From assembly GCA_026390575.1 (NCBI GenBank), contig JAPLFR010000001.1, forward strand, positions 372,001-436,000: 64,000 nt of DNA, written 5' to 3'. Within the stretch, counting starts at the first letter, position 1; the number at the start of each line of letters is the position of its first letter. This document shows, piece by piece, positions 1-64,000 of this stretch. The notes below the pieces were generated by a model. That model did no database searches. It was given only the letters and a program-made list of their open reading frames with translations, and was not told the DNA's origin. Position numbers and translations under genes: made by a program. The stretch comes from Ignavibacteriales bacterium. GTDB taxonomy: Bacteria > Bacteroidota > Ignavibacteria > UBA10030.

Positions 1-2
1 GA

Positions 3-431
3 GAAGCAAACGAATTTCGCGGCGAGTTAACTCTTGTCATCCCAAAAGAGCGAATCGTTGAAGTCTGTAAATTTTTAAAGGAAGATCAGGAACTACGCTT
101 TGAGCTCCTTGCCGATTTGTGCGGCATTGATATGAACACACCAACGAAACGGTTTGGCGTCATCTACAACTTGTTTTCGTACACGAATAAATACCGTATG
201 AGATTAAAGACATTTACGGATGAGGAACATCCGACAGTACCGACCGTCACTGGTGTATGGGGAACCGCAAATTGGCACGAGCGTGAGACCTTCGATATGT
301 ACGGCATTATCTTCGAAGGGCATCCTGACCTGCGTAGAATGTACATGCCGGATGAATTCGAATATCATCCGCTTCGCAAAGATTTTCCGCTGATGGGTAT
401 TCGTGGATCGTTAGACTTGCCGAAAAAATGA
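3..431 (+). CDS. nuoC: NADH-quinone oxidoreductase subunit C (5' truncated by window edge)
   Basis: The reading frame is open from base 3 and its true start lies upstream of the window. About 142 C-terminal residues are visible. They carry the 30-kDa subunit signature: an LCGID segment, then YNLFSY, and a later stretch with WGTANWHERETFDMYGI and HPDLRR followed by HPLRKDFPL. NuoC belongs to the peripheral arm of respiratory complex I, which passes electrons from NADH to quinone at the inner membrane. The stop codon overlaps the nuoD start in an ATGA arrangement, so the two are translationally coupled. The TTG at 117 is only an internal codon, not a start. The family identification is secure; only the N-terminus is missing. 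Confidence 0.95.
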   Translation, partial: EANEFRGELTLVIPKERIVEVCKFLKEDQELRFELLADLCGIDMNTPTKRFGVIYNLFSYTNKYRMRLKTFTDEEHPTVPTVTGVWGTANWHERETFDMYGIIFEGHPDLRRMYMPDEFEYHPLRKDFPLMGIRGSLDLPKK

Positions 432-1687
432 TGGAAATAAAATCAGAACAGAGCAGCCGAAAGTCAAGAATTCTCGAAGCATTAGAGAACGAACATGTCT
501 CTATTACGTTCGATGACCCGCTTGAGAATGAGATGGTGCTAAATATGGGACCTCAGCACCCTGCGACGCATGGTGTCTTGAGGCTGCTCATCAAGCTGGA
601 TGGCGAGACAGTGCTGGCATCAGTTCCGGAACTTGGATATTTGCATCGCGGGTACGAAAAATTAGCGGAGAATTGCAGCTTCCATGAATTTATTCCGCAC
701 ACAGACCGTCTGGATTATCTCTCGCCGCTTTCTAACAATGTAGCATATGTCCTTGCTGTTGAAAAATTGCTCGGCATCGAAGCTCCGCCGCGAGCGCAAT
801 ATATTCGCACGCTTATTGCAGAACTTGCCCGTATTTCTTCCCACCTCATGTTTCTCGGTTCGCTGGCAATGGATGTCGGCGCATTGACGGTGTGGATGTG
901 GTCATTCCGTGAACGAGAAAAGATGTACGACATTTTCGAAATAATTGCAGGCGCTCGCTTCACTACAAGTTACACCCGCATTGGCGGTTTGGCGCAAGAT
1001 ATTACAGGAGAAACACTTTCGATTATCCGCGGTTTTATCGATGATCTTCCCCAAAAAGTACTTGAGTGCGAAAAGCTGCTCAACACCAACCGGATTTTTC
1101 TTGGGCGCGTTGATGGCGTCGGTATCATCACGAAGGAACGTGCAATGGATCTTGGTCTCACCGGTCCATGTCTTCGTGCATGCGGAGTAGAACATGATTT
1201 ACGGCACGCAAATCCCTACCTTGTCTATAATGATCTTGATTTTACTGTACCGATTTACGAAGGCGGCGATTGTCTTGCGCGCTATTACGTGCGTATGGCA
1301 GAGATAAAAGAAAGTATTAAAATTGTTCGGCAAATATTGGATAAAATACCAGCCGGAGAAGTGAAAGCAGGCCAGCCGAAACAGGTGCTTCCGAATAAAG
1401 AGCGTGTCTATAAGAAAATGGAAGAACTTATACACGATTTTATGCTTATTAATTTTGGAGTGAATCCGCCTGTTGGTGAAATTTATCACGCAGTCGAATC
1501 GCCGAAGGGTGAATTGGGCTTTTACATTTACAGCAACGGCGAAGGACAGCCATGGCGGATGAAGATTCGATCGCCGTCATTTGTCAACCTTCAATCAATT
1601 TCTACAATGATGAAAGGGGCAATGATTTCCGATGTTGTGGCAATTGTCGGCAGTCTGGATCCGATCATGGGAGAAGCGGATAAGTAG
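428..1687 (+). CDS. nuoD: NADH-quinone oxidoreductase subunit D (49-kDa subunit)
   Basis: At 419 residues this is the usual length for a separate NuoD. The family signature NMGPQHPATHGVLR lies near residues 38-51, followed by ELGYLHRGYEKLAE and the C-terminal end VGSLDPIMGEADK. NuoD helps form the quinone-binding site of complex I next to NuoB. The ATG at 428 overlaps the nuoC stop by 4 bases, and a second ATG follows directly at 431. About 25 extra polar residues precede the conserved core. The gap of 88 bases to nuoE is long for this operon and is AT-rich with short similar segments, so internal regulation there is possible but not shown. Confidence 0.97.
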   Translation: MMEIKSEQSSRKSRILEALENEHVSITFDDPLENEMVLNMGPQHPATHGVLRLLIKLDGETVLASVPELGYLHRGYEKLAENCSFHEFIPHTDRLDYLSPLSNNVAYVLAVEKLLGIEAPPRAQYIRTLIAELARISSHLMFLGSLAMDVGALTVWMWSFREREKMYDIFEIIAGARFTTSYTRIGGLAQDITGETLSIIRGFIDDLPQKVLECEKLLNTNRIFLGRVDGVGIITKERAMDLGLTGPCLRACGVEHDLRHANPYLVYNDLDFTVPIYEGGDCLARYYVRMAEIKESIKIVRQILDKIPAGEVKAGQPKQVLPNKERVYKKMEELIHDFMLINFGVNPPVGEIYHAVESPKGELGFYIYSNGEGQPWRMKIRSPSFVNLQSISTMMKGAMISDVVAIVGSLDPIMGEADK

Positions 1688-1775
1688 AACGTACGATTTA
1701 CAATTTTCGACTGACGATTGAAAAGATGTTAATACACAATCTTGTAATTTATTTTCAAGCATAATCTCATTGAAT

Positions 1776-2240
1776 ATGTTAAACGAAGAAAATCAGAAAA
1801 AGGTTGAAGAACTGCGAAAACGTTATCCAACAGCGCAAGCGCTGGTATTGCCTGTGTTATGGATGATACAGGAGCAAGAAGGTTATATTTCAGAAGAATC
1901 GATGAAGTATACCGGCACGCTTTTGAATATTCCTTACGGACACATACTGGGCGTTGTTACATTCTATACAATGCTACAAAAAAAAGCTGTTGGCAAACAT
2001 CACATAGAAGTGTGTACGAACGTTTCATGTATGCTGCGCGGCTCAGGAAAAATTCTCGAACATATAGAAAAACGTCTGGGCATCAAGGCAGGTGAAAGAG
2101 CGCAGGATAAAAAATGGACACTTTCTGAAGCAGAGTGCCTCGGTTCCTGCGGTACTGCACCTATGCTTGCCCTTGGTGACGAGTATTATGAAAACCTGAC
2201 TTTAGAAAAAGTAGATAAGCTTTTAGACACTCTGCAATGA
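1776..2240 (+). CDS. nuoE: NADH-quinone oxidoreductase subunit E (24-kDa, 2Fe-2S)
   Basis: This is a thioredoxin-like [2Fe-2S] subunit of the NADH-input module of complex I. The four ligands are visible as C80-x4-C85 in VCTNVSC and C121-x3-C125 in CLGSCGTAP. The N-terminal helical part begins with residues resembling LRKRYPTAQALVLPVLW and then YISEESM, as in other NuoE proteins. I chose ATG 1776 rather than the in-frame TTG at 1770; no strong ribosome site separates them. The stop overlaps the nuoF start (ATGA). NuoE and NuoF work together to take electrons from NADH through FMN. Confidence 0.96.
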   Translation: MLNEENQKKVEELRKRYPTAQALVLPVLWMIQEQEGYISEESMKYTGTLLNIPYGHILGVVTFYTMLQKKAVGKHHIEVCTNVSCMLRGSGKILEHIEKRLGIKAGERAQDKKWTLSEAECLGSCGTAPMLALGDEYYENLTLEKVDKLLDTLQ

Positions 2241-3535
2241 ACATGCAACCTGCAAATACCGAAAAGCTGACAATGTGGAAGCATGTGATACTCCCTGACG
2301 TGCCCGATGTGCACAAGATTGATTTCTATCTTGCGAACGGCGGTTATAAAGCACTTAGAAAAGCGCTGGAGATGAAACCGGAAGAATTGATTGATGAGGT
2401 GAAAAAATCGAACTTGCGCGGACGCGGCGGTGCATGCTTTCCAACTGGATTAAAGTGGTCATTCATGCCGAAGAATTCCGACAAACCAAAATATCTTTGC
2501 GTCAACGGGGATGAATCAGAACCGGGCACATTTAAAGACCGGCAGATTTTTGAATTCAATCCACATGTGCTTATCGAAGGAACGCTCATCGCATGTTACG
2601 CGATGGGAATGACTGCTGCGTATATTTATATACGAGGTGAATACGGCAAATGGATCAAAATGCTGCAGAAGGCGTTAGACGATGCATATGCAAATGGATT
2701 CATCGGCGAAAAAATTCTTGGAACAGATTTCACGACACAGATCATCATTCATCGCGGTGCCGGTGCATACATTTGCGGTGAAGAATCAGCGCTCATGAAT
2801 TCCATTGAAGGTGAACGCGGATATCCTCGTGTGAAGCCGCCGTTCCCTGCTCAGAACGGTCTCTGGGGTTGTCCTACGACGATCAATAACGTAGAAACGA
2901 TTTCCAATATTCCCATTATCATCAATAATGGCTGGAAATGGTATTCACAAATTGGAGCTGTAAAACATCCAGGTCCTATACTCGTTGGTGTCAGTGGGCA
3001 TGTGAATAATCCCGGCGTCTTCGAAATGCCGACGGGCGAACCGTTACTTGAAATTATTCACAAATGGGCAGGCGGGATCCCCGGCAATAAAGGAATCAAA
3101 GCTGTTATTCCCGGCGGTTCATCTACCATGATTCTGCGAGGCGACCAGCTCGAAGGAATTCGTATGGATGTAGATTCACTGAGAGCTGCCGGTTCTTCTG
3201 TTGGTACAGCGGGAATCATTGTGATGGATTCGGATACTGATCTCATTCAAGTGATCACGCGTATTACGGAGTTCTATTATCACGAATCGTGCGGACAATG
3301 CACGCCATGCCGTGAGGGAACCGTGTGGATGTACAAAATTCTCAAACGTTTCGAGCACTATGAAGCGAAGAGAGAAGATATTGATTTGCTGATGGACGTC
3401 GCTAATAACATTGAAGGAAATACAATTTGTGCGCTTGGCGATGCTGCCGCCTGGCCGGTGCAATCGATGATACGCCGTTTCAGGGATGAATTTGAAAAAC
3501 GTGTGCAGGAATCGCATCATCAAATAGTTGCTTGA
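2237..3535 (+). CDS. nuoF: NADH-quinone oxidoreductase subunit F (51-kDa, FMN and 4Fe-4S)
   Basis: NuoF holds FMN and the NADH site of complex I plus one [4Fe-4S] cluster (N3). The FMN-binding GRGGACFPTGLKW is at residues 62-74, and the NADH-associated GAGAYICGEESAL follows near 175-187. The cluster ligands are C352, C355 and C358 in ESCGQCTPCREG, with the fourth, C398, in NTICALGD. Length (432) is normal. It overlaps nuoE by 4 bases. The gene is followed directly by a rho-independent terminator, so nuoG and the membrane-arm genes are not part of this transcript on the visible side. That is unusual compared with the standard single nuo operon. Confidence 0.97.
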   Translation: MNMQPANTEKLTMWKHVILPDVPDVHKIDFYLANGGYKALRKALEMKPEELIDEVKKSNLRGRGGACFPTGLKWSFMPKNSDKPKYLCVNGDESEPGTFKDRQIFEFNPHVLIEGTLIACYAMGMTAAYIYIRGEYGKWIKMLQKALDDAYANGFIGEKILGTDFTTQIIIHRGAGAYICGEESALMNSIEGERGYPRVKPPFPAQNGLWGCPTTINNVETISNIPIIINNGWKWYSQIGAVKHPGPILVGVSGHVNNPGVFEMPTGEPLLEIIHKWAGGIPGNKGIKAVIPGGSSTMILRGDQLEGIRMDVDSLRAAGSSVGTAGIIVMDSDTDLIQVITRITEFYYHESCGQCTPCREGTVWMYKILKRFEHYEAKREDIDLLMDVANNIEGNTICALGDAAAWPVQSMIRRFRDEFEKRVQESHHQIVA

Positions 3536-3560
3536 ATCATTTTTACAGTATTCCCGCGAT

Positions 3561-3595
3561 ACCCGCCCCGAGACACTCGATGCGGGTTTTTCTTT
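3561..3595 (+). terminator. Rho-independent terminator after nuoF
   Basis: A two-part hairpin is visible: outer arms ACCCGC (3561-3566) and GCGGGT (3582-3587), inner arms CGAG (3569-3572) and CTCG (3576-3579). It is followed by TTTTCTTTTT. It lies 25 bases after the nuoF stop and ends the nuoCDEF transcript. Confidence 0.85.
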
Positions 3596-3704
3596 TTCAC
3601 CAGGGAACCATCGATTCCCTCTTACCGTCTAATAAATCGAATACCTGCAATAAACAATGTGAGTACTGGACTGAAGTATTCAGCGAGAGAGAAGAGATAC
3701 AAGC

Positions 3705-4448
3705 ATGAAATCATTCCAAACAGGAGGGAGCGTGGCAATACCGATGCCGGGAGCTGATTGGCAGCCAAAGAATCAACCTTTTCAGATTGGAGTTCGTGCA
3801 AGAAGTTTTGTACCTTCATTTCCAAGAACGAATGATGCAGACTCCATGACCAACGATCAAGCTCTTCCTAAACCCAATGCTGATGTTCTCCGCAAGATGG
3901 ATGACGAGGTACTGATTAACGCATTTCAGAGCGGTGATATCGATGTCTATCGGTTTCTCGTGGAGCGCTATCAAGAACGGATACGTAATTTGCTGTTTTC
4001 AATTTTCCACGATCGGGACTTCATCGATGATCTTGCTCAGGAAGTGTTCATCAAGGCATATCAGGCGCTTCCGCATTTTAGATTCGAAGCATCATTCTAT
4101 ACATGGCTCTATCGGATTGCTGTCAATAAAAGCAGGGATGAACTTCGAAAGAAAAAAGCACGCCGTTTCTTTTCCTTTCAGACACTTGATGAAGGAATCG
4201 AAAAAGAATTAAATGTCCGTCTTTCAGTTCCACCGGAAAACAGGGATACTCAGGAATTGGTAGCGATGGGGTTACAGACCTTACCTGAAAAATTTAGAAC
4301 GGCAGTTGTGCTGAAGGATATCGAAGGGCTTTCGTACGAAGAAATAGCCGAGGTGATGCAGTGTGAACTCGGTACTGTGAAATCAAGAATCTCCCGAGCA
4401 CGGGCAATGCTGAGGAAAGCATTAAAGCCGTTGATGGAGGAAGTATAA
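3705..4448 (+). CDS. ECF-type RNA polymerase sigma-70 factor
   Basis: Regions sigma-2 and sigma-4 are clear. Sigma-2 includes LVERYQERIRNLLFSIF, DLAQEVFIKAYQALPHF and FYTWLYRIAVNKSRDELRKKKARR. Sigma-4 includes LQTLPEKFRTAVVLKDIEGLSYEEIAEVM and GTVKSRISRARAMLRKAL. These group IV factors redirect RNA polymerase to envelope or stress regulons and are held inactive by a cognate anti-sigma factor, here the next gene two bases downstream. The start is uncertain. ATG 3705 gives 247 residues with about 47 extra residues lacking family similarity. GTG 3732 lies just after a perfect AGGAGG (3722-3727) but with only 4 bases of spacing. ATG 3846 gives the family-typical 200 residues. Confidence 0.92.
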   Translation: MKSFQTGGSVAIPMPGADWQPKNQPFQIGVRARSFVPSFPRTNDADSMTNDQALPKPNADVLRKMDDEVLINAFQSGDIDVYRFLVERYQERIRNLLFSIFHDRDFIDDLAQEVFIKAYQALPHFRFEASFYTWLYRIAVNKSRDELRKKKARRFFSFQTLDEGIEKELNVRLSVPPENRDTQELVAMGLQTLPEKFRTAVVLKDIEGLSYEEIAEVMQCELGTVKSRISRARAMLRKALKPLMEEV

Positions 4449-4450
4449 TC

Positions 4451-5737
4451 ATGAAAAAAATGAATGAACAAAAATTGGAAGCTCTGCTTTCGCAATATGT
4501 CGATGGAGTGCTCTCCGAGAAGGAGACGCAGCACGTAGAATCGTTACTGGCGGTGGATGCATCTGCCAGACAACACCTTGCAGAACTCAAGAGTCTGAAA
4601 GTATTATTGGCATCACAGCCGAGGCTGAATCCGGACATTGGATTCTGGACTCGGTTTTCGGTGGCCATGCAAGAAAAGAAGGAAGAAGAACATAATCTTC
4701 TTCCATTTCCACGCAAGTTTCTTCCCGCGATGACTGTTATTGTGACAGCTCTTGTTGTCGTTGTGGGAACACTGGTCATTCAAAATCGGATGCAGTTTAT
4801 GCAATTCTTCTCGGAGAAATCGCAAGCGGTTCGGGAAGTGTACGAAAAGAAAATCCTGCAGAGTTCTCTCTTACCGCTTTTTGCCAAAGTAGATAAAGAA
4901 CGGGCACTGCAGTTTTCACTCTTTGGCACACTGTCGCTTGACGACAAATCAGAAACTGCGCTTCGCGTCGATGAACAATCAGAGAAAGGGTACCGCATAG
5001 AAGTTGGGAATAATTTAAAGAACAAAACGAAGTCAGTGACATTTGACCGCTTTATTGCTGAAGTGAAACCGTCTGCTCATCAGAAGAAAATAATTGATTC
5101 ACTCTTGGAATTAACCGGCAGGCGTATCGAATCATCTGTTCTCATTGGTGAAAATAATACAATGGCAATAGCACCTGATCTGCCGAAATTGAATCGATTG
5201 ATGGTGACCAATATTGCTTCGTGTTTGGAACCGCTTCAGCGGGTGAATTTCGAGCGTTTGCTTGAAGCCAACAATGCACCTTACACCGTTACGACGAAGC
5301 GCGTGCCGACTGAAAAAACCGGCGATTATTTCCAGCGCATCCCAAAATTTCCTCAGGGTAATCGGTTTGTTGTCATCACGACGGACACAATGATGTATTC
5401 AGAGATTCATATCGATTTCGATAGTCTCCAACGTCAAATGGAAAAGAATTTTGCCGCCGCCGGAGTCCGTAGAGAAGCAATGCTGAGAAAAATTATGGCC
5501 AGGCAATTCCAACGAGTGCCAAGGAATGTGCAATTCCCAGCGACGGATCAGATATTTGGCGGAGGAGAATTCTTTAGCGTGGATATTAACGTTCCCGGCG
5601 ATGATGAAAATCAACAACCGATGCGCGTTGTTGTTCAGCCGCGTTTTCGGAAACAAATGCTTGCACCCGGAATACCGCGTCCCTCCACGCACATGCGTAT
5701 TTGGAAAGATACATCTTCCGTTGATATTGCACCGTAA
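4451..5737 (+). CDS. Putative membrane-anchored anti-sigma factor with large extracytoplasmic domain
   Basis: The gene starts 2 bases after the sigma factor stop, the standard arrangement for a cognate anti-sigma factor. The first 80 residues are helical and resemble an anti-sigma domain (LEALLSQYVDGVLSEKE then HVESLLAVDASAR), but there is no cysteine there, so the usual zinc-finger HxxxCxxC motif is absent. One transmembrane helix spans about residues 91-110. A roughly 315-residue extracytoplasmic part of unknown function follows and ends in a Met/Arg/Pro-rich tail. By position and topology it should bind the sigma factor at the cytoplasmic face and receive a periplasmic signal. The large C-terminal part is not a domain I recognise. 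Confidence 0.75.
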   Translation: MKKMNEQKLEALLSQYVDGVLSEKETQHVESLLAVDASARQHLAELKSLKVLLASQPRLNPDIGFWTRFSVAMQEKKEEEHNLLPFPRKFLPAMTVIVTALVVVVGTLVIQNRMQFMQFFSEKSQAVREVYEKKILQSSLLPLFAKVDKERALQFSLFGTLSLDDKSETALRVDEQSEKGYRIEVGNNLKNKTKSVTFDRFIAEVKPSAHQKKIIDSLLELTGRRIESSVLIGENNTMAIAPDLPKLNRLMVTNIASCLEPLQRVNFERLLEANNAPYTVTTKRVPTEKTGDYFQRIPKFPQGNRFVVITTDTMMYSEIHIDFDSLQRQMEKNFAAAGVRREAMLRKIMARQFQRVPRNVQFPATDQIFGGGEFFSVDINVPGDDENQQPMRVVVQPRFRKQMLAPGIPRPSTHMRIWKDTSSVDIAP

Positions 5738-5765
5738 CAGCAGAATCGTTCTCTTGCTTTGCACG

Positions 5766-5797
5766 ATAGCCCGACACATTTTGTTGGGCTATTTTAT
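5766..5797 (+). terminator. Rho-independent terminator after anti-sigma gene
   Basis: The 11-base arms ATAGCCCGACA (5766-5776) and TGTTGGGCTAT (5782-5792) pair with one G-T pair and a 5-base loop, and are followed by TTTTATTAT. It ends the sigma/anti-sigma transcript 28 bases after the stop. Confidence 0.85.
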
Positions 5798-6037
5798 TAT
5801 GAACGGATGGTACGCACTGTATATTCTTTATTTAAAAAATAAAGTATTTTATAGAGTTGTTCACTTCCCCTCCATTCCATATTTATCAGCATATTAAGAC
5901 GGTTTTGCGTACCATCAGTTATGAAATCTGGCACAAACGGCCACGGAACGAGAATTTAGTGTTGCTTCTGCCAGCACCTTTTGGTATATTTTCGACCGTA
6001 ATATTTAATTCAAAGACCAATATGAAGGGTACAATCC

Positions 6038-7423
6038 ATGAAAAGTAATTTATTCTATTTGTTTTTTGCATTACTCCTTGTGGGATTCTTAACCCAGGGA
6101 TTTCAATGCGGTTCTCCAGAATTTACGGGTGCAAAAGTACAGGAACAAAATAAGAATTATCCTGAAGCGGCAAAATTGTATGAAAAAGAAGTTCAAAAAA
6201 ATCCAGCAAATGCTGATGCATGGTTTCGTTTAGGCCGTATCCGCGGAATGCAGTTAAATGATTTTGATGGAATGATTGAAGCTTTTCAGCAATCGGAAAA
6301 ATATTCCAAAGAATTTTCAAACGATATTCGGGCTCTTCGCGGATATTACTGGGTCCAGTTTATTAACAGTGGTGTCGCTAACAAAAATCGTGCAACGAAC
6401 GACTCTCTCCAATATTATGACAAAGCGATTGAGGATTACAACGCTGCGCGTAAAATGCGGCCGGATACCTCTATTACCTATCTCTATATCGCTGCAGCAT
6501 ATAGAGGAAAAGGGGATATTACGAGCGAAATCACGTATCTCATCAAAGTATGGGAAATGGATCATGATAAAGAAGTGTATAAATCGGTTGGAAGATTATA
6601 TGTTCAACAGGGCTTAGATAAAAAAGAACAATTCAAAACAGCAAATGCAGAAAAACTCAAGCTGCAAAAAAATCTGAGGGATATCGACAAAGGAAGCTAT
6701 AAAAGTGATGTCATGCAGGCGTTAGGATCTCCAGACAGTCAAAAGAAAGATAAAAAGAATACAAAGAAGGAAGATTGGATCTATAATCAATATTCGATGA
6801 CTTTGACCATGGATGGCGAACGTGTTGTTAATAAAAAGGTTGAAAAACCGTACGATTTGAACATAGATTCTACAAAATACTTTGAAGCAGTTGTCGAATT
6901 TAATAAAGCTGTCGATGTTTTTGAGACAATCAAAGCAGCAGATCCAAAAGACAATGAAAATTTGAATCTCCTTCTGCAGGCATATTATGAAGCAAACCGT
7001 TCTGTCGAAGCGACAAAAGCGTTCAAGCTTGCCGTGGATAATGAACCGGGCAACAAGATGAATCATTATATTCTTGGTCTTCTTTATAGATCGGTCAATG
7101 ACTACGAAGGCGCAATTGCAGAATTTAACGAAGCAATAAAACTAGATCCTAAGTTTAGTGATGCATTCTATGACATCGGTGCGACCTACTACAACTGGGG
7201 CGTGAAGATGAAGAAAGAGTCTCAAGAAGTAGGAGATGAGAGTGTAGAGTATAAAGCAAAATTCCAGGCAGCTTTGCCATGGATGGAAAAAATGACTGAG
7301 ATTAAAAAAGATGATGCGAAAATTTGGGAAACACTTGGAACCATCTATGCACTTCTTGGTCAAGCAGACAAGGCAACGAAAGCACTTGATGAGGCAGATA
7401 AGATACGCAAAGCCGGCAAGTGA
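6038..7423 (+). CDS. TPR-repeat envelope protein with BamE/SmpA-like insertion
   Basis: A hydrophobic signal segment (residues 4-22) is followed by C24 in GFQCGS, so this is probably exported and perhaps a lipoprotein, although Gln at -1 is not a canonical lipobox. Tetratricopeptide repeats occupy roughly residues 35-215 and 270-460; the clearest unit begins HYILGLLYRSVNDYEGAIAE. Between them, residues about 216-265 contain DKGSYKSDVMQALGSPDS then DWIYN and a beta-rich segment, which resembles the short BamE/SmpA (OmlA) fold. TPR proteins of this type serve as periplasmic scaffolds. It probably shares a transcript with the DUF3467 gene 33 bases downstream. The precise function is unknown. Confidence 0.8.
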   Translation: MKSNLFYLFFALLLVGFLTQGFQCGSPEFTGAKVQEQNKNYPEAAKLYEKEVQKNPANADAWFRLGRIRGMQLNDFDGMIEAFQQSEKYSKEFSNDIRALRGYYWVQFINSGVANKNRATNDSLQYYDKAIEDYNAARKMRPDTSITYLYIAAAYRGKGDITSEITYLIKVWEMDHDKEVYKSVGRLYVQQGLDKKEQFKTANAEKLKLQKNLRDIDKGSYKSDVMQALGSPDSQKKDKKNTKKEDWIYNQYSMTLTMDGERVVNKKVEKPYDLNIDSTKYFEAVVEFNKAVDVFETIKAADPKDNENLNLLLQAYYEANRSVEATKAFKLAVDNEPGNKMNHYILGLLYRSVNDYEGAIAEFNEAIKLDPKFSDAFYDIGATYYNWGVKMKKESQEVGDESVEYKAKFQAALPWMEKMTEIKKDDAKIWETLGTIYALLGQADKATKALDEADKIRKAGK

Positions 7424-7456
7424 ACGATTTTATCATAGTGAGAAACGGATTTTGGT

Positions 7457-7783
7457 ATGACTGATCAACCAGTTCAGCAGCAAATTAATATTGAGCTTGG
7501 AGAGAAGGAAGCAGAGGGCATCTACTCCAATCTTGCAATTATTACACATTCGCCGGCGGAATTTGTCATCGATTTTACGCGAGTGCTTCCCGGAATTCCA
7601 AAGGCAAGGGTTCACGCCCGAATTGTTATGACGCCGCAGCATACAAAAATGTTGCTGAACGCAATTCATGACAACGTTGACAAGTTCGAGAAAAAATTCG
7701 GTGAGATAAAACTTTTAGGCGAACCTCCTGGCGGACCAACGTTCGGTTTTCAACCGCCTACCAAAGAAGAGAAATTTCACTAA
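7457..7783 (+). CDS. DUF3467 family protein
   Basis: At 108 residues this small soluble protein matches the DUF3467 pattern: EGIYSNLAIITHSPAEFVIDF, then a MPG-like LPGIPKARVHARIVMTPQHTK and a helical end NAIHDNVDKFEKKFGEI. Members are widespread in bacteria and archaea, with no established biochemical role. It follows the TPR gene by 33 bases and is closed by a strong terminator, so the two are likely cotranscribed. There is no signal peptide or membrane segment. Confidence 0.9.
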   Translation: MTDQPVQQQINIELGEKEAEGIYSNLAIITHSPAEFVIDFTRVLPGIPKARVHARIVMTPQHTKMLLNAIHDNVDKFEKKFGEIKLLGEPPGGPTFGFQPPTKEEKFH

Positions 7784-7807
7784 TTCCATTCTCAACATGT
7801 AACCATA

Positions 7808-7844
7808 AAAGCTGATGTCGATTGTAACGGCATCAGCTTTTTTT
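7808..7844 (+). terminator. Rho-independent terminator after DUF3467 gene
   Basis: Ten-base arms AAAGCTGATG (7808-7817) and CATCAGCTTT (7831-7840) are followed by a T run (TTTTG). It lies 25 bases after the stop codon. Confidence 0.9.
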
Positions 7845-7904
7845 GTTATTCTGTGATGACAGGCACAAAAGATGGCTATGAAACGATAATAATGAGGCGT
7901 TTTC

Positions 7905-7933
7905 TTGACAATGCCTTGTGCAGTCGATATATT
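7905..7933 (+). promoter_or_regulatory. Sigma-70-type promoter for the lipoprotein/barrel operon
   Basis: A perfect -35 TTGACA (7905-7910) is followed by exactly 17 bases and the -10 hexamer TATATT (7928-7933). Transcription would start near 7940, giving a leader of about 38 bases before the ATG at 7978. It sits between a terminator and a gene start, which supports it. The classical hexamers contrast with the TTTG/TAnnTTTG promoters of Bacteroidia. Confidence 0.7.
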
Positions 7934-7977
7934 ATTTCATAAGGAATACTATTCATTTATATACCAAGGCGAGTACT

Positions 7978-10128
7978 ATGAAGAATATTGTCAAAGCATT
8001 ACCCAGGGCAGTGATTGGAGGATTTGTCATATGTTTGTTTGCTTTCCTATCCTTCAGTTGCATGGATATGCCGCTTGCTCCTGTTGCACCGATGTCCGAT
8101 GTAAAGTTGGAAGGAATCTCACTGATTGATCTCACAAGAACATTCGCTGATTTTTTAGCAAAGGATACAACACTCAAAAGAAATCCAGATGGAACAAGCT
8201 ACTATAAAAAATCTGAATCATTAACGCCTCAAGGCATTCCGCCAATAAAATTTATGCCGCAGCCTTCTTCGCAGCAAGTCAGTGTTGGGACATTCGATGT
8301 ACCGGGGCTTCCGGGCACTACGGCCAATACTACACTTGCCCAATTGGGATTGAATCCTTATGATTATCCAGGGGCAAATGCGATTGCACAGGGCATTCCT
8401 CCGCCTTTTCCCGCATCATATGTATCATTGCCTGGTGATACGCTTAATTTTTCCTCACAGTTTGGGTATGTAGCGATTAATTCCGGTACTCTCACTCTTC
8501 AGTTTACGAATAATCTGCCGCTGCGATTGGGTTTTAATCGTCCCATTGTTCTCCGCAATAATCAATTTCAACCATTTGTAGATACTTCTATTGTTGCAAC
8601 TTTTAATTTGGGAGTTATTGATTCCTTTGCGAATTATAACGGCACATTCTCTCTCGCAGGGAAAATATTACGCGGTCAGATGAAGTTTGATTCTATTTCA
8701 TTTACAACGCAGCAGCGTTCGACACCGTTTTCATTAAAAAGCAGTAACGGGATAAATGTACAGTTTTCATCGAGCACTCTCCGCGCTGATAGTGCCTCAG
8801 CTGTGATTCCGCCAACACCAATCGCATCGATAAAAGACTCTGTCCTTATTGTTGATAATTTGGCGGTTATCGAAAGTGCTAACTTTACAAAAGGGATAAT
8901 TCTCCTTCGTTTAGTGAATAATCTTGGTATAGATGTCGGTGTCAATTTTACTGTTAATGAAATTAAACAAAATGGAACAAGCTATTCCATCAATCAATCC
9001 ATGACTGCAAAACAAACACAAGATTTTCAGCTCAACTTTAATCAGATAAGTATTCAGGCTGATACATTGAGGCAATACGGCACCTATGTAAAATTTTCAG
9101 TTGGTATAACTACTCTTGATTCTAAAGGTGCCAAACAACTAGTGACAAAAAATGATTTTGTGCAAGCTTCATTCATTCCACAAGATTCATTAGTCGTCCA
9201 TTCTATTAAGGGAAAAATCGCGCCTACTATTGTGCAAATTAATTCAGGAGTAAGTTCTGGCATTAACGGAGCTGATCTTGGAAATCTCTCAGCACAAGTA
9301 GCATTGAAAGGATTGCAGTTGACACTGAAACTGCTCGTAACGGGCGGTTTCCCGACAGATTATCATTTGGCATTTATTGCTAAAAACTCTAAAAAGAATC
9401 TGATTGATTCAATACAATTAATCTCAGGATTAAACGGTCTTCCGCGAATTAACCCGGATCCGGCGAACCCATCGGCGGCATCGGTAATTCAAATATCGAA
9501 CAGTACGGGCATCGACTTAGATGGCTTCATCAGTAAATTTTTTCCTAATGTCCCTGATTCGTTTTTCGTACGCGGATCTTTGACAATGGATCCCCCAATC
9601 ATCTTTGCGCAAACTCAGACGTATCAGATTGCTGATACGACAAAAGTATATCCTTCGTTTGATTTGAATTTTCCTGTGGCATTGGGCATTGCAAATGGCG
9701 TTATGAAAGAAGTTGTCGCATTTGGAAAAGAGGAAATACCAAAAGATTTTACTAAATCTGTCGGCCAAGGGACATTGACATTCTATTTCTACAACAAACT
9801 TCCGTTTAAAATGTTCATTCATGCGAATTTTTTGGGAAATTATAATCCCCAAACGCATAAAGGAGATACGCTGCTCTTCATTACACCCAGCGATACAATT
9901 CAAGCCGCACCTGTTGATATTAATGGCTTGACAACAGCACCACGGTTTTCAAAAGCATCTATTTCGCTGAATGGGGCCCAGATGGTGCAATTTAATAAAG
10001 CTGATTCGTTGTATATTCGGTTCGATATGGCAACAAGCAACAATGGTCAGGTTGTCCGGGTGCGGGATACGGATTACATTCGTGTCTACGCAAAAGGCGA
10101 TATAACATATACAGTGAATAAGCCATAG
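7978..10128 (+). CDS. Large putative lipoprotein of unknown function with internal repeats
   Basis: The chosen ATG 7978 opens directly onto a signal peptide (hydrophobic stretch about residues 13-27) ending in FLSFSC, so Cys28 is a likely lipidated residue although the lipobox is not perfect. An upstream in-frame ATG at 7918 lies before the -10 box and is rejected. The 716-residue protein is rich in Asn, Ser and Thr and looks beta-structured. A related segment recurs three times, at about residues 170, 306 and 598: GTLTLQFTNNLPLRLGF, GIILLRLVNNLGIDVGV and GTLTFYFYNKLPFKMFI. No known family is recognised. The next gene, 10 bases downstream, encodes an outer-membrane barrel, so the two probably act together at the outer membrane. 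Confidence 0.75.
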   Translation: MKNIVKALPRAVIGGFVICLFAFLSFSCMDMPLAPVAPMSDVKLEGISLIDLTRTFADFLAKDTTLKRNPDGTSYYKKSESLTPQGIPPIKFMPQPSSQQVSVGTFDVPGLPGTTANTTLAQLGLNPYDYPGANAIAQGIPPPFPASYVSLPGDTLNFSSQFGYVAINSGTLTLQFTNNLPLRLGFNRPIVLRNNQFQPFVDTSIVATFNLGVIDSFANYNGTFSLAGKILRGQMKFDSISFTTQQRSTPFSLKSSNGINVQFSSSTLRADSASAVIPPTPIASIKDSVLIVDNLAVIESANFTKGIILLRLVNNLGIDVGVNFTVNEIKQNGTSYSINQSMTAKQTQDFQLNFNQISIQADTLRQYGTYVKFSVGITTLDSKGAKQLVTKNDFVQASFIPQDSLVVHSIKGKIAPTIVQINSGVSSGINGADLGNLSAQVALKGLQLTLKLLVTGGFPTDYHLAFIAKNSKKNLIDSIQLISGLNGLPRINPDPANPSAASVIQISNSTGIDLDGFISKFFPNVPDSFFVRGSLTMDPPIIFAQTQTYQIADTTKVYPSFDLNFPVALGIANGVMKEVVAFGKEEIPKDFTKSVGQGTLTFYFYNKLPFKMFIHANFLGNYNPQTHKGDTLLFITPSDTIQAAPVDINGLTTAPRFSKASISLNGAQMVQFNKADSLYIRFDMATSNNGQVVRVRDTDYIRVYAKGDITYTVNKP

Positions 10129-10138
10129 GAGAATGACC

Positions 10139-11551
10139 ATGAAAACGATAAGAATATTTTCAATCCTTGTGTTGGTCGTTTCTCTGGCTCAAGCGGCTTT
10201 TTCCACCGATAGAACGAGTCTGCGTGCTCTTGGCATGGGACGAACTGCGGTTGCGGCATCTCGGGGAACAGACGCTATCGGTATCAATCCGGCAAACATT
10301 GCTATTTCTGATATCGGCCATTTCAATCTCAGTCTTGTCAATTCGAGTTTCCGAATCAGTACTGAATTATTTACGTACGACATTTATCAAAAATATTTTA
10401 CAGGCATCGATACCGGCGGAACGAAGCATGCTTCGTATCCTTTGACACAGCAAGACAAAAATGATATTCGAAGTCAATTACCCGAGAACGGGATGACAAG
10501 AATAAACATAGAGTCAATGCTTGCCGGCGTTTCCTTTGAAACTGCGGTATTGGGCGGGATTGGTTTTGCGGTGATTGAACATGCCGGCGTCAATTTTGCG
10601 TTTTCGCGCGATTTTTTTGATATGCTCTATCTTCAAGGATTACCTTCCAATGCAAAATATGTGTTTGATGGTACTTCATTTGAAGCATGGTGGTACCGCG
10701 AATACAATATTTCTTACGGAAGAAAACTTCCTGTGAAGATTCCATTTCTCAAGAATCTTTATGCAGGCGCTTCTGTTAAATTAATTCGCGGGTATGGAAT
10801 ATTCCAGACAACAAAAAATAATTCTTCAATCGAAAATAAAACTGCACTCACCGATACAGGCATGAATAGCATCGTTGGCAAATTCGATTTTCTTGCACGT
10901 CGTGCAGGTGTAGATTTCTTTAATAATGATAACTCTGATCATTCATTTACACCTCTGCCGGATCCAGTAGGCAAGGGAACTGGATTTGATGTTGGAATAT
11001 CAGCCGAATTTTTCGATGGATTCCTTGTAGGGCTTAGTGTCACTGATATCGGCAAGATTACGTGGGATAAAAATGTTATGCTCACCACCGGCGGCGGACA
11101 GATTACCTATAGTGGATATACAAAGGAAATTATCGATTCAATTAAAAATGTTATTAAGGGAAAGAATAGCACTGGTGAATCTTTTGTGACGAATTTGCCT
11201 ACGGTTTTTAGAATTGGTGCAACTGCTGAATCTGATAAAGTGCCATTCCTCAAATTTTTGCCCGGACGTTTATTGCTTTCAGTTGAATATGCACAGGGCT
11301 TCAATGAATCTTTAGGAAATATAACGAAACCTCGTATTTCGCTTGGTGCTGAATATCGGATTATTCCACTCTTACCGTTGCGTTCAGGAATAATGCTTGG
11401 CGGAGGTGATAAGTTACGCTGGGCGTTCGGGTTTGGATTAGATTTCCGATTCCTTACTCTTGATTTCGCCAGCGACAACTTTGGAATGTTGTTCTCGCCA
11501 AAAAGCTTTAATGTAGCATCTTTTGGGATGGGCTTGAAAGTACGAATATAA
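10139..11551 (+). CDS. Outer-membrane beta-barrel protein (DUF5723/PorV-like type)
   Basis: A signal peptide is visible (hydrophobic residues 4-20, ending AQAAF). It leads into SLRALGMGRTAVAASRGTDAIGINPANIA, the usual N-terminal pattern of FadL/PorV-like barrels of this phylum. Alternating hydrophobic beta strands run to the end and the protein finishes FGMGLKVRI, a typical barrel C-terminus. The start ATG 10139 is 7 bases from the ribosome site AGGAG (10127-10131), which overlaps the upstream stop; ATG 10133 is too close to it. It is cotranscribed with the upstream lipoprotein gene. The transported or bound substrate cannot be read from sequence. Confidence 0.8.
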   Translation: MKTIRIFSILVLVVSLAQAAFSTDRTSLRALGMGRTAVAASRGTDAIGINPANIAISDIGHFNLSLVNSSFRISTELFTYDIYQKYFTGIDTGGTKHASYPLTQQDKNDIRSQLPENGMTRINIESMLAGVSFETAVLGGIGFAVIEHAGVNFAFSRDFFDMLYLQGLPSNAKYVFDGTSFEAWWYREYNISYGRKLPVKIPFLKNLYAGASVKLIRGYGIFQTTKNNSSIENKTALTDTGMNSIVGKFDFLARRAGVDFFNNDNSDHSFTPLPDPVGKGTGFDVGISAEFFDGFLVGLSVTDIGKITWDKNVMLTTGGGQITYSGYTKEIIDSIKNVIKGKNSTGESFVTNLPTVFRIGATAESDKVPFLKFLPGRLLLSVEYAQGFNESLGNITKPRISLGAEYRIIPLLPLRSGIMLGGGDKLRWAFGFGLDFRFLTLDFASDNFGMLFSPKSFNVASFGMGLKVRI

Positions 11552-11579
11552 TAATTTACGAATGGAGGGATCCAAAATG

Positions 11580-11608
11580 CAAACGGGCAAGATGATCTTG
11601 CCCGTTTG
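11580..11608. terminator. Hairpin between convergent genes (bidirectional terminator candidate)
   Basis: Thirteen-base perfect arms CAAACGGGCAAGA (11580-11592) and TCTTGCCCGTTTG (11596-11608) enclose a TGA loop. It lies between the convergent barrel gene and hslU. T runs are weak on both sides, so termination is inferred from position and stem strength. Confidence 0.7.
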
Positions 11609-11625
11609 TGTGTACTGTCAAATCT

Positions 11626-13023
11626 TCAGAGTATATATCTGCTGAGATCGCGGTTCTTTACTATGGAATTCAATTTGTCCTGAACAACTTTCTGCGTTAT
11701 CATAATGGATGTCTCCTTGATTCCATCCGGAGCATCAAAAAGAATTTCTTCCAACAGCGTTGTGATGATCGTGTGAAGGCGGCGTGCGCCGATGTTTTCG
11801 ACTTGATCATTTACTTCGAAAGCAATCTTTGCAATTTCCCGAACAGCTTCGTTATTAAACGTGATGTCGATTCCATCTGTCTTCAATAAAGCCGCATATT
11901 GTTTGATGAGTGCATTTTGCGGTAATGTGAGGATCTTGACGAAGTCCTCTTCGACCAGACTTTTTAATTCCACGCGAATCGGGAATCTCCCTTGCAATTC
12001 CGGGATCAAGTCCGACGGTTTCGCAATATGAAAGGCGCCGGATGCAATGAAGAGAACGTGATCGGTTTTCACCATGCCGTATTTTGTAAGGACACTGGAG
12101 CCTTCCACGATAGGGAGAAGATCGCGCTGGACTCCTTCACGTGAGACATCCGGCCCGGAACTTTGTCCTCGAGAACTTGCTATTTTATCAATCTCATCGA
12201 TGAAAATGATACCGGAATTTTCTAAACGCTCAAGCGCTTCCTTTGTCACTTTTTCCATGTCAATCAACTTCTGTGATTCTTCCATAATCAAAAGGCGGCG
12301 GGCTTCAGCAACCGTCACTTTACGGCGTTTTTCTTTCTTGGGAAGAATATTGCCGAATACCTCCTGCAAATTAATACCCATCTCTTCCATATTGAACGGT
12401 CCCATCACCTGCATCATCGGCATTGGTGATGTTGATAATTCAAGTTCTACCATACGTTCATCAAGACTGCCTGAACGCAGTTTCTCTCGGAATTTTTGCC
12501 GCGTGGTTTCGCTCTCTTGTTCACTAGCGATCTCCGGATTCACCGGCAGTTCTTTCGTTTCTCCTGTCTTCGTGCGCCGATTCGATGGAACGAGAATATC
12601 AAGAAGGCGTTCCTCTGTCAGCTCTCGTGCTTTATTTTCCACCTCTGCCGCTTTTTCCGCCTTCACCATATTCACGGAAATTTCCGTAAGATCGCGCACC
12701 ATCGATTCTACATCACGGCCGACGTAGCCGACTTCTGTGAACTTCGACGCTTCTACTTTGAGAAACGGTGCGCCGGAAAGTTTTGCCAGGCGCCGCGCGA
12801 TTTCTGTTTTGCCGACACCAGTAGGGCCGATAAGAATAATGTTATTCGGCATAATATCTTCACGCAATGTTCCGGTGACTTGGAGGCGCCGCCAGCGATT
12901 TCGCAATGCAATGGCAACTGCTTTCTTTGCAGCGTGTTGACCGATAATATATTTATCCAACTCAAAGACGATTTGTCGTGGAGTCAGTTCTTTTTGTTGA
13001 AGTACAGACTGTTTTTTTGCCAC
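11626..13023 (-). CDS. hslU: ATP-dependent protease ATPase subunit HslU
   Basis: This is an AAA+ unfoldase that feeds substrates to the HslV peptidase. The N-terminal [17 protein letters not shown] is followed by Walker A GPTGVGKT (residues 66-73), the pore-region motif [14 protein letters not shown], Walker [11 protein letters not shown] and a sensor-type segment [18 protein letters not shown]. An insertion (I-domain) lies in the middle and the C-terminus ends SRYIL, close to the usual HslU tail that docks onto HslV. Length 465 is normal. It starts 5 bases after hslV and is the last gene of the minus-strand run. Confidence 0.97.
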
Positions 13024-13028
13024 GGTGC

Positions 13029-13580
13029 CTACAATTCTTCAATAGTGAAATTTTTATTTGTATAGATGCAAATATCTGAAGCGGCGTTGAGAGATTCCTG
13101 CACAATATCTCGCGCGCTTAATTCTGTGTGTTTGACAAGCATTCGTGCCGCTGACAATGCATAACTTCCGCCGGAACCAACGGCAACAATACCATCGTCA
13201 GGTTCTATGACATCTCCTGTACCGGAAATGATAAGTGCATGTTCTTTGTCGAGTACGGCAAGCAGCGCTTCAAGTTGACGGAGGTATTTATCTGTTCGCC
13301 ATAGCTTGGCAAGTTCCACAGCCGCTCGTGCAAGCTGACCCTGGTACTGCTCCAGCTTTTCTTCAAAACGTTCCAGCAGACTAAATGCGTCTGCTGCAGA
13401 ACCTGCAAATCCGACAAGGACGGAGTCGTTATACAGTCTGCGTATCTTATTTGATTTTTGTTTCATCACGGTATTGCCAAGTGTTACTTGACCATCACCG
13501 CCGATGGCGACGTGCCCGTTATGCCGGAGTCCTATGATCGTGGTTGCGTGAAAATTATCTTCCATGAATGTTTTCCCCAT
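13029..13580 (-). CDS. hslV: ATP-dependent protease peptidase subunit HslV
   Basis: HslV is a 20S-proteasome-like peptidase activated by HslU. The conserved core begins [25 protein letters not shown], in which the first Thr of TTI would be the catalytic N-terminal residue after removal of the short leader [12 protein letters not shown]. The active-site neighbourhood and later FAGSAADAF and [18 protein letters not shown] are typical. Another ATG at 13565 would give a shorter leader. The spacing to hslU (5 bases) and rpoN (6 bases) shows a single transcript. Confidence 0.96.
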
Positions 13581-13586
13581 AGTGAA

Positions 13587-15032
13587 TCAAACCTTTCTGC
13601 GCATCCGCGCGATGGGAAGTCCAAGCTGCTCTCGGTACTTTGCGACAGTGCGCCGGGCAATGTGAATGCCCTCTTGTTTCAGGATGTCGGCTATCTTATC
13701 ATCATTCAATGGATCCTGCGGGGGTTCACTTGCAATAATATCTTTCACGCGCTGTTTGACAACTTGGTTGGAAACATCTTCACCGTTCTCGGATTCAAGT
13801 CCGGATGTAAAGAAAAAACGCAGGGAGTGAACACCGAATTCTGTTTGCACATATTTGCTATTGACAACACGACTAATGGTAGAGATGTCCACGCCAACAA
13901 TTTCAGAAATATCTTTATAGATCATTGGCTTAAGCGATTCACCTTCTTCAAACCATGTCCGTTGTCTTTCAACAATAATCTTCATCACTTTCATCAATGT
14001 CTCATGCCGCTGGTGAATGGAGGCGATGAACCATTTTGCCGCTTCAAATTTCTTCTTGACGAAATCTTTTGTCTCCGTCGAAACTTTCTTTCCTTTTGGT
14101 GTTACTAATTGTTTATAGGCACTATTGATTCGCAATGTCGGAATATTGCGATCATTGAGTGTAATAATGAAATCGCCATTATCCTTTTCAACAATGAAAT
14201 CGGGTGTGATGTAATTTTCCTGTGCAGAGAACTCGCCCTCACCCGGTTTCGGGTTGAGATGCTGAATCAGCTCGATAACTTTCTTTAAGGTTTCTCGGCC
14301 AATGTTGAGACTGTGTTCAAGATTATCAAAACGTTTCAGTTTGAAATCCTCAAAGAAATCTTTCAGGATTCTAATTCCCAGCTCTTTGAGTGAGGATGCA
14401 TACTTCCCCGCATGGAGTTGAGCGATAAGACATTCCTGCAAGTTCCTCGCCGCAATGCCGGGTGGGTCCAGGAGAAGTATTTTTTGAAGAACGCTTTCTG
14501 CCTTTTCAACGGGAATGGAGAGTCCAAAACTTAAATTGAGATCCTGAACGATAAGAGCCAAATCACGGCGGAGATACCCATCCTCATCGACATTGCCAAG
14601 AATTTCTTCTCCAAGCAAAATCTCTTCATCGTCACTTAAGAACATCTTGAGCTGGCCAAGAAGGCGTTCGGAGAGTGGGATAGTTGATTGCTGTGGCGAT
14701 TCATACGTGTCATCTTCGTCATTCGATTTATATGCCTCGGGACTTTTAAAACCTGAAAGGTCGTCGTTCAAATAGTCTTCAATAGAATAATCGTCTTTGG
14801 GCTCACTTTCTTCAGCCGGTTCTTCAGTTTTTTCTTCGGGTTCCTCAGTTCGCTCTTCTTGATCAAGGGATAATTCTTGTTCTTCATTCAGCTCGAGCAT
14901 AGGATTCAATTCAAGTTCCAGCTTGATTCTCTGCTCAAGTGAAAGCGTCGGTAACTGGAGAAGTTTTAAATACTGTACCTGCTGCGGCGTAAGTTTTAAA
15001 CCAAGCCGAAGCTGTTGCGAAAGATTAATCAT
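13587..15032 (-). CDS. rpoN: RNA polymerase sigma-54 factor
   Basis: All three regions of sigma-54 are visible in 481 residues. Region I is Gln/Leu-rich (LSQQLRLGLKLTPQQVQYLKLLQLP). Region II is very acidic (about residues 50-105). The core- and DNA-binding part ends in the RpoN box ARRTVAKYRE at 459-468. Sigma-54 needs AAA+ enhancer-binding activators; none is encoded in this window. Placement between the DUF3109 gene and hslVU, with gaps under 25 bases, suggests cotranscription of a housekeeping group rather than a nitrogen locus. Confidence 0.96.
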   Translation of the reverse strand: MINLSQQLRLGLKLTPQQVQYLKLLQLPTLSLEQRIKLELELNPMLELNEEQELSLDQEERTEEPEEKTEEPAEESEPKDDYSIEDYLNDDLSGFKSPEAYKSNDEDDTYESPQQSTIPLSERLLGQLKMFLSDDEEILLGEEILGNVDEDGYLRRDLALIVQDLNLSFGLSIPVEKAESVLQKILLLDPPGIAARNLQECLIAQLHAGKYASSLKELGIRILKDFFEDFKLKRFDNLEHSLNIGRETLKKVIELIQHLNPKPGEGEFSAQENYITPDFIVEKDNGDFIITLNDRNIPTLRINSAYKQLVTPKGKKVSTETKDFVKKKFEAAKWFIASIHQRHETLMKVMKIIVERQRTWFEEGESLKPMIYKDISEIVGVDISTISRVVNSKYVQTEFGVHSLRFFFTSGLESENGEDVSNQVVKQRVKDIIASEPPQDPLNDDKIADILKQEGIHIARRTVAKYREQLGLPIARMRRKV

Positions 15033-15053
15033 CGTTTCATTCTGAATGGATAC

Positions 15054-15647
15054 TTATTCACTCTCGTTGTCATTTCGATCCCAATTGCACGTGAGTTGAA
15101 ATTCCTCATACCAAGCTAAACCAAAAGCTCGAATGAGGGGTTCCTGTAGGAATGAACTTAATAATATGCTTTCCTTCTCGCCCCGATCTATTGCACAATT
15201 GCATTCTGCAATTCGTTCGTACCGCAATCGTTTGGGCTCTTCACGACTTGCTCGAATAGGGAAAAGGTGGCAGGAAATGGGCTTTTTCCATTTCAATTTG
15301 CCTTCTCCATATGCCTTTTCGAAGGCGCAATGGGCGATTCCCTCTTCGTACAACACAAACACGCATGCACGATTGTCAAAACACATCGTCGTATAAGCTC
15401 CGGGTTTGCCTTCGTACAGTCCCAATTGTGTGATGCATTCAAGATGTTCTCTCGGGAGTGAAGATTGAATGATGGGGAATGCATAATCAATTTGTTCAAG
15501 TTCATCATCTAACAGCGGTGCGCCTGTGCCGCCAGCAAGCGTACAACATGCTCCTTTACAGGCGGAAAGGTTGCATGCAAATTTGGTTCGCGGGATCGTA
15601 TCGTCTATGATTACTTGTTGAAGCTCTAACATTTTTCTCTCTCTCAA
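15054..15647 (-). CDS. DUF3109 family cysteine-cluster protein
   Basis: The 197-residue protein has the DUF3109 pattern, related to the YkgJ-type metal-binding cysteine cluster: CNLSACKGACC (about residues 25-35), then GAYTTMCFDNRACVFV, HCAFEKAYGEG and CHLFPIR. The spaced Cys residues suggest an iron or zinc site. There is no signal peptide. It lies between dprA and rpoN, 21 bases upstream of rpoN. Members are common in Bacteroidota and relatives; the function is unknown. Confidence 0.85.
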   Translation of the reverse strand: MRERKMLELQQVIIDDTIPRTKFACNLSACKGACCTLAGGTGAPLLDDELEQIDYAFPIIQSSLPREHLECITQLGLYEGKPGAYTTMCFDNRACVFVLYEEGIAHCAFEKAYGEGKLKWKKPISCHLFPIRASREEPKRLRYERIAECNCAIDRGEKESILLSSFLQEPLIRAFGLAWYEEFQLTCNWDRNDNESE

Positions 15648-15694
15648 TATGATGTAGTATAGTGAAAAATCACCTGAGAGAAAAGGATTGCAAC

Positions 15695-16789
15695 TTATGA
15701 CCGGATGAATAACTTACCCGGAAGTTGACGGACAACGCCCTTGAATTCTAATGAAAGCAATGTCACTAATGCATCAGGTGTGGACATTTCTGTCTTCTCA
15801 GAAAGCGCGTCAATGTGCATTGGCTCATCTGAAAGAAGTTGAAAGAGTGATTGTTCAGTCGGTGTCAGGTCAACGTGTACCTTACTATCGTTCTGGTCAA
15901 ATGAAAGATGGAGCTGAGATGCCAGCTCATCAAAAATATCTTGAGCATTTGTAATAAGCTTGGCGCGTCCTTCTCGGATAAGTTTATTTGATCCGCCGCT
16001 GCGTTTTTCTGTAATGTTGCCAGGCACAGCAAAGACCTCGCGATCTTGATCAAGTGCTGTTGTTGCTGTAATCAAAGCACCGCCCTGTTCAGCAGATTCG
16101 ATAACGACAGTACCTAAAGAAAGACCGCTAATAATGCGATTACGCCGCGGAAAATTCGGTGCGTCGGGCTTCGTGCCCATAGAAAATTCCGAAACGACCG
16201 CACCTTCTTCGGCTATATGTTCCATCAGTTTTTTATTCTCCGGAGGATACGGGACGTCCAAGCCGGAGCCAATAACAGCAATAGTTCGAGTTTCGCATTT
16301 CAGGGCAGTTGAATGGACAATTGTATCCACGCCGCGGGCTAATCCGCTTACGATAGTAATGGATCGTTGAGCAATTTCACGAGTAAGACTTTCCGCAACA
16401 GTATGACCGTACGGAGAGGGATGACGTGTACCAACAAGCGCGAGGGAACGAGCATCAACTTCTTTAAATTTTCCGAGGATAAAAAGGAGTGCAGGCGGAT
16501 CATAAATTTTACGAAGGAGATCAGGATATTCTTTGTCCCACAGGGTGAGGATTCTACCGCCGAGTTTGTTCAACCGCTTCAATTGCTCATCGGCAAACTT
16601 TTCTCCTGTTACGTGATGAAGAATGTTTGAAGCGAGTTTTTTATCGATTCCAGGAACGGCGATCAGCTCGTGTGCAGATGCATGGAAAACATTATCGGAT
16701 GTTTTGAAGTGCGCGACGAGCGCGCGAATTTTCTGCGGACCAATACGCGGTACGGAGGAAAGCCGGAGAAGTTCGCGAACGTTGATCAT
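15695..16789 (-). CDS. dprA: DNA-processing protein DprA
   Basis: DprA protects incoming single-stranded DNA and loads RecA during natural transformation. The order of domains is an N-terminal helix-hairpin-helix part (SVPRIGPQKIRALVAHF, VPGIDKKLASNIL), the Rossmann-like DprA domain (ALVGTRHPSPYG, SGLARGVDTIVHSTAL, IAVIGSGLDVPYP, FPRRNRIISGLS) and a C-terminal winged helix (about residues 300-364). I used ATG 16789; a TTG two codons upstream is possible. No other competence genes are nearby. The downstream neighbour is the DUF3109 gene, 47 bases away. Confidence 0.95.
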   Translation of the reverse strand: MINVRELLRLSSVPRIGPQKIRALVAHFKTSDNVFHASAHELIAVPGIDKKLASNILHHVTGEKFADEQLKRLNKLGGRILTLWDKEYPDLLRKIYDPPALLFILGKFKEVDARSLALVGTRHPSPYGHTVAESLTREIAQRSITIVSGLARGVDTIVHSTALKCETRTIAVIGSGLDVPYPPENKKLMEHIAEEGAVVSEFSMGTKPDAPNFPRRNRIISGLSLGTVVIESAEQGGALITATTALDQDREVFAVPGNITEKRSGGSNKLIREGRAKLITNAQDIFDELASQLHLSFDQNDSKVHVDLTPTEQSLFQLLSDEPMHIDALSEKTEMSTPDALVTLLSLEFKGVVRQLPGKLFIRS

Positions 16790-16816
16790 ATTCAAAAATA
16801 TATTGGTTGAGAGTAG

Positions 16817-17092
16817 TTATGCCGCCGGAATATCCATTCCATCTACCACCGCAACAATCACCGAATGCACGGGAATGTCTTCACGCTTCAGAATTTGCCG
16901 GGCGCCGGTGCCTTCCTGCATCACCAGGACGGTATCGCCTATGCCGGCATCTACATGATCGATAGCAATTAAATCGCGCCCTATGAATGCGCCCGTGAGA
17001 TCAATAGGCTGAACGATAAGCAATTTGTATTCACGCAGTGTCTGGTTCTTCTGTGTGGCAACAAGAGTACCGATGACTTTCGAGAGAATCAT
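16817..17092 (-). CDS. EutN/CcmL-type bacterial microcompartment vertex protein (orphan)
   Basis: The 91-residue protein matches the EutN/CcmL family, whose pentamers cap the vertices of bacterial microcompartments and carboxysomes. It begins MILSKVIGTLVATQKN, continues with LLIVQPIDLTG and VAIDHVDAGIGDTVLV-like residues (DLIAIDHVDAGIGDTVLVM), then ends VHSVIVAVVDGMD. The start has a GAGG ribosome site 8 bases upstream, and the previous gene stops 14 bases before it, so it is cotranscribed with the paralogous envelope genes and dprA. No hexameric shell protein (BMC domain) or encapsulated enzyme set is present in this window, which makes the context odd. Confidence 0.9.
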   Translation of the reverse strand: MILSKVIGTLVATQKNQTLREYKLLIVQPIDLTGAFIGRDLIAIDHVDAGIGDTVLVMQEGTGARQILKREDIPVHSVIVAVVDGMDIPAA

Positions 17093-17106
17093 GGTTCATT
17101 CCTCAA

Positions 17107-18207
17107 TTAGTGCGGTGCATATAATCCAAATCCAAACGGAGAATATTGCATGGTGATACCAGCGGAATATGTTCCGCCATCACCAATCGTAAAAAAGAAT
17201 CCCGGTGAAAATGGCGAAGCGCTCAAGACACCGGGGTAAATGTTGAGACGAATGCGTTCCAGGTAGAATTCGGAAATGAGCAGCGACGCGAGAAGTGAGT
17301 TGTTCCGATCGTAAAATAATCCGCACGATGCTCCAACATGGATAGAATTGGTTCCGATGCCATTTGTTTCATCAACGACCCATACGCCCGTTTGTGTGGC
17401 GCCCGCGCCAAAAGAGACGGCGTTTTCGTTATCCGTTTTCACCGAGAGGCCGAGCAATGTCGATTTGCCGAGATACAGGAATGCGCTGGTGTGTTTCGAT
17501 TCAGTGATCGGATAGCGCGCGACAAAACTATGGCCAAAGTTTCTAAAAGAAAGCGGCCTAAAAGAGAAAGACGGCTGCGGCGACCAGTCGTTCAAACCAA
17601 ACTCGGAAGAAAAATATTCTGCAACACCGTCGAAACTAAAAAACACAATTCCAAGCGGATCGAATATGCAGAAGTCGGCAATCGCATCAGTGTTCCCGTG
17701 AATAGAGGGGCCATTCTCAACAAGTTCATTGAGGAAGTGATAACCCATCGCTGTCGCTGCACCAAAGACAAAGGGCAGCGGATAACCGTGATAGTCGTAC
17801 CATTCAGAAAGTTTTCGGTACTCCATGCCGCCGCCGATCAGATGAAGAGTATAATTCGGGGCCCATTGTGCTTTTGTAATATTGAAACTTGTAGGAATCA
17901 CTTCCTGACTGAGAAATTTATTCCAGCCATACTCGCTAATATAGTAAGCCGGTGATGTAACACTTCGCCAGACACTTGTGCCCTGTGTGTTCCATAAAAT
18001 GTCGTCTGCCCTGGTTGAACTGCTGTATGACTGAAGTACATCAAATCCGCCGTTCATGAGGACACCGATAGGATTAAACATTGCCTCCGAGCCGTAGTCG
18101 AGCGGCCTATAGAAAAAGTACTTCTTTTCTTGAGCAAAGACGACAGTGTTCCCTATGAGACATAAAGATAATATGATAATAATTTTTTGTACTAACATAT
18201 CTTTCAT
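17107..18207 (-). CDS. Putative envelope protein of unknown function, paralogue A
   Basis: A signal peptide (residues about 5-25, ending VVFAQ) precedes a mature part beginning EKKYFFYRPLDYGSE. Conserved blocks shared with the next upstream gene are PNYTLHLIGGGMEYRK, YHFLNELVENG and FDPLGI followed by FSFDGV. The C-terminal half alternates hydrophobic residues like a beta barrel and ends FGFGLYAPH. The conserved His/Glu/Asp residues in the first half suggest a membrane-linked catalytic or binding core, loosely like DUF2279/DUF3943 proteins, but this is inference. I chose ATG 18207; the 20 residues upstream look non-signal-like. ATG 18198 is also possible. Confidence 0.75.
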   Translation of the reverse strand: MKDMLVQKIIIILSLCLIGNTVVFAQEKKYFFYRPLDYGSEAMFNPIGVLMNGGFDVLQSYSSSTRADDILWNTQGTSVWRSVTSPAYYISEYGWNKFLSQEVIPTSFNITKAQWAPNYTLHLIGGGMEYRKLSEWYDYHGYPLPFVFGAATAMGYHFLNELVENGPSIHGNTDAIADFCIFDPLGIVFFSFDGVAEYFSSEFGLNDWSPQPSFSFRPLSFRNFGHSFVARYPITESKHTSAFLYLGKSTLLGLSVKTDNENAVSFGAGATQTGVWVVDETNGIGTNSIHVGASCGLFYDRNNSLLASLLISEFYLERIRLNIYPGVLSASPFSPGFFFTIGDGGTYSAGITMQYSPFGFGLYAPH

Positions 18208-18288
18208 TCTGAAATAATCTTTGTCAAAAATCATTAAGATAATACTCGGAATCATGCAATGATGCAAGCAGTTTCCTCATAGTGCTTA

Positions 18289-18308
18289 CAGCAGATAGAT
18301 ATCTGCTG
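18289..18308. other. Short hairpin between the two paralogous genes
   Basis: Eight-base arms CAGCAGAT (18289-18296) and ATCTGCTG (18301-18308) with an AGAT loop lie just past the stop of paralogue B in the gap before paralogue A. There is no T run on either side, so it may be a processing or mRNA-stability hairpin rather than a terminator. Confidence 0.45.
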
Positions 18309-18320
18309 CTCTTCAAACAC

Positions 18321-19418
18321 TCAAGGTTTATTCATACTTATACCAACAGGAAGAAACGATGCCGTTATTCCAAGAGTGAATGTGCCGCCTTTGCCAACAA
18401 GCAAGAAAAATCCTGGTGAGAATGATTTAATGGAGAATACACCGGGATAGATGTTTAAAAGTACAAGACCGCGAAAATTATCGGAGGCGATGAGCGACGC
18501 CATAAGAGAATTATTGCGATCCCAATATATTCCAGCACGAGGCCCCGTTGTTATGGTATTTCGCGGTACACCGTTAGCGTTAAAGGTTGTTTCAACAGTT
18601 CGAGAAGTTACTCCGACTCCTAGAGAGAGAGCATCTTCGTTGTTCGTTTTTAAAGAAAGTCCCAACTCTCCAAAGGAACCAAAATGATACAAAAGACTGG
18701 TTTTTCCCGATGCGGTGAGCGGATACTTCATGATAAAATTTTGTCCTGTGTTGTGAATGCCCAACGGCGAAAATGAGATCGCAGGTTGATTATTCCAATC
18801 GTTCAAGCTCACCTCTGAAGAAAAGAATCGGCAAACTCCATCAAAGCTGAATAACAGTATCCCCAAAGGATCAAAGATAAGGAGGTCGGCGATCGGATCG
18901 ACGTTTGGACCTTGATAGTCGCCATTCTCGACTATTTCGTTGATATAGTGATACCCCATAGTGCTGATGATCGCCCACACTGATGGTACCGAATAGCCAT
19001 AGTAATCGAACCATTCTACGGCTTTTCGGTACTCCATACCGCCGCCGATAAGATGTAATGTGTAATTGGGAAAGTACTGAGCGTTATCCATATTGAAGCT
19101 GCCCGGAATTACTTCGTGGAAGATGAACTCATGCCATCCATACTTGTTAATTTGTGGAAACGGTGCGATGATGTTATATCGGACATTCTTCTCGCCATTC
19201 TTCCATGGAATATCCGAAAGGGCAGATGAACGCCAGTACGATTGGAGTTCGTCAAACCCACCATTTGCGATCAGTGATATAGGATTAAAGGTTGACTCCG
19301 AACCATAGTTGACTGGATGGAAAAAGAAGTAATTCTTTTCCTGTGCGAGTGACTTGACAGAATAACAAAAGGAGAGGAAGGCAATGAAAAGAATTTGCAG
19401 GCGAAAAAAAGCTCTCAC
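18321..19418 (-). CDS. Putative envelope protein of unknown function, paralogue B
   Basis: This gene is a clear tandem paralogue of the one at 17107-18207: YFFFHPVNYGSESTFNPISL, PNYTLHLIGGGMEYRK, YHYINEIVENG, FDPLGILLFSFDGV and GIYWDRNNSLMASL all have counterparts in the same order. It has a signal peptide (hydrophobic residues 6-20, ending SLAQ) and a beta-rich C-terminal half. Its ATG at 19418 overlaps the stop of the mutase gene by 4 bases, so the two are translationally coupled. The pair probably arose by local duplication and has diverged well. Function is unknown; an outer-membrane location is inferred. Confidence 0.75.
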   Translation of the reverse strand: MRAFFRLQILFIAFLSFCYSVKSLAQEKNYFFFHPVNYGSESTFNPISLIANGGFDELQSYWRSSALSDIPWKNGEKNVRYNIIAPFPQINKYGWHEFIFHEVIPGSFNMDNAQYFPNYTLHLIGGGMEYRKAVEWFDYYGYSVPSVWAIISTMGYHYINEIVENGDYQGPNVDPIADLLIFDPLGILLFSFDGVCRFFSSEVSLNDWNNQPAISFSPLGIHNTGQNFIMKYPLTASGKTSLLYHFGSFGELGLSLKTNNEDALSLGVGVTSRTVETTFNANGVPRNTITTGPRAGIYWDRNNSLMASLIASDNFRGLVLLNIYPGVFSIKSFSPGFFLLVGKGGTFTLGITASFLPVGISMNKP

Positions 19419-20770
19419 TTCGCGAGTATCTCCTCGGTGAACTTCTTCACGAATTCGTCTGCTTCAGCTTTCGTATGTGCTTCCGCGATAATGCGGATGA
19501 TCGGTTCGGTGTTCGATTTCCGGAGATGCACCCATGCATCCGGGAAATCAATCTTCAATCCATCGTCGGTATTCATTACTCCAGTTGAAGAAAATTTCTC
19601 TTGAAGACGCTTCATAATCGCGTCAGCGTTTAGGCTGCCGAGTTCTATTTTCCCTTTTGTAATCAAATATTGAGGAAGTGTAGCTTTTAGTTCCGACATC
19701 GTGCCGCCGAACTCCAATAAACTTTGGAGAACAAGTCCGATGCCAACTATGGCGTCGCGGCCAAGATGCACTTTCGGAAGAATAACACCGCCGCTTCCTT
19801 CACCACCAATAATTGCCCCGACTTCCTTCATCCTTTTCGCAACATTGATTTCACCGACGGCTGTACGATATGTTGTTCCTCCATAGCGGTTTACTATATC
19901 ATCGACCGCTCTTGTCGTTGAAAGATTCACTACAACTTTCAGATTGTTCAGTTTTTCCTTTTTCAAAACAAAGTTGATGCAGGTTGCAATTGTGTATTCT
20001 TCAACAAATGGTTCACCTTTCTCGTTGATGAGGACGAGACGGTCAACATCGGGATCGACGGCAATTCCAATATCAGCTTTGACTTCGCGGACCTTTGCAC
20101 ATAGTGCAGTAAGATTTTCCGGGATTGGTTCAGGTGTATGACCAAATATGCCGGTGACTTCACAATAAAGCGGAGTGACTTCACAGCCAAGTTTTTCCAA
20201 CAAACGCGGAACGATAATTCCGCCAGCCGAATTCACACAATCTAGCACAACTTTAAATTTGCGAGCGCGAATCTTTCCAGTATCGATATAGGCAAGCGAT
20301 AGCACTTGGCAGATATGTTCATCTAAAAACGCTTCGTTCAACTCATACGTGCCTTGCTTATCCCACGGAACATATTTTGCAGAATGTTCGGCAAGATGCC
20401 AGAACTTCAGATTTTCATCTGCATCCAAAAATAATCCAGTGGGCGCAAAGAATTTCAATCCGTTCCACATCATAGGATTATGGCTTGCAGTAATTGAAAT
20501 ACCGCCGGTGGATTTTAGTTTCTCGACGGCAAGTGCGACAGTTGGTGTTGGACAGATCCCCAAATCAGTCACATTGCAGCCCATTTGGCGTAGTGTGGAA
20601 ACGACGATGTCTAAAATGTTCTTGCCTGTAACGCGGCCGTCCCTGCCAACGATAATATGACCACGATTGCAGAACTCAGAGTACGCCGATGCATATTTGA
20701 CAATTGTTTCGGGGGTCAAAGTTTCGCCGACGACACCGCGAATTCCAGAGATACTTACCATTAATGCCAT
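19415..20770 (-). CDS. Phosphoglucomutase/phosphomannomutase family protein (PMM/PGM/GlmM-like)
   Basis: An alpha-D-phosphohexomutase of 451 residues. The phosphoserine is S96 in TASHNP, the metal-binding loop is DPDVDR (239-244), and the sugar-binding loop reads GGEGSGGVI rather than the GEQSGH of typical bacterial GlmM. The C-terminal phosphate-binding segment has SNTEPIIRIIAEA. The loop resembles archaeal-type phosphoglucosamine/phosphomannomutases, so the exact hexose substrate is unsure. It is the first gene of the nine-gene minus-strand run, coupled to paralogue B by a 4-base overlap. Confidence 0.92.
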   Translation of the reverse strand: MALMVSISGIRGVVGETLTPETIVKYASAYSEFCNRGHIIVGRDGRVTGKNILDIVVSTLRQMGCNVTDLGICPTPTVALAVEKLKSTGGISITASHNPMMWNGLKFFAPTGLFLDADENLKFWHLAEHSAKYVPWDKQGTYELNEAFLDEHICQVLSLAYIDTGKIRARKFKVVLDCVNSAGGIIVPRLLEKLGCEVTPLYCEVTGIFGHTPEPIPENLTALCAKVREVKADIGIAVDPDVDRLVLINEKGEPFVEEYTIATCINFVLKKEKLNNLKVVVNLSTTRAVDDIVNRYGGTTYRTAVGEINVAKRMKEVGAIIGGEGSGGVILPKVHLGRDAIVGIGLVLQSLLEFGGTMSELKATLPQYLITKGKIELGSLNADAIMKRLQEKFSSTGVMNTDDGLKIDFPDAWVHLRKSNTEPIIRIIAEAHTKAEADEFVKKFTEEILAK

Positions 20771-20958
20771 GAAAAATTCCTATAATTTCAGCGATAATCT
20801 ACACAGAAAGGTATGGAGAAGCAAGATGCAGGCAGCTTGTACTGTGAGAAACTCATTTCTTGAACCAGCAGGGGCGATGAAGGCCGCTTTTTAAAAGTTG
20901 AAATTGGAATAAATTACATGTAAAGTTCTGGTGATCAAATGAAGGAGGTGCTCTACCG

Positions 20959-21048
20959 ATGCACCATCGTTTTACTGTTCCGAGAAATTTAAAACACTCG
21001 CATTCAACACAAACGCATAATAGAATAGAATCACCATGCCACTCCTGA
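20959..21048 (+). CDS. Possible 29-codon leader ORF overlapping the MFS gene start
   Basis: A near-perfect ribosome site AAGGAGGT (20942-20949) is followed 9 to 10 bases later by ATG 20959. The frame stays open for 29 codons and stops (TGA) at 21046-21048, overlapping the first 13 bases of the MFS gene (ATG 21036). The peptide has five His and one Cys and no hydrophobic segment. The MFS start has no ribosome site of its own, so the arrangement would allow translational coupling. Whether the peptide is made is not known. Confidence 0.35.
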   Translation: MHHRFTVPRNLKHSHSTQTHNRIESPCHS

Positions 21049-22298
21049 GTGAATACGAAAAGCCCGTAAAACAACATTACGAAATCCTTTTCATGTGCTG
21101 GGCAGGATGGGTATTTGATTTCTATGATCTTATTTTGTTCTCATTCCTGCTCATTCCAATAGGTAAAGAGCTTCATCTCTCAAACGTCGGGCTTTCGTAT
21201 GTGCTTGGCGCATCGCTTGCCGCGACTGCGATCGGAGGAGTAATTTTTGGTGTCCTCTCCGACCGCTTCGGCCGTAAAAGCGTGTTGCAATGGACTATAC
21301 TCACATACAGTGTTGGAACATTTCTTTGCGGGTTAGCTTCATCGCTGGAAGTATTGTTACTCTTTAGAATCATTACTGGCCTCGGTGTCGGCGGCGAGTG
21401 GGCAACCGGCCAGACATATGTAGGTGAATCCTTTCCGCCCAAAGTGCGGGGGAGATATGGCGCCGTGATGCAAACTGGCGCTCCGTTTGGTATTGTGCTT
21501 GCATCGATTGTTGGCGGATTTGTCGCACCTGAGATCGGATGGCGGTTATGTTTCTTTCTCTCAATCCTTCCCGCACTACTCGTCCTTTTTATCCGAAAAA
21601 GATTGCCTGAATCCGATGTGTGGCTTGAACGAAAACGATTGAGCGCAGAAAATACACGTTCTATGGAAGCAATTGCCGCCGAACGAAGGAGTAAATTTTT
21701 ACAATTATTCTCTCCCGCACACAGAGTCATATTCTCCAAGGCTCTTATTCTTGCAATTTTTGATATGTCAGCATATTGGTTTACATACAGCTGGCTGCCA
21801 GGATATCTCCAACAGCAGAGGCAGTTTACGATTGCCAAATCGGCGGTATGGATGTTGGTAACACAGGCCGGCGGGCTGCTCGGATATCTCACCTTCGGCT
21901 ACGCGGCAGACTCGCTCGGCAGGAGGCCTGCATATTCGATCTATTCCTGCATTATGGCAATCGGTTTGATCATGATTACATTAATGTGGGACGTCGTTGT
22001 CGTTTTTCCTTTGCTTGCATTGGTTTTTATGTTTCTCGTCGGTTATGGGACAGGTATGTTCAGCGGATACGGCCCGCTCTTTGCCGAGCTCTTCCCTACT
22101 TCGATCCGCAACACGGCCATGGGCTCGGCGTTTAACCTTGCACGTGGCGTACAATTTTTTACACCCGTGATCATTGCGTTGATTGCCGAGGAGTACGGAC
22201 TCGGAGGCGGTATCTCACTCGCTGCCCTTTTTGCATTGCTGACCGGTGCATGGATCTGGGTTTTTCCTGAGACTAAGGGAAAAAAGATTGACATATAA
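21036..22298 (+). CDS. MFS transporter (sugar/organic-acid:proton symporter type)
   Basis: The 420-residue protein has about 12 transmembrane helices. The cytoplasmic loop 2-3 motif is GVLSDRFGRKSVLQ, and helix 4 has RIITGLGVGGEWATGQTYVGESFPPKVRGRYG, a pattern of the AAHS/MHS and lactate/sialate-type major facilitator branch. The N-terminal WAGWVFDFYDLILFSF carries the DFYD motif also typical of these symporters. The substrate is probably a carboxylate or related anion, but this is not settled by sequence. It stands alone between the divergent mutase gene and a repeat-rich gap. The start has no ribosome site but overlaps a possible leader ORF. Confidence 0.88.
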   Translation: MPLLSEYEKPVKQHYEILFMCWAGWVFDFYDLILFSFLLIPIGKELHLSNVGLSYVLGASLAATAIGGVIFGVLSDRFGRKSVLQWTILTYSVGTFLCGLASSLEVLLLFRIITGLGVGGEWATGQTYVGESFPPKVRGRYGAVMQTGAPFGIVLASIVGGFVAPEIGWRLCFFLSILPALLVLFIRKRLPESDVWLERKRLSAENTRSMEAIAAERRSKFLQLFSPAHRVIFSKALILAIFDMSAYWFTYSWLPGYLQQQRQFTIAKSAVWMLVTQAGGLLGYLTFGYAADSLGRRPAYSIYSCIMAIGLIMITLMWDVVVVFPLLALVFMFLVGYGTGMFSGYGPLFAELFPTSIRNTAMGSAFNLARGVQFFTPVIIALIAEEYGLGGGISLAALFALLTGAWIWVFPETKGKKIDI

Positions 22299-22310
22299 TT
22301 TGAGAATAAG

Positions 22311-22806
22311 AAGCGTTGAATCTCTGCTTCAAAACAGAGATGGAAGCTGAGCTTCGGAGTAGTAATGTTCCCAACGTTGAGATTAGGAATGAGAGGTTGG
22401 AATGGGGCCGGGAGTGTAACTTCCTTCCAACTTGTGGATACAATGAGTCGATGAATCTGTGAGCCATTGAGTAGATGAGTGTAGAGTCCGGTCACTGACC
22501 GGACAAGAATAAATAAACATTCTGCCGGGAAAGAAATTTATTAGCCATTAAGGTCGGGAGTAAAGCTCTCTCCCGGCTAGGATTATCCGATCTGATGATC
22601 GGATTCTACAGAAACAGCTTTTGGATTGACACTGTAAAAAATATTCCCAAACAGTATTGAAAGATTTTGGCCTCGTTCCCAAACTCCGTTTGGGAATGGG
22701 AATCGTTGAAGCTCTGCTTCAAAACAGAGACGAAGAGGTTGGAATTTAAGTAACTAGACAGGACTTAAAAGGAATAAATCGATAAATGTCCGACGAGTCG
22801 TCGGAC
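22311..22806. repeat. Cluster of intergenic palindromic repeats
   Basis: The 570-base gap between the MFS gene and the AMMECR1 gene has no credible ORF and holds at least six hairpins. A direct repeat, CGTTGAA then (T/G)CTCTGCTTCAAAACAGAGA, occurs at 22314-22340 and again at 22704-22730 with one mismatch in 27 bases. Palindromes with 8 to 9 base arms lie at 22486-22504 (GTCCGGTCA arm), 22585-22604 (ATCCGATC arm), 22676-22696 (TTCCCAAAC arm) and 22788-22806 (GTCCGACGA arm). A weaker nested one lies at 22524-22577. They look like REP-type elements of several families. Confidence 0.8.
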
Positions 22807-22868
22807 TCTTCAGTGTTATCCTCTTGAATGTTTGCCTCTGCATCCCTACCTTATTATCGTAAAAAGAG

Positions 22869-23453
22869 ATGAAGGCAATTTCTATGGACTTGACAAACGA
22901 AGAGAAACGCACACTATTAAAGATTGCCCGTTCCGCAATTACTTCGGCACTTGAAAATAAAACACTTCCATCGCTCAAATTTCAAAGTGAAGCTTTAAAT
23001 CGCCGCTCCGGTGTTTTCGTAACACTGCGAATCGGTGAAGACCTACGCGGCTGCATCGGTTATATTGAGCCGTTGTTTCCCCTTGCAAGTGCAACACAGG
23101 AAGTCGCAGTGAAAGCCGCGATGGAAGATCCGCGGTTCATGCCGGTTACACCGCCTGAATTGATTAGGATATCAATTGAAATATCAGTTCTTTCGCCACT
23201 AGAAGAATTGATTGACATAGAAACAATTGAAATTGGCAAGCATGGTTTGGTGATTGACGCAGGATATCGACGCGGATTGTTATTACCGCAGGTGGCAACA
23301 GAATACAATTGGGACCGCAAACAATTTCTTAAGCAAGTCTCTTTGAAAGCTGGATTGCCGCCAGATGCCTGGAAACGAAAAGAAGTAAAACTCTTTGCAT
23401 TCACAGTCGAGAAATTCGATGAATCTGAGTTCGTATTATCAGAGGAGAAATAA
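22869..23453 (+). CDS. AMMECR1 domain protein (AmmeMemoRadiSam system protein A)
   Basis: The conserved LRGCIG is at residues 59-64, followed by IEPLFPLASATQEVAVKAAMEDPRFMPVTPPEL, the core of the AMMECR1 family. In many bacteria and archaea this family is encoded with a Memo-like protein and a radical SAM enzyme, a set whose chemistry is still poorly known. Here only the Memo gene follows, 5 bases downstream. ATG 22869 is used; ATG 22884 (MDLTN) is an alternative. Length of 190 to 194 residues is normal and no signal peptide is present. Confidence 0.92.
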   Translation: MKAISMDLTNEEKRTLLKIARSAITSALENKTLPSLKFQSEALNRRSGVFVTLRIGEDLRGCIGYIEPLFPLASATQEVAVKAAMEDPRFMPVTPPELIRISIEISVLSPLEELIDIETIEIGKHGLVIDAGYRRGLLLPQVATEYNWDRKQFLKQVSLKAGLPPDAWKRKEVKLFAFTVEKFDESEFVLSEEK

Positions 23454-23458
23454 TTTCA

Positions 23459-24286
23459 ATGCGTGAGAAGCATACCGTTCGTCCGCCATCCGTTGCCGGA
23501 CTATTTTATGAGGGCTCACCGGATGTTCTGCGAAAGGACATTGATGAATACTTAAAACTTGCACGAGTTCCGAAATTGAAGGGTACGGTGCGTGGATTGG
23601 TATCACCTCATGCGGGATATGTCTATTCTGGGTTCACAGCGGCACATGCATATAAAATGATTGCAGAAATCAAATATGATTGTGTTATCGTTGTGGGACC
23701 AAGTCATCGTGAATATTTTAACGGCATTTCAATCTATCCGGGGGATGCATACGAAACACCGCTGGGAATAATTCCTGTGAACAAGGAAATCAGAGAAGAA
23801 TTATTAGAAGAGAAAAATGGTATCGTTGCATCGGATGCGGGACATCGTTCAGAACATTCGATTGAAGTTCAATTACCGTTCCTTCAGAGCGTGCTTGGTG
23901 ATTTTTCATTTGTGCCGGTTATTATGGGAGACCAGCGCCGGGAGTTGTGCAATGGGCTGGCAGAAGCGATTGTACGAATCGCAAAGAATCGCAATATCCT
24001 GCTCGTCGCGAGCAGTGATCTTTCGCATTATCATCCCTACGATGAAGCGGTGATGCTTGATAACGGCGTCATAAGTGAAGTGGAGAAATTTAATTCAGAA
24101 ACTTTTATCAATAAAATGGAATCACATTCATTTGAGGCGTGCGGCGGTGGACCTATTGCAGCAGTCATGAATGCAGCGCAGCAACTAGGAGCAAGTAAAG
24201 CAGAGGTTCTCTATTACTGTAACTCCGGCGATGTCACTGGTGAAAAGGACGGCGTTGTCGGATACCTTGCAGCTGCATTTGTATAA
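23459..24286 (+). CDS. Memo-like protein (AmmeMemoRadiSam system protein B)
   Basis: This 275-residue protein has the MEMO1/LigB-like fold signature. Putative metal or active-site residues are H51 in SPHAGYVYSG, H83 in GPSHRE, H190 in SSDLSHYHP and C228 in FEACGGGP, matching the His/His/Cys arrangement described for MEMO1. It lies 5 bases after the AMMECR1 gene and must be cotranscribed with it. The radical SAM partner (protein AmrS) usually found with them is not in the window. A catalytic role, possibly redox or dioxygenase-like, is inferred from the family. Confidence 0.92.
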   Translation: MREKHTVRPPSVAGLFYEGSPDVLRKDIDEYLKLARVPKLKGTVRGLVSPHAGYVYSGFTAAHAYKMIAEIKYDCVIVVGPSHREYFNGISIYPGDAYETPLGIIPVNKEIREELLEEKNGIVASDAGHRSEHSIEVQLPFLQSVLGDFSFVPVIMGDQRRELCNGLAEAIVRIAKNRNILLVASSDLSHYHPYDEAVMLDNGVISEVEKFNSETFINKMESHSFEACGGGPIAAVMNAAQQLGASKAEVLYYCNSGDVTGEKDGVVGYLAAAFV

Positions 24287-24338
24287 AGAATTGATGTTAT
24301 GCACTGGAGATTCTTTAAAAAGCATTATAGCTATTATA

Positions 24339-24506
24339 TGGTTGTCCACCTCCCCATCCCGATATAATTATAGATCGTGTCGGGATTTGAGGCTTTCTAA
24401 AAAGTCCGGAGTTGTCATGCTGAACTCGTTTCAGCATCTGTCTTTTGTAAAAAATTAGACCCCGAAACAAGTTCGGGGTGACATTTTCTTTCTTTTTGGA
24501 CAACCA
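24339..24506. repeat. Composite inverted-repeat element with nested hairpins
   Basis: This fills the 306-base gap between the Memo and DUF2520 genes. Outer 10-base inverted repeats are TGGTTGTCCA (24339-24348) and TGGACAACCA (24497-24506). Inside is a hairpin with arms ATCCCGAT and GTCGGGAT (about 24355-24386). A second composite unit at 24414-24482 has ends GTCA and TGAC. It contains arms ATGCTGA/TCAGCAT (24417-24437) and ACCCCGAA/TTCGGGGT (24459-24479). The inner unit resembles the interspersed repeats built on TGCTGAACTCGTTTCAGCA seen in many bacterial genomes. No coding sequence is present. Confidence 0.75.
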
Positions 24507-24592
24507 CGATGAAGTGGTGATGTACATTCTTCTTTTTCATTCCTTGTTTATCAAGATATAAAATGGTTTTTGTCATACCAGTAGGGAATTAA

Positions 24593-25486
24593 ATGCAGCA
24601 TAAGAATTTATACGCAGTGAGCATCATTGGTGCAGGCAAAGTTGGAACAACACTTGCAATGCTGTTACATCGTGCAGGCTATCGTATCGTTTCCGTTGTG
24701 AGTAAAAAGAAAAGTTCCGCGAGAAAACTGGCACGTCTTGTCGGATGTAAAAATATGTCAGATTCTCTTTCTGATATTCATCCTGCGACGAGAATTATTG
24801 TTATTGCAGTGCCAGAGGAAGATATCTTGGGAATCGCAGAAGAGATTGCGACGCACCCGCATCTCGATTTCTCAAAACTCGCCGTCGTCCACACTTCCGG
24901 CTCGCTCACGAGTGATGCTTTATTGCCATTGAGAAGGGAAGGGGCTTTGGTATTTTCACTTCATCCGATGCAATCTTTTTCAAAGGCATTAACGGTTATC
25001 CATCAAATAGCGCGGATGAAGAATGTTTGTTATGGATTTGAAGGAAACAAAGCGGCCGTCCCATTAGCCCGCCGACTCGTGAAAGCTTTGCGCGGTACAT
25101 TCGTTCGGATTCCAAAAGAAGAAAAATTTTTGTATCATATAGCGTGCGTTTTTGCTTCCAACTATTCAGCAGCGCTGCTTGGAGTGGTAGATGAATTGGC
25201 GAAACACATTGGCGGAGGAATAAGACTTTCACATTTTGAGCCATTGGTACGAACGAGTATAGAAAACGTTTTTCAGTTAACGCCGAACATGGCGCTCACT
25301 GGGCCCATTGCACGCGGGAGTTCCAAAACAGTTGAACATCATGTACTTGAGCTTCGAAAAATCGATACATCGTTAGCTTTATTGTATCAGCAAATCGGAT
25401 TGCAGGCCCTCAAGATGGCGGTAAAGAAAAAATCGATCAGGCCAAAGGTTGCGAAGCAGATCAGGCGAATACTTACATCAAACTAA
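24593..25486 (+). CDS. Rossmann-fold NAD(P)-binding protein with DUF2520 domain
   Basis: The N-terminal Rossmann domain starts SIIGAGKVGTTLAMLLHRAGY (dinucleotide-binding GxGxxG at about residues 12-17) and includes IVIAVPEEDI and VVHTSGSL. The helical C-terminal half fits DUF2520, with LHPMQSF, FASNYSAALLGVVDEL and LTGPIARGSSKTVEHH. The architecture is like pyrroline-5-carboxylate or 6-phosphogluconate dehydrogenases, and the substrate is unknown. ATG at 24593. The nucleotidyltransferase gene follows after 30 bases, probably on the same transcript. Confidence 0.9.
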   Translation: MQHKNLYAVSIIGAGKVGTTLAMLLHRAGYRIVSVVSKKKSSARKLARLVGCKNMSDSLSDIHPATRIIVIAVPEEDILGIAEEIATHPHLDFSKLAVVHTSGSLTSDALLPLRREGALVFSLHPMQSFSKALTVIHQIARMKNVCYGFEGNKAAVPLARRLVKALRGTFVRIPKEEKFLYHIACVFASNYSAALLGVVDELAKHIGGGIRLSHFEPLVRTSIENVFQLTPNMALTGPIARGSSKTVEHHVLELRKIDTSLALLYQQIGLQALKMAVKKKSIRPKVAKQIRRILTSN

Positions 25487-25516
25487 ATCGTAAAATGACA
25501 GTGTAAAGGAAAATCA

Positions 25517-26581
25517 TTGAAAGCACTCATTGCCAGCGGCGGGCGCGGTACTCGGCTGCGCCCTATTACTCATACGCAAAACAAACATCTTATTCCGATT
25601 GCGAATAAACCAATTCTCTATTATGCCATCGAAGCAGCGGTAGAAGCAGGCATTAAAGAAATTGGCATCGTACATAATGCGGATAGCCAGGAAGTGCCGA
25701 ATTATATCGGCGATGGTTCGAAGTGGGGAGTGAGAATTACGTACATCCCGCAGACAACTCCAGGGGGCCTTGCGCAAGTAGTGCAGTTAGCGGAAAAGTT
25801 CATTGCGGGCGATAAGTTCATCTTTTATCTCGGCGATAATATGCTTGTCGGCGGTGTGAAACGATTCGTTGAGGAATTCGAGAAGAGCGGATGCAATTGT
25901 TACCTGACACTATCGAAGGTGAAAGATCCGGAGCGCTTCGGTGTGCCGGAAATTCGCAATGGTAAAATTATTCGTGTGGATGAGAAACCAAAGAAGCCGA
26001 AGAGCAGCTATGCCGTAGCAGGAATTTATTTGTACGATCGGAATATCTTTGATGCGGTGAGGAGTTTAAAACCAAGTGCTCGCGGCGAATTGGAAATTTC
26101 TGATGCACATACCTTATTAATCAAGCGCGGCTTCAAAGTCGGTTATACAGAAATCACGGGTTGGTGGAAAGACACGGGAAAGCCGACAGATTTGCTGGAA
26201 GCGAACCGGTTAATTCTTGATAATATCGAACCGCGTATCGACGGCGATGTTGACGGACAGTCCGATGTCGCGGGGCGTGTGGTGATTGAAAAAGGGGCGC
26301 ACATTATCAAAAGCAAAATTCGAGGACCAGTCATCATCGGAAAGAATTGCCGTATCGAAGATAGTTATATCGGCCCATTCACTTCTATTGGCGATCGAAC
26401 GGAAATTAAAGACAGTGAAATGGAATACAGTATTGTTCTTCGGGATTGCAAAGTCATAAGCGTCGGTATCCGTATCGAGGGCAGCATACTTGGCAACGAT
26501 GTGGAAGTGGTGGAAGCAGCCGGTAAGCCGCGCGTCCATCGATTCATGATAGGCGATCAAAGTAGAATTGAAGTAGCGTGA
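25517..26581 (+). CDS. Glucose-1-phosphate thymidylyltransferase-like sugar nucleotidyltransferase (long form)
   Basis: The N-terminal catalytic domain has the signature GGRGTRLRPIT then HLIPIANKPILYYAIE, with YLGDNM and VPEI.. DEKPKKPKS as expected for RmlA-like enzymes that make dTDP-glucose or a similar nucleotide sugar. The C-terminal ~100 residues form a left-handed beta helix (VVIEKGAHIIKSKIRGPVI and similar hexapeptide turns), as in the long StrD/RmlA2 branch, so it may be a single enzyme of that subtype. The start is TTG, supported by AAAGGA 6 bases upstream (25505-25510). No rmlB, rmlC or rmlD is nearby. Confidence 0.88.
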   Translation: MKALIASGGRGTRLRPITHTQNKHLIPIANKPILYYAIEAAVEAGIKEIGIVHNADSQEVPNYIGDGSKWGVRITYIPQTTPGGLAQVVQLAEKFIAGDKFIFYLGDNMLVGGVKRFVEEFEKSGCNCYLTLSKVKDPERFGVPEIRNGKIIRVDEKPKKPKSSYAVAGIYLYDRNIFDAVRSLKPSARGELEISDAHTLLIKRGFKVGYTEITGWWKDTGKPTDLLEANRLILDNIEPRIDGDVDGQSDVAGRVVIEKGAHIIKSKIRGPVIIGKNCRIEDSYIGPFTSIGDRTEIKDSEMEYSIVLRDCKVISVGIRIEGSILGNDVEVVEAAGKPRVHRFMIGDQSRIEVA

Positions 26582-26585
26582 AAAG

Positions 26586-26630
26586 GAGTAAAAAGTCAAA
26601 AGTAAAAAGTTGAAAGTAAAAAGTACAGAT
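26586..26630. repeat. Degenerate short tandem repeat (AGTAAAAAGT-like)
   Basis: The gap between the nucleotidyltransferase and glyQS begins with reiterated GAGTAAAAAGT, CAAAAGTAAAAAGT and TGAAAGTAAAAAGT units, about 13 bases each. A similar purine-rich run, AAGATAAAAGTAAGAAGT, occurs at about 63443-63460. No coding potential. Confidence 0.6.
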
Positions 26631-26679
26631 GAATGAGTGACAATAAATATCCAATCAATAATGATGAGTATCTAATACT

Positions 26680-28167
26680 ATGGGTCAGAATAAATCAAAC
26701 GCAGGTGAACAAGCGAAGACCATGGACAAGATCGTGTCGTTAGCAAAGCGGCGCGGTTTTGTATTTCAATCAAGTGAAATTTACGGCGGATTGAACGGAT
26801 GCTGGGATTATGGTCCTCTCGGCGTGGAGATGCTTAATAATCTGAAACAGCAATGGTGGAAGAGCATGACATACCGGGAGAATGTGGAAGGACTCGATGC
26901 ATCGATCCTGATGCACCCGCGTGTGTGGGAAGCTTCGGGGCACGTTGAGAATTTTACAGATCCGATGGTGGATTGCAAGCAGTGCAAAGCACGATATCGA
27001 ATCGATGTCCTGTGCGACGAGCTTTCGCTCAAAAAGAAAAAAGATGTTCTCCGTGAGATTGATCCACAGAAATTCGGCGGTCAACAGAAGGATGAAACAA
27101 TTGTAGAAGAATTCGCCAAACTTGTCGCAACGGATCAAGATGCCGCGCGCATCGTTCCGATGCTCTCTTGCCCGAACTGCGGCAATAAAAGCACATTCAC
27201 CGAAGCCCGCAAATTCAATCTCATGTTTAAGACATTCGTTGGTCCCGTAGAAGACTCATCCTCGATTGTTTTCTTACGCCCGGAGACAGCGCAGGGAATC
27301 TTCGTCAACTTTCTGAATGTGCAGTCTGCATCACGGCAAAAACTGCCGTTTGGGATAGCGCAAATCGGCAAGGCGTTTAGAAACGAAATCAATACCAAGA
27401 ATTTTCTTTTCCGCACGAGAGAATTCGAGCAAATGGAAATGCAGTTTTTCGTGAAACCCGGTACCGACGTCCAGCAATTTGAATACTGGCGCGGTGAGAG
27501 GATGCAATGGTTTATTAATCTCGGAATGACCAAAGACAAATTGCAATGGCACCAGCATCCGAAAGACAAACTGGCGCACTATGCCAAGGATGCGTACGAT
27601 ATCGAGTATCTTTTTCCGTTCGGGTGGGGAGAAATTGAAGGTGTGCACAATCGAACTGATTTTGATCTCTCACGGCATGAACAGTTCTCCGGTAAGAGCA
27701 TGAAATATTTTGATGAGGAGACGAAAGAAAAATTCACACCGTTCGTCATTGAAACGTCTGCCGGAGCGAGTCGTTCGTTTATGGCGTTCCTTGTCGATGC
27801 GTACCGTGAAGAAGAAGCTCCGAATGCAGAGGGTGCGATGGAATTGCGGGTGGTGATGAAACTCCATCCGAAACTTGCACCGATCAAAGTTGCTCTTTTC
27901 CCGCTCGTCAATCGCGACGGTATGCCGGAATTTACGCGGAAGATTGAAGCTGATCTGCGGTCATCGTTCCGCGTGTTTTATGATGACAGCGGCGCTGTAG
28001 GAAGACGCTATCGGCGTCAGGATGAAATAGGCACGCCGTACTGTGTGACCATTGATTCTCAAACGCTTCAGGATCAAACCGTGACCGTGCGTGATCGCGA
28101 CACCATGGTGCAGGAACGTGTGGCAAGTACAGGCCTGAAGGATTACTTTGCCAAGAAATTGATGTGA
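26680..28167 (+). CDS. glyQS: Glycyl-tRNA synthetase (single-chain, eukaryote/archaeal-like type)
   Basis: This is the homodimeric class II GlyRS, not the bacterial alpha2beta2 form. Motif 1 region includes RRGFVFQSSEIYGGLNGCWDYGPLG. A zinc-type cysteine pair CKQC (DCKQCKARY) and CPNCGNKSTFTEARKFNLMFKT follow. Motif 2 is around FRNEINTKNFLFRTREFEQMEMQFF, and motif 3 lies near the middle. The C-terminal anticodon-binding domain begins about LAPIKVALFPLVNRDG. Length 495 is typical. It charges tRNA-Gly. The start ATG 26680 follows a region with no clear ribosome site. Confidence 0.95.
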   Translation: MGQNKSNAGEQAKTMDKIVSLAKRRGFVFQSSEIYGGLNGCWDYGPLGVEMLNNLKQQWWKSMTYRENVEGLDASILMHPRVWEASGHVENFTDPMVDCKQCKARYRIDVLCDELSLKKKKDVLREIDPQKFGGQQKDETIVEEFAKLVATDQDAARIVPMLSCPNCGNKSTFTEARKFNLMFKTFVGPVEDSSSIVFLRPETAQGIFVNFLNVQSASRQKLPFGIAQIGKAFRNEINTKNFLFRTREFEQMEMQFFVKPGTDVQQFEYWRGERMQWFINLGMTKDKLQWHQHPKDKLAHYAKDAYDIEYLFPFGWGEIEGVHNRTDFDLSRHEQFSGKSMKYFDEETKEKFTPFVIETSAGASRSFMAFLVDAYREEEAPNAEGAMELRVVMKLHPKLAPIKVALFPLVNRDGMPEFTRKIEADLRSSFRVFYDDSGAVGRRYRRQDEIGTPYCVTIDSQTLQDQTVTVRDRDTMVQERVASTGLKDYFAKKLM

Positions 28168-28228
28168 CCACTCATACTCTATTCCTTCTTTTGTGTGTGG
28201 TATCAATGGAAGATATAAAACTCAACTC

Positions 28229-29467
28229 ATGATCTGGAAGGTATATGTTACGGTACCATTGAAATCAGTAATCAACAATCGTTTCAAATATCAATTTGCG
28301 TTGAAAAGCGTTATACATTATTTATTTCTTTCGCTGCTCGTTCTTTTATTCACCTGTTGTATCTCTCATGCGCAGTGGATTGAAGATCGGGCCATAGACC
28401 AGCGAGTTCAGCATGGTATTGACGAGCTTTACAATTTTGAATTTGACAAAGCTGATTCTAATTTTTCCGAGGTCATAAAACTGCGTCCTGACCATCCGGT
28501 GGGATATTTTTTTCGAGCTATGGTTCAGTGGGAACGCATCATCAGTAAATTTGATGATGAAGCGCAGGATGAGAAACTGTATGAACTGTTAGATGTCGTC
28601 GTGGATCTATGTGAAAAACGGCTTGATGATAATCCGGAAGATGTGGCGGCGATGTTTTTTAAAGGCGGTGCTATCGGTTTTCGAGGGCGTTTGCGCGCAA
28701 ACAGGGGTAAGTGGCTTGGCGCAGCAAACGATGGCATTGTCGCGCTGCCGCTGGTCCGAAAAGCATATGAACTTGAACCGAATAATTACGATGTTCTGCT
28801 TGGTATTGGTATCTACAATTATTATGCAGCCGTTATTCCGGGTAAATATCCCTTTGTGCAACCTGCTATGATATTTTTCCCCAGCGGTGATCGGAAAAAA
28901 GGGCTGGAACAGCTTCGGCAGGCATCGCTCCACGCAAAGTATGCCCAAGTAGAGGCGACGTACTTTCTTATGCAGAACTATTTCACGTACGAGAAAGATT
29001 ATGTCAATGCGCTCGAACTTGCCAGAAAGCTGCATGAAAAATATCCGAACAATTCTATGTTCTACCGTTACCTCGGACGCAGTCTTGTCAGTACCGGATA
29101 TCTTGGAGAGGCAAATGATATTTTCATTGATATCATACATCGTTGCACGCAGCAGCAGGTTGGGTATGATATGTATGATGCGCGGGAAGCGCATTACTAT
29201 ATTGGTAAATTCGAATTCTTAGCAGGAAGGTTTGATACCGCACTTAAAAATTTGTATGCGTGTGATGAGCTTTCCAGAAAATTAGATAAAGATGGTGCAT
29301 CCGGCTTTATGTCGCTTGCGAATCTTATCGTAGGTATGATTTACGATGCTCAAGGAAAACGGCAATATGCAATTCAGCAGTATAACAAGGTACTGGTGAT
29401 GAAAGAATATGAAAATTCTTATCAGGAAGCAAAGAAATATATTCAACAACCATATAAGCGTAATTAA
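28229..29467 (+). CDS. TPR-repeat exported protein of unknown function
   Basis: From ATG 28229 the protein has a basic N-region and a hydrophobic segment (YLFLSLLVLLFTCCISHAQ, about residues 33-50), which suggests a signal peptide with an unusually long n-region. The mature part is helical with TPR-like units, including GIDELYNFEFDKADSNFSEVIKLRPDHPVGYFF near the start, YRYLGRSLVSTGYLGEAND and a last unit NLIVGMIYDAQGKRQYAIQQYNKVLVMKEYENSY. GTG 28193 is an alternative start. Its stop shares one base with the ZIP gene start, so the two are coupled. It is probably periplasmic, with function unknown. Confidence 0.75.
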   Translation: MIWKVYVTVPLKSVINNRFKYQFALKSVIHYLFLSLLVLLFTCCISHAQWIEDRAIDQRVQHGIDELYNFEFDKADSNFSEVIKLRPDHPVGYFFRAMVQWERIISKFDDEAQDEKLYELLDVVVDLCEKRLDDNPEDVAAMFFKGGAIGFRGRLRANRGKWLGAANDGIVALPLVRKAYELEPNNYDVLLGIGIYNYYAAVIPGKYPFVQPAMIFFPSGDRKKGLEQLRQASLHAKYAQVEATYFLMQNYFTYEKDYVNALELARKLHEKYPNNSMFYRYLGRSLVSTGYLGEANDIFIDIIHRCTQQQVGYDMYDAREAHYYIGKFEFLAGRFDTALKNLYACDELSRKLDKDGASGFMSLANLIVGMIYDAQGKRQYAIQQYNKVLVMKEYENSYQEAKKYIQQPYKRN

Positions 29468-30213
29468 TGAAAATTCAAATACTTCTTCTTGCTCTCGTCG
29501 CTTCACTCGCCGTCGTACTTGGCGGATCACTCATCGTTTCCCGCAAACGCTGGCCAACGCTTGTTCAGGAAACGCTCCTTGCGCTGAGCGCCGGATTTAT
29601 TTTGGCCCTCGTTTTTCTAAAACTCGTGCCGACAAGTTTTCAATTCATTGGCGAATCTGCCGCTCTTTGGATTCTCCTCGGTTTTGCCACGATACACTTT
29701 TTTGAACACACGATTGTAGGACATTTGCATTTTGGAGAAGAGACACACCACGATGTGATGGTGTCGAGAACGACCGGATATTCCGCTTTCACGGGATTGT
29801 TCGTTCACGCATTCTTCGATGGATTATCTATATCGGTCGGGTTGCAATATGATTTTTTTCTTGGACTTTTAATCTTTTTTGCAATTCTCTTGCATAAGTT
29901 TCCAGAAGGACTTACCATCGGTTCAATTATGATGACTGCCGGCTTCTCGCGCACTATCGTCCTATATTCTGCGATTGGTATTGGCCTGGCAACCTTTTTA
30001 GGTGCGTGCTCGGTGTTCTTGCTGGAACATGTGAATGCACAACTTGCTGGAATAGCATTTGCATTTTCCGCGGGGACAGTTACCTACGTTGGCGCAAGCG
30101 ATTTAATTCCGGAAGTGAATAAAACGAAAAACCGTATGCCGCCCTTGTTAGTATTCGGTGGGATGCTGCTTTTTTATTTGAGCGAAAAATTATTGGATTT
30201 GATTTTACGCTAG
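29467..30213 (+). CDS. ZIP family metal transporter
   Basis: About 8 hydrophobic segments in 248 residues fit the ZIP family of zinc/iron importers. The metal-binding helices carry H114 and D118 in HAFFDG and H143 and E147 in HKFPEG, and a His-rich loop HLHFGEETHH lies before them. ZIP proteins bring divalent metal into the cytoplasm, but selectivity cannot be read here. The ATG overlaps the previous stop by one base. The gene ends close to the convergent PorV/PorQ gene (43 bases). Confidence 0.92.
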   Translation: MKIQILLLALVASLAVVLGGSLIVSRKRWPTLVQETLLALSAGFILALVFLKLVPTSFQFIGESAALWILLGFATIHFFEHTIVGHLHFGEETHHDVMVSRTTGYSAFTGLFVHAFFDGLSISVGLQYDFFLGLLIFFAILLHKFPEGLTIGSIMMTAGFSRTIVLYSAIGIGLATFLGACSVFLLEHVNAQLAGIAFAFSAGTVTYVGASDLIPEVNKTKNRMPPLLVFGGMLLFYLSEKLLDLILR

Positions 30214-30256
30214 TGGAAGTGTGTATACGAAAAAATCTTATTCTGCGTAACAGCTT

Positions 30257-31192
30257 CTACAGATTGATTCCGAGAGAAAATCGTTGTATCCCGCCAAAAT
30301 CGCCGTATGAATTATACGCGTAATCGATTTGATATTCACTCAAGACAAGCCCGAAACCAAGTGAGAATCCTCCAAGCCCTGCAGATGTTCCCGTTTTGAA
30401 TTCCTTGCGCTGTTTGTTATTGTACCCAACACGCACACATAGTGATTTGCTCATGAGAAATTCAGCGCCAACGGTAAAGTTACTGAAGCGGTCAAGGAAT
30501 TTATCGCCGCTTTCATTCAACCTGTGAAAATCAATATTGAGTGAAACAGGCAGATGTTCTGGTCGTTTGGTGACTCCCACTTTCACATCAAGAGGAAGTG
30601 ATTCATTTACGCCGGCGTATGTTCGTAATTGTTTGCCGATATTCAATACGCTGCCGCCGATGGAAAGATTCTGCGAAGGAATATCGTACAGGAATCCGAA
30701 ATCAACTGCTAGTGCGGTGGAACCATATTCAGCAATAGAAGAGTATATATATTTTGCATTGACACCTACAAGAATATCATCATCGTAATGGGTTGCTATT
30801 CCAGCTACAAGCGCAACATCGGCAGCGCCGAATGTTCCCAGCACATTCAAAAATTCGTCGGTCCTGTTGAATGAGCCATAATTCATATAAATGATGCCGG
30901 CACCGATATTTCCGATGCCTTCAATATATTGTCCGTAACTCAAAGTTCCGGCATTGACATCCATGAGATGGTTCACATAACTCACAGAAACTTTTGGCAT
31001 ACTCAACGTTCCTATTGATGCCGGATTATAAAATAGGACATTCGGGTCATCCTTCATCGAGACGAAACTGCCATTCAATGCGGCGGCGCGCGCGCTCACA
31101 TCTGTACGAAGGAAATTGAATATCCCTTGCTGGGCAAGGAGCGTTGTTACAGTATAACCAGTAAGTATCAGTATCAATAGTATTCGTTTCAT
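30257..31192 (-). CDS. PorV/PorQ-type outer-membrane protein
   Basis: A signal peptide (about residues 3-20, ending LLAQQ) leads into FNFLRTDVSARAAALNGSFVS and DPNVLFYNPASIG, the N-terminal pattern of PorQ/PorV-like and UPF0164 barrels of the Bacteroidota and relatives. Alternating beta strands follow and the C-terminus IQRFSLGINL is barrel-like. In Bacteroidota this family includes type IX secretion components, but no other T9SS gene is in the window, so that role is only suggested. It is single and minus-strand between two plus-strand blocks. Confidence 0.85.
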   Translation of the reverse strand: MKRILLILILTGYTVTTLLAQQGIFNFLRTDVSARAAALNGSFVSMKDDPNVLFYNPASIGTLSMPKVSVSYVNHLMDVNAGTLSYGQYIEGIGNIGAGIIYMNYGSFNRTDEFLNVLGTFGAADVALVAGIATHYDDDILVGVNAKYIYSSIAEYGSTALAVDFGFLYDIPSQNLSIGGSVLNIGKQLRTYAGVNESLPLDVKVGVTKRPEHLPVSLNIDFHRLNESGDKFLDRFSNFTVGAEFLMSKSLCVRVGYNNKQRKEFKTGTSAGLGGFSLGFGLVLSEYQIDYAYNSYGDFGGIQRFSLGINL

Positions 31193-31431
31193 TGATTAGA
31201 ATCTACAGAATAAGAGATTGATATTCAAGATTTCATTGAATCTTGCATGTTTACTCGAAATGCCGGTTTTTTATGTGGACCGGATTTCTACAGTTCTTAC
31301 CTGGCATGTGAAAGGAATTAAAGGTGCAAGACGCCGATGTCGTTCTGCAAAACGCATACTAAAACATTCTCACGAACATCTTGCAACTAACCTGAGACTC
31401 AACTATTTTAATAAAGTAAAAGGAGTTTGAT

Positions 31432-32295
31432 ATGAAAGATAAAAATCTCACGGCGACATTGTTGTTGTCGTGTCCGGATCGAAGGGGTATAGTTTCCCAG
31501 ATTGCCCAATTCATATTTGAACGCAGCGGGAATATCGTTGATTTGGATGAACACGTCGATGAGGATGATCATATATTTTTCCTGAGAGTAACGTGGGATA
31601 TGAAAACATTTACCGTCCCTCCGGATACATTGGAAGAGGTATTCCAGCCGCTCGCACGTGAATATCAAGCAAAATGGTTTATCAGGCTCAATCAAAACAA
31701 GCGGAAGATGGCAATCTTTGTCTCGAAGCATGCTCATTGCCTTCAAGAAATTCTATGGCGCCATGAGCTGGGAGAATTCGATGCAGAAATTGCGCTGATT
31801 ATTTCCAATCATCCCGATCTTGGTTTTTTAGCTGAACGGTATCATATTCCATTTCATGTGTTTCCTGTAAGCAACGAAAATAAAGCGGAGCAGGAAATAA
31901 AAGAATTAGAATTGATCCAGCGCGAACGGATCGATACTATTATTCTGGCCCGTTATATGCAAGTGCTGTCACCGACGATTGTTAAACAATACGAACATCG
32001 CATTCTCAACATCCATCATTCATTCTTGCCGGCGTTTGCAGGTGCCAATCCTTATAAACAGGCGTATGAAAGAGGCGTGAAGATTGTCGGAGCAACGTGT
32101 CACTATGTAACAGAAGTCCTTGATGAAGGACCGATCATCGAGCAAGACATCATCCGGATCTCACACAAAGATTCATTGGATGATTTGATCCGAAAAGGGA
32201 GAGATTTAGAACGTTTGGTACTTGCACGTGGAATCCGTCTTCACTTGCAAGATCGCATCCTTGTCGATGGACGAAAAACTGTCGTATTTGATTAA
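31432..32295 (+). CDS. purU: Formyltetrahydrofolate deformylase
   Basis: PurU hydrolyses 10-formyl-THF to formate and THF and supplies formate for purine synthesis. An N-terminal ACT domain (residues 1 to ~85, starting LLSCPDRRGIVSQIAQFI) is followed by a formyltransferase-like domain. Its catalytic residues are N193 and H195 in NIHHSFLPAF and D231 in VLDEGPIIEQD. RYMQVLS and GATCHYV are also typical. Length 287 is normal. The ribosome site AAAAGGAG is visible just upstream. Confidence 0.95.
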   Translation: MKDKNLTATLLLSCPDRRGIVSQIAQFIFERSGNIVDLDEHVDEDDHIFFLRVTWDMKTFTVPPDTLEEVFQPLAREYQAKWFIRLNQNKRKMAIFVSKHAHCLQEILWRHELGEFDAEIALIISNHPDLGFLAERYHIPFHVFPVSNENKAEQEIKELELIQRERIDTIILARYMQVLSPTIVKQYEHRILNIHHSFLPAFAGANPYKQAYERGVKIVGATCHYVTEVLDEGPIIEQDIIRISHKDSLDDLIRKGRDLERLVLARGIRLHLQDRILVDGRKTVVFD

Positions 32296-32322
32296 TAAAA
32301 GAATATACCTGCATTCTAACAT

Positions 32323-32350
32323 CAATCACAACAGCACGTGTGCTGTGATT
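32323..32350 (+). terminator. Bulged hairpin after purU
   Basis: CAGCAC (32332-32337 region) pairs with GTGCTG, and AATCA with TGATT outside a 3-base bulge. The stem lies 30 bases after the purU stop. It is followed only by TTTGG, so termination is weakly supported. Confidence 0.4.
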
Positions 32351-32364
32351 TGGAAAAATTACCT

Positions 32365-32393
32365 TTGCAAATCAATCCGTTTTTTCTTATTTT
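32365..32393 (+). promoter_or_regulatory. Candidate promoter for rpmE
   Basis: TTGCAA (32365-32370) and TATTTT (32388-32393) are separated by 17 bases, about 36 bases upstream of the rpmE start. The -10 is weak and the region is AT-rich, so other alignments are possible. Confidence 0.4.
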
Positions 32394-32429
32394 ATAAATA
32401 GTTCATAATATAAAGTCTTGAGGATAGTG

Positions 32430-32663
32430 ATGAAAGAAGGAATTCACCCAACATATAAAAAAGCGGTCGTTACCTGCGTATGCGGAAACGTTTTTGAAAC
32501 CCGCTCTACAGTAGGCAACCTCCATATAGAAATTTGTGCCAATTGCCACCCGTTCTATACGGGCAAACAGAAACTGCTTGATTCAGCCGGCCGCATAGAG
32601 AAATTCAAAAAGAAATATGCAGCAAAGAAAGAAGAGCCGGCGGCGGCAACTGCTGGAGCATAA
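32430..32663 (+). CDS. rpmE: 50S ribosomal protein L31 (zinc-binding type)
   Basis: The 77-residue protein has [19 protein letters not shown] and [16 protein letters not shown], the L31 signature. C16, C18, C36 and C39 form the zinc site of the C+ type. The C-terminal tail is Lys/Glu/Ala-rich ([18 protein letters not shown]), longer than in some homologues. ATG 32430 is preceded by AGGA at a good distance; TTG 32418 is rejected. It stands alone and is followed by a strong terminator. Confidence 0.95.
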
Positions 32664-32681
32664 GTACGACGTTGAGATTGC

Positions 32682-32720
32682 AAAGGCGGAATGTGTTGTG
32701 AAACATGCATTCCGCTTTTT
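32682..32720 (+). terminator. Rho-independent terminator after rpmE
   Basis: Eight-base arms GCGGAATG (32686-32693) and CATTCCGC (32708-32715) extend with AAAG/CTTT and are followed by a T run (TTTTTT). It lies 20 bases after the rpmE stop. Confidence 0.88.
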
Positions 32721-32910
32721 TGTTGTCGGCAGTGATATTGTTCATAACACTGAACTTTCACGTGAGCACCCGTTCAAAAAAGACCTGACCGATGGCACAA
32801 CAAATCTATATGTTTAAAGACGATCACTTTGTACAATTCCTGTTGTTCATCCATTGCCAGCCTATCTCAAAAAGTTGCAGTCCAGGGCATTCTCATTGAA
32901 AGAAGATTGA

Positions 32911-34287
32911 ATGCAAGAAAACACAGATCAACAAGATCAACCTCAACCAACCAATGCATATGACGGTCCGCGCGGAACAGCGGTAAAAATTCTCAATCGC
33001 ATTGAGCGTTCAGACTCGTATCTGGATAAATTATTAGATGCCGAATTACGTTCGGAGGATATGAACGAGTTAGATAAGGGTCTGATGAATGAAATAGTAA
33101 CCGGTGTGGTTCGCTGGAAAATGAAACTCGATTGGGTCTTGACGGGCTTTTTTCACGGCAACTTCACAAAAGCGGAGACCAATGTCAAGAATGCACTTCG
33201 CGTAGCTTTGTATCAAATCCAATTTCTTGACAAGGTGCCGCATTCTGCCGCGGTGAACGAGGCCGTGGAGTTCATTAAACGGTTACGCGGTCAAAAAGCA
33301 GCCGATCTCGTAAATGCTATTCTGCGCAACATCATCCGTAACATTGATAACATTCGTTATCCAGATCCGGAAGAAGATAAGATCCGAAATCTTTCAGTCA
33401 TCGAATCACATCCTGTGTGGATGACGAAACGCTGGGTGGAACGCTACGGGTATGATGACGCGAAACGGATGATGGAAGCAAACAATACAATTCCCGATTT
33501 GGCGTTGCGCGTCAATCGCTTAAAAGTTGATTTCACGTATTTCCTTTCATTGTTAGAAAAGCATCAGCTTCAATATACTCGGTCGCAGTATCTCGATTAT
33601 TTTGTTCGGGTTCAGCATATGGCAGGCATCGGCAGTTCGGAACTCTTCCAGCAGGGATATTTTTCCGTGCAGGATGAAAGTGCCGGTATACCAGTGCTTT
33701 TACTGGATCCAAAACCCGGAGAACGTGTCATCGATCTTTGTTCTGCACCGGGCGGGAAAACGACTTTTATTGGTGAATTGATGAAAAACATCGGCGAAAT
33801 TATTGCTGTCGATCGTTATGAGACTCGTCTCCATCTTGTGAAGAACGCATGTCAGCGGCTCGGTATCACGATTGTGCATTTAGTAACCGATGATGGCTCA
33901 ACAATTGAAATTCCTCCTGCGGATAAAGTTTTGGTAGATGCACCTTGTTCGGGACTTGGCGTACTTTCGAAGAAACCTGATGCAAAGTGGCAGCGTGACG
34001 CAGATGATATTCCAAAACTCGTGCATTTACAGAAATCGATTATGGAGAATGCAGCGAAACTTGTGAAGTCCGGCGGTATCCTTGTGTATAGCACGTGCAC
34101 CATTGAACCAGACGAAAATATGAATCTTATTAAAGAATTTCTTGAGCAGCATCCTGAATTCTCTATCGAATCTGGAATCAACATTATTCATCAGGATCTT
34201 GTTGGAAATCTTGGACAGGTAGAAACCTTCAGGCACAAGCATGGAATGGATGGATCGTTCTCGATACGGCTGAGGAAGAAAGTATAA
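32911..34287 (+). CDS. rsmB: 16S rRNA (cytosine-C5)-methyltransferase RsmB
   Basis: The N-terminal NusB-like helical domain (about residues 20-150) and a Rossmann methyltransferase domain are visible. SAM binding is shown by DLCSAPGGKTTFIGELM, and the two catalytic cysteines by C346 in DAPCSGLG and C396 in STCTIEPDEN. The C-terminus ends SFSIRLRKKV. Length 458 fits RsmB, which methylates C967 of 16S rRNA. ATG 32911 follows a GAAAGAAG stretch. The following gene (kbl) is unrelated and starts 70 bases later. Confidence 0.94.
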   Translation: MQENTDQQDQPQPTNAYDGPRGTAVKILNRIERSDSYLDKLLDAELRSEDMNELDKGLMNEIVTGVVRWKMKLDWVLTGFFHGNFTKAETNVKNALRVALYQIQFLDKVPHSAAVNEAVEFIKRLRGQKAADLVNAILRNIIRNIDNIRYPDPEEDKIRNLSVIESHPVWMTKRWVERYGYDDAKRMMEANNTIPDLALRVNRLKVDFTYFLSLLEKHQLQYTRSQYLDYFVRVQHMAGIGSSELFQQGYFSVQDESAGIPVLLLDPKPGERVIDLCSAPGGKTTFIGELMKNIGEIIAVDRYETRLHLVKNACQRLGITIVHLVTDDGSTIEIPPADKVLVDAPCSGLGVLSKKPDAKWQRDADDIPKLVHLQKSIMENAAKLVKSGGILVYSTCTIEPDENMNLIKEFLEQHPEFSIESGINIIHQDLVGNLGQVETFRHKHGMDGSFSIRLRKKV

Positions 34288-34357
34288 GAAGTCATCTCAT
34301 ACATTCAATTGCAAATAAAATAACTGTTACTTGACGAATAGTGGAGGCCAGCCGATT

Positions 34358-35572
34358 ATGAACCTCAACGAATTGCTTGCCGCCGAGCTGAAACGGCTCG
34401 AAGAATCTCAAACGATGAAGTATGAAACTGCGCTCCAATCTGCACAAGGGGGCGTTGTCAAGGTGCGCGGCAAAGAAGTCGTTATGCTTGCGTCGAATAA
34501 TTATTTGGGAATGTCGAATCATCCTGCTGTGTGCAAAGCTGCAATCGATGGCATCAAGAAATATGGATACGGGCTTGCCTCGGTACGCTTTCTTACCGGC
34601 ACACAAACAATTCATCTTGAACTGGAAAATACAATATCGAAGTTTCTGAAATCGGAAGACACGATTCTTTTTTCCTCGTCCTTTGCGGCGAATGTTGCAT
34701 TCTTCTCTGCCCTGACAAACGAGAGGCTTGGATACGAAAACTACAAAGATGTTATCTACAGCGACCGGCTGAATCACGCCAGTATTATTGACGGACAGCG
34801 GCTCTGCCGTGCGGAAACGACAGATCGTAAAATTTATAATCACGGAGACGCTGCCGACCTGGAAAGGCAATTGGAAGGCGATAAAAACAATGATTACCGC
34901 ATACGGATGATCGCCACAGATGGCGTCTTCAGTATGGAAGGCGACATAGCACCGCTGCCCAAAATTCTTGAGCTCGCGCAAAAGTATAATGCTGTGGTCT
35001 TTGTGGATGACGCTCACGGTATTGGCGTTTGCGGCAAGACCGGCAGAGGAACAGCGGAACAATGCAACGTGCTTGGTAAAATTGATGTCACCGTTGGGAC
35101 TCTCGGCAAGGCTATTGGCGGTGCGGCAGGCGGTTTCATAAGCGGTGCGAAAGAAATGATAGCGTACTTGCGCCAAAAAGGAAGGCCCTATATATTTTCA
35201 AACTCGCTTCCGCCGGCTGTCGTGTGCGGCTCGATGGCGGCATTCGATTTATTGATGAAAGACAAATCAATTGTCAGGCGGCTTCAGGAGAATACGGCAT
35301 ACTTCAGAAAAGAAATCAAGAATGTCGGTTTTACAATTATCGAAGGTATGCATCCGATTGTTCCGATCATGCTTGGCGAAGCGTCTATCGCGCAGGAAAT
35401 GAGCAGCCAATTGCTTAAAGCCGGAGTCTATATCAAAGGATTGTGGTATCCGGTTGTTCCGAAAGGCGCAGCGCGGCTGCGCGCTCAAGTGTCGGCGGCG
35501 CTCACGAAAAAGGATATCGATCGCGCTCTTGAAGCATTTGAAAAAGTTGGAAAGAAAATGAAACTCATTTAA
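34358..35572 (+). CDS. kbl: 2-amino-3-ketobutyrate CoA ligase (alpha-oxoamine synthase family)
   Basis: This PLP enzyme of the fold-type I alpha-oxoamine synthase family has NNYLGMSNHP, GYGLASVRFLTGTQ, DRLNHASIIDGQRL, TDGVFSMEGDIAP and VFVDDAHGIGVCG, with the PLP lysine K251 in TLGKAIGGAAGG. The sequence is very close to Kbl of E. coli in these blocks. Kbl makes acetyl-CoA plus glycine from aminoketobutyrate, normally with threonine dehydrogenase Tdh, which is not nearby. I cannot fully exclude serine palmitoyltransferase-like use. ATG 34358 has GGAGG (34344-34348) 9 bases before it. The upstream TTG 34331 is rejected. Confidence 0.88.
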   Translation: MNLNELLAAELKRLEESQTMKYETALQSAQGGVVKVRGKEVVMLASNNYLGMSNHPAVCKAAIDGIKKYGYGLASVRFLTGTQTIHLELENTISKFLKSEDTILFSSSFAANVAFFSALTNERLGYENYKDVIYSDRLNHASIIDGQRLCRAETTDRKIYNHGDAADLERQLEGDKNNDYRIRMIATDGVFSMEGDIAPLPKILELAQKYNAVVFVDDAHGIGVCGKTGRGTAEQCNVLGKIDVTVGTLGKAIGGAAGGFISGAKEMIAYLRQKGRPYIFSNSLPPAVVCGSMAAFDLLMKDKSIVRRLQENTAYFRKEIKNVGFTIIEGMHPIVPIMLGEASIAQEMSSQLLKAGVYIKGLWYPVVPKGAARLRAQVSAALTKKDIDRALEAFEKVGKKMKLI

Positions 35573-35590
35573 CCTGCTCAGAAGTTTCCC

Positions 35591-36733
35591 ATGGCTGCTC
35601 CAGCAAAAAATCGACTTGCGTTCATCGACCTTCTTCGCGGATGGGCGCTGATTGTGATGATTGAAGTGCATGTGTTCAACACCTTTATCCTGCCCGTGTT
35701 GAAAACGACTCCCTGGTATCACATTCTGAATTTTATCAATGGATTAGTTGCGCCAAGTTTTACTTTTATCTCCGGTTTTGTTTTCGTGCTTGCGAGCCAA
35801 AGGAAGCTTGAGTCTTTTCGGACCTACGGATCTGCATTCTGGAAACAGCTTGGGCGAATCGGATTGGTGTGGGGCACAGGGTATTTTCTGCATCTGCCAT
35901 TTTTTTCATTCCGTCGCATAATGAGCGATACGACACAAGAGGGGTGGCTGAATTTCTATCAGGCAGATGTTCTTCACTGCATCGCGTTTGGATTACTCGT
36001 GCTTTTTATAACGAGATTGTTTATAAAGAATGGACGGACATATCGGACATTCCTCTTTACAAGCGGATTGTTCGTTGTTTTTACAACGATCTTCGTATGG
36101 AATTATGATTTCTTGAATTTAATTCCGGCTCCAATCTCAGCATACATAAACGGCCTGCATTATTCGCTTTTCCCGCTATTCCCGTGGCTGGCGTTTATGC
36201 TCTTTGGAGGGTACTTCGCTTCCCGATATATTGATGCCCGCGAACAAAAAAAGGAGCAAGAATTCATCTTACGTTTTGCATTTGAAGGAGCTCTTCTGTT
36301 TGTTGCGTGCATGATCGGAATGGAATTGCAATCCGGCATGCGCATCCTTCCAATAGATATCCGTGCAAATCCATTATTCTTTTTTGAACGGCTTGGAATT
36401 GTCATGCTGCTTCTTACCGCTTGCTGGTTCTATGCAGATTATCGCAAAACTGAGAAGTCGTTTGTATTAGATGTCGGCAGGGAATCGTTAATGGTCTACG
36501 CGGCACACCTCCTTGTCATTTATGGACGGTTCTGGAATGAACGTAGCCTGGATTTTTATTATGGAAAAACATTCAATGTAACAGAATGTATGATAAGTAC
36601 ACTTACCCTTATTTTGGTGATGAGCGGAGCGGCAATTGCATGGGGATGGATGAAGCGAAATCATTTACCGCTTGCACGCTTGTTATTTTTTATGTTCGCG
36701 GTAACAACTACAGCGATGTTTTTAATAAGATAA
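35591..36733 (+). CDS. DUF1624/HGSNAT-like membrane acyltransferase-family protein
   Basis: About 10 transmembrane helices and the opening RLAFIDLLRGWALIVMIEVH match the DUF1624 and heparan-alpha-glucosaminide N-acetyltransferase-like group (cf. acyltransferase 3). The later FYQADVLHCIAFGLLVLF carries the family His pattern. Such proteins usually move acyl groups across membranes onto glycans or lipids, but the substrate here is unknown. It starts 18 bases after kbl and is likely cotranscribed. ATG 35591. Confidence 0.85.
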   Translation: MAAPAKNRLAFIDLLRGWALIVMIEVHVFNTFILPVLKTTPWYHILNFINGLVAPSFTFISGFVFVLASQRKLESFRTYGSAFWKQLGRIGLVWGTGYFLHLPFFSFRRIMSDTTQEGWLNFYQADVLHCIAFGLLVLFITRLFIKNGRTYRTFLFTSGLFVVFTTIFVWNYDFLNLIPAPISAYINGLHYSLFPLFPWLAFMLFGGYFASRYIDAREQKKEQEFILRFAFEGALLFVACMIGMELQSGMRILPIDIRANPLFFFERLGIVMLLLTACWFYADYRKTEKSFVLDVGRESLMVYAAHLLVIYGRFWNERSLDFYYGKTFNVTECMISTLTLILVMSGAAIAWGWMKRNHLPLARLLFFMFAVTTTAMFLIR

Positions 36734-36846
36734 ATTGAAGTTGAAAAGCTATCATATTCGGCGCATAGAACTTAACCGAAGAATAACAATTATGCTCCAT
36801 CAGGAGCGAATTGAGGAATGAGAAAGAGTAAAAAGGAAAAGGGAAC

Positions 36847-38010
36847 ATGGAAGTTGCATCATTCATTATGTTGTTTTTAGTTGTCATTTTGATTGTCGTC
36901 CTATTGCTTCGGCTCTCTTCACAAAAAGGAGCAAATTCTTCCGATACTTCTCTGCTATTTCAGCAGCAGGTTGATGCGCTGCGCGGTGAAGTAAGTCAGA
37001 ACCTCAAGAACACCGCAGATACGCTTGCTACATCTCTGAAGAATACGACTGACGTTGTGTTTAAAAGTCTGCAATCAACGACAGACACCGTAAACCAGCA
37101 GCTGACAACTGTGACTTCGCAATTAAGCAGCGTTACATCGCAGTTGCAAAATAACACAGGTCAAATGGGCTCTCGTCTGGATAATGCGGCGAAGGTTATT
37201 CAGGATGTGCAGAATAAACTTGGCGAGCTTGGTCAAGCGACACAGGAAATTAAAGAGTTAGGCCAAAGCGTTTCCAAATTGGAAGAAATGCTGAAGGCGC
37301 CGAAACTGCGCGGCGGGCTCGGTGAATTGTTGCTGGAAGATTTGCTCAAGCAGGTTCTTCCCGCAAATGCCTATGGTATACAGTACAGGTTTAAAGGTGG
37401 GCAGGCAGTCGATGCCGTCATTCGGCTCGCCGGCCGAATGGTTCCAGTAGATTCGAAATTTCCGCTTGAAAACTTTCAGAAAATGCTCGGAGCGAAATCT
37501 GAACAGGAAAAGAAATCTACTGCAAGATTGTTTCGAGCGGATGTGAAGAAACACATCGATGCGATCGCAGGAAAATACATTCTGCCCGATGAAGGCACGT
37601 ATGATTTTGCATTGATGTATATACCGGCTGAGAATATTTTTTATGAAACGATTATTAAGGATGAATCATTTCCTGATGATGAGGGTTTGCAATCGTATGC
37701 AAATTCACGGCATGTTATTCCAGTTTCCCCTAACAGCTTTTATGCGTATTTGCGTGTGATTGCGCTCGGCCTGAAAGGATTGCAGATTGAGCGAAGTGCA
37801 AAAGAAATATTTCAAAATCTTGAACTGCTGGGAACGGAACTGCGGAAATTCAACGACGTGTTTGAAACGCTGGGTTCACAATTGAACAATGCAAAGAACA
37901 ACTACGACAAAGCCGATAAGCAATTGGCCGGTCTCACTGAGAAATTCAAAACAGTGCAGTCTATTCCTGACGTCCAGGATAAAAAACAGTTGGATGCTTT
38001 TCCTCAGTAA
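36847..38010 (+). CDS. rmuC: DNA recombination protein RmuC
   Basis: An N-terminal transmembrane segment (residues about 5-23) is followed by a long coiled-coil (about 30-140, with heptad-like QQLTTVTSQLSSVTSQL). The RmuC nuclease-like core then reads LRGGLGELLLEDLLKQVLP, YRFKGGQAVDAVIRL and PVDSKFPLENFQKML, ending in a C-terminal helix. RmuC proteins limit recombination at inverted repeats. Length 387 is typical. The gene is preceded by a ribosome-like GGAAAAGGGAAC. Confidence 0.95.
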   Translation: MEVASFIMLFLVVILIVVLLLRLSSQKGANSSDTSLLFQQQVDALRGEVSQNLKNTADTLATSLKNTTDVVFKSLQSTTDTVNQQLTTVTSQLSSVTSQLQNNTGQMGSRLDNAAKVIQDVQNKLGELGQATQEIKELGQSVSKLEEMLKAPKLRGGLGELLLEDLLKQVLPANAYGIQYRFKGGQAVDAVIRLAGRMVPVDSKFPLENFQKMLGAKSEQEKKSTARLFRADVKKHIDAIAGKYILPDEGTYDFALMYIPAENIFYETIIKDESFPDDEGLQSYANSRHVIPVSPNSFYAYLRVIALGLKGLQIERSAKEIFQNLELLGTELRKFNDVFETLGSQLNNAKNNYDKADKQLAGLTEKFKTVQSIPDVQDKKQLDAFPQ

Positions 38011-38211
38011 ACTTCCTCGCGCCTTCTGTAGATGATTTTAAATGTATGTCATCTGAACCCACATCCTTCGGAAGAATATCTTTTCCTGTTTTGGATGCAC
38101 GCTTTTGCGTGTATCATTCGAATGCACCCCCATTATCATAAAGGGGAGTTGGAATCGTTATGGACTGCACTTTTAACTACGGAATGAACAACCACAAAAC
38201 GAGGGAATAAA

Positions 38212-38433
38212 ATGACAACAGAAAATAACATATGTACAAATGATCCCGACAGGAAAAATAAAATGAAAGATAACGGCCTTGCGGGTGGAATCTATGGTAT
38301 GGCATTCATTGGTGCCGCGGTTTATTTCATTCAACACGCAGCTACATTCTGGGAGGGAGTGTTGGGTCTCTTGAAAGCCATTATTTGGCCTGCAATGTTG
38401 ATTTACAAGCTGCTGGAATTTCTCAAGATGTAA
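38212..38433 (+). CDS. Small membrane protein (73 aa)
   Basis: A compact ORF with two hydrophobic segments: LAGGIYGMAFIGAAVYFIQHA and ATFWEGVLGLLKAIIWPAMLIYKLLEFL, with the basic residue pattern expected of a small integral membrane protein. The WPAMLIYKLLEFL end resembles small conserved membrane proteins of uncharacterised families I have seen, but I cannot name one. ATG 38263 (MKDNG) is an alternative start. The gene lies between rmuC and the AI-2E gene. Confidence 0.7.
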   Translation: MTTENNICTNDPDRKNKMKDNGLAGGIYGMAFIGAAVYFIQHAATFWEGVLGLLKAIIWPAMLIYKLLEFLKM

Positions 38434-38498
38434 ATATTTCATTATTGAGTGGCCACCGGCTTGCCCCAAACGTCATGACGTAATGTCTTCGCCAGATC

Positions 38499-38555
38499 CA
38501 TTCGTACCCGCCAGAGTTTTGCAGGAGGCATCAATGCGTGATTGGCGGGCGGTGG
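38499..38555. repeat. Dispersed palindromic element copy 1
   Basis: It begins CATTCGTACCCGCCAGA and has arms CCCGCCA (38507-38513) and TGGCGGG (38543-38549). A related start, CATTCATACCTGCCAGA, is at 50131. It lies in the gap before the AI-2E gene. Confidence 0.5.
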
Positions 38556-38632
38556 GCATGTGGTCATGAAAGAATTGTTATAGAAGCAATCTTTTCAGTG
38601 TTGTTATGGAAAAAAATCAAAGGAGTTTCTTT

Positions 38633-39694
38633 ATGCCCGAAAAAAGTAATATTCAACGCGGATCAAGCTTACTTGTCGTTGCTGCATCGCTTGTTATTCT
38701 TACCTGGGGCATCGTTCAGGCACAGTCCGTAATCGTGCTTATGCTCGTCGCACTTTTTCTTGCAGTGATCGCAGCACCGCCAGTGCTCTGGCTCAAGGAA
38801 AAGCGTATCCCCTCTGTTCTTGCTGTGCTGGCTGTTCTGGCGTGTATGATCTTCCTGTTGCTGCTGATCGGAGGATTCGTTGGCACATCGCTCGCTTCCT
38901 TTTCCGATAGCATACCGTTTTATCAGCAGCGCATCCAAGAGGAACTTCATGTGTTGAGAGGATTCATAGCAAGCAAGGGTTTTGCGATCAAGGAAAATGC
39001 TGTGCTCGAGTATGTGAATCTGGGTTCGATCATGAGTTTGACTGCTGGTTTGCTTTCAGGATTGACGTCAACACTTTCCAGTATCTTTCTGATATTTCTT
39101 ACGGTCACATTCATCCTGCTCGAACTCTCAAGTTTTCCAATAAAGCTCGGTGCTATTCTCAACGATCCGAAAGTAGAATTTTCAAAATTCAGTAAATTCA
39201 TCGATGACATCAATCATTATCTGGTCATCAAGACCGGCATCAGTGTGTTAACAGGAATTCTCATCGGAATCTGGATGTCTCTCCTTGGCGTGGATTTTCC
39301 CGTGCTCTGGGGTTTTCTGGCATTCCTGCTGAACTATGTGCCGAGCCTCGGTGTGGTTATCGCTGCCGTTCCCGCAATACTTCTGACGTTTATTCAATTG
39401 GGTCCAGGTCATGCGGCACTTACGGCTCTTGGATTTATTCTCGTGAATTTTATTGTCGGCACTGTTATTGAGCCAAAACTCGTAGGGCGGGGAGTTGGCT
39501 TGTCCACATTGGTAGTCTTCCTCTCGTTAATCTTTTGGGGAAACCTGCTTGGCATTATCGGTATGGTGCTGTGTATTCCATTTACAATGACCCTGAAATT
39601 TGTATTAGAGAACAATGAACAAACACGATGGCTGGCAATAGTACTTGGGCCGGAGACGTCTGTAAAGAATCTTCCACCTGAACCGAAAAAATGA
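38633..39694 (+). CDS. AI-2E family transporter (permease)
   Basis: Eight or so hydrophobic helices in 353 residues fit the AI-2E (TqsA/YdiK/PerM) exporter family. Conserved parts include LVALFLAVIAAPPVLWLKEK near the start, LLGVDFPVLWGFLAFLLNYVPSLG and NFIVGTVIEPKLVGRGVGLSTLVVFLSLIFWG. Family members export autoinducer 2 or other small molecules, or act as Na+/H+ antiporters, so the substrate is open. ATG 38633 has AAGGAG (38620-38625) 7 bases before it; the upstream ATG 38606 lacks one. Confidence 0.92.
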   Translation: MPEKSNIQRGSSLLVVAASLVILTWGIVQAQSVIVLMLVALFLAVIAAPPVLWLKEKRIPSVLAVLAVLACMIFLLLLIGGFVGTSLASFSDSIPFYQQRIQEELHVLRGFIASKGFAIKENAVLEYVNLGSIMSLTAGLLSGLTSTLSSIFLIFLTVTFILLELSSFPIKLGAILNDPKVEFSKFSKFIDDINHYLVIKTGISVLTGILIGIWMSLLGVDFPVLWGFLAFLLNYVPSLGVVIAAVPAILLTFIQLGPGHAALTALGFILVNFIVGTVIEPKLVGRGVGLSTLVVFLSLIFWGNLLGIIGMVLCIPFTMTLKFVLENNEQTRWLAIVLGPETSVKNLPPEPKK

Positions 39695-39932
39695 AATTTC
39701 GTTGAAGGAGAAGGTACCTGCAAACTCTAAGAGATTTCCGTTTATGGCGGACAGGGAAACTATGACTTTGCTCCTCGCTTAAAACATATAGGGATAACAG
39801 AAGAGAGCGTGGGATGGTCTTCGCCTGAAGCACATTTCATCATATCTTTTCTCAAATAATTACGTAAACTATCCTGTGTGTATCATCCATCCGTTAGAGA
39901 CTTTCACTAACAAAGAAAGTTACAGAGAATTT

Positions 39933-40850
39933 ATGATCACCATCCAACAAATCACAAAAAAATACTCAACAGTCACAGCCTTGGATGCAATCACATTAGA
40001 GGTGCAGCAACAGGAATTCTTCGGCTTGTTAGGACCAAATGGGGCAGGCAAGACTACTTTGATGAACCTGCTCGTTGGGTACATCAATCCGGACGGCGGC
40101 ACGATCACAATCGATGGCGGCAACGTGACTCAGGATACTTTAGAGATCCGGAAGAAAATCGGATTTGTTCCTCAATCTCTCGCATTGTATGATGAGCTTA
40201 CTGCACAAGAAAACTTAGAAATATTCGGGCAGATGTTCGATATCCCCCGACAGCTCTTAAAGAAGCGCATTGATGAACAGCTCAATGCCGTTGAGTTGTT
40301 CGAAAGGCGTAAAGATAAAGTAAAAACCTTTTCGGGCGGCATGAAACGGCGGCTCAATATGATCGCAAGCTTATTGCACGATCCGAAAGTATTACTGTGC
40401 GACGAACCGACCGTCGGCGTCGATCCTCAATCGCGCAACGCGATCTTCGATTTTCTTACTTCCCTGAACAAGCAAGGGAAAACAATTATCTACACAACGC
40501 ATTATATGGAAGAAGCGGAGCGGCTTTGCAGTAGAATCGGAATAATCGATCATGGGAAAATCATTGCAGGTGGCACTGTAGATGAACTTTTAGAAAAACT
40601 TGCGTACGAAGAAACAATTGCAATTATCAAGAATCCGTCGACTGCAAAGAACCGGTCGGCGTTTGAGAAATACGGAACGCTACTTGAAGAAGACGATCAT
40701 TACGAGTTGAAACCAGCAGAGGGATTTTTGCTATCGAAATTTTTTGCGGGTATAGAAAAGCAGGGAATTAAATATTCCTGGGTTGAATTGCAGCGCCCGA
40801 CCTTGGAGGCGTTGTTTCTCCAACTGACAGGAAGGAGGTTACGGGATTGA
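39933..40850 (+). CDS. ABC transporter ATP-binding protein (ABC-2 exporter type)
   Basis: All nucleotide-binding motifs are present: Walker A GPNGAGKT (34-41), signature FSGGMKRR, Walker [13 protein letters not shown] and the switch His in [11 protein letters not shown]. The C-terminal extension about residues 215-305 is typical of the CcmA/multidrug subgroup. ATG 39933 is preferred; an upstream non-ATG start at 39876 adds 19 dissimilar residues. The stop codon overlaps the permease TTG start, so the pair forms one transporter. The exported substrate is unknown. Confidence 0.93.
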
Positions 40851-42160
40851 AACAAGTCTATCGGTTATTTAAAAGCTCGTACCGGATTTTCTGGAACGAC
40901 AAAGTCTCCGTCGCGCTGACCTTTATTGTGCCGCTGGTACTCATGAGTATTTTTGGAGCAGTTTTCGGCGGATCGGGCTCGGGTCCCCAGGGAATACGGC
41001 TTGCGGTGTTGAATCAAAGTACATCTCCCGTAGCGAAGAGTATAGAATCTTCACTTGATACTATAAAAGCATTCCGGGTAATCAAATCTTTTAAGACGGA
41101 TTCCGGAACGACAATTGTATTCGATACGCTTTCAATTCAGGAATATGTTCGTAGCGGGAAAGCTGCCGCTGCACTCGTTCTCCCGCCTGATACGTATGCG
41201 GATACATCGGTTGGGCTCTATGTCAAATTCTATTATGATCCGAAGAATGATATGGAAACACAGACTGTGCGGGGATTAATCCAGCAGGTTGTATTCAGCC
41301 AGTTTCCATCGGTCATGGCGCAAAGCGGTCTACGACAAGCCGAGAGATATTTAGGAATCGAATCCGGTGATGCCTTTAATCACAAAATGGCTTCTCTGAT
41401 GCACAAATATTTCAAGGTCGACACCAATACCATTTTGCATCCCGCACTTTCCAATTTCAAGACCACAGGCGATGATTCCACCAAGGGCAATACAAATTTT
41501 CTTAATAATATCGTTCGCATAGAGAACCAGCAGCTTATCGGTAAAGAGATGAAGAATCCATGGGCAACACGGAGTGTCGGCGGGTGGGGCATTATGTTCC
41601 TAATGTTCACATTGACGGCGACGTCCTCATCGTTGTTTGATGAGCGGAGATCCGGAGTACTCATGAGAATGCTGACCTCTCCGGTTTCGCGGACACATAT
41701 TCTCTGGAACAAATATATTTTCAATATGTCGCTCGGTATTATACAATTGCTTTTCATGTTCGTTTTTGGGTGGTTGATGTTCCAGGTGGATATATTCGCA
41801 AATTTTTTGAATCTCATGCTGCTCATCATTGCTGCATCAGTAGCGTGCACGGCGCTCGGGATGTTGATTGCTGCGTTTTCTCAAACTCGCCAGCAGGCAA
41901 ACGGATTAGGAACTTTATTGATATTGAGTATGAGTGCGATCGGCGGGGCATGGTTTCCGACTACTTTCATGCCCTCAACTATCCAGTTCTTTAGTAAGCT
42001 GACGGTTGTGTATTGGTCGATTGATGGTTTTATGGAAGTTTTATGGAGAGGTGTCGGTTTTATCTCTATTGTGCCGCATCTTGCTATTTTATTCGGCATC
42101 GGCGCAATTCTTAATTTAGTCAGTGTACGTCAATTCAAAAAAGGACATATATTTGACTAG
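40847..42160 (+). CDS. ABC-2 type transporter permease
   Basis: The gene starts with TTG, but a very strong ribosome site AAGGAGG (40832-40838) lies 8 bases upstream within the end of the ATPase gene. The TTG shares bases with the ATPase stop TGA (40848-40850). A first transmembrane helix (about residues 20-42) is followed by a long extracytoplasmic loop (about 45-230) and five to six helices at the C-terminus (ending LVSVRQFKKGHIFD). RSVGGWGIMFLMFTLTAT and RSGVLMRMLTSPVSRTHILWNKY are typical of ABC2 membrane subunits. With the previous gene it forms an exporter or a resistance/efflux pump. Confidence 0.92.
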   Translation: MKQVYRLFKSSYRIFWNDKVSVALTFIVPLVLMSIFGAVFGGSGSGPQGIRLAVLNQSTSPVAKSIESSLDTIKAFRVIKSFKTDSGTTIVFDTLSIQEYVRSGKAAAALVLPPDTYADTSVGLYVKFYYDPKNDMETQTVRGLIQQVVFSQFPSVMAQSGLRQAERYLGIESGDAFNHKMASLMHKYFKVDTNTILHPALSNFKTTGDDSTKGNTNFLNNIVRIENQQLIGKEMKNPWATRSVGGWGIMFLMFTLTATSSSLFDERRSGVLMRMLTSPVSRTHILWNKYIFNMSLGIIQLLFMFVFGWLMFQVDIFANFLNLMLLIIAASVACTALGMLIAAFSQTRQQANGLGTLLILSMSAIGGAWFPTTFMPSTIQFFSKLTVVYWSIDGFMEVLWRGVGFISIVPHLAILFGIGAILNLVSVRQFKKGHIFD

Positions 42161-42227
42161 AACCTATCTTAAAAACATCCCGTCACTAAAAAATTATTGA
42201 ACGGTAAAAATATCAAGGAGATTTGAG

Positions 42228-42533
42228 ATGCAATTCATTGTCATAGCATACGACGGAACTGATGAAAAGGCATTCGAAAGGAGGCTTGCAGTTCGTGAAG
42301 ATCATTTAAAGTCAGCAAAAGAACTCCACGATACAGGCAAGTGGATCTATGCGGCTGCTATTCTCAACGATGATGGAAAAATGATCGGGTCAATGATTGT
42401 CTGCGATTATCAATCACGGGAGGAGCTTCAAGAACAATGGCTCAATAACGAACCGTACGTTAAAGGTAATGTTTGGAAAAGGATTGAGATAACGCGTGCG
42501 CAGGTAGCGCCATTTTTTGTGAAAAGTAAATGA
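42228..42533 (+). CDS. YciI family protein
   Basis: A 101-residue ferredoxin-like YciI fold: FIVIAYDGTDEKAFERRLAVREDHLKSAKELHDTGKWIYAAAIL followed by GSMIVCDYQSREELQEQWLNNEPYVKGNVWKRIEI. The His in REDHL is the conserved active-site candidate. Members include muconolactone isomerase-like and dehydrochlorinase-like enzymes. AAGGAG precedes the ATG. It stands after the ABC pair with no obvious pathway link. Confidence 0.9.
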   Translation: MQFIVIAYDGTDEKAFERRLAVREDHLKSAKELHDTGKWIYAAAILNDDGKMIGSMIVCDYQSREELQEQWLNNEPYVKGNVWKRIEITRAQVAPFFVKSK

Positions 42534-42664
42534 GAGTGTTCTCCTTTTTGTTACTTGATGTATCTTCTTATTGAATGTTTTAACGAAATAATGAAAAAGT
42601 GGTAGAGTTGTAGACAAAGTTCGAAATATTTTACAATATTAGATAAAAAGGAACATTTGTAAGA

Positions 42665-42680
42665 ACGTTCAATTGAACGT
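42665..42680. promoter_or_regulatory. Perfect 16-bp palindrome, possible operator
   Basis: ACGTTCAATTGAACGT is a perfect palindrome in an AT-rich gap. It lies about 100 bases upstream of the 61-residue ORF at 42781. A dimeric repressor binding site is possible, but no regulator gene is near. Confidence 0.4.
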
Positions 42681-42780
42681 CCCTTTGATATACCTGGAGT
42701 AGAATAATATGAAAAGGTGCGTTAAGAGTATTTTTGAAAAGAAAATAAATAGCAGATAATTATTCAAAAAGGGGAATCCA

Positions 42781-42966
42781 ATGGAAGAAGAAAAGAAAGA
42801 AGTGCAGCCTACTATCGGAGAATATCAAGGCAAGCCAATCATCCGTATTCCAACCGTAGATAATCCAAATCCAGAAACGACGTGGCATTGGTTGTCGTTT
42901 GGAAAAAATAAAGCGAAAGCCATCGTCAAGTACTTTGACGCAATAAAGAAGTTTGCGGAAGAGTAA
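42781..42966 (+). CDS. Small conserved-looking protein (61 aa)
   Basis: The 61-residue ORF has a good AAGGGGA-type ribosome site. A balanced composition and regular helix at the end (NKAKAIVKYFDAIKKFAEE) suggest a real soluble protein rather than a chance ORF. The middle reads YQGKPIIRIPTVDNPNPETTWHW. It resembles small uncharacterised proteins of the phylum, but no family can be named. No signal peptide or membrane segment. Confidence 0.6.
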   Translation: MEEEKKEVQPTIGEYQGKPIIRIPTVDNPNPETTWHWLSFGKNKAKAIVKYFDAIKKFAEE

Positions 42967-43181
42967 TCATTGGAATGCGAAAAACTTATCGAGCGGCGTA
43001 TACTTATACCAGTTCCGGGTAGGTAGTTATGTAAAAACAAAGGCGCTTCTCTTGCTTAAGTAATATTAGTCGATTGAGAACAAGATGGAGAATATGTTTC
43101 AATCCACGTCAAAGAGAAATTGAGTACTGTCACTCATCTTACATTACATAAATAATTCGTACACTCATTGAAGGAACAGAA

Positions 43182-43703
43182 ATGAAACGGTTATTGATAA
43201 TCCTCTTTGTTATAACGAGTGCGCGCGCACAAGAAAAAAACTCTTCCAATGCAGAGCGAGATTCTCTTATCGCAGCTGCAAAAGAAATTATGGCATCGCA
43301 GAAGTATTGCGCGCTTGCGACCATCGATTCTTCCGGCCATCCCGATGTGCGAACCATGAATCCTTTTCCTCCCGAAGAAGATATGACAGTGTGGATGGCA
43401 ACAAATACACGGAGTCTAAAAGTTCAAGAGATCCGGAATAATCCAAAAGTATGCCTGTACTATGCGGACCATTCAAAGGCAACCGGAAATGTTACAATTA
43501 CCGGCACCGCTGTCCTGGTCAACGATACGATGGAAATACAAAAACGAAAACGTGAATACTGGAAGCAGGCGTTTCCCGATTGGAAATATCTTGTTCTCAT
43601 TAAGGTCGTTCCAGAACGGATGGAAGTTTTAAATTATAAGTGGGGTAAATTGAACGATCCCATTACATGGGCTCCTCCGATCGTAGTGTTCACAAAACCA
43701 TAA
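43182..43703 (+). CDS. Exported PNPOx-fold (split-barrel flavin-binding) protein
   Basis: A short signal peptide (KRLLIILFVITSARA, cleaved before Q) precedes a pyridoxamine-5'-phosphate-oxidase-like split barrel. The core has CALATIDSSGHPDVRTMNPF, TVWMATNTRSLKVQEIRNNPKVCLYY and VTITGTAVLV, with a final KVVPERMEVLNYK. Family members bind FMN, F420 or haem and reduce or bind small molecules, usually in the cytoplasm, so the signal peptide is unusual. ATG 43182 has AAGGA just upstream. Function unknown. Confidence 0.8.
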   Translation: MKRLLIILFVITSARAQEKNSSNAERDSLIAAAKEIMASQKYCALATIDSSGHPDVRTMNPFPPEEDMTVWMATNTRSLKVQEIRNNPKVCLYYADHSKATGNVTITGTAVLVNDTMEIQKRKREYWKQAFPDWKYLVLIKVVPERMEVLNYKWGKLNDPITWAPPIVVFTKP

Positions 43704-43886
43704 TAATTGATTCTCAGGTTCAGATAGGCAGGGGTTTCGATATCTCAAACCACGGAGGATGTATCACGAGGTCGTAGAGAGAGGCATAGTAAATTCAGAA
43801 TCAGTTCATTTATATGAAAATGCTCTGCCTTTTGAAAGTGATGATCAAGGAAAAAAGTAGTTTGGCGCACTCAGTTCTTATTTGCG

Positions 43887-43915
43887 TTGACTTCAGCCTA
43901 GAATAAGTGTAGTTT
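43887..43915 (+). promoter_or_regulatory. Weak sigma-70-like promoter upstream of hybrid kinase
   Basis: TTGACT (43887-43892) and TAGTTT (43910-43915) are separated by 17 bases, about 55 bases from the kinase start. The -10 is poor. An inverted repeat CCTTAA..TTAAGG follows just before the ATG (about 43936-43961). Confidence 0.35.
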
Positions 43916-43970
43916 CCAACCACCGATACCAACCGCCTTAAGATATGTTATACTTTTAAGGAAGCACAAG

Positions 43971-46406
43971 ATGAAATGGAAATTCATCGAAATGTTTCTT
44001 CCTCCGCGCAGTCTCGATGAGGATGAGAACCGCATTAGACAGATAATCCATACGATCTGTCTTAGTATAACATTCCTCATCTTTATTCCCATGTACACGA
44101 GGGCGACCATAGGGCATTGGAATACGGTCTATACACTCCTTCTTGAAGAAGTCCTCCTTTGGTTTACTTTATGGCTCAATTATCGGGGGAACTTGAAATG
44201 GGCAAGCCGCATGTTGGTAGTGTCAGTGTTTATTTTGGAGACACTACTCATCTTATTTGCCGGCGAAGGCTCGCGAGATATAAGCATTCTTATTTATCCT
44301 GTGTCCATTGTTATTGCAGGGTTGCTGTTAAGTAAACGTTCGTTCTTCATATTAACAGTCGCCATTATTTTCTCGTTCGCACTCATTATGATTGCAGAAG
44401 TAAAAGGATTGATCATACCATCGCAGAATCTCAACGTCAATACGCGCGATATAATGGATATGATAATTATACTTATGGTAACAGCTGTCATCGTATCATT
44501 CCTCACAGAAAATTTGCGGCAGAGTGTTGCACGGAATCGAGCATTACTTTCCGCACTTCCGGATTTGGTATTCCGTTTAAACCGCGATGGTACAATTTTA
44601 GACTTTTCTGCACCACGAGATCAAACACTGGTTTCGTCACCTCAGGAGTTTCTCGGAAAGAAGATTCAATCGCTCCTCCCGGATTCTATTGCTTCACAAA
44701 TGATGGCTATAACGCAAGCAGCGCTGAAAAAAAAATCCATACAAGAATCTGAATACGAGCTACCAATTCAACGCAAAAAAGAATACTGGGAAGCACGTGT
44801 TGTCGCCCTCACAAACGACGAAGTCGTCGTCGTGCTCCGAGATATTTCCGAAAGAAAACAAGCGGAAGATCAACGAAGGATGTCTGAAGAAAGATTCTCG
44901 CAGGTTTTTATGACGAGTCCAGATTCTCTTACACTTCTCAACATGAAAAACAATGTGTACATAGATGTGAATGACGGTTTTACACGCCAGTATGGATATA
45001 CGAGGGAAGAAGTGATAGGACACAGTGCGCAGGAAATCAATATCTGGAAGAACATGGAAGATCCTGACCGAATAATGATCTTTCTTCAAAATCAGCATAG
45101 AGTGGAAAACATAGAAATAGAGTTTATCAATAAACAGGGAATATCTTTTACAGGTTTACTTTCCGCAAGTACGATCAGAGTAGCGGGGGAAGCTTGCATG
45201 ATTTCAGTCGTACGCGATATTACAGATCAAAAGAAATTGCAAAATCAATTATTGCAAACACAAAAAATTCAAAGCATCGGGACACTGGCAGGCGGTATCG
45301 CACACGACTTCAATAATATCCTCGGCATTATTTTCGGTTACGCCGATCTTGTGGAGAAGAACCGACTTGATGCCGTGATGCATAAAGAAGGAATGAGTGC
45401 CATTGTGCAAGCGGTCGAACGGGGCGCAGCCCTCGTGGATCAGATTCTGGCATTTGCGCGGAGGACGGAAGTCAATTTTCTTCCGTTGAACATTCCCATG
45501 GTGATGCAAGAAGTGCTTTCCATGCTCAAACAAACTTTTCCAAAAACAATTACATTCACTGAGAATTATGCAGAGGATCTTCCTGCTATTATGGGTGACA
45601 AAACACAAATACATCAAACATTAATGAATCTTTGTATTAATGCGCGAGATGCGATGCCTCACGGTGGTTGTATAACAATCGATGCAACACTCCTTTTGCA
45701 GAATACAGTACGGGAACGTTTTCCCACTGCTATTCATCCATCCTATGTGTGCTTGCGCATTACCGATACCGGCTCCGGAATGGATGAAGCAATACTCCAA
45801 CGCATTTTCGATCCGTTCTTTACGACAAAAGAGTATGGGAAAGGTACAGGACTGGGGCTTTCTGTAGTCTATGGAATTATTCACTCGCATGAAGGATTTA
45901 TAAGTGTGGAAAGCAATGTTGGCAAGGGATCTACATTCTCGTTATTCTTCCCGGCAACGAATTTCATTGGAGGAAAGCTGCAGAAAAAAGAACTGTCGCC
46001 AGCAGAACTACCGTGCGGAACTGAAACGATTCTCATTGTTGAAGATGAAGAATTGATTTTGGGCATGCTTCATATGATCTTACGATCCCATGATTACTCT
46101 ATTTTTAAAGCATCCGATGGTGAAAAAGCGTTAAAACTGTTTACTCGGTACCATGAAGAAATTGCACTTGTATTGAGTGACCTTGGTTTGCCAAAAATGA
46201 ATGGGATTGATACTGTCAAAAAAATGAAAGAAATTGATCCCAATGTTCAGTTCATTGTTGCTAGTGGTTATTTAGATGAGCGCATGAAATGGGAATTGAA
46301 ACAACTCGGAATAGAAGACTTTATACAGAAACCATATAGAAACACTCAACTCTTGCTTAAAATCAGGGAAGTGTTGGACAGGAAAAAAAATGAACTCAAT
46401 AGATAG
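43971..46406 (+). CDS. Hybrid sensor histidine kinase with N-terminal membrane domain
   Basis: The order of parts is an N-terminal membrane domain (about 6 hydrophobic segments, residues 27-180), then two PAS domains (about 187-295 and 305-420; both carry ISERK/ITDQK-type ends). Next come HisKA with H445 in GTLAGGIAHDFNN, then HATPase (NLCINARDAMPHGG, DTGSGM, GKGTGLGLSVVYGI) and a C-terminal receiver domain with phospho-acceptor D737 in LVLSDLGLPKMNG. The receiver being attached makes it a hybrid kinase, which usually passes phosphate to a separate Hpt protein or response regulator, none seen nearby. Signal unknown. Confidence 0.92.
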   Translation: MKWKFIEMFLPPRSLDEDENRIRQIIHTICLSITFLIFIPMYTRATIGHWNTVYTLLLEEVLLWFTLWLNYRGNLKWASRMLVVSVFILETLLILFAGEGSRDISILIYPVSIVIAGLLLSKRSFFILTVAIIFSFALIMIAEVKGLIIPSQNLNVNTRDIMDMIIILMVTAVIVSFLTENLRQSVARNRALLSALPDLVFRLNRDGTILDFSAPRDQTLVSSPQEFLGKKIQSLLPDSIASQMMAITQAALKKKSIQESEYELPIQRKKEYWEARVVALTNDEVVVVLRDISERKQAEDQRRMSEERFSQVFMTSPDSLTLLNMKNNVYIDVNDGFTRQYGYTREEVIGHSAQEINIWKNMEDPDRIMIFLQNQHRVENIEIEFINKQGISFTGLLSASTIRVAGEACMISVVRDITDQKKLQNQLLQTQKIQSIGTLAGGIAHDFNNILGIIFGYADLVEKNRLDAVMHKEGMSAIVQAVERGAALVDQILAFARRTEVNFLPLNIPMVMQEVLSMLKQTFPKTITFTENYAEDLPAIMGDKTQIHQTLMNLCINARDAMPHGGCITIDATLLLQNTVRERFPTAIHPSYVCLRITDTGSGMDEAILQRIFDPFFTTKEYGKGTGLGLSVVYGIIHSHEGFISVESNVGKGSTFSLFFPATNFIGGKLQKKELSPAELPCGTETILIVEDEELILGMLHMILRSHDYSIFKASDGEKALKLFTRYHEEIALVLSDLGLPKMNGIDTVKKMKEIDPNVQFIVASGYLDERMKWELKQLGIEDFIQKPYRNTQLLLKIREVLDRKKNELNR

Positions 46407-46443
46407 TTCTAAAAATCTTTTTATTCAATAATTAAAGTTGACA

Positions 46444-47505
46444 ATGAAGGATGAGATATTCCAACGTTTAGCTCAAAAGTTAGACGAACTTCCCAATCGA
46501 TTCCCGCAAACACAAAACGGTGTTGAATACCGGATGCTGGCTAAAATTTTTGCACCGGAAGAGGCAGTGCTGGCGTGTGCAATGAACCTGGAATCTGAAA
46601 CTGGAGCAGTAATTGCCAACAGGGCAGGAATTGATCCCAGGGAGGCGCGTGATACATTGAAACGAATGGTTGCCAAAGGATTAATCGATCTGCGAAAAGG
46701 AGAAGGAGAGTTTGCCTATGCCCTGCGTCCGTTTATCGTGGGATTTTACGAAGGACAATTGCCGCGAATGGATAAAGAGATGGCAGAGTTATTTGAACAG
46801 TATTTCCGGGAGACGCAGGGTGGTGTGCTGCGTCCGACACCGGCGCTTCATCGTGTTATACCGGTTGGGAGGGCAATTCCACTCAAAGTGAATATCGATC
46901 CCTATGAGCAGGCAAACGCAATGCTGGAGAAAGCACAATCATGGGGAGTGAGGGATTGTATTTGTCGTAAGCAGCAGCTGTTGTTAGGTAAAGAGTGTCA
47001 TCATAAATTGGAAACGTGCCTGGTCTTTGCATCTCTGAAGAACGCTTTTGATCGGAGTAAAGTGGATCGGGCGATTACCAAAGAAGAAGCGCTTAAAATC
47101 CTGTGGGAGACGGAAGAGGCAGGACTTGTGCATTCTTCCGGCAATTATCGGGATGGGGTAGAATATATCTGTAATTGCTGCACGTGCTGCTGCGGGATTA
47201 TGAGAGGCATTGCTGAATATGGAATTCTCAGCGCTGTTGCGCACTCAGATTTTCAGATTGCATTGGAGGAAGAGAAATGTTCTCTCTGCGGCGTTTGTAT
47301 CGACCGATGCCAATTTCATGCGCTCTCGATTCCGGATGCAATACTTGCTGTGGATATAAAACATTGTTTCGGATGCGGGTTATGCGTGCTTGTTTGTCCA
47401 ACGGAAGCACTTCATCTAAAACGCCGGGAATCAGATCAAATTCTCATACCACCCGCTGATAAAAGTGAGTGGCAGACGCAGCGTAATCTTAGTAAGGTAC
47501 GTTAG
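46444..47505 (+). CDS. Winged-helix/4Fe-4S dicluster protein
   Basis: The N-terminal half (about 1-130) contains a helix-turn-helix-like segment (ANRAGIDPREARDTLKRMVAKGLIDLRKGEG). Cysteines then cluster: C172, C174, C185 and C192; CNCCTCCC at 243-250; and two ferredoxin-type 4Fe-4S sites, C279-x2-C282-x2-C285-x3-C289 and C308-x2-C311-x2-C314-x3-C318. It probably relays electrons or senses redox state. Similar fusion proteins occur in anaerobes, with unknown partners. I use ATG 46444; TTG 46438 is possible. It follows the hybrid kinase by 37 bases. Confidence 0.85.
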   Translation: MKDEIFQRLAQKLDELPNRFPQTQNGVEYRMLAKIFAPEEAVLACAMNLESETGAVIANRAGIDPREARDTLKRMVAKGLIDLRKGEGEFAYALRPFIVGFYEGQLPRMDKEMAELFEQYFRETQGGVLRPTPALHRVIPVGRAIPLKVNIDPYEQANAMLEKAQSWGVRDCICRKQQLLLGKECHHKLETCLVFASLKNAFDRSKVDRAITKEEALKILWETEEAGLVHSSGNYRDGVEYICNCCTCCCGIMRGIAEYGILSAVAHSDFQIALEEEKCSLCGVCIDRCQFHALSIPDAILAVDIKHCFGCGLCVLVCPTEALHLKRRESDQILIPPADKSEWQTQRNLSKVR

Positions 47506-47521
47506 ACAAAGAATAAAAGAG

Positions 47522-47571
47522 AACCTTGTCAAAGGTACCTACGTTTCATCAAAGTGAACTTTGACAAGGTT
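47522..47571. repeat. Perfect 13-bp inverted repeat
   Basis: AACCTTGTCAAAG (47522-47534) and CTTTGACAAGGTT (47559-47571) enclose a 24-base loop. It lies 17 bases after the Fe-S gene stop. There is no T run, so it is more like a dispersed palindromic element than a terminator. Similar ACCTTTGACAAGGT palindromes are common in many bacteria. Confidence 0.7.
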
Positions 47572-47609
47572 GCCATCTTCATTGATACAATAGAAGCGAG
47601 CATGAGAAC

Positions 47610-48677
47610 ATGGAAAAACTTCGTTGGGGTATTGTAGGCACAGCAGACATAGCTCGTCAAAACTGGCGCGCTATTTTCAACAGCGGAAACTCTATTGTGA
47701 CCGCTGTGGCAAGTCGTTCCATTGAACGGAGCAAGCAGTTTATTAAAACATGCCAGGCCGAGAATAAATTTGAAGTCCAGCCGAAGGCATATAGCAATTA
47801 CGAGCAATTGATTGATGCACCGGATATCGATGCAGTATATATTCCGCTGCCGACCGGGTTACGCAAGGAGTGGGTTTTACGGACAGCCAAAGCAGGGAAG
47901 CATGTGCTCTGCGAAAAGCCATGCGGAATAAACTTAAACGATGTACAAGAGATGGTAGAAACCTGCCAGCAAAATAAAGTGCAATTTATGGATGGTGTGA
48001 TGTTTATGCACAATCCTCGTCTACAGCGCATTCGCAAAGTACTGGACGATAGCCAGAGTATCGGTCAGATCAAGCGGATCTCTTCCATGTTTAGTTTCAG
48101 AGCCCCGGAAGACTATCTGCGCACGAACATCCGTCTGCACAGCGAACTTGAACCGACCGGTTGTCTTGGCGATCTTGGCTGGTATAACATTCGTTTTTCA
48201 TTGTGGGCAATGAAGTGGCACGTACCCTATGCTGTCACAGGAAGAATTCTATCTCAGCGCGGCGGCAAGACAAGCCCCGCACCGACACCTACAGATTTTT
48301 CTGGAGAGCTCATATTTAGCAATGATACATCTGCCGATTTCTACTGTTCATTCTTGACAGCATTTCAACAGTGGAGCACTATCAGCGGAACGAAAGGGAG
48401 TTTGTCTATTCCTGATTTTGTCCATCCAGTGAACATCCATGAGCCATCGTTTGATGTGAATAATATCGAAGCGCGAGTTAAATGCTGCAATTGCACAAGT
48501 GAGCATACCGAAAGCAGAATTCATGCACAGGATACGCTCATGATCCGCAATTTTGTCAATCAGATCTGTTCGGGACAATTGAATAAAGAGTGGCCGTTAA
48601 TGGCTGTAACAACACAACGCGTGCTGGATGCATGTTTTAAATCTGCAAAGAATGACAGTAAATTAACGTTGCTTTAA
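47610..48677 (+). CDS. Gfo/Idh/MocA family oxidoreductase
   Basis: The Rossmann N-terminal part has GIVGTADIARQNWRAIF (variant GxGxxA) and VLCEKPCGINLNDVQEMV, the family EKP motif with the active-site Lys. The C-terminal alpha/beta half contains GCLGDLGWYNIRFSLW, typical of the group. These enzymes use NAD(P) to oxidise sugars or related compounds; the substrate cannot be read. ATG near 47610 begins MEKLRWGIVG. The VOC gene follows after 24 bases. Confidence 0.92.
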   Translation: MEKLRWGIVGTADIARQNWRAIFNSGNSIVTAVASRSIERSKQFIKTCQAENKFEVQPKAYSNYEQLIDAPDIDAVYIPLPTGLRKEWVLRTAKAGKHVLCEKPCGINLNDVQEMVETCQQNKVQFMDGVMFMHNPRLQRIRKVLDDSQSIGQIKRISSMFSFRAPEDYLRTNIRLHSELEPTGCLGDLGWYNIRFSLWAMKWHVPYAVTGRILSQRGGKTSPAPTPTDFSGELIFSNDTSADFYCSFLTAFQQWSTISGTKGSLSIPDFVHPVNIHEPSFDVNNIEARVKCCNCTSEHTESRIHAQDTLMIRNFVNQICSGQLNKEWPLMAVTTQRVLDACFKSAKNDSKLTLL

Positions 48678-48701
48678 TACGATCCAAAAACGGAGATTTC
48701 C

Positions 48702-49136
48702 ATGATTACCCAACTAGCCCACATCAATTTTTTTTCTGATCAACCTGAAAAAATGATTGATTTCTATGTCCATAAACTCGGATTAAAAATTGCATTTACT
48801 CTTGATAACAATAAGGGTGTGCCCTTTGGTTGGTATATTGAGTGCGGCAAGACAACGTTCATCGAAATATTTGATCAAGCCGGTGCAGTCCGGCAATGGG
48901 GCGGCAGCGTAGCGCCATTACAGCATGGAAATAAATACCGGCATGTATGTTTTGAGGTGAAGGATATAGAAACGTACAGGGAGCTTCTGATCAAAAGAGG
49001 GGTGAATATTTCACCTGTGTCAGTTGGGATGGATAATTCGAAACAGGCATGGATTAAAGATCCGGATGGCAACGACATCGAATTGATGGAATATACTCCG
49101 ACAAGTTTTCAGAGAGGCCGTGCAGTTAAAAATTGA
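48702..49136 (+). CDS. VOC family protein (glyoxalase/dioxygenase superfamily)
   Basis: At 144 residues this is a compact vicinal-oxygen-chelate protein with two beta-alpha-beta-beta-beta modules. H8 in QLAHINFFS, the middle Glu in TTFIEIF, His in KYRHVCFEV and Glu in GNDIELMEY are the expected metal ligands. The overall reading is typical: FYVHKLGLKIAFTL, then WIKDPDGNDIELMEY. It may act on a sugar-derived or aldehyde substrate with its Gfo/Idh neighbour, but this is inference. It has a normal start ATG 48702. Confidence 0.9.
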   Translation: MITQLAHINFFSDQPEKMIDFYVHKLGLKIAFTLDNNKGVPFGWYIECGKTTFIEIFDQAGAVRQWGGSVAPLQHGNKYRHVCFEVKDIETYRELLIKRGVNISPVSVGMDNSKQAWIKDPDGNDIELMEYTPTSFQRGRAVKN

Positions 49137-49204
49137 GCCTCGCACACGAATGATCTTCATATAAACCATGTGAAGAATTCAAATTAGGGTAACGAATAAA
49201 ACGA

Positions 49205-50107
49205 ATGCATCGAACTTTTTCAAAACGGAAATATTCGGTATGTGCAAATTGCAGCACGCGGATTGAAACATCATACACGTATTGTCCGCACTGCGGACAG
49301 GCGAACCACGATCTCAACGTCCCGCTGCGGCATTTCCTGGAAGAGACGCTGGAAGGAATTTTCCATTTCGATACAAAATCCGTTCGGACAGTACAAACAC
49401 TAGCGTTCAAGCCCGGGTTTGTGACTTCAGAATTCATCAAAGGGAAACGTGCACGGTATGTTGCTCCTGTCAGGCTGTACATCTTCATTAGTTTTCTGTT
49501 TTTTCTTCTTTTATCGTTGCTGTCCGGTAAGCATGAGTCGGTCTCTCCAGCGGATTCACCATCGACTCACATTGGCATAACATTCTATAATATTAATTCC
49601 CAGGAGTTGCGGGGGCTTCAGTATGCACAACTTGATTCTCTCATTCAATCCCGCGGCATTGCTCTGTCAGTACTGAATAGATACATAGTGCGTCAAATGG
49701 CACGAATCGGAACGGAAGGACAGGAAGGATTCAATCACTTTTTGGTGAAGGGGATTTCATATATGATGTTTGCATTGATGCCTTTATTTGCATTTTTTAT
49801 TTTCCTTCTGAACCGCAAGAAGGCACAGTATTACATCGGCACCTTGGTGTTTTCAATCCATTATCATAGTTTTTTATTCCTTTTGCTCATCGTATCCTTG
49901 GTTGTGAATCGGATTGTTGGGACATCGTTGACATTGGTGGCGCCCATCATCATTTGTCCGATCTACCTCTATCTGGCATTGAAGCATATGTATGATGGGT
50001 CACGGATGGAAATGATTGGACAGACCCTGCTTATTGGTATATTGCAATTGATTTCGATGGCTCTTCTATTTTTAGTAACGATATTTATCAGTTTGTTGAT
50101 ATTCTAA
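49205..50107 (+). CDS. DUF3667 membrane protein with zinc ribbon
   Basis: The N-terminal zinc ribbon has CANC (residues 13-16) and CPHCG (about 27-31). The DUF3667 segment follows: HFLEETLEGIFHFDTKSVRTVQTLAFKPGFVTSEFIKGKRARYVAPVRLYIFISFLFF. Several transmembrane helices fill the rest. This family is frequent in Bacteroidota with unknown function. The start is ATG 49205. It stands downstream of the VOC gene and the next gap holds a dispersed repeat. Confidence 0.92.
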   Translation: MHRTFSKRKYSVCANCSTRIETSYTYCPHCGQANHDLNVPLRHFLEETLEGIFHFDTKSVRTVQTLAFKPGFVTSEFIKGKRARYVAPVRLYIFISFLFFLLLSLLSGKHESVSPADSPSTHIGITFYNINSQELRGLQYAQLDSLIQSRGIALSVLNRYIVRQMARIGTEGQEGFNHFLVKGISYMMFALMPLFAFFIFLLNRKKAQYYIGTLVFSIHYHSFLFLLLIVSLVVNRIVGTSLTLVAPIIICPIYLYLALKHMYDGSRMEMIGQTLLIGILQLISMALLFLVTIFISLLIF

Positions 50108-50130
50108 AAGTACAATTGAGTCGATTGAGT

Positions 50131-50178
50131 CATTCATACCTGCCAGAACGAGGCGTTTGGCAGAGGAGTGCGGGAATC
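50131..50178. repeat. Dispersed palindromic element copy 2
   Basis: CATTCATACCTGCCAGA matches CATTCGTACCCGCCAGA at 38499-38515 with two mismatches in 17 bases, and CTGCCAGA here has a loose partner TTGGCAGA (about 50158-50165). It lies in the gap before the duplicated membrane protein gene. Confidence 0.5.
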
Positions 50179-50304
50179 TTCTTAGTCAAGGAGATAAAAT
50201 AAATTGCAATACTTTCTTGCTTTTCCTTTATTGTTTTGAGATATTCACCATTGGTTTAGTTTAAATATACCACCAGTTTACAAACCAATAAAAGGAAGAA
50301 CATT

Positions 50305-51081
50305 ATGGTACACAATGCACACCAAGAGCCCAAGCTGCATTGGAAATGGGTCACCTTATCGGTTATTGCAGGACTTATCATTGTTGGGGCATCGTATTTC
50401 ATGGTGGCGCCGACTTTCCATAGCGGCGAAGTTCAAGCGTTGATTATGTTGGGCGGGTTTATTGTAACAGGTGCTATTATTGGATACTTTTCTCCTGGCA
50501 TCACAATTAATGAAGCATCCGTGGGCGGAGCGCTGGTGATGGTGGTGATGCTTCTTCTGCTTACAATAACGAAAGCAGAAATCCAATTTACAAAATCTAT
50601 CAACCTGCTTCTCTTGATTCTCGGCGTTGGTTTTTCTTGGGTCGGCGGCTGGGCGGGTGAAAAATTGCAGGGAGACGAATCTTCGGCTGAAGAAAAACTT
50701 GTAAATAAGTTTCTTTGGAAGTGGGTGCTGGTTGGGATTGTTATCGGTTTCGCGCTTAACGTGTTATTCGTTTTTCTACTCTCAACTCTTTTTCCCCCCC
50801 ATCTTTTTAAGATTGCGTTTACCGGATTCATTCTGAGTTTTGTTGTGACAGGATTTATTGTCGGAGTAAAATCACCAGGTGTGACACTCAAAGAGCCTGC
50901 AGTTGCTGGTTTAATAGCAGTCATTCTCGATTGGGTTTTCCTGAGATTCATTATTTTACTTAAAGTTCCTGCAACGTATCTTATTACAGGATTGATCATG
51001 GGATTCTTGATTTCGCTCTTTGGTGCCTGGCTTGGTGAGAAATATCAGCAGAGCGCAGAGGAGAAAAAGAAAGAGGCGTAA
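50305..51081 (+). CDS. Internally duplicated membrane protein of unknown function
   Basis: The 258-residue protein consists of two homologous halves, residues about 12-122 and 137-249. Each begins WKWV, continues with a TG-rich helix and a conserved FSPGITINEASVGG / KSPGVTLKEPAVAG element, and ends GGWAGEKLQ / GAWLGEKYQ. About four transmembrane helices per half are predicted. Duplicated small membrane domains usually form pseudo-symmetric channels or transporters, which is inference here. No known family recognised. It ends before a strong terminator. Confidence 0.8.
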   Translation: MVHNAHQEPKLHWKWVTLSVIAGLIIVGASYFMVAPTFHSGEVQALIMLGGFIVTGAIIGYFSPGITINEASVGGALVMVVMLLLLTITKAEIQFTKSINLLLLILGVGFSWVGGWAGEKLQGDESSAEEKLVNKFLWKWVLVGIVIGFALNVLFVFLLSTLFPPHLFKIAFTGFILSFVVTGFIVGVKSPGVTLKEPAVAGLIAVILDWVFLRFIILLKVPATYLITGLIMGFLISLFGAWLGEKYQQSAEEKKKEA

Positions 51082-51103
51082 TTTGTTCAAATGATTTTGA
51101 AAG

Positions 51104-51136
51104 AAGCCTCTCCAGCATAATTGGAGGGGCTTTTTT
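51104..51136 (+). terminator. Rho-independent terminator before pfkA
   Basis: Eleven-base arms AAGCCTCTCCA (51104-51114) and TGGAGGGGCTT (51122-51132) with one G-T pair enclose a 7-base loop and are followed by a T run to 51136. Confidence 0.92.
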
Positions 51137-51200
51137 CGTTTGGTTGAGCGAATGGAAACAAATCGCACTTTTTTGTATCTTTCAAGTGAAATCATTATTC

Positions 51201-52313
51201 ATGAGTGAAACGATAAAAATGAAAAATACTTTAAAGAGAATCGGAATTCTTACCGGCGGCGGCGATTGCCCAGGCTTGAATGCGGTTATTCGTAGTATCG
51301 CGAAACCAGCAATGACACAATTTAATTCGATAGTCATTGGGATTTTGGATGGCTTTGAAGGTCTTGTGGAAGGAAGGATGCGTGAATTAACACCGAAAGA
51401 TGTCGGCGGTATTGTCAATATGGGCGGAACAATTCTTGGTACTTCCAACAAAGGAAATCCTTTTCAGTTTCCCGTGGAGACACCGCAGGGCATCGAAGTG
51501 TTGGATTATTCGCATCATGCCATTCAGAATTACCGCGACTGGAATTTGGATGCGCTTATTGCCGTCGGCGGAGATGGAACGATGCACATCGTTGATCGCT
51601 TCACAGAACTTGGTCTCAATTTTATAGGTGTTCCGAAAACTATCGACAATGATCTTTCTGCGACGGATGTGACGTTTGGATATGATTCCGCTGTCTCAGT
51701 TGCAACCGAAGCAATTGATCGTCTTCATACGACTGCTTCCTCACACCATCGTGTCATGGTAGTAGAAGTGATGGGACGGTATGCGGGATGGATTGCACTT
51801 GGCTCTGGAATTGCCGGTGGTGCGGATGCGATTCTGATTCCGGAAATCCCGTTTAAGTGGGATAAGGTTTATGAACATGTCCTTCTTCGCAGTAAGCGCG
51901 GAAATCGTTTCAGCATCATTTGTGTTGCAGAAGGAGCGAGGTCTGCCGAGGGTGATGTCGTCGTGAAAGAAATGGATAAAAAACGTACCGACCCTGTTCG
52001 TTTAGGTGGAATCGGTGATCTTGTTGGACGAAAGATTGAAGAGGCAACCGGACTTGAGACACGCGTTGTCGTGTTGGGACATGTTTTGCGCGGCGGCAGT
52101 CCAACTCCATACGATCGTATCCTTGCTACAAGATTTGGTGCTATGGCGCTTGAATTGGCAGCGCAAGGTAAATTCGGATACATGGTCAGTCTGCGCGGAA
52201 CCGAAGTTGTTGCCGTGCCTGTAAAAGAAGCTATATTAAAACTCCGAACTGTACCGCTCGATTCGCAATATATACAAGCTGCAAAAATGGTCGGGACTTC
52301 ATTCGGAGACTAA
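51201..52313 (+). CDS. pfkA: 6-phosphofructokinase
   Basis: The family A PFK pattern is clear: ILTGGGDCPGLNAVIR, AVGGDGTMHI, GVPKTIDNDLSATDVTFGYDSA, then EVMGRYAGWIALGSGIAGGAD and VLGHVLRGGSPTPYDR. The GGDG Gly in place of Asp points to ATP rather than pyrophosphate use. PKTIDND (Lys) marks the longer group III clade. PFK commits fructose 6-phosphate to glycolysis. I start at ATG 51201; a TTG at 51144 adds 19 residues. Sugar uptake genes are not adjacent. Confidence 0.93.
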   Translation: MSETIKMKNTLKRIGILTGGGDCPGLNAVIRSIAKPAMTQFNSIVIGILDGFEGLVEGRMRELTPKDVGGIVNMGGTILGTSNKGNPFQFPVETPQGIEVLDYSHHAIQNYRDWNLDALIAVGGDGTMHIVDRFTELGLNFIGVPKTIDNDLSATDVTFGYDSAVSVATEAIDRLHTTASSHHRVMVVEVMGRYAGWIALGSGIAGGADAILIPEIPFKWDKVYEHVLLRSKRGNRFSIICVAEGARSAEGDVVVKEMDKKRTDPVRLGGIGDLVGRKIEEATGLETRVVVLGHVLRGGSPTPYDRILATRFGAMALELAAQGKFGYMVSLRGTEVVAVPVKEAILKLRTVPLDSQYIQAAKMVGTSFGD

Positions 52314-52366
52314 GACCGGAAAGCTGATGTGATTACTATAGTTTAATATGGAGTCATCAACAAACA

Positions 52367-52978
52367 ATGCAGGCGCATTCGTCGCACATAAAGATCATTG
52401 ATCCACAATTTTTGTGTACAGCATACTGCAACGGCTATTTTCCGATGGCAGATTCGAAGACAGGGGAAATAAATTGGTACTCACCAGATCCCCGTACGAT
52501 TTTTGATTTGAATGAATTTCATGTTCCTCGCAGTCTCACACTAACGCTGAAGAAGAAAGATTTTGAAGTTTGTATTAATAAGCGTTTTGAAGAAGTAATG
52601 CGAGCGTGTGCGGAACGAGAGGAAACGTGGATTTCGGAAACAATTATTCAAAGCTATATTCAGCTTCATCAGCTCGGGCTTGCTCACAGTGTTGAAACAT
52701 GGAAAAATGATAAACTCGTTGGCGGCCTGTATGGTGTTGCAATTCGCGGAGCATTTTTTGGCGAATCGATGTTCAGTCGACTGCGGGATGGTTCTAAGAT
52801 TGCACTGGTGAATCTTGTAAAAAGAATGAAGGAACGCGGATTTACATTGCTCGATACTCAGTATCTCACACCGCATTTGGAAAAATTTGGAGCGCGCGAG
52901 ATTCCGCGCAGCGAATATATGAAACGATTGGAAGAATCGCTCACCATCACTTGTTCATTCACAGACGAGGAATTATGA
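52367..52978 (+). CDS. aat: Leucyl/phenylalanyl-tRNA--protein transferase
   Basis: Aat adds Leu or Phe to N-terminal Arg or Lys of proteins for the N-end rule pathway. The 203 residues have [60 protein letters not shown] and [28 protein letters not shown], all typical. The start ATG 52367 gives a normal length. The stop TGA overlaps the purC ATG (52975). It is the first gene of a tight operon with purC and archease. Confidence 0.95.
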
Positions 52979-53886
52979 TAAGCAATATTATGGAACCGGT
53001 TATCACGCAAACAAATTTCCCCGCATTGAAATTGAAAAATCGCGGCAAAGTACGCGATATCTATGATTTCGATGATGCATTACTTATTGTGGCAACTGAC
53101 CGCCTCTCAGCGTTTGATGTTATAATGAACGAAGGCATTCCCTATAAAGGAAAAGTGCTCACGCAAATATCCGATTTCTGGTTTGACCAAACGAAGGACA
53201 TCATCCAGAATCATCTCATTTCTTCGATTGTGTATGATTTCCCTTCTGCGTGCAAGCCGTATTGGGATTCTCTGAACGACCGTTCAATGTTTGTGAAGAA
53301 AACGAATCCATTGCCTGTTGAGTGCATCGTGCGCGGGTACCTCTCTGGGTCCGGCTGGATTGAATATCAGAAAAGTAAAAATGTATGCGGTATTCAATTG
53401 CCGGATGGACTCGTTGAATCGTCGAAGCTTCCAGAACCGATTTTCACACCGACGACGAAGGAAGAAGTCGGCAAACACGACGAGAATATTTCATTCGAAA
53501 AGATGACCAATATCATTGGAAAAGAACTTTCTGAGAACGTGAGAGACATCTCCTTGAAAATTTATCGTCATGGAGCAGAGATAGCGGAGAAGAAGGGCAT
53601 TATTATTGCCGACACCAAGATGGAATTTGGATTAAATGAAAACGGTGAATTGATACTTATTGACGAATTGCTCACGCCGGATTCATCTCGCTTCTGGCCG
53701 CAGGATAAATATGAGGCTGGCCGTGCACAAGAAAGCTACGATAAGCAGTTCGTTCGTGATTATCTTCTTTCAATCGATTTCAACAAAAAACCGCCTGCAC
53801 CCAAATTACCCATTGATGTGGTTTTAAAAACCTCGGCACTTTATTTGGAAGCACTGAAACGATTGAGCGGAAGAACATTGGTTTAA
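52975..53886 (+). CDS. purC: Phosphoribosylaminoimidazole-succinocarboxamide synthase
   Basis: PurC joins CAIR and aspartate in purine synthesis. The 303-residue form has [70 protein letters not shown] and [18 protein letters not shown]. The length is typical of the larger subtype. ATG 52975 overlaps the aat stop by 4 bases, the usual coupling; an upstream start at 52951 is rejected. The archease gene begins 7 bases downstream. Confidence 0.96.
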
Positions 53887-53892
53887 ATTGAA

Positions 53893-54312
53893 TTGAAACC
53901 GCCCTTTGAAATCCTTGAACACCCATCCGATCTTGGAATAGAAGCTCGCGGCGCAACAATGGCGGAAGCATTCCAAAATGCTGCGCGCGGATTAATGTCG
54001 ATCATTGCCGGATCATCAAAAGTTAAAGCGGACGAAAAGCGATTGATTTCTATTATTGCACGTGATCGTGAAAATTTGTTAGTACGTTGGCTGACAGAAA
54101 TTCTCTACCTGTATGATGGTGAAAAATTTTTAACAGCCGATGTAAAGTTTGATATGATGAATAATACTTCATTGCAAGCAACTGTTCTTGGTCAACAGTT
54201 TGATGCATCGAAACATGAACTCAACCTTGACGTCAAAGCAATTACCTATCATCAACTGATGGTTAAAAAGCTCGGTGATCTTTGGATAGCACGCGTGTTT
54301 GTGGACATCTAA
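53893..54312 (+). CDS. Archease
   Basis: Archease activates the RNA ligase RtcB by promoting its guanylylation. The 139-residue protein has EHPSDLGIEARGATMAEAFQNAARGLMSII (the usual family motif is HTADIGI, here HPSDLGI), then WLTEILYLYDGEKF and VKAITYHQLMV, with metal-binding Asp residues and a final Asp (FVDI). It starts with TTG 53893 without an evident ribosome site. It is immediately followed by rtcB (3 bases), so the pair is functional together. Confidence 0.92.
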   Translation: MKPPFEILEHPSDLGIEARGATMAEAFQNAARGLMSIIAGSSKVKADEKRLISIIARDRENLLVRWLTEILYLYDGEKFLTADVKFDMMNNTSLQATVLGQQFDASKHELNLDVKAITYHQLMVKKLGDLWIARVFVDI

Positions 54313-54315
54313 AAA

Positions 54316-55734
54316 ATGACGTTGCAGAAATTAGACGACTATCGGTATTTGATCCCAAAATCCTTCAAGGGTGGAATGAGGATTGAGGGATTAATTTACG
54401 CGAGTGACACGTTAATTAAAGCGATTGAACATGATGAGACACTCAATCAAGTTGCGAATGTAGCAACACTTCCTGGATTTGTTGGACGCTCGCTTGCTAT
54501 GCCGGATGCGCATCAAGGGTATGGCTTTGCAATTGGCGGTGTGGCGGCAGCGGATATCGAAAAAGGTGTGGTCTCCGCAGGCGGTGTTGGTTTCGATATC
54601 AACTGTGGTGTGCGGTTGCTTGCTTCCGATTTTTCACGGGAAGATGTGAATGATAAACTTGATGAGTTGCTCAATCAGATGTTCCGGGATATCCCATGCG
54701 GTGCTGGAAAATCAGGAATTATTGATTTGTCGTATGAGCAGCTTGATGAAGTATTGAAGTATGGCGCTCGTTGGGCAGTGGAAAACGGCTATGGTTCCGA
54801 AGAAGATATTGACCATATTGAAGAGTGCGGGAGAATGATCAAGGCAGATTCAAATGCCGTGAGCAAGCGCGCGAAGCAACGCGGACGAGATCAACTTGGT
54901 ACGCTTGGTTCTGGCAATCATTTTATCGAACTACAGTGCGTACAAGAAATATTTAATGAAGAAGCAGCAGAACTTTTTGGTTTGCGGCTTCATCAGATCG
55001 TCGTGATGATCCACAGCGGCTCTCGCGGACTTGGTCACCAAGTGTGCACAGATTATCTGGAGGTCATGCAAGAAGCGATGCCGCACTATGGCATCAAAGT
55101 TATCGATCGGCAGCTTGCATGTGTACCGATCGGGTCGAAAGAAGGGCAAAGTTATTTGAAGGCAATGGGCGCAGCAGCAAACTTTGCATTTGCTAATCGC
55201 CAGATGATGAGTCATTGGACCCGGCAGGTGTTTGGACGTGTGCTTGGCTCAAGTAATCTGCGACTGGTGTATGATGTAACCCATAACATTGCAAAAGAAG
55301 AAACACATAGCGTTGGAGGACGAGTGCTGGTGCATAGAAAAGGAGCCACGCGCGCCTTCCCAAAACACAATCCCGATATTCCAAAAGACTATTATACAAT
55401 AGGACAACCAGTGCTGATTCCCGGCAGTATGGGAACTTGCTCGTATGTGTTAGTCGGAACAGAACGGGCAATGGCAGAGACATTCGGTTCTACGTGCCAT
55501 GGAGCCGGACGTTCAATGAGTCGGCATGCAGCAAAAAAAGATATGAGCGCGGATCAATTGATTCATGATCTGAAACAAAAGGGAATTCATGTGCGTGGTG
55601 CGTCGAAGAGTGGTCTCACAGAAGAGAAGCCGGATGCGTATAAAGATGTCAGCGCGGTGGTAGATGTTGTTCACAATGCGGGTATTTCTTTGAAGGTAGC
55701 AAAGATGGTGCCAGTTGGAGTGATAAAAGGATAA
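54316..55734 (+). CDS. rtcB: RNA-splicing ligase RtcB
   Basis: RtcB seals RNA with 2',3'-cyclic phosphate ends through GTP-dependent chemistry using manganese. Metal-binding Cys and His are in GGVGFDINCGVR, GTLGSGNHFIELQ, IHSGSRGLGHQV and DVTHNIAKEE. The guanylylated His is in STCHGAGRSMSR near the end. Length 472 is standard. It lies 3 bases after archease. Its RNA target in this organism is unknown; no tRNA gene is in the window. Confidence 0.96.
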   Translation: MTLQKLDDYRYLIPKSFKGGMRIEGLIYASDTLIKAIEHDETLNQVANVATLPGFVGRSLAMPDAHQGYGFAIGGVAAADIEKGVVSAGGVGFDINCGVRLLASDFSREDVNDKLDELLNQMFRDIPCGAGKSGIIDLSYEQLDEVLKYGARWAVENGYGSEEDIDHIEECGRMIKADSNAVSKRAKQRGRDQLGTLGSGNHFIELQCVQEIFNEEAAELFGLRLHQIVVMIHSGSRGLGHQVCTDYLEVMQEAMPHYGIKVIDRQLACVPIGSKEGQSYLKAMGAAANFAFANRQMMSHWTRQVFGRVLGSSNLRLVYDVTHNIAKEETHSVGGRVLVHRKGATRAFPKHNPDIPKDYYTIGQPVLIPGSMGTCSYVLVGTERAMAETFGSTCHGAGRSMSRHAAKKDMSADQLIHDLKQKGIHVRGASKSGLTEEKPDAYKDVSAVVDVVHNAGISLKVAKMVPVGVIKG

Positions 55735-55815
55735 GGAACCGAATCCGCGCTGCATTCGTTCTATCTGAACAATAAATTTAGTTACTCACAAAATTAAAGA
55801 GAAAAACCGATTCCT

Positions 55816-56913
55816 ATGTTAAAATTAACTGAAGAAAATATTCTAGAATCACTGAAACAAGTTAAAGATCCTGATTTACACCGTACCATTGTAGAACTCG
55901 GATTTGTGAAGAACCTGGTTATTACAGGAAACAATATCAAGTTCGATTTACAGCTCACAACGCCTGCGTGTCCGGTGCGAGATCAATTTATTGCTGATTG
56001 CGAGAAGGCAATTCGCGGCGCCATTGATGAAGTCGGGAAGATCGATATCACTATGACTTCAAACGTCCAGCGAAACACTCATGCGCAAAAGGACAACATT
56101 TTATCCGGTGTGAAGAATACCATTGCTGTTGCAAGCGGTAAAGGCGGTGTCGGTAAATCGACTGTCGCAGTGAATCTTGCTGTTGCGTTGGCTCTGGATG
56201 GTGCGAAGGTTGGACTTGTTGATGCTGACGTTTACGGTCCAAGTATCCCGCTTATGTTTGGTATCAACGAGCGGCCAAAAGTATTGGATAATAAACTTCA
56301 ACCATTGGAACGATACGGCGTTAAAGTGATGTCGATCGGTTTCCTTGTAGACCCCATGGAAGCGGTTATTTGGCGCGGACCGATGGCAAGCGGCGCAGTG
56401 AAGCAATTTATGTCTGATGTCAATTGGGGCGATTTGGATTATCTTATTTTCGATCTGCCCCCGGGCACAGGCGACATTCAGCTTACGCTCGTGCAAACAA
56501 TTCCGTTGACAGGTGCAGTAATAGTTACAACACCGCAGGATGTGGCACTTGCCGATGCGAAGAAGGGACTGGTAATGTTCAATAAAGTGAATGTTCCGGT
56601 GCTGGGCATCGTTGAAAATATGAGTTACTTCATTTGCAGTCACTGCGGTCAGCGCGAAAATATATTTGACAGCGGCGGTGGCAAGCGAACGGCAGAAGAA
56701 CTCAATGTTCCATTCCTTGGCGAAATTCCAATTGACACGAAGGTACGGATCGGCGGAGATAAGGGTAACCCCATTGTTCACGGAGAACCGAATTCCCAAC
56801 AGGGGAAAATTATTCAAGGCATAGCGCGGCAGCTTGCGGCACAAATCAGTATTCAATATCTTGGAACGCCATCGATGCCAAAGATAGAGATATTGGTTCC
56901 TAATCAGAATTAA
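55816..56913 (+). CDS. mrp: Mrp/ApbC family iron-sulfur cluster carrier
   Basis: An N-terminal DUF59/MIP18-like domain (residues 1-80; DPDLHRTIVELGFVKNL, TTPACPVRD) is joined to a P-loop ATPase with deviant Walker A GKGGVGKS at 108-115. The switch and further motifs are DADVYGPSIPLMF and FDLPPGTGD. The CxxC pair (C-SHC in YFICSHCG) binds the cluster. It moves Fe-S clusters to apoproteins. It is followed at 85 bases by a NifU-domain gene, a sensible partner. Confidence 0.94.
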   Translation: MLKLTEENILESLKQVKDPDLHRTIVELGFVKNLVITGNNIKFDLQLTTPACPVRDQFIADCEKAIRGAIDEVGKIDITMTSNVQRNTHAQKDNILSGVKNTIAVASGKGGVGKSTVAVNLAVALALDGAKVGLVDADVYGPSIPLMFGINERPKVLDNKLQPLERYGVKVMSIGFLVDPMEAVIWRGPMASGAVKQFMSDVNWGDLDYLIFDLPPGTGDIQLTLVQTIPLTGAVIVTTPQDVALADAKKGLVMFNKVNVPVLGIVENMSYFICSHCGQRENIFDSGGGKRTAEELNVPFLGEIPIDTKVRIGGDKGNPIVHGEPNSQQGKIIQGIARQLAAQISIQYLGTPSMPKIEILVPNQN

Positions 56914-56997
56914 TGAATGAAGAAGATGCTGAAGGAAGAACTTTCGATATCATCTTCGACAAAAAAAGAATAGATTTATTCTTATAAGGATAAAGAC

Positions 56998-57228
56998 GTG
57001 GTAACAAAAGAAGCCATTGAAGCGAGTCTTGAGCGCCTGCGTATATTTCTTGCAATCGATGGGGGAAATGTTCAATTAGTACAGATTAAAGATAATGGCA
57101 TTGTTGAAGTACGATTGCTTGGATCGTGCGCTGGCTGTCCGATGTCGATCATGACACTGCGGGCTGGTATCGAACGAGCATTAATGATCGAGCACCCGGA
57201 AGTAACACGCGTAGAGCAGGTAAAATAA
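56998..57228 (+). CDS. NifU C-terminal domain Fe-S scaffold protein
   Basis: The 76-residue protein has the Nfu-type CxxC in GSCAGCPMS (C44 and C47) and an alpha-beta fold LERLRIFLAIDGGNVQLVQ, GIVEVRLLG. It holds or transfers a [4Fe-4S] cluster as a dimer. GTG 56998 is the start, with AAGGATAA just upstream. It belongs with mrp as an Fe-S maturation pair. Confidence 0.9.
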   Translation: MVTKEAIEASLERLRIFLAIDGGNVQLVQIKDNGIVEVRLLGSCAGCPMSIMTLRAGIERALMIEHPEVTRVEQVK

Positions 57229-57238
57229 GGAATGATCT

Positions 57239-57276
57239 TCGCACGGTATCCAAGGTTATGTTTTGTGCCCGTGCGA
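57239..57276. terminator. Hairpin between convergent genes
   Basis: Arms TCGCACGG (57239-57246) and CCGTGCGA (57269-57276) with a 22-base loop lie between the NifU-domain gene and ftsE, which converge. T runs are weak. Confidence 0.55.
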
Positions 57277-57287
57277 TGGTTACAAAG

Positions 57288-57959
57288 TTACTTTCCTTTT
57301 TTCATTTCCACTTCTGAAAGTTTTCCTTCCTTCAATTGAACAACTCTGGCAGGATATTTCTTAACGAGATCGTAATTATGGGTTGCCATTAAGATGGCAG
57401 TCCCGCGCATATTAATTTTTGTGAGTAGTTCCATGATTTCTGCAGAAGATGTCGGATCAAGATTACCTGTGGGCTCATCTGCTAAGAGAACGACCGGCTC
57501 ATTCACGAGAGCCCGCGCGATGACAACGCGCTGTTGTTCTCCGCCGGATAATTCGTGCGGCATCTGATAACGTTTATGACTCAAGCCGACATCTGCAAGG
57601 ACGTGCAATACTTTCTTTTTGATTTCACTGCGCCGTGCATTCGTTACAAACAGCGCAAATGCGACATTGTCATACACCGTGCGGTCTTCCAGCAGTTTAA
57701 AGTCCTGGAAAACGATTCCAAGCCGCCGCCGTATACGCGGTATTTGGCGGCTTGTGATGGTTGCAGAATCATAACTGGCAATCCTTACTTTGCCGGAGGA
57801 TGGCAGGAGATCAAAATACATCAAACGCATTAGTGTACTTTTTCCCATACCTGTCTGACCTACCAAATAGACAAACTCGCTTTGTTTCATTGAAAAATTT
57901 ATACTGTTAAGCACATGCTGGTTGTCAAATGAAACACTAACGTTTTGTAGATCAATCAT
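57288..57959 (-). CDS. ftsE: Cell-division ABC ATPase FtsE-like protein
   Basis: The 223-residue ABC ATPase has Walker A GQTGMGKST (34-42), a Q-loop IVFQDFKLLEDRTVYDNVAFAL, signature LSGGEQQR and Walker B VVLLADEPTGNLDP with ATHNYDLV at the end. FtsE works with membrane protein FtsX to activate peptidoglycan hydrolases during division. ftsX is not adjacent here, where it normally would be. Its start overlaps the pdxA end by 8 bases, so it is expressed with pdxA and the GWxTD gene. Confidence 0.88.
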   Translation of the reverse strand: MIDLQNVSVSFDNQHVLNSINFSMKQSEFVYLVGQTGMGKSTLMRLMYFDLLPSSGKVRIASYDSATITSRQIPRIRRRLGIVFQDFKLLEDRTVYDNVAFALFVTNARRSEIKKKVLHVLADVGLSHKRYQMPHELSGGEQQRVVIARALVNEPVVLLADEPTGNLDPTSSAEIMELLTKINMRGTAILMATHNYDLVKKYPARVVQLKEGKLSEVEMKKGK

Positions 57960-58956
57960 ACTTCCGCCTATTCTTTGATATGGTGAGCGCTAGTTTGATT
58001 GCTTCGAGCATGCTCGAAAGAGTGGCTTTGTTCTTTCCGGCAATATCGTATGCAGTGCCGTGGTCTGGTGATGTGCGTATAATTTTGAGCCCGGCCGAGA
58101 AGTTCACGCCTTTTCCAAAAGAACTCATCTTTAATGGAATTAATCCTTGATCGTGGTACATCGCAACAAAAGCTTCGAAATTTTCATACGAGCGGTTGCC
58201 AAAAAATGCATCGGCGGGAAAAGGACCTTCGGCACAAATTCCCGCTGCTTGAGATTCAGCAATTGCAGGAATGATAATTTCATTCTCTTCTGTTCCTATA
58301 AGTCCATTCTCGCCGCAATGCGGATTGAGCGCGAGGATGGCGAGTTTTGGTTTTTTCAATCGAAAATCTTTCTTCAGCGAATCATCGATAATGGCAATCT
58401 TCTCAATGATTTTTTCCTTGGATATTTGTGCTGCAACGTTCTTCAACCCGGTATGGATTGTCACCAATCCGACACGCATCGTGTCTGAGATCAGCATCAT
58501 GGCCACACTCTGGGAGCGGGTCAGCAGAGCAATCATTTCTGTCTGACCGGGAAAATTAAAGCCGGCAGAATTGAGTGCCTCTTTGGAAACTGGTGCAGTG
58601 ACCATTGCAGCTACTTTATTTTGCAAACACAATTCAACAGCTCGTTCAAGGGCGATTCCGGCCGATCTTCCAGAAGCTTTGGTCGGAATGCCATATTGGA
58701 TATCAGCGCCAATACCGTCGCCAACATCAACAATGGGAATTGTATGTGGTGGTAAATGCTGGAGCGTTGCAAGAGTCGCTCTTTCAAATTTCAATTTCAT
58801 TTTAAATTGTCTTGCCGAGTGTTCAAATACTCTGAGAGGACCAACAAGCAGAGGAGTACAGCTTTTTAGTACTAAATGATTGAGTGCTGCTTTGAGTGCG
58901 AGTTCAGGGCCTACACCGTTAAAATCGCCTATGGTAAGTGCTATAACCGGTTTCAA
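57952..58956 (-). CDS. pdxA: 4-hydroxythreonine-4-phosphate dehydrogenase
   Basis: PdxA oxidises 4-phosphohydroxythreonine in vitamin B6 synthesis. The 334-residue protein has TIGDFNGVGPELALKAAL at the start, TAPVSKEALNSAGFNFPGQTE and ALNPHCGENGLIG, the metal His region AFVAMYHDQGLIPLK and GLKIIRTSPDHGTAYDIAGK. All are PdxA hallmarks. Overlap with both neighbours (4 and 8 bases) shows one transcript. Other pdx genes are absent from the window. Confidence 0.95.
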   Translation of the reverse strand: MKPVIALTIGDFNGVGPELALKAALNHLVLKSCTPLLVGPLRVFEHSARQFKMKLKFERATLATLQHLPPHTIPIVDVGDGIGADIQYGIPTKASGRSAGIALERAVELCLQNKVAAMVTAPVSKEALNSAGFNFPGQTEMIALLTRSQSVAMMLISDTMRVGLVTIHTGLKNVAAQISKEKIIEKIAIIDDSLKKDFRLKKPKLAILALNPHCGENGLIGTEENEIIIPAIAESQAAGICAEGPFPADAFFGNRSYENFEAFVAMYHDQGLIPLKMSSFGKGVNFSAGLKIIRTSPDHGTAYDIAGKNKATLSSMLEAIKLALTISKNRRKYD

Positions 58957-60302
58957 TAATTCTCCATTTTCATAAGAATATAATTGCCTGTTTTCCGCTG
59001 ATCTGTAAAAGTAAATCTTCGTTTTAACTTTTCGTACGTCCAGATTTCTGTCGGTGCAGAATTGGGTTTCAGCAAGCGGTTTGTGATGGATGGCGAACCG
59101 AATAAAATATAAATTCGTCCACGATCTGTTTTATATCCATCCATTTCGTTTGTTGAAGAAAACCGCTTGATCGTTTCATCGACCCTGCGGTAATACTCTG
59201 CCATGGCTGGATTAAATGCGCGTGTCGTATCCGGATTGCGTTTGTGCCAGAATGCACGGAACGCTTTTACGGATTTGCTCGAACTGAAAGCTGTCATGCT
59301 ATCAAGTTCTTCTTCTGTTGCTATATGGCGCACCGCATCGATAGCGAGTTTGAAGTCGGAGAGAGAATACGGTTTCAATGGCCAGATAATATTGAAAAAG
59401 AAATCTTTTGTAGCTTTCTGTGTTCCTTGTGTCACCGTGATACTCATCTGATATTTACCTGTCTCTAACCGTTCCGTCGGAATTGGAAAAAAGATTATTC
59501 GACTATACTTCGAATCTTTTTTTATTGAAATTGAAGTATGTTTTGAATTCTCAATAATGATAGGCGTGCCGTTTTGCTGAACGAAATATTCGCCGAGCAA
59601 TTTTTGTGGAGAGTCTTCATCAGCTTCGTTTTTGCTGTTCACTTTCCATGCGAGATGGATATCTGTGTTTGTATCCGGTGAAATTACTTGAAGCAAACAT
59701 CTCCCAACTTGACCGAGCACAACGCTACCGCCGCGGTTCATCGGAAAGAATTCATTTTGCTTGTTTAAAAGTGTATCGGATGATAGTGGCTCAACAAAAA
59801 TCGCAGGGGAGACGTTTAGACCGGCAGAAAAAGTTCGTGCATCAATTTTCGCATCACGATTAATGAATGATTTACCAGACTCGCTGTCTTTTGTCTCCAC
59901 AACAATTTTGTATAATCCTTTTTTTAATTTGAAAGTAAGTGCTCCCTGTATTTCCTCGGAAAACGGAACACCTTCTGCAGGAAGCGAATTTCGTTCGATC
60001 CTCAACGGTCTGAAATCGCGTGCAATGGCGACGTCTTTTTCATCAAATATTTCAAATACAAGTTCGCCTTTTGCTTCGTAGATCTCTTGTTGAGCCATGC
60101 TTGTTTTGGCAAAGAAAAAAAGCTCGGGATTGATTCTGTAAAATACTATGAGGTCGATGGATGTTGTGTCGTTCGTCCAATATGGAATAACTTCAAATGT
60201 GATCGGATTAAAAGACCGTGGTGCCGACCGAGGTATTTCATCTGAGAACTGAGAAAATGATATGGAAGTGCAAAGAAAAAAAAGAAAAACGATGATTTTC
60301 AT
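58953..60302 (-). CDS. GWxTD domain-containing exported protein
   Basis: A signal peptide (residues 3-17, ending SISFS) precedes a 449-residue protein. The C-terminal GWxTD region reads MDGYKTDRGRIYILFGSP, with Tyr in place of the usual Trp, then IWTYEK. The family is found in Acidobacteria, Bacteroidota/Ignavibacteria and relatives, with no known function. The N-terminal part is beta-rich. It is the first gene of the minus-strand set with pdxA and ftsE. The region upstream is AT-rich and probably holds its promoter. Confidence 0.85.
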   Translation of the reverse strand: MKIIVFLFFLCTSISFSQFSDEIPRSAPRSFNPITFEVIPYWTNDTTSIDLIVFYRINPELFFFAKTSMAQQEIYEAKGELVFEIFDEKDVAIARDFRPLRIERNSLPAEGVPFSEEIQGALTFKLKKGLYKIVVETKDSESGKSFINRDAKIDARTFSAGLNVSPAIFVEPLSSDTLLNKQNEFFPMNRGGSVVLGQVGRCLLQVISPDTNTDIHLAWKVNSKNEADEDSPQKLLGEYFVQQNGTPIIIENSKHTSISIKKDSKYSRIIFFPIPTERLETGKYQMSITVTQGTQKATKDFFFNIIWPLKPYSLSDFKLAIDAVRHIATEEELDSMTAFSSSKSVKAFRAFWHKRNPDTTRAFNPAMAEYYRRVDETIKRFSSTNEMDGYKTDRGRIYILFGSPSITNRLLKPNSAPTEIWTYEKLKRRFTFTDQRKTGNYILMKMENY

Positions 60303-61096
60303 GGAACGGGCACCTATTCGTCGTATAATAAAAATGTGATAAAATACTTCCTAATGATAAAACATACGGAGAAAGGAAAGGAAAGGCAAAAAAACAATAC
60401 GTAAAAAAAGACAGTAAAGAAATATTCAAAATAAAAAAGTTCTATTTCATCTTCATATACCGGAAGAATTTTCGGAAAGTTAAATTGTTGAAGTGATACC
60501 TTATAAACGTCATACTGAAAATACATCCAGAAGAAGTATATCTTTGTAAAAATTGGCCCTTTTGAAAATATCCTTGATAAAAATCATTATGCTATATGAC
60601 CTTCTTACTACTGAACTGCTGAACGAATTATGAATGGAGAGTAGTGCCTGTTGAGCAAATGCTGCAAACAGCAAGAGGATGATAAAATTGGCTTATGTAT
60701 ACGCAATTTGTATATTTATTTGGTATAAGCCCTAATTAATATACACTTATTACTAAAATCTACGGTAAGTACAAAAATTGAGCTAAATAAAATCTTTTTA
60801 AGAGAAATGCTTAAAATGTGGTGAAATTGTTAAATCTATCTTATATTATCAAATAATTACCATAGATAAAAACCAGTGTTCTGAACTTGTATGATGTCTG
60901 ATGTGAGCTTGAAAGCAGCAATTTTTCATCAAAGTCGTTCATTTCCATTTTAACAAAACAATGAGCCACAAAATTAAAGGAGCGAATAATATCGGATATT
61001 AATGAGGTGAAATGGAAGATTGGTAGTCACCGTTGGACTGTTTGTCTGATACTTTTTTTGTAATATCAATCAATAATAAATTAAAGGAAGTATGAA
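60303..61096. other. AT-rich intergenic region without credible genes
   Basis: This 794-base stretch separates the divergent GWxTD and ExuT-like genes and is clearly richer in A and T than its surroundings. Short open frames here have no ribosome site or family pattern. One imperfect dyad is present: GGCTTAT (60690-60696) and ATAAGCC (60725-60731) with inner TGTATAC/GTATA. A small hairpin TGCTG..CAGCA is at 60660-60673. It probably carries the promoters of both genes. Confidence 0.6.
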
Positions 61097-62551
61097 ATGT
61101 CAGGTGTGATAGAACCAAAAAATAAAATAACCAACTATCGATGGATTATCTGTGCAATGTTATTTTTCGGCGTCACCATCAACTACATGGACCGTCAGGT
61201 CCTTTCTTTGACATGGAAAGACTTTATTGCTCCTGAGTTTCATTGGACAAATAATGACTATGGGAACATTACATCCCTTTTCTCTATTTTTTATGCTTTT
61301 AGTATGTTGTTCGCCGGTCGTTTTGTCGACTGGATGGATACTAAAAAAGGCTTTCTTTGGGCCATAGGTGTTTGGTCGGCGGGTGCTTGCCTTCACGCTT
61401 TCTGCGGAATAGCAACTTCTGGTGTCATTACAGGCCAATGGCTCGTAGGTTTTAAAGGGGCAAGAGAAGCCATAAGTACTGTCTCAAATGTTGGCCTGGT
61501 AATAAACGTGACCGTTACTCTGTTCGTATTCGCACGCTTTGTTCTAGCACTTGGTGAGGCAGGAAACTTCCCAGCTTCTATTAAAGCTACGGCCGAGTAC
61601 TTTCCAAAAAAGGACCGTGCCTATGCTACAAGTATCTTTAACTCCGGTGCTACTGTAGGCGCGCTTGTTGCTCCTTTCTCTATTCCGATAATCGCTGCGA
61701 ACTTTGGATGGGAAATGGCATTTATCGTTATTGGAGCACTCGGTTTTCTGTGGATGGGATTTTGGGTCTTCTTGTACAAGAAGCCGCAGGCAAATCCACA
61801 TGTGAATAAAGATGAATTAGTTTACATCCAACAAGACAATGATCAAAATCCCTTAGATGCTCAGGGAGTGGCTATGCGGAAACTTACGTTTAAAGAATGT
61901 TTCAAGTACAAACAAACCTGGGCTTTTGCTTTTGGTAAGTTTATGACCGACGGAGTATGGTGGTTTTACCTGTTCTGGACACCGGCATACCTTAGCTCTG
62001 TTTATGGCCTTCCTTCAGACAACTCAACCGCTCAATTGTTGGTATTTGTCCTTTACGCAATCACTTTGTTGTCGATTATTGGTGGTTGGTTACCTTCTTA
62101 TTTTGTCACCAAGAAAGGTATGAACCCATATGCAGGACGTATGCGTTCGATGTTGATTTTTGCATTCTTCCCGCTTTTAGCGCTTTTAGCCCAACCACTG
62201 GGGAATTACTCCTATTGGTTCCCAATTATCATTATCGGTATTGCAGGTGCAGCCCATCAGGCTTGGTCTGCCAATATCTTTTCAACCGTTGGTGACATGT
62301 TTCCAAGATCAGCTATCGCCACAGTGACAGGCATCGGTGGAATGGCTGGAGGGATTGGTTCTTACATGATCAACAAAGGTTCTGGTGTGTTGTTCGATTA
62401 TAGCGATATGACACAAATGAAATTCATGGGTTTTGAAGGAATCAAATCGGGTTACTTCATCATCTTCTCAATTTGTGCCGTAGCATACCTTATCGGTTGG
62501 TGTGTAATGAAGTTCTTGGTTCCCAAATATAAACCAATCACTGATTATTAA
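61097..62551 (+). CDS. exuT: MFS transporter of the ExuT/hexuronate type
   Basis: About 12 transmembrane helices in 484 residues, with INYMDRQVLSLTWKDF in helix 1, ARFVLALGEAGNFPASIKATAEYFPKKDRAYATSIFNSGATVGAL, and the signature region GIAGAAHQAWSANIFSTVGDMFPRSAIATVTGIGGMAGGIG. These match the anion:cation symporter subfamily that imports glucuronate and galacturonate. Context agrees: an SDR mannonate oxidoreductase and a ketodeoxygluconate kinase follow. AAAGGAAG precedes the ATG. The gene looks close to Bacteroidales homologues, which raises the possibility of transfer. Confidence 0.9.
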   Translation: MSGVIEPKNKITNYRWIICAMLFFGVTINYMDRQVLSLTWKDFIAPEFHWTNNDYGNITSLFSIFYAFSMLFAGRFVDWMDTKKGFLWAIGVWSAGACLHAFCGIATSGVITGQWLVGFKGAREAISTVSNVGLVINVTVTLFVFARFVLALGEAGNFPASIKATAEYFPKKDRAYATSIFNSGATVGALVAPFSIPIIAANFGWEMAFIVIGALGFLWMGFWVFLYKKPQANPHVNKDELVYIQQDNDQNPLDAQGVAMRKLTFKECFKYKQTWAFAFGKFMTDGVWWFYLFWTPAYLSSVYGLPSDNSTAQLLVFVLYAITLLSIIGGWLPSYFVTKKGMNPYAGRMRSMLIFAFFPLLALLAQPLGNYSYWFPIIIIGIAGAAHQAWSANIFSTVGDMFPRSAIATVTGIGGMAGGIGSYMINKGSGVLFDYSDMTQMKFMGFEGIKSGYFIIFSICAVAYLIGWCVMKFLVPKYKPITDY

Positions 62552-62557
62552 TAAATA

Positions 62558-62579
62558 AGAAGGAAGCACATCTCCTTCT
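62558..62579 (+). other. Short hairpin between ExuT-like gene and SDR gene
   Basis: Arms AGAAGGA (62558-62564) and TCCTTCT (62573-62579) with an 8-base loop, in the 54-base gap. There is no T run. It could tune expression between the genes. Confidence 0.4.
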
Positions 62580-62605
62580 ATAAACTTTTTATATAGGATA
62601 ATGAA

Positions 62606-63439
62606 ATGAACTTACAAGAAGTAACAAAAGCGTATGATTTTACCGGAAAGACGATTGCAATTACCGGCGGCGGAGGAGTGCTCTGCAGCGAGATGGCACG
62701 TTGTCTTGCTGGATGTAATGCGAATATTGTTATACTCGATCGCGATATGTCGCTTGGCGAAAAAGTTCTTGCTACGTTAGCAGGCACTCAAGGAAAGCAC
62801 AAAGCGATTTTTATTGATGTGCTTGATAAAGCGAAAGTGCAGGAAGCTGCTGATAAGACTCTTGCCGAATATGGTAAGGTTGATATTCTTATCAACGGTG
62901 CAGGAGGAAATAATCCAAAGGCAACGACCAGTGCAGAGATGTCGTTCTTTGATATTCCATCCGAAGCAATTCAATTTGTGGCAAATCTTAATTTACTTGG
63001 AGCCATTATCCCAAGTCAAATCTTCGGCAAGCAGATGGTTGCTCAGAAGGAAGGAATTATTTTAAACGTTTCTTCGATGAACGCTTTCCGTCCGCTGACA
63101 CGTATTCCAGCTTACTCAGCAGCAAAAGCGGCCATCAGCAATTTTACGCAATGGCTTGCTGTTCATATGGCGCAGGAGTATACGCCGAACATTCGTGTGA
63201 ACGCGATTGCACCCGGATTTTTCTTAACAGATCAAAATCGATTCCTTCTCACGGATAAAGCGACCGGTGAATTAACTGCACGCGGCAAGAAGATTCTCGA
63301 CCATACGCCAAGCGGACGTTTTGGCACGCCTGATGATTTATTAGGCGGAATGTTATGGCTGTTATCGCCTGCATCGAAATTCGTTACAGGTATTGTTTTG
63401 CCGATCGATGGTGGATTCTCGGCATATTCAGGTGTGTAA
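62606..63439 (+). CDS. SDR family D-mannonate oxidoreductase (fructuronate reductase-like)
   Basis: A 277-residue short-chain dehydrogenase with the cofactor motif ITGGGGVLCSEMA, NGAGG in the middle, the catalytic triad in NVSSMNAF and IPAYSAAKAA (Ser, Tyr, Lys), and a typical end VLPIDGGFSAYSGV. SDR-type mannonate oxidoreductases (for example YjmF of Bacillus) turn fructuronate into mannonate. The hexuronate transporter upstream and the kinase downstream support this. uxuA (mannonate dehydratase) is not seen before the window ends. Confidence 0.88.
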   Translation: MNLQEVTKAYDFTGKTIAITGGGGVLCSEMARCLAGCNANIVILDRDMSLGEKVLATLAGTQGKHKAIFIDVLDKAKVQEAADKTLAEYGKVDILINGAGGNNPKATTSAEMSFFDIPSEAIQFVANLNLLGAIIPSQIFGKQMVAQKEGIILNVSSMNAFRPLTRIPAYSAAKAAISNFTQWLAVHMAQEYTPNIRVNAIAPGFFLTDQNRFLLTDKATGELTARGKKILDHTPSGRFGTPDDLLGGMLWLLSPASKFVTGIVLPIDGGFSAYSGV

Positions 63440-63520
63440 TAAAGATAAAAGTAAGAAGTAAGAAATAATAAGTATAACGACTAAACTGATGGCTGATAGC
63501 TGAAAACTGACGGTTTAAAT
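63440..63520. repeat. Degenerate low-complexity repeats before kdgK
   Basis: The gap has AAAGTAAGAAGTAAGAAAT-type runs and then CTGATGGCTGATAGCTGAAAACTGA, a degenerate repeat of about 8 bases. It is similar in style to the run at 26586-26630. No coding potential. Confidence 0.5.
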
Positions 63521-63534
63521 AAAAGGAGCAAACA

Positions 63535-64000
63535 ATGAGTGGTTTGAATATAAAAAAAGAGGGTGCATTGGATCTTGTTTCATTGGGTGCATTGGTACAT
63601 CGTTTGGATCCTGGCATCATTCCATTTAGAAAAGCGACCGAGTGCAAAATTCATGTCAGCGGCGGCGAATTCAATGTAGCAGCAAATTTAGCAGACTGTT
63701 TCGGGATGAAAACTGGTATTGCCTCTGCAATGGTAGATTATCCAATCGGCGATCTTATTGTTGAGCGTGTGAGAGCGATGGGCGTGAAACCGTTTTACAA
63801 GCACTTCAAACACAATGGAGTAAACGGTCCAAATATGGCGACTGTCTATAGTGATCAAGGCCATGGTGTTCGCCCGCCAGTCGTATTCTACAATCGTTCA
63901 AATGAAGGCGGCGCCTTATTAAAACCGGGTGATTTTAATTGGGACGAAATTTTCGCAGGCGGAGTTCGTTGGTTCCACAGCGGTGGAATTTTTGCGGCTT
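63535..64000 (+). CDS. kdgK: PfkB family sugar kinase, probably 2-keto-3-deoxygluconate kinase (3' truncated by window edge)
   Basis: The open frame from ATG 63535 runs off the window after 155 codons. The ribosome site AAGGAG (63523-63528 region) is good. LVSLGALVHRL, the sugar-binding HVSGGEFNVAANLADCFGMKTGIASAM and VVFYNRSNEGGALLKPGDFNWDEIF fit the ribokinase/PfkB fold at its N-terminal part. The KdgK role is inferred from its neighbours: hexuronate transporter and mannonate oxidoreductase lead to 2-keto-3-deoxygluconate. The ATP-binding end is outside the window. Confidence 0.85.
   Translation, partial: MSGLNIKKEGALDLVSLGALVHRLDPGIIPFRKATECKIHVSGGEFNVAANLADCFGMKTGIASAMVDYPIGDLIVERVRAMGVKPFYKHFKHNGVNGPNMATVYSDQGHGVRPPVVFYNRSNEGGALLKPGDFNWDEIFAGGVRWFHSGGIFAA

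What the first reader, a model, noticed from the sequence alone, without database searches (positions are those of the whole stretch)
16817..17092. Orphan EutN/CcmL vertex protein inside a housekeeping operon
The 91-residue protein is a clear EutN/CcmL family member (pentamers that close microcompartment vertices), but no BMC-domain shell hexamer or encapsulated enzyme is in the 64-kb window. It is 14 bases downstream of a paralogous envelope gene and upstream of dprA. Either a shell locus lies elsewhere, or the vertex protein has been recruited to another role, perhaps linked to the sugar mutase operon.
Basis: partly seen in the sequence, partly recalled or inferred. Interest (0 to 1): 0.62.

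Follow-up and report, generated by a model that had tools for sequence, protein, structure and literature searches.

The report
Vertex protein of scattered DNA-sugar organelle
The lone shell gene is not an orphan: it encodes one of three corner proteins of a bacterial protein-walled organelle whose parts lie in at least six places on the chromosome, and the genes that come and go with it suggest the organelle breaks down deoxyribose phosphate, a sugar from degraded DNA.

Summary
A 91-aa EutN/CcmL protein is encoded on the minus strand at 16817-17092, and no BMC-domain gene lies in the window. It is not an orphan. The genome carries two more BMC-P genes (tandem, on another contig), a BMC-H pair and a BMC-T beside a PduS-like gene. 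This is a dispersed shell with a BMC-P triplet, like the published "FRAG" microcompartments of Ignavibacteriae, which have no obvious signature enzyme.

Across 61 related genomes, eutN sits between glmM and dprA in every locus read that holds this orthologue. In shell-less relatives it is cleanly missing there. Three unlinked enzyme versions are found almost only in shell-bearing genomes: DeoC with an N-terminal encapsulation-like extension, an extended RpiB paralogue, and an acetylating aldehyde dehydrogenase ending in an encapsulation-like peptide. Shell-less relatives keep ordinary DeoC and RpiB. Six phylogenetically independent comparisons agree.

Best reading: a deoxyribose-5-phosphate metabolosome with SPU-type enzymes, encoded in at least six places, for which this protein caps vertices. 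Neighbouring glmM, dprA and the envelope genes look incidental, since they persist without the shell. No encapsulation or activity was tested. Phosphotransacylase and NAD recycling remain open.

The parts
16817..17092 (-). eutN-like BMC-P (shell vertex) gene, 91 aa; one of three BMC-P paralogues of a dispersed microcompartment
15695..16795 (-). context only: dprA, the conserved downstream neighbour; not thought to belong to the compartment
   Evidence: present without eutN in shell-less genomes
17107..18267 (-). context only: second of two paralogous envelope-like ORFs; an insertion between glmM and eutN in this genome, also found in shell-less relatives
   Evidence: no Pfam match
18321..19418 (-). 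context only: first of the two paralogous envelope-like ORFs
19415..20770 (-). context only: glmM (phosphoglucosamine mutase, TIGR03990 514 bits), the ancestral upstream neighbour of eutN; single copy and independent of the shell

Best explanation
The protein is a BMC-P pentamer that caps vertices of a metabolosome whose genes are scattered over at least six places of the chromosome. Shell: this eutN; a tandem BMC-P pair next to deoB; a BMC-H plus a BMC-H with a C-terminal tail; a BMC-T next to a PduS-like flavo-iron-sulphur protein. Inferred cargo: DeoC with an N-terminal encapsulation-like peptide, an RpiB paralogue with an N-terminal module, and an acetylating aldehyde dehydrogenase (EutE-like) with a C-terminal encapsulation-like peptide. 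Inferred pathway: deoxynucleosides -> deoxyribose-1-phosphate -> (DeoB) deoxyribose-5-phosphate -> (DeoC, inside) glyceraldehyde-3-phosphate + acetaldehyde -> (aldehyde dehydrogenase, inside) acetyl-CoA. The shell retains acetaldehyde. Electrons may leave through PduS and the cysteine-bearing BMC-T where these exist. Shown here: the genes, their conserved positions, their joint presence and absence, and the extensions. Inferred: assembly, encapsulation, direction of flux and physiology.
For: Own genome holds 3 PF03319 and 4 PF00936 matches at dispersed sites. Among 47 genomes at least 90% complete and without a compact BMC locus, the dispersed BMC-P genes go with: BMC domains 29 both/1/1/16 neither; EP-bearing aldehyde dehydrogenase 30/0/1/16; extended DeoC 28/2/1/16; extended RpiB 30/0/0/17. 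Six independent pairs on the supported GlmM tree all agree, median p 0.03 (0.06 for RpiB). The order glmM-(insert)-eutN-dprA is kept in all 36 loci read from other genomes that hold the orthologue. Shell-less genomes, including the closest sister G004 (GlmM 90% identical), have glmM-dprA without eutN. BMC-P pair-rpoD-nlpC-def-fmt is kept in nearly all 20 loci read, with deoB adjacent or near in 16. BMC-H and its tailed partner are adjacent in 20/20. The DeoC extension is present in all 29 extended homologues read, absent or decayed in the shell-less ones read. The aldehyde dehydrogenase C-terminal peptide (GTGISEEEIDRIIREFxKR type) is in all 30 read; it scores 614.7 bits to acetylating acetaldehyde dehydrogenase TIGR02518, just under the 620.1 cut-off. 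BMC-T and PduS-like genes coincide in 22/22 genomes, pore-region Cys in 21/21.
Against: No direct proof that any of these proteins assemble together. No PduL phosphotransacylase in any genome whose only shell is the dispersed one, and the Pta that exists is universal, so internal CoA recycling is unexplained. NAD recycling is unexplained in genomes without PduS/BMC-T. G016 has BMC-P but no BMC domain or DeoC hit, and G022 lacks DeoC (draft genomes). G036 has extended enzymes and BMC-H/T but its BMC-P genes sit in a compact locus. The DeoC helix is not markedly more amphipathic than shuffles of its own residues (19% reach it), though the aldehyde dehydrogenase peptide is (4%). The RpiB paralogue has lost the cysteine found in the ordinary copy, so its reaction is uncertain.
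Confidence: 0.8

Rival explanations
1. A real dispersed microcompartment with this vertex protein, but the main substrate is not deoxyribose-5-phosphate: acetaldehyde or another aldehyde comes from an unidentified source, and DeoC/RpiB are secondary or regulatory cargo.
For: FRAG compartments are published as having no obvious signature enzyme (PMC8217296); the RpiB paralogue has Asp in place of the ordinary copy's Cys; G016 and G022 have shell genes and the aldehyde dehydrogenase but no DeoC found.
Against: DeoC extension and shell go together in 44 of 47 good genomes; deoB sits beside the BMC-P pair in most loci read; the aldehyde dehydrogenase is of the acetaldehyde-acetylating type; G016 and G022 are incomplete drafts.
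Confidence: 0.13
2. The EutN-like protein has been recruited to a role outside a shell, tied to its conserved neighbours glmM or dprA.
For: The glmM-eutN-dprA order is kept over six families of the order.
Against: glmM-dprA stands without eutN in shell-less genomes; GlmM is universal and single copy; eutN tracks the remote shell genes; the other shell loci also have conserved housekeeping neighbours (rpoD, def, fmt), so conserved position is not special to this one.
Confidence: 0.04
3. A redundant duplicate or decaying relic of a complete shell operon elsewhere.
For: Two more BMC-P genes exist in the genome.
Against: Three BMC-P orthologous groups form three separate sides of the tree (support 95, 97, 89) and each keeps its own location; the protein is 63-75% identical across families with 44 invariant positions in six sequences; no operon with both BMC-H and BMC-P was found in this genome.
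Confidence: 0.03

Closest known systems
FRAG bacterial microcompartments (Sutter et al. 2021, PMC8217296)
   Same: Shell genes scattered over several loci, a BMC-P triplet, reported in Ignavibacteriae and related phyla.
   Different: Published FRAG types have no obvious signature enzyme; here unlinked enzymes with encapsulation-like extensions are tied to the shell by joint presence and absence. The BMC Caller colour HMMs that define FRAG1-7 were not available.
SPU (sugar phosphate utilisation) microcompartments (Axen 2014, PMC4207490; Sutter 2021)
   Same: Same enzyme set: DeoC aldolase (PF01791), RpiB type isomerase (PF02502) and an acetaldehyde-type aldehyde dehydrogenase.
   Different: SPU enzymes and shell genes are in one locus; here they are in at least six places. 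No PduL. The BMC-T resembles PduT rather than the CsoS1D/CcmP-like BMC-T reported for several SPU types (recognised here only by family score).
HO microcompartment of Haliangium ochraceum
   Same: BMC-P triplet; some HO genomes have a DeoC with an EP-like N-terminal extension at another genomic place (PMC8217296).
   Different: HO is described around a main locus; no locus with both BMC-H and BMC-P was found here.
PduS/PduT redox module of the propanediol compartment (PMC2982820)
   Same: PduS-like flavo/4Fe-4S protein encoded next to a BMC-T with a conserved pore-region cysteine.
   Different: No cobalamin-dependent diol dehydratase was seen at these loci (the genome was not searched for one), so a role in electron export rather than corrin reduction is inferred; the NCBIfam score to PduT is below its cut-off.

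Membership tests
EutN/CcmL vertex protein (BMC-P, PF03319) | Full-length match to the PF03319 domain above its cut-off | tested here: met
   88.3 bits against cut-off 25, residues 1-84
EutN/CcmL vertex protein (BMC-P, PF03319) | Sequence relation to solved BMC-P pentamers | tested here: met
   6.7e-13 to 4n8x, 2.8e-12 to 6owf; profile 6.2e-17
EutN/CcmL vertex protein (BMC-P, PF03319) | Predicted fold like EutN | tested here: inconclusive
   Only six sequences in the alignment; model pLDDT 54
EutN/CcmL vertex protein (BMC-P, PF03319) | Forms pentamers at shell vertices | not testable with these tools
   Needs expression and structure
FRAG microcompartment | Shell genes in several separate loci, with no main locus holding both BMC-H and BMC-P | tested here: met
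   Four shell loci in the own genome
FRAG microcompartment | BMC-P triplet | tested here: met
   Three BMC-P genes in three orthologous groups
FRAG microcompartment | Shell protein colour composition by the published HMM set | not testable with these tools
   BMC Caller HMMs not available
FRAG microcompartment | Occurs in Ignavibacteriae or related phyla | tested here: met
   Homologous eutN loci are titled Ignavibacteria, Bacteroidota and Chlorobiaceae; the window genome itself is unnamed
SPU microcompartment | DeoC aldolase (PF01791) as BMC enzyme | tested here: met
   TIGR00126 285 bits; extension tied to shell presence; encapsulation itself untested
SPU microcompartment | RpiB type isomerase (PF02502) as BMC enzyme | tested here: met
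   Extended paralogue, shell genomes only; its Cys is replaced by Asp, so activity uncertain
SPU microcompartment | Acetaldehyde-type aldehyde dehydrogenase | tested here: met
   TIGR02518 614.7 bits, just under the 620.1 cut-off; EP-like C-terminus
SPU microcompartment | Enzymes and shell genes clustered in one locus | tested here: not met
   At least six separate places; therefore works like an SPU, not filed as one
PduS/PduT module | PduS homologue beside a BMC-T with a pore cysteine | tested here: met
   22/22 genomes with both; Cys in 21/21
PduS/PduT module | Family score over the PduT equivalog cut-off | tested here: not met
   TIGR02526 127.6 bits against 250.3

The most novel reading that the evidence does not exclude
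At least one class of 'fragmented' (FRAG) microcompartments, so far without a known function, is a deoxyribose-phosphate (DNA-salvage) metabolosome whose parts are encoded beside housekeeping genes and kept or lost as a set although unlinked, with DeoC losing its targeting peptide whenever the shell is lost.
Probability: 0.7. Interest if true: 0.72.

Novelty: new variant of a known kind. Interest (0 to 1): 0.62.

Why it matters
The 2021 catalogue lists FRAG microcompartments as enigmatic and without a signature enzyme (PMC8217296). Joint presence and loss across related genomes gives a specific, testable cargo list for one lineage: DeoC, an RpiB paralogue and an acetylating aldehyde dehydrogenase. 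It also shows a multi-part organelle being kept or lost as a unit with no operon holding it together, and offers natural before/after pairs of DeoC with and without its targeting extension. I found no paper in the library searched that makes this assignment; most subscription papers are not in it.

Tried and rejected
Role tied to the sugar mutase: rejected, because GlmM is universal, single copy and beside dprA with or without eutN. Role tied to the envelope ORFs: rejected, because related ORFs persist next to dprA in shell-less G001, G003 and G026. EutN remnant in shell-less genomes: none found between glmM/OMP and dprA. PduL as phosphotransacylase: absent from genomes whose only shell is the dispersed one. 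Pta as a shell-linked phosphotransacylase: universal, not linked. RNA families in the window: none. AlphaFold2 of EutN: low confidence, no fold search run. Missing eutN in G005, G022 and G051 is probably an assembly gap: those same three drafts also lack glmM. One Pfam call failed on wrong coordinates and was repeated without that protein.

Full report
Observation. The gene is on the minus strand, 16817-17092, 91 aa; the given coordinates carried no strand, and the + strand is not open. Pfam PF03319 covers it end to end (88.3 bits, cut-off 25). Solved vertex proteins (CcmL, EutN, BMC-P) are its nearest structural relatives by sequence.

The rest of the shell. In the same genome (16 contigs, 99.9% complete) PF03319 matches twice more, in tandem at C16:334917-335447. 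PF00936 matches at C15:62153 and 62506 (a BMC-H and a BMC-H with a C-terminal tail) and twice within one BMC-T at C1:342392-342901, about 46 kb from eutN. Reading those places shows the BMC-P pair beside deoB with deoC a few genes away, and the BMC-T directly behind a PduS/RnfC-like gene. NCBIfam and Pfam support DeoB, DeoC, PduS-like and PduT-like assignments, the last below its equivalog cut-off.

Conserved places. In the orphan loci read from relatives, eutN lies between glmM and dprA in every case where this orthologue occurs: 36 loci from relatives' genomes and public contigs, with G036 (which has no orthologue there) as the only exception among the 37 read. L012 and L062, and L010 and L081, look like copies of the same public contigs (same lengths), so the number of independent loci is slightly lower. 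In most, eutN directly follows glmM; the two envelope ORFs of this window are an insertion. The BMC-P pair keeps rpoD, nlpC, def and fmt on one side and a GGDEF protein, usually with deoB, on the other; BMC-H and its tailed partner are neighbours in 20 of 20. A tree puts the three BMC-P groups on three separate sides, one change each, once the divergent G036 sequences are left out. So this eutN is a stable orthologous group, not a stray copy.

Joint presence and absence. Of 61 genomes, 42 have PF03319 and 42 have PF00936, nearly the same ones. Some carry a different, compact BMC locus, mostly with PduL (G013, G025, G028, G029, G031, G036, G049), and were set aside. Four of the five other genomes of the window's own genus lack every shell gene. 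Shell-less genomes, including the sister G004, have glmM next to dprA, at times with an envelope ORF between, and no eutN remnant. Since the shell genes lie in at least four places, one deletion cannot explain this; the parts are lost as a functional set. GlmM is universal and single copy.

Cargo. DeoC is present in most genomes, but in shell-bearing ones it has a roughly 65-residue N-terminal extension: a helix of the encapsulation-peptide kind (MDKxxILKLIDEVLKE) followed by a conserved CxDGxCxDxLCVVHNK stretch. Shell-less genomes have a short DeoC; G004, G001 and G003 keep what looks like a decayed remainder of the extension, and G057 keeps a helix-like relic. An acetylating aldehyde dehydrogenase at C9:139999-141729 has a C-terminal tail ending in an encapsulation-like peptide; it is found in 36 genomes, all with at least part of a shell, and the peptide is in all 30 copies read. 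A second RpiB with a roughly 70-residue N-terminal module occurs only in shell-bearing genomes, while the ordinary copy is widespread. Among 47 genomes at least 90% complete, the extended RpiB matches the BMC-P genes with no exception, the aldehyde dehydrogenase with one (G051, a draft that also lacks glmM), and extended DeoC with three. Fisher p values (1e-9 to 4e-13) ignore kinship; the kinship-aware test gives six independent pairs, all in agreement, median p 0.03 (0.06 for RpiB). The three extended enzymes lie in three different places, only DeoC near a shell gene.

Redox module. PduS-like and BMC-T genes occur together in 22 genomes and apart in none outside the compact loci, and the BMC-T has a conserved SICSGK cysteine in 21 of 21. 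In the Pdu system PduS binds PduT, and electron passage out of the compartment was proposed (PMC2982820). The same use here is inference. About two fifths of the good shell-bearing genomes lack the module.

Mechanism. Deoxyribose-5-phosphate, formed by DeoB, would enter the compartment; [quoted passage not shown] the aldehyde dehydrogenase would turn acetaldehyde into acetyl-CoA; the shell, closed by pentamers including this protein, would hold acetaldehyde back. The pathway chemistry is as described for DeoC/SPU enzymes (PMC4207490, PMC8217296). Its location inside this shell is inferred from joint presence, extensions and gene neighbourhood.

Comparison with what is known. Dispersed shells with a BMC-P triplet in Ignavibacteriae are published as FRAG types, without an obvious signature enzyme (PMC8217296). 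The enzyme set matches SPU, but the single-locus feature of SPU is not met, so I do not file it as SPU. I call it a FRAG-like compartment that works like an SPU. The FRAG colour HMMs could not be run.

Limits. The relatives are mostly drafts with coded names; absence in a draft may be a gap. Presence calls for enzymes were set by score and by where the match begins, then checked by reading most, not all, sequences. Encapsulation peptides were recognised by position and pattern; the DeoC helix is not exceptional in amphipathicity. Literature was searched only in the open-licence library.

Noticed in passing
L206:2834-3508 (own genome C2) and L207-L221, L226-L241: The shell-linked RpiB paralogue has Asp where the ordinary RpiB copies of the same genomes have Cys (GIMIDxVG against GILICGTG), in nearly all copies read; the pattern was not found in L242. 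Its substrate may differ.
   Followed up: partly
L015:5290-6177 (DeoC N-terminus): Between the helix and the aldolase domain lies a conserved CxDGxCxDxLCVVHNKxGVxNIV stretch present in shell genomes only; possibly a metal site or a second docking element.
   Followed up: partly
L014:9953-10618: The second BMC-H protein has a long acidic/proline tail ending in a weak Rho_N-like match (18.8 bits, below the 24.9 cut-off), kept beside the first BMC-H in 20/20 loci.
   Followed up: partly
G036 (L066, L187, L233, L252): This relative has extended enzymes, BMC-H pair and BMC-T but no BMC-P at the usual dispersed sites; its three BMC-P genes sit in a compact locus with PduL and another aldehyde dehydrogenase, as if two systems share vertices.
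   Followed up: no
L015:10315 to about 11430 (minus strand): deoB of the own genome has no ATG, GTG or TTG start at the expected place; the reading frame is intact upstream and the relative G005 has ATG there. Possibly a rare start codon.
   Followed up: partly
window 24315-24527 and L014:16877-17101: Spurious ORFs with nearly the same peptide (ENVTPNLFR.LIFYK.QMLKRVQHDNSGLFR) point to a dispersed repeat in this genome.
   Followed up: no
L170, gap between the OMP2-like ORF and dprA: In shell-less G003 the gap between the envelope ORF and dprA holds a palindrome-like stretch (CCTCCTTACCAAGGAGGTGAATAAGGGGAGG) that may be a small mobile element.
   Followed up: no
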